Virus record (IMG/VR): IMGVR_UViG_3300002120_000033
Span: 1 to 22,189 of that record
Source of the DNA: a virus
Length of the DNA stretch: 22,189 nt
Reading direction: 5' to 3' (one strand)
Each line of letters opens with the position of its first letter. Position 1 is the first letter of the stretch. Below, in pieces: positions 1 to 22,189 of the stretch. Both the position numbers and the translations under genes were made by a program. The notes below the pieces were generated by a model. The model was given only the letters and a program-made list of their open reading frames with translations, ran no database searches and was not told where the DNA came from.

Positions 1-456
1 GCAGGGTCTAATGATCCTGGTACGGATCAATGTGGAGCTAATCATATGAACAATGTGAAATGGCTCACCTCTTCAACCATGAGTGTGAATGGTGCTGCTT
101 CTGAAAATATTATTGACGCAAATCTGGCTGCTAATGAATGTTCTTTGAGAATTCATTTCAACCACTCTTCAGCAGTAGTAGTTACTGGCGTCTCAATTTA
201 TTGTTATGATGGTTCTACACCTGCTAATCCTGGTGTTGAGGTTGATATGCAGGCATTTGAACGCGGAGTTTCTGCCTCAGCTTGGACAGTATTAAATAAC
301 TACAGTGGTTCTGTTGGTGGTACTGGTAGTGCCATGTCGCTTGCCAACTCTGGTTCAGCGACTGACCATTATTGGTACTTGGCACTTTCCATCAGTCCCG
401 AGACTGTTGGTAGCAAAGCTTTAGTGGATTTAGGTGCTACATTAACATATAGTTAA
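1..456 (+). CDS. Phage virion protein, beta-rich, 5'-truncated by window edge
   Basis: The frame is open from base 1, so the gene starts before the window; the first ATG inside it (position 46) follows in-frame residues AGSNDPGTDQCGANH and has no good ribosome binding site. The visible 151 residues are rich in Gly, Ser, Thr and Asn with alternating hydrophobic positions, as in a beta-sandwich. Phrases such as YDGSTPANPGVEV, QAFERGVS and ATDHYWYLALSISPETVG resemble small structural proteins found in phage morphogenesis clusters. There is no signal peptide or membrane segment. It sits directly upstream of other appendage genes, which fits a capsid decoration, fibre or spike component, but the exact role cannot be fixed from sequence alone. 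The stop is a double TAA TAA at 454-459. Confidence 0.7.
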   Translation, partial: AGSNDPGTDQCGANHMNNVKWLTSSTMSVNGAASENIIDANLAANECSLRIHFNHSSAVVVTGVSIYCYDGSTPANPGVEVDMQAFERGVSASAWTVLNNYSGSVGGTGSAMSLANSGSATDHYWYLALSISPETVGSKALVDLGATLTYS

Positions 457-472
457 TAAAAGGATAAAAAAA

Positions 473-853
473 ATGGAATCAAGGCATGAAGGTTGGATTG
501 CTAGTCTTAGCAATGGAGAAACTATATTTGAACATGAGGCACAACAGGGAGAGATAAGTGCATGGCAACAATTGTTACGTTATCTAAAAGCAACAGGTAC
601 AAGAATTACAATGATCCGTCTACAACATGGCAGGGAAACAATTGTAGCAGTACCTAATGCTGATGGTTATGTACAATGTTATCAAATACACAAATCTGTT
701 TTTACTGGTAGAGAACATCGTTTTCATGGGATTGGTTCTGTGTTTGGTGATAAAGTTTTCATTACTTGGATGAACGCTATGGGAGAGGTTCTACAAGGAG
801 TAGAACCATTAGAAAAATTCCATGTTCATTCAACAATGGACTGGCAAACATAG
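473..853 (+). CDS. Small conserved-type phage protein of unknown function
   Basis: This 126-residue protein is preceded by AAAGGA about 9 nt before ATG, 16 nt after the preceding stop. It begins MESRHEGWIASLSNGETIFE and looks like a compact soluble alpha/beta domain: an N-terminal strand-rich part, a helix around residues 28-40 (ISAWQQLLRYLKA), then strands including TIVAVPNADGYVQCYQI and a final VFITWMN segment. There are no transmembrane stretches and no recognisable catalytic motif. I recognise the general pattern from uncharacterised phage proteins but cannot name a family. It is followed by the structured RNA/terminator at 884-977, so it may be the last gene of a transcription unit, possibly made with the upstream virion gene. 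Confidence 0.7.
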   Translation: MESRHEGWIASLSNGETIFEHEAQQGEISAWQQLLRYLKATGTRITMIRLQHGRETIVAVPNADGYVQCYQIHKSVFTGREHRFHGIGSVFGDKVFITWMNAMGEVLQGVEPLEKFHVHSTMDWQT

Positions 854-883
854 AATAAAAAACTTAAAGTAAGACAATAAAAT

Positions 884-977
884 ACCCCGCTCTTGCCGGA
901 TGGCATCCTGGGCAGGGTCATATCAGATTTGATATGACTTTGTTTGGTTTCATTCGGTAGGTGCGGGGTTTTTGTTA
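884..977 (+). terminator. Multi-branched RNA structure with terminator-like 3' end
   Basis: An outer stem ACCCCGC (884-890) pairs with GCGGGGT (963-969) and runs straight into a T tract (969-973), the usual layout of a factor-independent terminator. Inside are two further hairpins: 892-897 with 911-916, enclosing GGAT/ATCC (898-901/905-908), and a perfect 9-bp stem GTCATATCA/TGATATGAC with a 4-nt loop (917-938). The two are directly adjacent and could stack. About 24 nt (939-962) appear unpaired. It fills the 139-nt gap between the small unknown gene and the beta-helix fibre gene. A terminator is the simplest reading. The nested architecture is more elaborate than most, so a regulatory or packaged RNA is possible. 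Pairings were found by eye. Confidence 0.6.
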
Positions 978-992
978 TAGAGGAGTCTGATA

Positions 993-2375
993 ATGACAAC
1001 TTATTATGTAGATTGGGAAAAAGCAGACGACAGCGGCAATGGGCTAACACTTGCCACAGCTAAAAAGACATTAAATGGCGCAGAGGATATTCCGGTTGCC
1101 GCTGGGGATCATGTGTGGGTGCGTCCTGGAGTTTACCGAGAAACATTAACTGTAGATGTATCTGGTTCATCTGGCAACCCAATTACCTATCAGGGCGATG
1201 TGGCAGGACAGATATGGCATCCTGGAGGCGTAGTGCGGATAACGGGAAGTGATAACGATCAAACAGTTGTTAGAGAGTTAGGAATAGACGCAACGTCAAA
1301 AAGTTACAGGGTTTTTTCTGGTTTTCATTTTGATGCAATTAATAGCCGGGCCATAAATGTTATTGGAAATGGAAATACTGGCTGGATTATTGAAGATATA
1401 TCTATTACAAATACAAATTCTGGAATTTTATTTTCAAACGAGTTATCAAATACAATCATAAGAAGGGCAATAATTTTGAGATTGAGCGGTGTAGGAATAA
1501 ATTTCTTTACTTTATCAGCTCCAATCGAAACTACAGGTGTGGTTGTTGAAAATTGCATTATATCTTCTCACATATGGGAACCAGCAATAGAAATGGATAA
1601 AATTAGTGGAATACTTGTAAAGAATTGTTTTTTGTTTGGTTGTGATATAGGTTTGTTGATAGGAAATAATTTAGGTGAAGGGCAAAGCAACTTTATTTAT
1701 AATTGTGTAATTGCCAAAACTGGAGCTGGATTATATGCACAGGTATTAGGAGAAATAGTAGAAGATTATAATGTATTGTATAACAATGATAATGATAGGA
1801 TTAATGTTTCTACTGGCACAAATTCAATATCTCATCAACTCCTTACAGAACCACAAATTTTATACCCAGGGCATCATATTGGGTATTCCACCGAATTACT
1901 TTCGCGAAATTCGTCTGTTGCCCGCCGCACTGATAACGGTGATGCCCCCACAGATGACTTTTATGGTATGACCCGCCCAGTCACTAATGGTAAACGCTCC
2001 TGGGGGCCAATTCAATTTACTGGTGCAGTAAGAGATACTACCATCACAGATGGCAGCGGCGCAAGCCTGAAATTGCCCGATGCTGGTGAGCAGTTCTTCA
2101 TGCGCGTCCCCACCGCTGGAACTCAAATGACAATAAGCCTGAAAGTCTACCGAGAAGTCGATTACGCCGGAACGCTCCCACAGCTTATCGTCAGACAGCC
2201 TGGGCAGGCTGATGAGACAGATACCGATACTGGTAATGCGGAAGAATTTAATACCCTGAGTGTCACCATCTCGCCCGCAACCCTACCGCCCTGGATAGAC
2301 GTTTTCATCAGATCCAATAATACGGCAAGCTCCGGCAATTTTTCTACATATTGGGATACTTTAACCGTATCTTAG
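993..2375 (+). CDS. Right-handed beta-helix phage fibre/tailspike-like protein
   Basis: This 460-residue protein has a good ribosome binding site (AGAGGAG at 979-985). The N-terminus (YYVDWEKADDSGNGLT, then AKKTLNGAEDI and VWVRPGVYRETL) is typical of the entry to pectate-lyase-like parallel beta-helix proteins. Residues about 75-270 then show short strand-turn repeats with many Asn residues (INVIGNGNTGWIIEDISITNTNSGILF and similar rungs). A C-terminal part from about residue 340 (ITDGSGASLKLPDAGEQFFMRVP and onward) looks like a separate beta-sandwich, as in carbohydrate-binding or trimerisation domains. Such proteins form trimeric spikes or fibres that bind or cut host polysaccharide; I cannot see a certain catalytic site. 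The middle (about 1270-1850) is clearly AT-rich while both ends are GC-richer, suggesting domain exchange. The next gene follows after 8 nt. Confidence 0.75.
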   Translation: MTTYYVDWEKADDSGNGLTLATAKKTLNGAEDIPVAAGDHVWVRPGVYRETLTVDVSGSSGNPITYQGDVAGQIWHPGGVVRITGSDNDQTVVRELGIDATSKSYRVFSGFHFDAINSRAINVIGNGNTGWIIEDISITNTNSGILFSNELSNTIIRRAIILRLSGVGINFFTLSAPIETTGVVVENCIISSHIWEPAIEMDKISGILVKNCFLFGCDIGLLIGNNLGEGQSNFIYNCVIAKTGAGLYAQVLGEIVEDYNVLYNNDNDRINVSTGTNSISHQLLTEPQILYPGHHIGYSTELLSRNSSVARRTDNGDAPTDDFYGMTRPVTNGKRSWGPIQFTGAVRDTTITDGSGASLKLPDAGEQFFMRVPTAGTQMTISLKVYREVDYAGTLPQLIVRQPGQADETDTDTGNAEEFNTLSVTISPATLPPWIDVFIRSNNTASSGNFSTYWDTLTVS

Positions 2376-2383
2376 GTTGATCT

Positions 2384-5300
2384 ATGCCTACTACTGGTGC
2401 ACTTCTCCCGCAATCTGCGGTAACTGCCTCTGAAAGTCCCTGGTCTGATAATGACTGGGTAAATCCGAATAATATCTTTGGCGCGGGTGAGGCAGAGGTT
2501 ACCGCCGCAACGTTCGATGCGGGCGATCAAACCTTTGTCCTAAAAGCATACAACTTCAATTTCAGCTCCATTCCAGATGGAGCAACTATCCTGGGTGTGC
2601 GTTGTATTATCAATGCGCGCGAGGCTGTTGCCCCAGGGTTGATTGATCTGGTGCAATTATTAGACATTAACGGGGCGAAGGTTGGAACTAATCTAGCTGC
2701 TACACCGGTCGATTTGACCACCAGCGCAGCCGATTATACATTCGGTTCGTCAACTAATAAATGGGGTAATGAGCTAACGACAGCCTGGGTCAAGGATGCT
2801 GATTTTGGCGTTGCTATCGGTATGCTGGCAGGTGGAACGGGAAATAATAATGTCGATGTTTTTTGCGATTATGTAACTCTGGAGGTTTTCTATTCGATTG
2901 CGATAACAGACAATCAGCCCATTTATATAAAAGGCAAGTCGAGCATCACAGATAATCAACCAATATTTCTCAAGGGAAAAGATCAAAGCACAGACAATCA
3001 GCCCATTTATCTAGGCGGCAAATTATCCATCTCAGATAACCAACCGATATTTCTGTCGGGCATAGCAACTATTTCGGATAATCAATCTATTTATAGCAAG
3101 GGCAGGGCAAATATAGTTGATAACCAGCCCATTTTTGTTGTTACAGAAGAAGTCCCTTATTCCCCTGTTGATACCGGCCTTTTAGATACCTGGATTACTA
3201 ACCGTGTCTGGCCCGATATTGCTATCAAGACCGGAAGTACAGGAGATGTAGATACCTGGATCACCAATAGATTGTGGCCCGATATTTATGTGGTTGGCGA
3301 AGAGGCCATGCCCACGGCCAACCAGCCTATCTACCTCAAGGGAAAGGCCGCAATATCAGACAATCAGCCTGTTTATTTAGCAGGCGGGATTGTAGAGACT
3401 GATAACCAATCCGTATTTCTGAAGGGACAGGCTGAGCAAACTGATAATCAACCAGTCTATTTGACCGGTCAAGACAGCCATACCGATAATCAACCCGTAT
3501 ATTTAGCGGGCTCTCTTGACATAACCGACAATCAACCCATTTACCTTGCCGGTAAAGCGGAACAATCGAATAACCAGCCTGTCTATTTATCCGGTAAGAA
3601 TACCGAACAGGCTAACCAGGGAATTTATCTATCCGGCAAGGCGAGCATTACAGATAACCAATCTATATATACCGCAGGCAAAGATACCGAAACCGATAAC
3701 CAGCCCATCTATATTAGGGGGCAGGACACCGAAGCCGCCAACCAGCCTATATTCTTGTCGGGCAAGGATTCTTCAACTAATAACCTGTCAATATTCCTGG
3801 CTGGCAAAGCCTCGCTCTCTGACACACAGCCCATTTATTTATCGGGCAGCGCAGAGGCCACGAACAACCAGCCCGTATACCTGCAAGGGAAAAACTCGGA
3901 GAGCAATAACCAACCGATATTCCTGACTGGCGTTGATACTCAAACTGACACACAGCACATCTATCTGGCAGGCTCGCTCGATATTACCGATAACCAGGCA
4001 ATCTATTTAGCGGGTCGGGAAGAGCAATCAAATAGCCAGCCCATATTTACGCGCGGCAAGCAAAGCGAGCAAAACAATCAACCCATATTCCTGGCGGGGA
4101 AAGATGAGGCAACAGCTAATCAGCCGATCTACCTGGAGGGCGAATCGGCTGCGGTTGAAATCTCAGACAATCAGTCCATATATCTGAGGGGAAGCGCGGA
4201 GGAAAGCGCGTCTCAGGCGATCTACCTTTCCGGGCGGGCAGTCGAAACGGACAATCAACCCGCATTTCTCCAGGGTAAGGCAAGCATAACCGAGAACCAG
4301 GAAATCTACCTTGCTGGCAGTGTTCAGATTCAAAACAATCAGCTTATCTATCTTGCGGGCAAACAAACAACCAGCGCAGTACAGCCCGTTTTCCTGCAAG
4401 GCAAGTCTAGTATTACAGATAATCAGCCGGTTTATTTACTGGGGAAGGCTACAGAGCAAGCATCACAATCCATTTTCCTAAACGGGCAAGCCAGCCTCAC
4501 GGATAGTCAAGAGATTTTCCTGGCCGGACGAAACACAGAGGCCAATAACCAGGCCATTTACCTCGCTGGCAAGGCCGAGATTCAAAATAACCAACCCGTC
4601 TATCTTGGCGGGCAAGAAAGTGAAATCAATAATCAGTCTATATACCTTGCGGGGCAATCATCCCTCACAGAGACGCAGCCGGTTTATCTTGCGGGCAAGG
4701 ATACCGAGACCAACAACCAGCCGATCTTCCTGCATGGTCAGGCAATAGAACAAGCTAACCAGCCAGTATTTCTGAACGCTGAAGACACGGCGATCAATAG
4801 CCAACCAATTTATTTGCATGGCAAGGCGAGTGAGGCGAATAACCAGCCAATCTTTATAATCGGTGAAAGCGCACTCTCCAATACCCAATCTATCTACCTC
4901 GCCGGTGTTGATACTCATACTGATGTTCAACCCATCTACTTGACTGGTGGCATTATAGTCACAGAAACGCAATCAGTTTATCTGGTTGGTAAAGCATCTG
5001 AGACTGACAATCAATCAATTTTCCTATCTGGTAAAATTGAGCTATCCTTCAGTCAATCCATTTATCTAAATGGAAATGCTGAAATCTCCAATAACCGGGC
5101 TATTTATACAAGGGGTAAAGCAAGCACATCCGATAGCCAAGATATTTATTTATCTGGTGGGATAATTGTCCAGAATAATCAAATAATATACTTAAAAGGT
5201 TCTGCTGAAATAATTGATAATCAAGTTATTTATACTTCCGGTAAGGATAGTATTGCAGATAATCAAACTTGTTATCTTAAAGGACAAAATGTACAAACGA

Positions 5301-7522
5301 ATAATCAACCTATCTATTTGGTTGGGAAAGATATACTTTCAGATAATCAAACTATATATACTAGAGGTAAAGATTCTCTTGCGCAAGGCCAAGCCACCTT
5401 CACACAAGCCCAAGCGCAGGAGGAAAAAAACCAGCCTGTCTATTTAAAAGGACAGGCAGAAACTTCTAACAATCAAGAAATTTATCTGATTGGACAAACA
5501 ACCACATCGGATAACCAAGTTATCTTTTTACAAGGTGCAGAAGGAGCTACAAATAACCAAGCTATTTATTTGAAAGGTAGTGCAGTTGCTTCAAATAACC
5601 AAGAAATATTTTTATCTGGTAGAAATTCTGAAACTAATAGCCAACCTTGTTATCTATCAGGTAGAGACTCCCTTTCTAATAATCAAAGTATATTTCTTGT
5701 AGGCAAGCAAGAAATAAGTGATAACCAACCCGCCTATCTAGAAGGACAATCCTCACAAACTGCTAATCAAACTATTTATCTTGTTGGAAAAGCAGTTATT
5801 ACAGATTCTCAATCTATATACCTAATAGGTAAAGCAAGTGATACAGCATCACAAGAAATCTATTTAGCTGGCGGAATAGATGTTATTAATAACCAACCTG
5901 TTTATCTAACTGGTAAAAATACGTCTATTGCTAATCAACCAATTTATATAGAGGGTGAGGGAGGTATCACAGCCTCACGAAGCATATATCTAAAAGGTAA
6001 AGATACTCATACAGATAACCAACCTATTTACTTGGTTGGTGGTATCATTGTATCTGAATCACAATCTATTTACCTAGCTGGTAAAGATTCTGAGGATAGC
6101 AGCCAGGCTCTGTATCTAAAAGGTAAGGCCTCTGAAATAGATAACCAACCCGTCTACTTAATAGGTAGGAATGAGATTCTCTCTAGCCAGCCTATTTATC
6201 TTAGAAGTAGTGCTGAGATTTCAGATAATCAAGAGATATATCTGAGAGGTTCTATAGAAACAACAAACAGTCAAATTATTTATTTGACAGGTGGACAAAT
6301 TGTTGTTAATAATCAAAATATTTATCTTACGGGCAAAGATAGCATTAGTAATAACCTCCCTATATATGCTAATGTTGAAGGCAGTATAACAGCTAATCAA
6401 GCTATCTACTTAATTGGTAAAAATACCGCCTCAAATAATCAGAATGTTTACCTGACTGGTAAAATACAAATAGAAGCCTCCCAAGAGATTTTTATCAAAG
6501 GCCGGGCTACAGAACAAAATAACCAACCTATTTACTCTATAGGAAAAGATACAGAAACTCAAACACAAGCTATATACTTAGCAGGAAAAGCAGAGAGTTC
6601 TAACCCACAATCTATATTCTTATATGGTAAAGACTCTTCTACTGATAATCAAACTATATACTTAACAGGTAGGGCAGATATTCAAGCCAACCAGCCTATA
6701 TATTTGGTTGGTGGGATTATTGTACAGAATAATCAAACTATTTATCTACATGGACAAAATAGTGTAACAGATAGTCAAAGTATTTATCTTGTATCTGGAA
6801 ATCTTACCTCTGATAACCAACCCATTTACTTAAAAGGTATAGACACTTCTATAAATAATCAGCCAATATATTCGGCTGGTAAAGACATTGTTCAAAATAG
6901 TCAACCAATCTACCTGAATAGTTCGTTAGAAGCTACAGCTACTCAACCAATATATCTATCTGGTAAAGATATATCTGTAGATACTCAAAATATTTACTTA
7001 GTTGGTAAAGAAAGTATCACCAATAACCAAGCTATCTACTTAATTGGTCAAGTTGCTATAGAAAATAACCAACCCATTTACTTGACGGGTGCTGGAATTG
7101 CTATTTCTGATAACCAGGTAATTTATTTATCTGGTAAAAATGATCTTCAAGATAATATACCAATTTACTTAATAGGTTCGTCAGAAATATCTTCTACACA
7201 AGATATATATCTAACTGGTTCTTTCTCCTCAGAAAATAGCCTATCTATCTATCTAACTGGTATTGAAACTATTCAAAGCTCTCAACCTATCTTTGTAGTA
7301 GGTTCATTAACAATTACAGATTCTATCCCCATATATCTTGATACGAGAGTTTTAGTTATTGCTAATCAACCCATATATCTGAAAGGTACGGCTGTTTTTA
7401 CAAAAATAATTAGTTTAAAAGGCAGTTTCAAAGAGAATATAAATCTATCTGGTATATTTACAGAATCTACAGAATTAAAGGGAAGATTTTCTCAATATAA
7501 AACTCTAAAAGGGAGTGAATAA
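2384..7522 (+). CDS. Giant repeat fibre protein, 103 x 14-residue repeats
   Basis: This 1712-residue protein has three parts. Residues 1-172 form a beta-sandwich domain seen in phage fibre proteins, with marks such as the WVNPNN segment, SSIPDGATILGVRCII, a WG pair and a final VTLEVFYS strand. Residues 174-1671 are 103 head-to-tail repeats, nearly all exactly 14 residues, with consensus xTDNQPIYLxGKxx. The length departures are a 57-residue insertion after repeat 6 (254-310) and repeats of 13, 17 and 15 residues. The last 40 residues switch to shorter 10-residue LKG-type units. No membrane segment or signal peptide is present. One NQ turn, one IYL strand and one Gly turn per repeat suggest a very long beta-solenoid or beta-spiral shaft. 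Position between the appendage and neck genes suggests a head, neck or tail fibre. Repeats before about 5150 are GC-richer than later ones. The upstream ribosome binding site is weak (TAGGTTGA). The fold is inferred. Confidence 0.8.
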   Translation: MPTTGALLPQSAVTASESPWSDNDWVNPNNIFGAGEAEVTAATFDAGDQTFVLKAYNFNFSSIPDGATILGVRCIINAREAVAPGLIDLVQLLDINGAKVGTNLAATPVDLTTSAADYTFGSSTNKWGNELTTAWVKDADFGVAIGMLAGGTGNNNVDVFCDYVTLEVFYSIAITDNQPIYIKGKSSITDNQPIFLKGKDQSTDNQPIYLGGKLSISDNQPIFLSGIATISDNQSIYSKGRANIVDNQPIFVVTEEVPYSPVDTGLLDTWITNRVWPDIAIKTGSTGDVDTWITNRLWPDIYVVGEEAMPTANQPIYLKGKAAISDNQPVYLAGGIVETDNQSVFLKGQAEQTDNQPVYLTGQDSHTDNQPVYLAGSLDITDNQPIYLAGKAEQSNNQPVYLSGKNTEQANQGIYLSGKASITDNQSIYTAGKDTETDNQPIYIRGQDTEAANQPIFLSGKDSSTNNLSIFLAGKASLSDTQPIYLSGSAEATNNQPVYLQGKNSESNNQPIFLTGVDTQTDTQHIYLAGSLDITDNQAIYLAGREEQSNSQPIFTRGKQSEQNNQPIFLAGKDEATANQPIYLEGESAAVEISDNQSIYLRGSAEESASQAIYLSGRAVETDNQPAFLQGKASITENQEIYLAGSVQIQNNQLIYLAGKQTTSAVQPVFLQGKSSITDNQPVYLLGKATEQASQSIFLNGQASLTDSQEIFLAGRNTEANNQAIYLAGKAEIQNNQPVYLGGQESEINNQSIYLAGQSSLTETQPVYLAGKDTETNNQPIFLHGQAIEQANQPVFLNAEDTAINSQPIYLHGKASEANNQPIFIIGESALSNTQSIYLAGVDTHTDVQPIYLTGGIIVTETQSVYLVGKASETDNQSIFLSGKIELSFSQSIYLNGNAEISNNRAIYTRGKASTSDSQDIYLSGGIIVQNNQIIYLKGSAEIIDNQVIYTSGKDSIADNQTCYLKGQNVQTNNQPIYLVGKDILSDNQTIYTRGKDSLAQGQATFTQAQAQEEKNQPVYLKGQAETSNNQEIYLIGQTTTSDNQVIFLQGAEGATNNQAIYLKGSAVASNNQEIFLSGRNSETNSQPCYLSGRDSLSNNQSIFLVGKQEISDNQPAYLEGQSSQTANQTIYLVGKAVITDSQSIYLIGKASDTASQEIYLAGGIDVINNQPVYLTGKNTSIANQPIYIEGEGGITASRSIYLKGKDTHTDNQPIYLVGGIIVSESQSIYLAGKDSEDSSQALYLKGKASEIDNQPVYLIGRNEILSSQPIYLRSSAEISDNQEIYLRGSIETTNSQIIYLTGGQIVVNNQNIYLTGKDSISNNLPIYANVEGSITANQAIYLIGKNTASNNQNVYLTGKIQIEASQEIFIKGRATEQNNQPIYSIGKDTETQTQAIYLAGKAESSNPQSIFLYGKDSSTDNQTIYLTGRADIQANQPIYLVGGIIVQNNQTIYLHGQNSVTDSQSIYLVSGNLTSDNQPIYLKGIDTSINNQPIYSAGKDIVQNSQPIYLNSSLEATATQPIYLSGKDISVDTQNIYLVGKESITNNQAIYLIGQVAIENNQPIYLTGAGIAISDNQVIYLSGKNDLQDNIPIYLIGSSEISSTQDIYLTGSFSSENSLSIYLTGIETIQSSQPIFVVGSLTITDSIPIYLDTRVLVIANQPIYLKGTAVFTKIISLKGSFKENINLSGIFTESTELKGRFSQYKTLKGSE
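2903..7396 (+). repeat. 103 tandem 42-bp coding units (14-residue repeats)
   Basis: Counting from residue 174 to 1671 gives 103 units: 99 of exactly 14 residues, one of 13, one of 17, one of 15, and one (repeat 6) carrying a 57-residue insertion. These sum exactly to the 1498 residues spanned. Most conserved are Asn-Gln at positions 4-5, an aliphatic-aromatic-aliphatic strand (I/V, Y/F, L) at 7-9, and Gly at 11. Positions 1-3 and 12-14 vary and are rich in Ser, Thr, Asp and Glu. At DNA level the units are strongly diverged in codons, so this is an old or selected protein repeat rather than a recent simple tandem expansion. Some blocks repeat at a higher order, for example repeats 10-14 and 21-25. 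Confidence 0.9.
3143..3313 (+). other. Non-repeat insertion with duplicated DTWITNRxWPDI motif
   Basis: Between repeats 6 and 7 the 14-residue periodicity stops for 57 residues (254-310). The insertion carries two copies of DTWITNR-V/L-WPDI, beginning at nucleotides 3185 and 3251, 22 residues apart, and then the repeats resume. The motif is rich in aromatic residues, unlike the surrounding shaft. It may be a hinge, a small binding module or a site for another virion protein; function is unknown. Confidence 0.8.
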
Positions 7523-7569
7523 TTAAAAAAAATTGCAGGTTTTGTGTATAATTAAGTATAGGAGACAAT

Positions 7570-7914
7570 ATGACAGAGGAACAACAGAATTTTGAAATAT
7601 ACTCTGGAGATACTAATAATATATTAATAACTGTTACAAATCTAGAAACCAATGAGCCTAAGGATTTAGATGGTAGTTCTATAGAATGGATTTTATATGA
7701 TCCTTATTCTGGAGAAGTTTTAATGACAAAAACTACAACTAGCGGCGTATCAATTTTAGGCTCTGGAATTTTTGCAGTTATGCTCCTTCCTGAAGATTCT
7801 CTTCTAATTCCTCCAGCAGTTTGGTATATGCATGAGGCTGAAGTCACAGATTCTCTTGGAATTATTAGTACAGTTACTACAGGATATGTTAGAGTAAAAG
7901 GAAGTAAAATATAA
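7570..7914 (+). CDS. BppU N-terminal-like virion protein
   Basis: This 114-residue protein has an AGGAG ribosome binding site (7560-7564) 5 nt before ATG. The pattern FEIYSGDTNNILITV, then DLDGSSIEWILYDP, a central GSGIFAVML strand, WYMHEAEVTDSLG and a final TTGYVRV strand matches the small all-beta domain found at the N-terminus of BppU-type baseplate proteins and in stand-alone phage proteins beside head-tail connector genes. It probably acts as an adaptor between virion parts. It has no catalytic residues and no membrane segment. The stop TAA shares its last A with the ATG of the following adaptor gene, so the two are likely translationally coupled. Family placement is by pattern, not a search. 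Confidence 0.6.
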   Translation: MTEEQQNFEIYSGDTNNILITVTNLETNEPKDLDGSSIEWILYDPYSGEVLMTKTTTSGVSILGSGIFAVMLLPEDSLLIPPAVWYMHEAEVTDSLGIISTVTTGYVRVKGSKI

Positions 7915-8423
7915 TGGCTACTGTAGATATTAGTTATTTAGTACCGCATCTAAGATTATTTATTGGAGACATTTCTCCAGCAACTTACAGATATATTGAT
8001 GAGTGGCTATTAGTAGCATTAAAGGCTAGTGTAAAAGTTTTAGGCAGTTGGTGGCCGGATAGAAATAAATATCTAATAGATGAAAGTGGATTAGTTTATA
8101 GAAATACTTTAGTAAGTTTTCCAGAAGCTGAACCTCCTGTTATCCTGCCTGATGATGAAAGACCTATAATTGTGATGGCAACAATTATAATTTTAGAAGG
8201 AAGTCTAGAAAATACTGCTTGGAATCTAGTTTCCTGGAGAGATAATGAAATAGCCTTTTCTAATTTAGAAAGTGGTAGGATGAAAGATAGAAATATAACA
8301 AGACTTTGGAATGAACTGTTATATCTAATAAATCCTCCAACTAAAAAACTTGCCAGAGCTATAAAAAGTAGTTTACCAGGTTATCTAACTAATCCATACG
8401 AACGTTCTTTAACAGACCCATAA
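7914..8423 (+). CDS. Head-tail adaptor (connector) candidate
   Basis: This 169-residue protein starts at an ATG overlapping the previous stop by 1 nt. It begins MATVDISYLVPHLRLFIGD, is mostly helical, and contains the phrase SWRDNEIAFSNLESGRM, which I recognise from uncharacterised phage proteins in the gene slot of head-tail adaptors (HK97 gp6-like and similar). Adaptors form the first ring under the portal. Order supports this: it lies upstream of a head-closure candidate, a tail-completion candidate and the tail tube. It lacks signal or membrane segments. The C-terminus (PTKKLARAIKSSLPGYLTNP) is basic. The function is inferred from position and resemblance. Confidence 0.6.
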   Translation: MATVDISYLVPHLRLFIGDISPATYRYIDEWLLVALKASVKVLGSWWPDRNKYLIDESGLVYRNTLVSFPEAEPPVILPDDERPIIVMATIIILEGSLENTAWNLVSWRDNEIAFSNLESGRMKDRNITRLWNELLYLINPPTKKLARAIKSSLPGYLTNPYERSLTDP

Positions 8424-8446
8424 AAAAATAAATAAAGGAAAAAAGG

Positions 8447-10669
8447 ATGCAAAATATATTTTGGATTTCAGATGGAATAGCCAAAACAGGTTTCAGTACG
8501 GTAGCAATGAATATAATTAAAAATATGCCCAAAGATAGGTATGATGTACATCATTTAGCAATAAATTACTATGGTGATCCGCATACTTATGATTGGAAGA
8601 TATATCCAGCAGCTATAAAAAATGATTTACTAGGATTTAATAGAGTTAAAGATTTTTTACAAGCACCTTTGGATGGAATTTTTATTCTCAATGATGTTTG
8701 GGTAATTGATAGATATTTAAAATTGATTGAAGAGTTTTATGGAGAAAATCCTCCTCCTCCAATTATTGTTTACTTTCCCATAGATTCTATGTTTTTAGAC
8801 CCTGAATGGTTTTCAAGATTTCACTTAGTTAAAAAAGCTTTTACTTATACAAACTTTGGAAAAAATGAAATAGACAGACTAAATTTAAAAGAGTTAGATG
8901 TTGGAATAATTCCTCATGGTGTAGATTTAAAATCTTTTTATAAAATAGATAAACTCTCAGCTAGAGAAGTTGTTTTTAAAGAAAATTTTGAAGAATTTAA
9001 AGACGCTTTTGTAGTATTAAATGCAAATAGAAACCAACCTAGAAAAAGAATTGACTTAACAATAGAAGGTTTTTCTAGATTTGTCAAGAATAAACCTAAT
9101 GATAATATAAAACTTTATTTACATATGGGCATAAAAGATGTAGGTTGGGATATTGTTAAATTAAGTGCTAGATTGGGGGTGGATGAAAGATTGATTTTAT
9201 CTGGTAGCAATATCGGTTCTCCTAATATATCAGAAGAGGTTCTAAATCTTATATATAACTCCGCTGACGTGGGTATAAACACTTGTTATTTACCTGGAAC
9301 TAAAGTTTTAACTGAGAATGGAAGTAAAAATATAGAAGAGATTGCTCCAGGAGAAAAGGTATTTTCCCATTTAGGAATATTAAGAGATGTGAAAAAGACC
9401 TTTAAATTTAGTAAAAATGACGAAGAGGTTCTTAAAATCACTCCTTACGGAATTTTACCTCTTACTCTAACTAAAAATCATAAGCTATATTCTATATTAC
9501 CCCCATATCTCAGATTAAACAGAAAGTATAAGAAAATTCTTTTGGAAAATTTAGAGCCAGATTTTATAGAGAGTAAATATTTAATGGAAGGTTCTTTACT
9601 AACTTTCCCAATAATTAAAGATGAGAAAATTTCTATAGGCACTAAAACAGCCTTTATTTATGGAGCATTTTTAGCCGAAGGATCTACCAACAAGAGTGGG
9701 CTTGTTTTCTCCTTAGATTCGAGAATATATGATGATGAACTAAGAAATGAGATTATTTCTTGTATGAAGGAAGTTTATAGTCTCGAACCTCATATTTCAA
9801 ATATGGATAGAAATAGACAAAATATTTATTTTTATTCATCCAAATTGAGCAAAGAATTTAGAGAAAAACTCGGCCCTAATGCCCACAATAAAAAACTTCC
9901 TAATGAATTACTTTTTATGAAAAGAGATGAAAAATTAGCCCTTCTTAGGGGAGCAATTTTAGGGGATGGAAGTTTCGATCATACCACAATATCCTATACA
10001 ACAGTTTCAGAAGAGCTGGCTTTACAAATTTGGTTTATTTTAACTACCCTTGGAGGTATAGCACCGAGCATTAATAAACGAAGTCGAGGCGAATTCGTTG
10101 TTAGAGTTTATGGAAATAGTTCTATAAACTTAGCTAAAGAATGTAATATAATAAATAAAAGTAAAAAATTGGTTCAAGAAAAGAAACAGCAGAGGCCAAA
10201 AATTATAGTTACTGAGGACTTCTTGTACTACCCCATAAGAAAAATAGAAAAAATTAATTACACCGGCCTTGTCTATGACTTAGAGGTAGATGGAGAACAT
10301 TCTTATGTTTCACACGTGTCTGGACATAATTCTGTTGGTGAAGGTTGGGGATTAGTAAACCATGAACATGCAGTAACTGGCGCACCTCAAATAGTGCCAG
10401 CACATTCAGCGTTATTAGAATTATATAGAGATAACGGAATCTTAATTCCTATAGATAAATGGGTTTTCAATAAAGATCCATTAACATTAGGTGGAGAAGT
10501 TAGGGCAGAAGACGTGGCTATAGCTTTAGAAAGTATCTATCAAAATAGAGATACTCTATATAACAGACTATCTGAGAAAACCCTTAATAAGTTCGCTGCA
10601 CCTGAATATGATTGGAAAAATATAGTAGAGAAATATTGGCTACCGGCTTTTGAGGAAATATGGAAATAA
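8447..10669 (+). CDS. GT-B (GT4-like) glycosyltransferase containing an intein
   Basis: This 740-codon reading frame encodes a glycosyltransferase of 279 + 112 = 391 residues after removal of a 349-residue intein (residues 280-628). The N-terminal Rossmann half has a glycine loop at residues 10-20 (GIAKTGFSTVA). The second half has NRNQPRKRIDLTIEGF (from residue 194), typical of GT4 enzymes. After the intein comes SVGEGWGLVNHE with the E-x7-E catalytic pair at E632 and E640. Such enzymes transfer a sugar from a nucleotide-sugar donor; donor and acceptor cannot be read here. There is no membrane anchor, so it is cytoplasmic. The ribosome binding site is AAAGGA/AAAGG just before ATG. It lies among neck genes and its end overlaps the next gene by 10 nt. 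A role in glycosylating virion proteins, such as the repeat fibre, is possible but unproven. Confidence 0.85.
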   Translation: MQNIFWISDGIAKTGFSTVAMNIIKNMPKDRYDVHHLAINYYGDPHTYDWKIYPAAIKNDLLGFNRVKDFLQAPLDGIFILNDVWVIDRYLKLIEEFYGENPPPPIIVYFPIDSMFLDPEWFSRFHLVKKAFTYTNFGKNEIDRLNLKELDVGIIPHGVDLKSFYKIDKLSAREVVFKENFEEFKDAFVVLNANRNQPRKRIDLTIEGFSRFVKNKPNDNIKLYLHMGIKDVGWDIVKLSARLGVDERLILSGSNIGSPNISEEVLNLIYNSADVGINTCYLPGTKVLTENGSKNIEEIAPGEKVFSHLGILRDVKKTFKFSKNDEEVLKITPYGILPLTLTKNHKLYSILPPYLRLNRKYKKILLENLEPDFIESKYLMEGSLLTFPIIKDEKISIGTKTAFIYGAFLAEGSTNKSGLVFSLDSRIYDDELRNEIISCMKEVYSLEPHISNMDRNRQNIYFYSSKLSKEFREKLGPNAHNKKLPNELLFMKRDEKLALLRGAILGDGSFDHTTISYTTVSEELALQIWFILTTLGGIAPSINKRSRGEFVVRVYGNSSINLAKECNIINKSKKLVQEKKQQRPKIIVTEDFLYYPIRKIEKINYTGLVYDLEVDGEHSYVSHVSGHNSVGEGWGLVNHEHAVTGAPQIVPAHSALLELYRDNGILIPIDKWVFNKDPLTLGGEVRAEDVAIALESIYQNRDTLYNRLSEKTLNKFAAPEYDWKNIVEKYWLPAFEEIWK
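9284..10330 (+). mobile_element. Intein with LAGLIDADG homing endonuclease domain
   Basis: This 349-residue in-frame insertion has all key intein marks. It begins with Cys280 in CYLPGTKVLTENG (block A). Block B has T342-K-N-H345. Two LAGLIDADG motifs are YGAFLAEG (acidic residue E411) and RGAILGDG (D507). Block F is VYDLEVDGEHSYVS, and the end is VSGH627-N628 with Ser629 as the +1 residue. Removing it joins GINT to SVGEGWGL, restoring an uninterrupted glycosyltransferase motif. All residues needed for splicing (Cys1, TxxH, His-Asn, +1 Ser) are present, and the endonuclease acidic residues are intact, so both activities look possible. Base composition matches the surrounding AT-rich genes. Confidence 0.95.
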
Positions 10670-11103
10670 CTTGGCCTGAGAATACTAAAGATGTTACAGA
10701 TAAAATTAGAGAAGCTATTGGCAGAGATGTCACATTTGTAATTGTAGCTTCTTCCAATCCTTGTACAGTATGTTCCTTAGATCCTGTAACAAACACTTCC
10801 ACAGATTCGTTTTGTCTCGTTTGTTCTGGAGACTATTGGATACCAGTTTATGAAGATGAAATTGTCAATGCACACATAACTTGGGGTGGTGTAGACCAAC
10901 TAGGTTGGGTAACTGGTGGACAATTATTTGAAGGAGATTGCAGGATAGGAATATCGTATTCGCAAGAAAATCTAAATATTATAGATAAAACAGAATATGT
11001 TGTAGTAGATGGTAGAATTCTACAGATAAAGAATAAAATATTCAGAGGTGTACCAGAAATTAATAGGATATTGATAAACTTTATTGAAAAAGGTAAGGAG
11101 TAA
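10660..11103 (+). CDS. Small zinc-binding-type neck protein (head-closure candidate)
   Basis: This 147-residue protein starts 10 nt before the end of the glycosyltransferase gene, suggesting coupled translation. It has two CxxC pairs at Cys35/Cys38 and Cys52/Cys55 with 13 residues between them, inside SNPCTVCSLDPV and SFCLVCSGDYW, which looks like a structural zinc knuckle. The remainder is beta-rich (WVTGGQLFEGDCRIGISY, then YVVVDGRILQI). The size, small zinc site and place after the adaptor suggest a head-closure or stopper protein at the connector. No enzyme motif is seen. The role rests on order and general resemblance to phage neck proteins. Confidence 0.6.
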   Translation: MEITWPENTKDVTDKIREAIGRDVTFVIVASSNPCTVCSLDPVTNTSTDSFCLVCSGDYWIPVYEDEIVNAHITWGGVDQLGWVTGGQLFEGDCRIGISYSQENLNIIDKTEYVVVDGRILQIKNKIFRGVPEINRILINFIEKGKE

Positions 11104-11110
11104 TAAGGAA

Positions 11111-11362
11111 ATGGAAAATTTAGGAGAAGATGGCAGAATTAAAAAATCTGGTGTAATTATCCAAGGTTTTGATATATTGGATGTTACAAAATATATAGCT
11201 AGAGCAAGTAAAAGAAAACAGGCAACTCTTTTATCTGCACTAGAAGAAAAGATTGATAGAGATAGTGAACTTTTTAGAGAGCTGAGAAAATTAATCCTAG
11301 ATACATTTAATGATTTTTCTAGAGAAACTATAAGAAGTATTTTCGGTGATATAGAAATTTAA
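11111..11362 (+). CDS. Small helical neck-region protein, unknown function
   Basis: I choose the ATG at 11111 (83 residues) because AAGGAG at 11095-11100 lies 10 nt upstream. An in-frame ATG at 11084 would add 9 residues and overlap the previous gene by 20 nt without a clear ribosome binding site. The protein (MENLGEDGRIKKSGVIIQGF...) has a short N-terminal strand then charged helices (ARASKRKQATLLSALEEKI, LFRELRKLILDTF). It is soluble and has no motif I can name. Its stop TAA shares one base with the next ATG, so it belongs to the neck operon. Confidence 0.6.
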   Translation: MENLGEDGRIKKSGVIIQGFDILDVTKYIARASKRKQATLLSALEEKIDRDSELFRELRKLILDTFNDFSRETIRSIFGDIEI

Positions 11363-12552
11363 TGTATGAAAAATTTTTCGAGATTAATTTAGATGAATTA
11401 CAGGGGGATATTGAAAGAACAACTAAATTAATAGAAGAAATTAAAAAATCTATAGAGGATTCTAAGGGGTATGAAAAAGGATTTAGAGAAACTTTAGAAG
11501 ATCCTAATCTATTACCTGGAAGTACGTGGATAGAAGTTTTATCTTCCTTAGAAGAACAAGAATTAAATGATATATTATTTCTAAAAGCAAGTCAGGCTGC
11601 TGCCGAATCAATTGAGTATGACCATCCCATATATAGAACAGGGTTGGCAGAGGCATGTTTTTCTGAAAAAGTTTTAAAAGTTTTTAGAGAGGGCACAACT
11701 TTAAATATTGTCATAGATATGGACACCGCTGCTGGTACTTTAGAAGAATATGCTATGGCTGTGGACTCAGCTAGGGGGTACAGACCAACTACGGGGAGAA
11801 AAAGAAGAAAAGAAGCTGGAGAGGAAGAGCCTAGAGGTTCACAAGAAGAAACTGAAGCAGCAGGGTATGATCTTTCTAGTAGATTCTGGTATAAAATTTA
11901 TTTAGCTTGGTTAGGAGAAAGAGTCTATGAGTTTGAAACAGTTCCAGAAATGGGTTTTGATGAAGAGGGTAATGAAGTAATTTCTTTTCGTAGAACTGAA
12001 GTAGATGTCACAGATAAATACCTGGGAAAGTATGAACAAATCCTAAATGAAAGAAGAGCCTACTTTGAAAATCCTGCCCCCTGGTGGAAACTCTTAGATA
12101 AGGGAAATATAAAAACAGACTTTCCATCTAAGGGAGGTAGAGCCTTCCCTAGAGTTAAAGCCACTAACTTTGTAGAAGAGGCTGAAAAAGAAATAAGAAG
12201 AATTCTAACAGAAAAATTTAAAACCAAGTATGATGAAGTAAAAGAAGATTTTAAAAATCTTATATCAGATCAAAAAGATTGGCAATTAAGAATGGAAGAT
12301 TTAGTTGTTGAATTAGAAGCATCTCTAAATACTAAAAAATTCAAAATTACTGAGGACTTAATCATAGAACAGTTAAATAGATATGGGGATAGATATGAAA
12401 AGGCAGATCCAAGAAAACTAAAACAAAAAATCCTAGCACTTGCCAAAGGGGAGAAGCTTGGTAGAGTTAGAGTTGGTGGAGATGTTAGATTTAGAACTGA
12501 AGAAGTTCAAAGAGCTATTAGAGAATTAGAAGAAATCGGCGGGGAATTATAA
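11362..12552 (+). CDS. Neck/tail-completion-like protein, uncertain
   Basis: This 396-residue protein begins at an ATG overlapping the preceding stop by 1 nt. The N-terminus (1-70) is acidic and helical. A central part contains YRTGLAEACFSEKVLKVFREG and LNIVIDMDTAAGTLEEYAMAVDSARGY. A charged low-complexity linker follows at residues about 142-168 (GRKRRKEAGEEEP). Further on, WWKLLDKGN and FPRVKATNFVEEAEKEIRRIL recall the end of HK97 gp10-like proteins, where a Phe-Pro loop precedes a TNF helix. The C-terminal 110 residues are long charged helices. The gene occupies the slot between head closure and tail terminator, where gp10-like proteins usually lie. It is longer than a usual gp10 (about 110-150 residues), so it may be a fusion or a distinct family. 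Confidence 0.55.
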   Translation: MYEKFFEINLDELQGDIERTTKLIEEIKKSIEDSKGYEKGFRETLEDPNLLPGSTWIEVLSSLEEQELNDILFLKASQAAAESIEYDHPIYRTGLAEACFSEKVLKVFREGTTLNIVIDMDTAAGTLEEYAMAVDSARGYRPTTGRKRRKEAGEEEPRGSQEETEAAGYDLSSRFWYKIYLAWLGERVYEFETVPEMGFDEEGNEVISFRRTEVDVTDKYLGKYEQILNERRAYFENPAPWWKLLDKGNIKTDFPSKGGRAFPRVKATNFVEEAEKEIRRILTEKFKTKYDEVKEDFKNLISDQKDWQLRMEDLVVELEASLNTKKFKITEDLIIEQLNRYGDRYEKADPRKLKQKILALAKGEKLGRVRVGGDVRFRTEEVQRAIRELEEIGGEL

Positions 12553-12571
12553 GGGTATTTAGAATGAGTTT

Positions 12572-12588
12572 AGGAGGGTAACGCCATA
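12572..12588 (+). promoter_or_regulatory. Strong ribosome binding site before a possible ATA start
   Basis: A perfect AGGAGG (12572-12577) is followed after 8 nt by ATA (12586-12588), in frame with the tail-completion gene whose first ATG is at 12628. No ATG, GTG or TTG lies in this frame between the upstream TAG (12571) and 12628, and no ribosome binding site precedes 12628. The same site also overlaps a five-codon frame MSLGG (12564-12581). Confidence 0.45.
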
Positions 12589-12627
12589 TATTTAGAACGG
12601 AAGCAAGATTTATCAGTATATTATTTT

Positions 12628-13035
12628 ATGAAAGAGTTATTCAGCGATACAAGCTATGTAACAATTGTAGATGGCTTTCCTGTGGAAAATATCAAAATAC
12701 CTACTGTAGCTGTAGAAGCTGATATGTTAACTACACACTCCTTTGAACTTGGAAATCACAACCGTATTCAAGAAAGACTCTATTATATAGATGTATTTGC
12801 TAATAACAAGTCTCAAAGAGATGAATTTGCATATAGAATTATTAATTCTTTATATGAATGTATTCCAGTATATGATTATGATGAGGGTTTTCCACCTACA
12901 GTTTCTCCTACAAGGATAGGCTGTTTAAATATTGATCGTATAAAAATGCAAAATATAAGAATTTTTCCACAATTAGCAGATATATTATATTATAGAGCAA
13001 GTGTGAATTTCACTTCTATTTATAATCAGTTTTAA
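12628..13035 (+). CDS. Tail completion / tail terminator candidate
   Basis: From the first ATG this is 135 residues. It contains VTIVDGFPVENIKIPTVAVE, SFELGNHNRIQERLYYIDVFANNKSQRDEFAYRI and EGFPP, a pattern I recognise from proteins just upstream of the tail tube in siphovirus-like phages, where a ring protein caps the tail tube. The start is doubtful: the open frame extends upstream to 12574 and reads YLERKQDLSVYYFMK, which looks like genuine protein, and AGGAGG lies at 12572-12577 with only ATA in the right place. A 149-residue product from 12586 is therefore likely if ATA initiates or if the base is a sequencing or mutation change from ATG. The stop is 13 nt before the next gene. Confidence 0.65.
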   Translation: MKELFSDTSYVTIVDGFPVENIKIPTVAVEADMLTTHSFELGNHNRIQERLYYIDVFANNKSQRDEFAYRIINSLYECIPVYDYDEGFPPTVSPTRIGCLNIDRIKMQNIRIFPQLADILYYRASVNFTSIYNQF

Positions 13036-13048
13036 GGAGGTATGAAAT

Positions 13049-14242
13049 ATGGCAAAACGTTTAGCCATTCCTTCAGAAAATGTCAAACTTAGAATCGTAG
13101 GCCCATATGACAGTTTCTTCGCACATAGGGTACAGAGAGTGGATGTCAATGAAGACATCCCAACTACGGATGTTTATGAATTAGGTAATAAGAATTTAGC
13201 GGGTACTGTACAGGATACTCCTAATATTACTGTTTCCTTTAGTTCCTTTGATGTAGGAATTAAGATCTTCTCTGTGTTAACTGGTACTGACCCAACAGCT
13301 TTTCCTGGTGTTGGTGTTAGTATTACAGAACTTGGAGAAGCAGATGTAATTCTTTACATTAGAGATGCAGATGCTAATGATTATGTCAAGTCTGTACATG
13401 CTAAAAGATTGCAGGTTAGGGATTTCTCCTTCTCCTACAATGTTGATGGAGAATCTACAGAGGATTATACTCTGATTGGTTCGGAGAAAAGATGGTTCAA
13501 AAATGATGTTATGGTTGATAGATTTACTACAGGTACTACATCATTTACTCTATCAGAAACTCCGATCTTACTTTCCAATGGTAATTACGGTCTATCTGTA
13601 CAGTTAGATGGTGCTTACCTTACTGAAGTTACTGGTGCGCCCTCAACTGGAGAGTATCAAATTGTTGGTACTGCTCTAACTACAGGTGACACTAGGACTG
13701 CACAGGTAATTGCTGTCTACCATGCTAACCCTGCTGGTGATAACTGGACTTATATTACAGATACCCAAGTTCCCGCTGCTACTAGAGGTAGAGATATTGA
13801 TATTAAGATCTCAACCAATGCTATCCCTAGAGTACAATCTGTTACTATTAATGGTAACTTGAATGTACAAGCAGTTAGAGAGATGGGTAACAGAAGTGTT
13901 GTTGGTTATCAGAGGCAAGTGCCAACAGTTGAAGGTACTTTAGCTGTTCTAGATACAGACGTAGAACTTATTGATCTGTTAGTAAATGGCTCTATAAGTT
14001 CTGGTGCTACTGAGTTCCAGTTGGCACAGGGTTGTGTTATATCTGGCATTGACCTTGCTATTGAAATTACCGATCCATGCGATTCTACTGAACCATTTAC
14101 CGTTCTGAAGACCGTATATATTCCAGAATTAACTATTACTGGAGATGCCTGGTCTAGCGTTGTTAATCAAAATGGCACTTGGAATGTCAATTGGCGTTCC
14201 AGAACTGCCGAATGTCTTGTTTATAGCGGCGCTATGCCCTAA
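13049..14242 (+). CDS. Major tail tube protein with duplicated tube domain
   Basis: This 397-residue protein has an excellent ribosome binding site AAGGAGG (13034-13040). It contains two copies of a tail-tube-like segment: residues 28-71 (VQRVDVNEDIPTTDVYELGN, then KNLAGTVQDTP) and 262-307 (VQSVTINGNLNVQAVREMGN, then RSVVGYQRQVP). This is the layout of tubes built from trimeric rings with two domains per chain, as in T5 pb6, instead of hexamers. The part between (about 150-250) is beta-rich and may form an external domain. It polymerises into the tail tube through which DNA passes. It sits immediately upstream of the chaperones and tape measure, the standard location. The following hairpin could limit read-through and favour high tube expression. 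Codon use here is moderately richer in GC than in its neighbours, fitting a highly expressed gene. Confidence 0.8.
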   Translation: MAKRLAIPSENVKLRIVGPYDSFFAHRVQRVDVNEDIPTTDVYELGNKNLAGTVQDTPNITVSFSSFDVGIKIFSVLTGTDPTAFPGVGVSITELGEADVILYIRDADANDYVKSVHAKRLQVRDFSFSYNVDGESTEDYTLIGSEKRWFKNDVMVDRFTTGTTSFTLSETPILLSNGNYGLSVQLDGAYLTEVTGAPSTGEYQIVGTALTTGDTRTAQVIAVYHANPAGDNWTYITDTQVPAATRGRDIDIKISTNAIPRVQSVTINGNLNVQAVREMGNRSVVGYQRQVPTVEGTLAVLDTDVELIDLLVNGSISSGATEFQLAQGCVISGIDLAIEITDPCDSTEPFTVLKTVYIPELTITGDAWSSVVNQNGTWNVNWRSRTAECLVYSGAMP

Positions 14243-14280
14243 AAATTAAAATTAAATAAAGATTTTAAGCCATAAAGGAC

Positions 14281-14340
14281 ATTAAAAGGGGCTATATTTT
14301 GAGCAATAAACTCATCTATAGTTCCTTTTAATTTTATATA
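14281..14340 (+). terminator. Long stem-loop with T-rich tail after tail tube gene
   Basis: Bases 14281-14296 pair with 14317-14332 in an uninterrupted 16-bp stem (two G-T pairs at the fifth and sixth inner positions from the GG-CC core). A small inner GAG/CTC stem lies in the loop. T-rich sequence forms the 3' arm and continues to 14336. This looks like a factor-independent terminator or attenuator in the 109-nt gap between the tail tube and the chaperone genes. The low-GC stem suggests partial termination. Confidence 0.6.
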
Positions 14341-14351
14341 GGAGAAAAAGG

Positions 14352-15083
14352 ATGTTAAGTATAGATAAAAACGATGTTGATATTTCTAAACTGTTTCAAT
14401 GGAAAGCGAAATTTACTGTCTATGATGATAGGGCTGGAAATTCTATAGAAACTTTTGTAAAAGTTGTGGGAGATACAGAATTAAACCGCGCTAGAGTTTA
14501 TGCATTAAGGAAGTCTGCTGAACTTAGAAAGAAATTAAAAACAGAAGATTCTGATGAAAGGTTAGCATTTATACCTGAAATAGAATTTTTAGATAAACAA
14601 ATTCTTCTAGAAAATTTAGTTTTGTATATGACAAAACAATTGACTTTAGATACTATAAATGAAGTTAAAGTCCCATTACCTAAAGAACCTAAAACAGATG
14701 CTTCTCTAGAAGCACAGGAGAAATACCAAAAAGAAATTGATGATTATCCAGAGAAAAGAGAGCAAGAAATTAGAAAAGTTGTAGAAAAGAAATTATCTAT
14801 AGCTAGGAAAAATATGGATAGGAAATCTAAAGAGGAATTATTTAAGGAATTTGAAAGCCATCACATAAATTATTTATGTGAAAATGAAATGGTGTCTTCT
14901 TATAGAGAGATGTGTACTTATTTTGGTACATATAAAGACGAGAATTGTAAAGAAAGGCTATTTCCCACCTTTGAAGATTTTCAAAACCTTCCTTCAGAAA
15001 TTAAAATCCAATTTCTAGAAAATTATTCCGCACTAGAAATTGGTGGAGAAGACCTAAAAAAATTGCTAGGAGTAACGGGGTAG
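14352..15083 (+). CDS. Tail assembly chaperone, short (gpG-like) form
   Basis: This 243-residue protein is preceded by AGGAGAAAAAGG just before ATG. It is highly charged and helical (long Lys/Glu-rich stretch at about residues 110-180), with an N-terminal part IDKNDVDISKLFQWKAKFTVYDD. It lies directly between tail tube and tape measure, the position of lambda gpG-like chaperones that coat the tape measure during tail assembly. Near its end the run A AAA AAA (15056-15062) is a classic -1 slippery heptamer, and the -1 frame continues without a stop to 15355. So most ribosomes should make this 243-residue form, while a minority make a 334-residue fusion. No sequence signature of a named chaperone family is evident to me; the call rests on position and the frameshift. 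Confidence 0.75.
   Translation: MLSIDKNDVDISKLFQWKAKFTVYDDRAGNSIETFVKVVGDTELNRARVYALRKSAELRKKLKTEDSDERLAFIPEIEFLDKQILLENLVLYMTKQLTLDTINEVKVPLPKEPKTDASLEAQEKYQKEIDDYPEKREQEIRKVVEKKLSIARKNMDRKSKEELFKEFESHHINYLCENEMVSSYREMCTYFGTYKDENCKERLFPTFEDFQNLPSEIKIQFLENYSALEIGGEDLKKLLGVTG
15045..15062 (+). promoter_or_regulatory. Predicted -1 programmed ribosomal frameshift site
   Basis: In the chaperone frame the codons read CTA AAA AAA TTG, giving the heptamer A AAA AAA at 15056-15062. An SD-like GGAG lies at 15045-15048, about 7 nt upstream, comparable to the stimulator of dnaX frameshifting. After a one-base slip back, the reading frame is open from 15062 to the TAA at 15353-15355. A weak downstream pairing (GTAGC with GCTAT around 15080-15099) may or may not help. 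Confidence 0.8.
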
Positions 15084-15355
15084 CTTCAATATGGGCTATA
15101 GCAAAAGAATTACAGATACCTCTTGATAGAGATATAGAGGAATTAGTAGACGTGCCTTACACAATATCTTTTGTTATTAGAAAAAGGATGCAAGTAGACA
15201 ACCTTTCAGAGTTACCAAAGGATAAAAGACCGCCTGAATTAACTATTTGGGATGGTACTTCAGATGATATAGAAAGTTGGTTAGATAGGGTATTTTCTGG
15301 TAAACAAGAATCAAAAGCTAATTTAGTTATTTCCCCTAAAGATATAGAGGGATAA
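15062..15355 (+). CDS. Chaperone T domain, made as -1 frameshift fusion (gpGT-like)
   Basis: This 97-codon segment has no good independent start; the only start-like codon at the upstream end is GTG at 15152, with no convincing ribosome binding site. Read in the -1 frame from the slippery site it continues as IARSNGVASIWAIAKELQIP, then LDRDIEELVDVPYTISFVIRKR, and ends NLVISPKDIEG. Joined to the first 237 residues of the upstream gene it gives a 334-residue G-T fusion. In lambda-type phages the T domain of such fusions recruits tail tube subunits to the chaperone-coated tape measure. The stop is 3 nt before the tape measure ATG. The segment 15084-15151 would otherwise be an unexplained gap with coherent protein sequence, which strengthens the case. 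Confidence 0.75.
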   Translation: MARSNGVASIWAIAKELQIPLDRDIEELVDVPYTISFVIRKRMQVDNLSELPKDKRPPELTIWDGTSDDIESWLDRVFSGKQESKANLVISPKDIEG

Positions 15356-15358
15356 AAT

Positions 15359-18300
15359 ATGGCAGAAAATATAGATAGAATATTACAACAATTAAAACAA
15401 TTACAGGTAGAAGCTGGTGGAGCAGAACAGAGATTAGAAAGACTTTACAAGATGCTCTCAAATATAGTCCAACTTTCTGCAAGAGGGGGAATTCCTACAG
15501 AAACTGGTGTTGGTAGAGTTACTGGTAGACTTCTAACTGGAGAACAGCAAGTAGCAGGTAGACCTAGAGTTGGCGGCGGAGCTTACGCCCGCCTTTCTGC
15601 TGTAGCGGGAAGTGTACAAACAATAATTGATGAAATTATAAACACCCAATCAAAACTAGCAGAAAGGGAGTTAGCTGCTATTAAAGCTTCTAGTTTAAGA
15701 CAAACTCGTTTTGGAGCTATACCTAAAACAAGGCTGCCTACCACATTAGCTACACCTATTGAGGAACAAGCACCTGGGTATACTCCTGAACTAGCTTTCG
15801 GAGGAGTTCCTACTGGAATTGCTACAACAGTTAGAGCACAACTTCTAGAAAGTGTCCAAAAAGAAGTTATCAGATTAAAAGAAACTTTAAGTGCAGAGGT
15901 TGAACCAGGAGAAACTGGTTTATCAACGGAAGCTAAAAAACAATTAGAAGAATTAATAAAGTTCTACCAAAATACTGCAAATAACATTATGAAGCAGATC
16001 AATGAGAGGGTAGAACAAACTCTTTCTGCAACCACACCAAGTACAAGAGAGTTCGCACCCACAGTACCCACATCTGCTCAAATGTATGCAGATACAGAGA
16101 TAGAAAAGCTCTTAGCAGGGATGTCCAAAACAGAGAAAATGGGGATAAGCCCCGTTGAAATCTCCCGAATGAGAGAAAAGTATGAGGATGCTTATAATGC
16201 AATTTATGGAGCACAACAAAAAGTTAAACAGGGTGCAGAAGAATTAGACAAATCTCTAAAATTAGTTGCACAGCGTTTAGGGGGAGAAGAATATGCTGGT
16301 GCTGCTACAAAAGCTGCAAATGCAACAGGCCACCTTTATGATACTATTACTACTACTCCTCTAAGAGCAGTAAATGATGAATTTAAAACCTTTACAATTT
16401 CTTTAAATAACTCCGCAGGTTCTATGGAGAAAGTAAATATTTATGTTAGAGAAACTGCAAAAGGTTTAGAATTTCTATCTAAACAACAATTCTTAGCAGC
16501 CAGAACTGTACAACAAGCACCAGTAACTACTGAGGGTTTAGCTAGAAGTCTTGATCCATTTAGAGCTAAAAGAGCGTTAGAATTCGCAGAAAGAGCGGGT
16601 TTTGGTGTAGAACAACTAACAGGAGTAACCACAGAATTACCAGTAGGAATCTCTAGACTTAAATTTGAAGCTAAAGATGCTGAAGGAGTAATGCAAAGGT
16701 TAAACCTTGTAGTAGATAGATATGGCAAAGTTTTAGTACAAACCAATAGAAGATTAATACCTTTTACAGAAGCGATTATTAAAAATGCTATTGAAGTTAC
16801 TAAATGGGGTGCTGGTGTTGCTTTAGTCTATGGTGGTATGTATAGATTACAACAATTAGTAAGAGTAGCTATTGATAATGAAACCAAATTAGCTGATGTA
16901 GCTATTATCTTAGGAGATGCACATAGAGATCTCAATGAAATTTTTGATGATGCCGCAGAAGTAGCTAAAGAGACTGGTGAAAATATTAATGCAGTATTAG
17001 AAACTTATGTTTTGGCTTATAGAGCCGTAGGTGCTGTAGAAGATCCAATAAGAAGAACAGCGGCAGCTAACAAACTTCTAACAGATTCTACTATCCTCAA
17101 TAAACTTTCTACTTTGGATGCAGCATCTTCCATAGATGTTCTAGCAGGTTCAATTAGACAGATGCAGCAACCTCAAGAAACTATGGAACAAGCCTTAGAG
17201 AGAAGTAGAGATTTATTAGACAAATGGATAACAGTCAATAGAAAAGCTAATGTTGATTTAGCTACCTTAGCTACAGCTTTTTCTATTACTTCAGAATCTG
17301 CCCTAAATGCTGGTGTATCTGTAGAACAACTCAATGCTATTATTGCAGCCTTAGCTGAAAAGATCGGCGGTTTAGGTGGTAGAGAAACTGGTAATGCTGT
17401 TAGAGCATTAATTGGTGGAGTTTACCAACAGCAGGCTTCGGATATTTTATCCAGATATGGTATTGCAGTACAAGATACTACTGGAAAAATGCGCCCATTC
17501 TTAGATATTTCTAAAGAGATTTTTGATCTATACTCTGCTAAACTAATCAGCTCTGATGAGCTAAATAAAATCGGGTATGTTTTAGGTGGTGGAGTTAGAA
17601 GAGGACAGCAATATGTTGCCTTTCTATCTGACTTTGAAAGAATACAAGAATTAGTAGCTGTACAAACAGATGCTACAGGTGCAGCACAAGCAGCTTTGGG
17701 TAGAAAATTAGACACTACTCAAGTTTCTGTAACACAATTAGGCAATGCTTTCCAAAGTCTAGCACAAACTTTAGGTACTAAAGGTGGTATATTAGATTTA
17801 ATGAATGGTGTTATTAAAGCTGCAACTCTTCTTTTAGGTCTCTTTGATAAAATGGGAGATATTTTAGGTTCTTTAACCGTGCCTACAACTGTTTTAGCTT
17901 TAGCAGGTTTGATTTTTTCAGGACAAACTGGTGCAAGGAGACTAGATGCTTTCAAATACAACCTAGCCAATGTTTCACAAAGATTTGGTGGTGGCATTGA
18001 AAATCTTTTACTAAGGACGCCTGGATTTGCTATGCAACAACGAGTTGCCGAAACCTTTGGACAGACTGGTAGAGCAGGAGCTATAGGTACTAGAGCAGGC
18101 TTTGCATTTCAGAAATATGCCCCTGCTTTAGCTTTAGGTTCTTTTCAAGGTTTGTCTAGATTATCTCAAGGGCAAACTAAAGAAGCTGGAATAGATTTTG
18201 CTGGCGCTATTTTAGGTGCATTTGCTACTGGTGGCAGCCCTATTGGTGCATTAATTGGTAGTGCTATTGCTGATACTTTTGTAGCAACTGCATTAGCCCA

Positions 18301-20392
18301 TGAACCAGAATTTGAGAATCTATTTAAAAATATGTTTAAAGCCGGATTAGAGGGGGTTGAAGAAGAGATAGAGCCAGATGAATTTCAAGCCACTATGGAA
18401 GAAATCTTTGGAGAGGGTTTAGGAGGCGCAGGAACAATAGGTAGAATTAGAGCTAGGTTAGATCAAGTTATTCTTAATACTTTTGGAGGTTTAGCAGAAG
18501 ATGTGGGAGGCTGGTTTGGTAGAGACTTTGATTTACCTACAGTAACTATGGAACAGGCAGCCTTAAGAAATGCAACTCCAGAACAATTAGAGAGACTAGG
18601 AAAACTTAGAACAGAAACTCCAGCACAAGTTACAGAGGATGTTTTAGGACGTTCTGCAATAGAACAAAGAAGATTAGCCCTTGCTTCAAAGGAGATTGGT
18701 GGCAGATTAATAGGCGATATTATTGATGAGATTATCACAAGTTCTAAAGAAGCTCTAAGACAGAAAGCCTTTAAGGGAGAAATAAGACCTAAACAATTAT
18801 TAACAGGTTTAGAGGAAACTCAGGGCTTTAAGGGGACTTTACCTAAATTATATGAAGCTTTTGGTGAACAATTTGATTTAATAGATGATTCTATTTCTGG
18901 TGCAGAAGAAACTTTAGTATCTTTTTCAGAGATACTAATAAAAGCATCTGAAGAGGACAGACTTTATCTAATCCAACTGGCTAGTGAAATTTTTGAAATA
19001 AATGCAGGATTAGAGGACGCTAAAACTCTAGGTAGAGATTCTTTTGAATGGACTGGTGGAATTACTAAAGTAACAGATGGCGCAGCTTTATTAGCAGATA
19101 AATTAGAATTAGCTTCTAATGCAGCTAGAGTTCTTTCAGAAGAATTGAGACTTTCAGAAGTTACTCTACCACAAGTTGTATCTTTAGAAGTAGAACAGGG
19201 AGATCTCGCTAAAGTAGTAGCTAGAGCTGGAGAATATGAAGATATATTCAAAGCAGCCCTAACTCCAGATGAAAGACTAAAGTATGAAAGAGAACAAGAA
19301 TTAGCTAATATTCTAGTAGAAACGTGGATAAATGCTAATCAAATAGCTTATGAAAGATTACAAGGCGGGCCTGGTACACAATTTCTTACCCAAGCTTTTA
19401 AAGATATGGTGCAATCAGGAGAGATCTCTAGAGCAATAACGGAAGGTTTAGGCTATCAATTTGTAGATTTTACACAGGCGCAATTACAAGCAATAATGCC
19501 GCAATATCAGGCAGTTAGACAGTCTATTCTAGCACAAGGCGGAGTTTCAGAGGAAGACCCTCTATTAACTTTCTTCAAAGATTCAGCCTCTCCCGTCTAT
19601 ATGCAGAAAGATTGGAAAATTGTCCAATATCTCTTACAACAAATTCTTGATGTAGAAAAGAAACAATTAGATGGTATTTATAACCTTCCTGAAGGCGCTA
19701 GTTTCTTTGTGCCAGCACAAACTTTACAATATGCATATAATGCAGGTTTCAATGCCGCTGCTGGTGGTGGTGGCGGAGGTTTTGGTGGTGGTGGTCTTAC
19801 AGACGAGCTTGCTAGACCTCCTGGGCCTTATACTAGAACCCCTTCTCAACCTATTCCTGGTCAAATGGATATAGAGAGGATAAGAGAGGCTTGGTTACAA
19901 TTAAAGGATAAGGAATGGCTTAGAGAAAGAACTAGAACTTTCATACCTGAAATTGGAGAACCTACTGCATTAGATACAGATGAAGGTAAAAAATTATTTC
20001 TAGAACGGGGAGGAAAGCCCGCTATTTTACCAAAAGAGGGGGAGGGTGGAGTAATTGAACTTATTACTTCTATAGATTCTTTAGGAACTTCTTTTGCATC
20101 TAGTTTAGATGCTGCTATTCAGAGACTTATAAACTTCTTTGCTGGTAGAGGCCCTGAAAGTATGGGGTTGAAGGGGGAGACTTTAGATTTAGAATCTATA
20201 CAAACTCTTTCAGATACTAATATAGGTAAACCTGCCCCAGCTAACTTGGATTTAAACTTTAGAGCAACAGATAATATTCAACTATTAATAGATGGCAGAC
20301 TTTTGGCTGCAATAGTCAAGCAGTATATCTTTGAAGATCTAATTAGATTTGAAGGTACTGGTGGTTCTGCTACTAGAGTGACGGTGATATAA
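15359..20392 (+). CDS. Tape measure protein
   Basis: This 1677-residue protein is the longest after the repeat fibre and lies directly after the chaperone pair. The N-terminal 470 residues are helical and Gln/Glu/Lys-rich, suited to an extended coiled form. Residues about 477-850 resemble the TP901-type tail core (WGAGVALVYGGMYRLQQLVR, LSTLDAASSIDVLAGSIRQM, ALRKANV-like helices) and end in hydrophobic segments near 808-855. A second hydrophobic Ala/Gly region lies at about 920-981 (FAGAILGAFATGGSPIGALI). A glycine run is at 1467-1479. The C-terminus contains IQLLIDGRLLAAIVKQYI, common in such proteins. The length predicts a tail of about 250 nm. The protein fixes tail length and is thought to leave the tail at infection, with hydrophobic parts helping DNA cross the membrane. 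I see no peptidase or lysozyme domain. The ribosome binding site is AGAGGGA, 7 nt before ATG. Confidence 0.9.
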   Translation: MAENIDRILQQLKQLQVEAGGAEQRLERLYKMLSNIVQLSARGGIPTETGVGRVTGRLLTGEQQVAGRPRVGGGAYARLSAVAGSVQTIIDEIINTQSKLAERELAAIKASSLRQTRFGAIPKTRLPTTLATPIEEQAPGYTPELAFGGVPTGIATTVRAQLLESVQKEVIRLKETLSAEVEPGETGLSTEAKKQLEELIKFYQNTANNIMKQINERVEQTLSATTPSTREFAPTVPTSAQMYADTEIEKLLAGMSKTEKMGISPVEISRMREKYEDAYNAIYGAQQKVKQGAEELDKSLKLVAQRLGGEEYAGAATKAANATGHLYDTITTTPLRAVNDEFKTFTISLNNSAGSMEKVNIYVRETAKGLEFLSKQQFLAARTVQQAPVTTEGLARSLDPFRAKRALEFAERAGFGVEQLTGVTTELPVGISRLKFEAKDAEGVMQRLNLVVDRYGKVLVQTNRRLIPFTEAIIKNAIEVTKWGAGVALVYGGMYRLQQLVRVAIDNETKLADVAIILGDAHRDLNEIFDDAAEVAKETGENINAVLETYVLAYRAVGAVEDPIRRTAAANKLLTDSTILNKLSTLDAASSIDVLAGSIRQMQQPQETMEQALERSRDLLDKWITVNRKANVDLATLATAFSITSESALNAGVSVEQLNAIIAALAEKIGGLGGRETGNAVRALIGGVYQQQASDILSRYGIAVQDTTGKMRPFLDISKEIFDLYSAKLISSDELNKIGYVLGGGVRRGQQYVAFLSDFERIQELVAVQTDATGAAQAALGRKLDTTQVSVTQLGNAFQSLAQTLGTKGGILDLMNGVIKAATLLLGLFDKMGDILGSLTVPTTVLALAGLIFSGQTGARRLDAFKYNLANVSQRFGGGIENLLLRTPGFAMQQRVAETFGQTGRAGAIGTRAGFAFQKYAPALALGSFQGLSRLSQGQTKEAGIDFAGAILGAFATGGSPIGALIGSAIADTFVATALAHEPEFENLFKNMFKAGLEGVEEEIEPDEFQATMEEIFGEGLGGAGTIGRIRARLDQVILNTFGGLAEDVGGWFGRDFDLPTVTMEQAALRNATPEQLERLGKLRTETPAQVTEDVLGRSAIEQRRLALASKEIGGRLIGDIIDEIITSSKEALRQKAFKGEIRPKQLLTGLEETQGFKGTLPKLYEAFGEQFDLIDDSISGAEETLVSFSEILIKASEEDRLYLIQLASEIFEINAGLEDAKTLGRDSFEWTGGITKVTDGAALLADKLELASNAARVLSEELRLSEVTLPQVVSLEVEQGDLAKVVARAGEYEDIFKAALTPDERLKYEREQELANILVETWINANQIAYERLQGGPGTQFLTQAFKDMVQSGEISRAITEGLGYQFVDFTQAQLQAIMPQYQAVRQSILAQGGVSEEDPLLTFFKDSASPVYMQKDWKIVQYLLQQILDVEKKQLDGIYNLPEGASFFVPAQTLQYAYNAGFNAAAGGGGGGFGGGGLTDELARPPGPYTRTPSQPIPGQMDIERIREAWLQLKDKEWLRERTRTFIPEIGEPTALDTDEGKKLFLERGGKPAILPKEGEGGVIELITSIDSLGTSFASSLDAAIQRLINFFAGRGPESMGLKGETLDLESIQTLSDTNIGKPAPANLDLNFRATDNIQLLIDGRLLAAIVKQYIFEDLIRFEGTGGSATRVTVI

Positions 20393-20393
20393 A

Positions 20394-20759
20394 ATGTGGA
20401 CTTACGGCGGGATTCGCATATACCCTCAAGAATTCAATGAGGAAACAAAACAAATTATTGCAAGACTAACTCCTCTACTATCAAATACTGTACATCATAT
20501 ATTTGGTTGGGAAGATCCAATAGTTAAACTACCCTCTTATATAGTTGGTAGTGGAAATATGGATACTATAAAAGCCATGACTAGAGATGGTGTTACACAT
20601 GCTTTAACATCTACTTATTCTATCTATGGCACAGCAGACTTTTATCTAAATAGTTTAAGTATTAAAATGTTAAATAATGTCTCTCAATGTATTGATACCT
20701 CTCAACCAGAAGATGCACCAGTTTATTTAGTAGATTTGGAATTATTCCAAGATGTCTAA
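20394..20759 (+). CDS. Small tail-tip/baseplate protein
   Basis: This 121-residue protein begins 1 nt after the tape measure stop, with only a weak GGTGA site. It reads MWTYGGIRIYPQEFNEETKQ, LLSNTVHHIFGWEDPIVKL, SYIVGSGNMDTIKAM and finally DAPVYLVDLELFQDV. Its size, beta-rich pattern and place between tape measure and hub suggest a small tail-tip structural protein, equivalent in position to distal tail or LysM-type baseplate proteins, though no LysM motif is seen. The last 8 nt overlap the following gene, implying coupled translation. I recognise the pattern only from uncharacterised phage proteins, so the function is inferred from position. Confidence 0.6.
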   Translation: MWTYGGIRIYPQEFNEETKQIIARLTPLLSNTVHHIFGWEDPIVKLPSYIVGSGNMDTIKAMTRDGVTHALTSTYSIYGTADFYLNSLSIKMLNNVSQCIDTSQPEDAPVYLVDLELFQDV

Positions 20760-21741
20760 ATTATACGCTACTGTGACTAATACAAGCAATTTAGATAGCA
20801 TAATTATCAATACTGCACATACAGCAGCGACCTCTACAGCTATTATCAATGCTAAAAATACCAGTTTGAATTTAGGAGATGCTATAGCTGTTGATTTAGG
20901 TTATGATACAGATCACGCACAAATCTTCTCAGGTTTTGTCAAACAAGTAGAGAAAAGAGCGCCAGATAATACTTATACAATTACTGCACACGATGTCTTA
21001 ATTAGAGCAATAGATTATTTTATCGCATCTTCAAATCCAGAAGAGCCTTTTTCTAGAAGAAATATTCGTGCAGAATTCCTTGTGAGAGATTTACTAGAGT
21101 TAGCCGGACTTACAAACTATATATATGATGCTACATTTTTTACCTTTGCTGTAAGTTCTGTTGCAGAGGTTAATTTAGTCTCATCTTATGATTATTGCAA
21201 AAACATCGCTGATTTACTAACTTGGCATTTATTTGCAGACCAGAGTGGTTTTGTACATTTTGAAAACAGAAAACCCCATGTAATGCTTGCAGGTAGCCCA
21301 GAATCTCAACAACCAGGATTTGTAGCGGATACTCCCATAGCTACTATTACAGACCCCCAAATTTTAAATATAACTCACATGATCTCAGAAAGGGATTTAA
21401 GAAATAGAGTTGTAGTATATGGCAGTACAGGTATATATGCAGAAGCCTCGGAATCCAGTCCTTATTTACCATCAGGATTTTACAAAACTGCTGTTCTAGC
21501 TACACCCCTAATAGATAGACAAAATATTGCACAAGATTCTGCTGATTATAACTTAGCTTTATTTAATAGGCTTACTGAACAAGTTTCTATGGGTATTTTA
21601 GGAAATTGGAGATATACTGCTAGAAACGTTTTAACTATAAATGAAAGTATTCTAGGTTTTAATAAAGATATGTATATTTTAATAGCTGAACATAACTGGA
21701 GTAAAAATGGTTATGTTGTGACAATGGACTTAAGGAGATAA
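20752..21741 (+). CDS. Baseplate hub protein (gpD/gp27-like)
   Basis: This 329-residue protein starts within the end of the previous gene (8-nt overlap). The N-terminal half has paired beta strands (GDAIAVDLGYDTDHAQIFSG, then FVKQVEKRAPDNTYTITAHD) followed by LIRAIDYFI and a helix RAEFLVRDLLELAG. The later part has LNITHMISERDLRNRVVVYG, typical of the late-control gpD / T4 gp27 hub fold. These proteins form a trimeric ring at the tail end that closes the tube and carries the spike. It lacks lysozyme motifs. The next gene begins immediately after its stop and appears related. Confidence 0.7.
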   Translation: MSKLYATVTNTSNLDSIIINTAHTAATSTAIINAKNTSLNLGDAIAVDLGYDTDHAQIFSGFVKQVEKRAPDNTYTITAHDVLIRAIDYFIASSNPEEPFSRRNIRAEFLVRDLLELAGLTNYIYDATFFTFAVSSVAEVNLVSSYDYCKNIADLLTWHLFADQSGFVHFENRKPHVMLAGSPESQQPGFVADTPIATITDPQILNITHMISERDLRNRVVVYGSTGIYAEASESSPYLPSGFYKTAVLATPLIDRQNIAQDSADYNLALFNRLTEQVSMGILGNWRYTARNVLTINESILGFNKDMYILIAEHNWSKNGYVVTMDLRR

Positions 21742-22189
21742 ATGCCCCCCGCTATTGAACATAATAATGTCAATGTATCTAATCATCTTATAAGATACAC
21801 TAGAAACCAACAAGTTTGTACGGGGGTTGGTAGGCTTATAGTAGTATTTCATTTTGATATACCAAGAACTTTTGTAACTTGGGATACTATTGAATTATTT
21901 GAAAATGGACAAAAAGTAGGTACTTATAATGTCTCTACAATAAAAAAAGATGTTACTACCGGAGAAATAGAACTAGAATGTCAAGATGACTCTAAAAGAT
22001 TGATGGACTATTTTATTTCAGATTCTTATATCATAGATTATTTCTCTTACTCTAGATATTGGATAGAGAAATTTTTAGATGAGGCTGGGATTTCTTATCA
22101 ATTTACTATCTCTTCAGGAGATCAAGGTACACCCCTATCTAATAATACTTCTTTGGGTTTAGATTATGCTTATAATATTATAACAGGAC
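21742..22189 (+). CDS. Second hub-like tail protein, 3'-truncated by window edge
   Basis: ATG at 21742 directly follows the TAA of the hub gene, with TAAGGAG at 21731-21737 as ribosome binding site. The frame is open to the window end (149 codons seen). It reads LIRYTRNQQVCTGVGRLIVV, FVTWDTIELFENGQKVGTY, ELECQDDSKRLMDYFI, SRYWIEKFLDEAGISYQF. The block around CQDDSKRLMDYFI plus the following helix parallels AHDVLIRAIDYFI plus helix in the upstream hub protein, so it is probably a paralogous hub or tip protein. The C-terminus and any spike, peptidase or receptor-binding domain lie beyond the window. Confidence 0.7.
   Translation, partial: MPPAIEHNNVNVSNHLIRYTRNQQVCTGVGRLIVVFHFDIPRTFVTWDTIELFENGQKVGTYNVSTIKKDVTTGEIELECQDDSKRLMDYFISDSYIIDYFSYSRYWIEKFLDEAGISYQFTISSGDQGTPLSNNTSLGLDYAYNIITG

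Follow-up and report, generated by a model that had tools for sequence, protein, structure and literature searches.

The locus comprises a gene for a predicted GT4-like glycosyltransferase that carries an in-frame intein, together with two conserved neighbouring genes, within a 22,189-base virus record of an uncultured phage (the whole stretch of DNA analysed, hereafter referred to as the window). The coordinates of all features are collected in Table 1. The reading frame of the gene is uninterrupted and encodes a precursor of 740 residues, for which the predicted spliced product has 391 residues. The intein begins with Cys1 (codon 9284–9286) and ends with an Asn (codon 10328–10330), and is followed by Ser+1 at 10331.

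Table 1 Features of the glycosyltransferase locus in the window
Feature	Coordinates	Strand	Details
Conserved upstream neighbour, 169 aa	7914..8423	+	in 59 of 93 family loci
GT4-like glycosyltransferase gene (predicted) with in-frame intein	8447..10669	+	phrog_2170, 5e-31; Pfam, structure and sequence matches
N-extein, 279 aa	8447..9283	+	ends in ...YNSADVGINT
Intein, 349 aa, Cys1...His348-Asn349	9284..10330	+	precursor residues 280–628
Block B, T63-K-N-H66 (TxxH)	9470..9481	+	T63 and H66 invariant in five inteins
LAGLIDADG motif 1, IYGAFLAEGS	9656..9685	+	acidic E132 at 9677–9679
LAGLIDADG motif 2, LLRGAILGDGS	9941..9973	+	acidic D228 at 9965–9967
Block F, VYDLEVDGEHSY	10271..10306	+	D332, H339; common to L009
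Block G, SGHN, then Ser+1	10319..10330	+	L009 likewise GHN, then S
C-extein, 112 aa	10331..10666	+	starts with SVGEGWGLVNHEHAV; stop codon 10667–10669
E-x7-E motif	10340..10366	+	first Glu 10340–10342, second Glu 10364–10366; aligned with 3oy2 EGFGLCSAE
Conserved downstream neighbour, 147 aa, Cys-rich	10660..11103	+	in 52 of 93 family loci

The sequences flanking the insert match the phrog_2170 glycosyltransferase family of phages, and they match the chlorella virus glycosyltransferase 3oy2 by both sequence and fold. The latter is also the top structural match of the precursor model (E 5.5e-16; GT-B fold), and an insert-free relative (L008) scores 26.4 bits, which equals the Pfam cut-off of Glycos_transf_1. 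We infer that the host enzyme is a GT4-like (GT-B) glycosyltransferase, with predicted activity. The gene is located in a cluster of virion-structure genes, and the same neighbours are present in most of the clade, so the glycosyltransferase belongs to the fixed gene content of this phage group.

One protein of the window (1,712 residues; 2384–7522) is built from a repeat of the type DNQPIYLxGK, present in very many copies. In Synechococcus phage S-EIV1 (L022:3983–5251) the motif of the family member reads KGGGWELVNFEH, with Gly instead of the first catalytic Glu and Glu instead of the Gly after Trp. An Acidobacteriota contig (L104:4920–6938) encodes a family member with about 250 further residues fused at its C terminus; this extension contains HIPKTGGTT and appears sulfotransferase-like by eye. 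Distant relatives of the window glycosyltransferase are also found in L106 and L108 (TM6 bacterium SOIL31 bin) and L105 (Arenicella bin), where they adjoin relatives of the neighbouring phage genes of the window. These three contigs from bacterial bins are possibly prophages or misbinned phage contigs that hint at hosts.

The insert has the anatomy of a class 1 intein. The full set of class 1 splicing residues is present and is common to the intein of a second phage contig (L009); the Cys1 nucleophile is present in both, and also in L075, L111 and L113 (see below). Pfam identifies LAGLIDADG_3 (PF14528; 2.1e-10) and a WhiA-type LAGLIDADG domain (1e-6) in the window intein. When modelled with AF2 (pLDDT 79), the window intein is matched by the TliVMA structure 7qsu (Hint fold; E 1.3e-19, TM 0.75), and the next structural matches are further TliVMA and PI-SceI entries. 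The anatomy, the Pfam matches and the fold match to 7qsu together rule out a chance motif match. The description given in the initial annotation, of a complete intein with both LAGLIDADG acidic residues, is thus confirmed (E132 in FLAEGS and D228 in LGDGS are kept): the insert is a complete class 1 intein with a two-motif LAGLIDADG endonuclease, predicted to splice and to cleave DNA. Its Intein_splicing score (8e-6, 26.2 bits) falls below the Pfam cut-off of 35.8, whereas that of the L009 intein (39.4 bits) lies above it. This low score, and the low AF2 confidence at the C-terminal junction, are what would be expected if the intein no longer spliced and the gene were dead, or if the contig were misassembled. 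However, the frame is unbroken, the catalytic residues are all kept, the extein residues are intact at either end of the insert and the same arrangement recurs in an independent contig (L009); we therefore regard a defective insertion as barely credible.

The insertion point (site A) lies between INT and SVGEGWGL, so that, as previously proposed for this gene, three residues (Ser, Val and Gly) separate the intein from the first Glu of E-x7-E. An exact empty site is found in L008, a syntenic, intein-free contig that is 52% identical over the N-extein: GINTSVGEGWGL is unbroken there, and the joined window extein aligns with it without a gap. When viral contigs were scanned for a pattern in which His-Asn directly precedes the motif, the L009 contig emerged; it carries a 344-residue intein at the identical position that is 50% identical to that of the window. 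Its nearest kin (L044, 74% identical) has an exact empty site A. Apart from L009, the matches to the pattern HN-xx-GEG[WF]G included no interrupted glycosyltransferases.

Of the two regions of highest conservation in the protein, one contains site A. Across 82 aligned exteins, G282, E283, G284, L287 and E291 are invariant or almost so, with the first Glu of E-x7-E present in 81 of the 82 sequences and the second in all 82; the 20-residue segment at the site ranks 6th of 391 positions in conservation. The initial annotation held the site to be highly conserved across GT4 enzymes in general, and hence suited to homing among them. Within the phage family the site is indeed near-invariant; beyond it, a scan with HN-[SCT]xxEGFGLP, which misses inteins without a terminal HN and hosts without EGFGLP, gave no site-A intein, either among viral contigs or across 84,980 species genomes, and cellular GT4 genes with such an intein were accordingly rejected as candidates. 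Both inteins and group I introns prefer the most conserved parts of proteins (PMC2814812).

A profile search returned at least 580 viral contigs with the glycosyltransferase, of which the best 80 were examined across the motif; as the N-terminal half set the ranking, inserts inside that half may be missed. The large majority of the family members examined are insert-free, and every insert found belongs to the clade that shares the glycosyltransferase neighbours. In an extein tree of 82 rows, the window and L009 fall in different well-supported sets, each surrounded by intein-free kin, and at least two changes are required. The inteins of the two contigs are 50% identical and their exteins 48%, so that a recent exchange between them is not apparent, and that candidate explanation for their shared position was set aside. 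Co-conversion of flanks was looked for around the site and gave no clear signal. The near equality of intein and extein identity would also be expected if the site-A intein were ancestral in the phage clade and had been inherited vertically and lost many times, its spread thus reflecting loss and not homing. This would, however, require that many lineages between the window and L009 had lost the intein precisely and in frame, and deletions of such precision should be rare; L044 is empty despite its close identity to L009, and both acidic endonuclease residues are intact in the window and L009 inteins. We consider vertical inheritance unlikely. On the sequences compared, gain by homing is the simplest reading of the patchy distribution, and the earlier suggestion of homing is consistent with that distribution and with the intact acidic residues.

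The same motif has been entered by other elements. A second intein site lies eight codons downstream of site A, between the two catalytic Glu residues. At this site, L075 carries a 324-residue intein between GEGWGL and CNVEHA, the LAGLIDADG motifs of which read LASGK and LLNKSR; its acidic endonuclease residues are therefore lost. L111, found by pattern scan, has a 141-residue mini-intein at the second site, from which the endonuclease is absent. The two group together in the extein tree (support 82) and belong to a starred set of four rows. L061 contains, between GEGWG and L and one codon ahead of the second intein site, an 878-nt insert with a 255-residue LAGLIDADG_2 open reading frame (2.5e-22). 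This insert displays signs of a group I intron: U is the last base of the 5′ exon and G that of the insert, a U.G pair can form at the splice site, and an internal guide, GGCCCC, can pair with the exon GGGGU (GGGGU/GAACUU...GGCCCC...UUUAG/CUA, with slashes at the insert ends). Rfam group I intron models gave no match to the insert, short stretches included, although the 768-nt open reading frame may break the model; for lack of such a match we grade the insert only as a probable group I intron with a LAGLIDADG open reading frame. L061, L075 and L009 (there as L036) surfaced in the ranked search without a motif pattern, whereas L111 did not. The three insertion sites (site A, the second intein site and that of L061) fall within 24 bp. 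According to the IMG/VR contig naming, L061 and L111 derive from metagenome 3300031565, and L009 and L075 from metagenome 3300031999.

Free-standing open reading frames that resemble HNH and GIY-YIG homing endonucleases by eye are also present between structural genes in the same phage clade (L009:3033–3602, 5044–5631 and 7407–8036; L008:10580–11293; L111:5409–5753).

Taken together, these data make it likely that the insert is a mobile class 1 LAGLIDADG intein that parasitizes a conserved phage GT4-like gene in the codons of its catalytic motif. Parasitic homing is well supported by the anatomy and the distribution, with splicing, DNA cleavage, transfer and enzyme activity each at the level of prediction. 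At the DNA level, the endonuclease would cut intein-free copies of the motif in co-infecting phages, and repair of the cut motif would copy the intein in. At the protein level, self-excision would proceed through attack by Cys1, transesterification to Ser+1 and cyclization of Asn349, thereby rejoining INT to SVGEGWGL and restoring an E-x7-E enzyme. A second intein lineage and the probable group I intron would have reached the same 24-bp stretch in separate events, with homing parasites presumably drawn to a near-invariant catalytic sequence. Mobile parasites thus appear to have landed repeatedly in the catalytic motif.

It had also been proposed that the need for splicing places the enzyme under post-translational control. 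The first part of this proposal is borne out: the intein adjoins the motif, splicing would be needed for an uninterrupted E-x7-E, and the precursor is therefore very probably inactive. In its fullest form, conditional splicing (responding to redox, temperature or infection stage) would activate the glycosyltransferase late, at a set stage of infection, and so control glycosylation of the virion or of the host surface, and the position of the gene in a virion-structure cluster would suit such a role. However, the great majority of the family members examined are insert-free and hence have no such switch, and inteins usually insert in catalytic motifs (PMC2814812, PMC5050341). The window extein has zero cysteines and so can form no disulfide trap with Cys1. 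Control of the enzyme thus finds no support here, and we consider a regulatory intein very unlikely compared with a homing parasite.

In its own architecture the intein resembles known class 1 LAGLIDADG inteins: TliVMA, PI-PkoII and PI-SceI have the same block order, catalytic residues and both acidic residues. The modelled fold matches TliVMA and PI-SceI, but the host gene, a GT4-like glycosyltransferase, differs. The nearest phage inteins found reside in terminase, DNA polymerase, methylase and thymidylate synthase hosts, and the closest intein outside the family in viral contigs is that of the L113 terminase, at about 26% identity. Among the matches listed in named phages and plasmids, intein relatives reach only about 21–28% identity, and the features listed under those matches include no glycosyltransferase.

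Chitin synthases are glycosyltransferases of family 2. Inteins are known in fungal chitin synthase (CHS) genes (PMC5784728), so that a sugar-transferring intein host as such is not new; these resemble the window intein in the activity of the host, but reside in a fungal nuclear gene with another fold and at another site. Mycobacteriophage inteins are inserted in functional motifs, as here, and several of them splice and encode active endonucleases; their hosts include terminases, nucleic-acid and nucleotide enzymes and a portal protein (PMC5050341), and the word glycosyltransferase is absent from that paper. In a methylase family of actinophages, an intein, a homing endonuclease and a third insert occupy separate conserved sites (PMC9957025). 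This is likewise one phage family with several elements in patchy distribution, but its sites are separate, whereas those of the glycosyltransferase family are three in 24 bp, one of them occupied by a probable group I intron. The open literature searched contained no described phage glycosyltransferase intein and no class of glycosyltransferase inteins at site A, although the fungal CHS inteins are known. A GT4-like phage intein host thus appears, provisionally, to be unreported in that literature, and joins a short list of intein hosts beyond nucleic-acid and nucleotide metabolism. One short catalytic motif would display the whole homing cycle side by side: some copies are empty, others hold a full intein or a mini-intein, in one the endonuclease of the intein has decayed, and in one a probable intron brings an endonuclease of its own. 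As different elements occur in contigs of the same metagenome, it is directly testable whether inteins and introns compete for one target.

A further group of contigs, which appeared in the first intein search, proved unrelated and was drawn in by its C-terminal block. In L007 (4080–6621; also L002–L006), a gene resembling UDP-glucose or nucleotide-sugar dehydrogenases contains a split-looking intein. A first open reading frame (4080–5147) ends in an intein N-half, the Cys of which follows GDAGA; a separate one (5147–6007) comes next; and a third (6004–6621) opens with an intein C-half that ends in VVHN before CHPRDN, apparently at the catalytic Cys motif. This arrangement is reminiscent of split inteins that flank a free-standing endonuclease.
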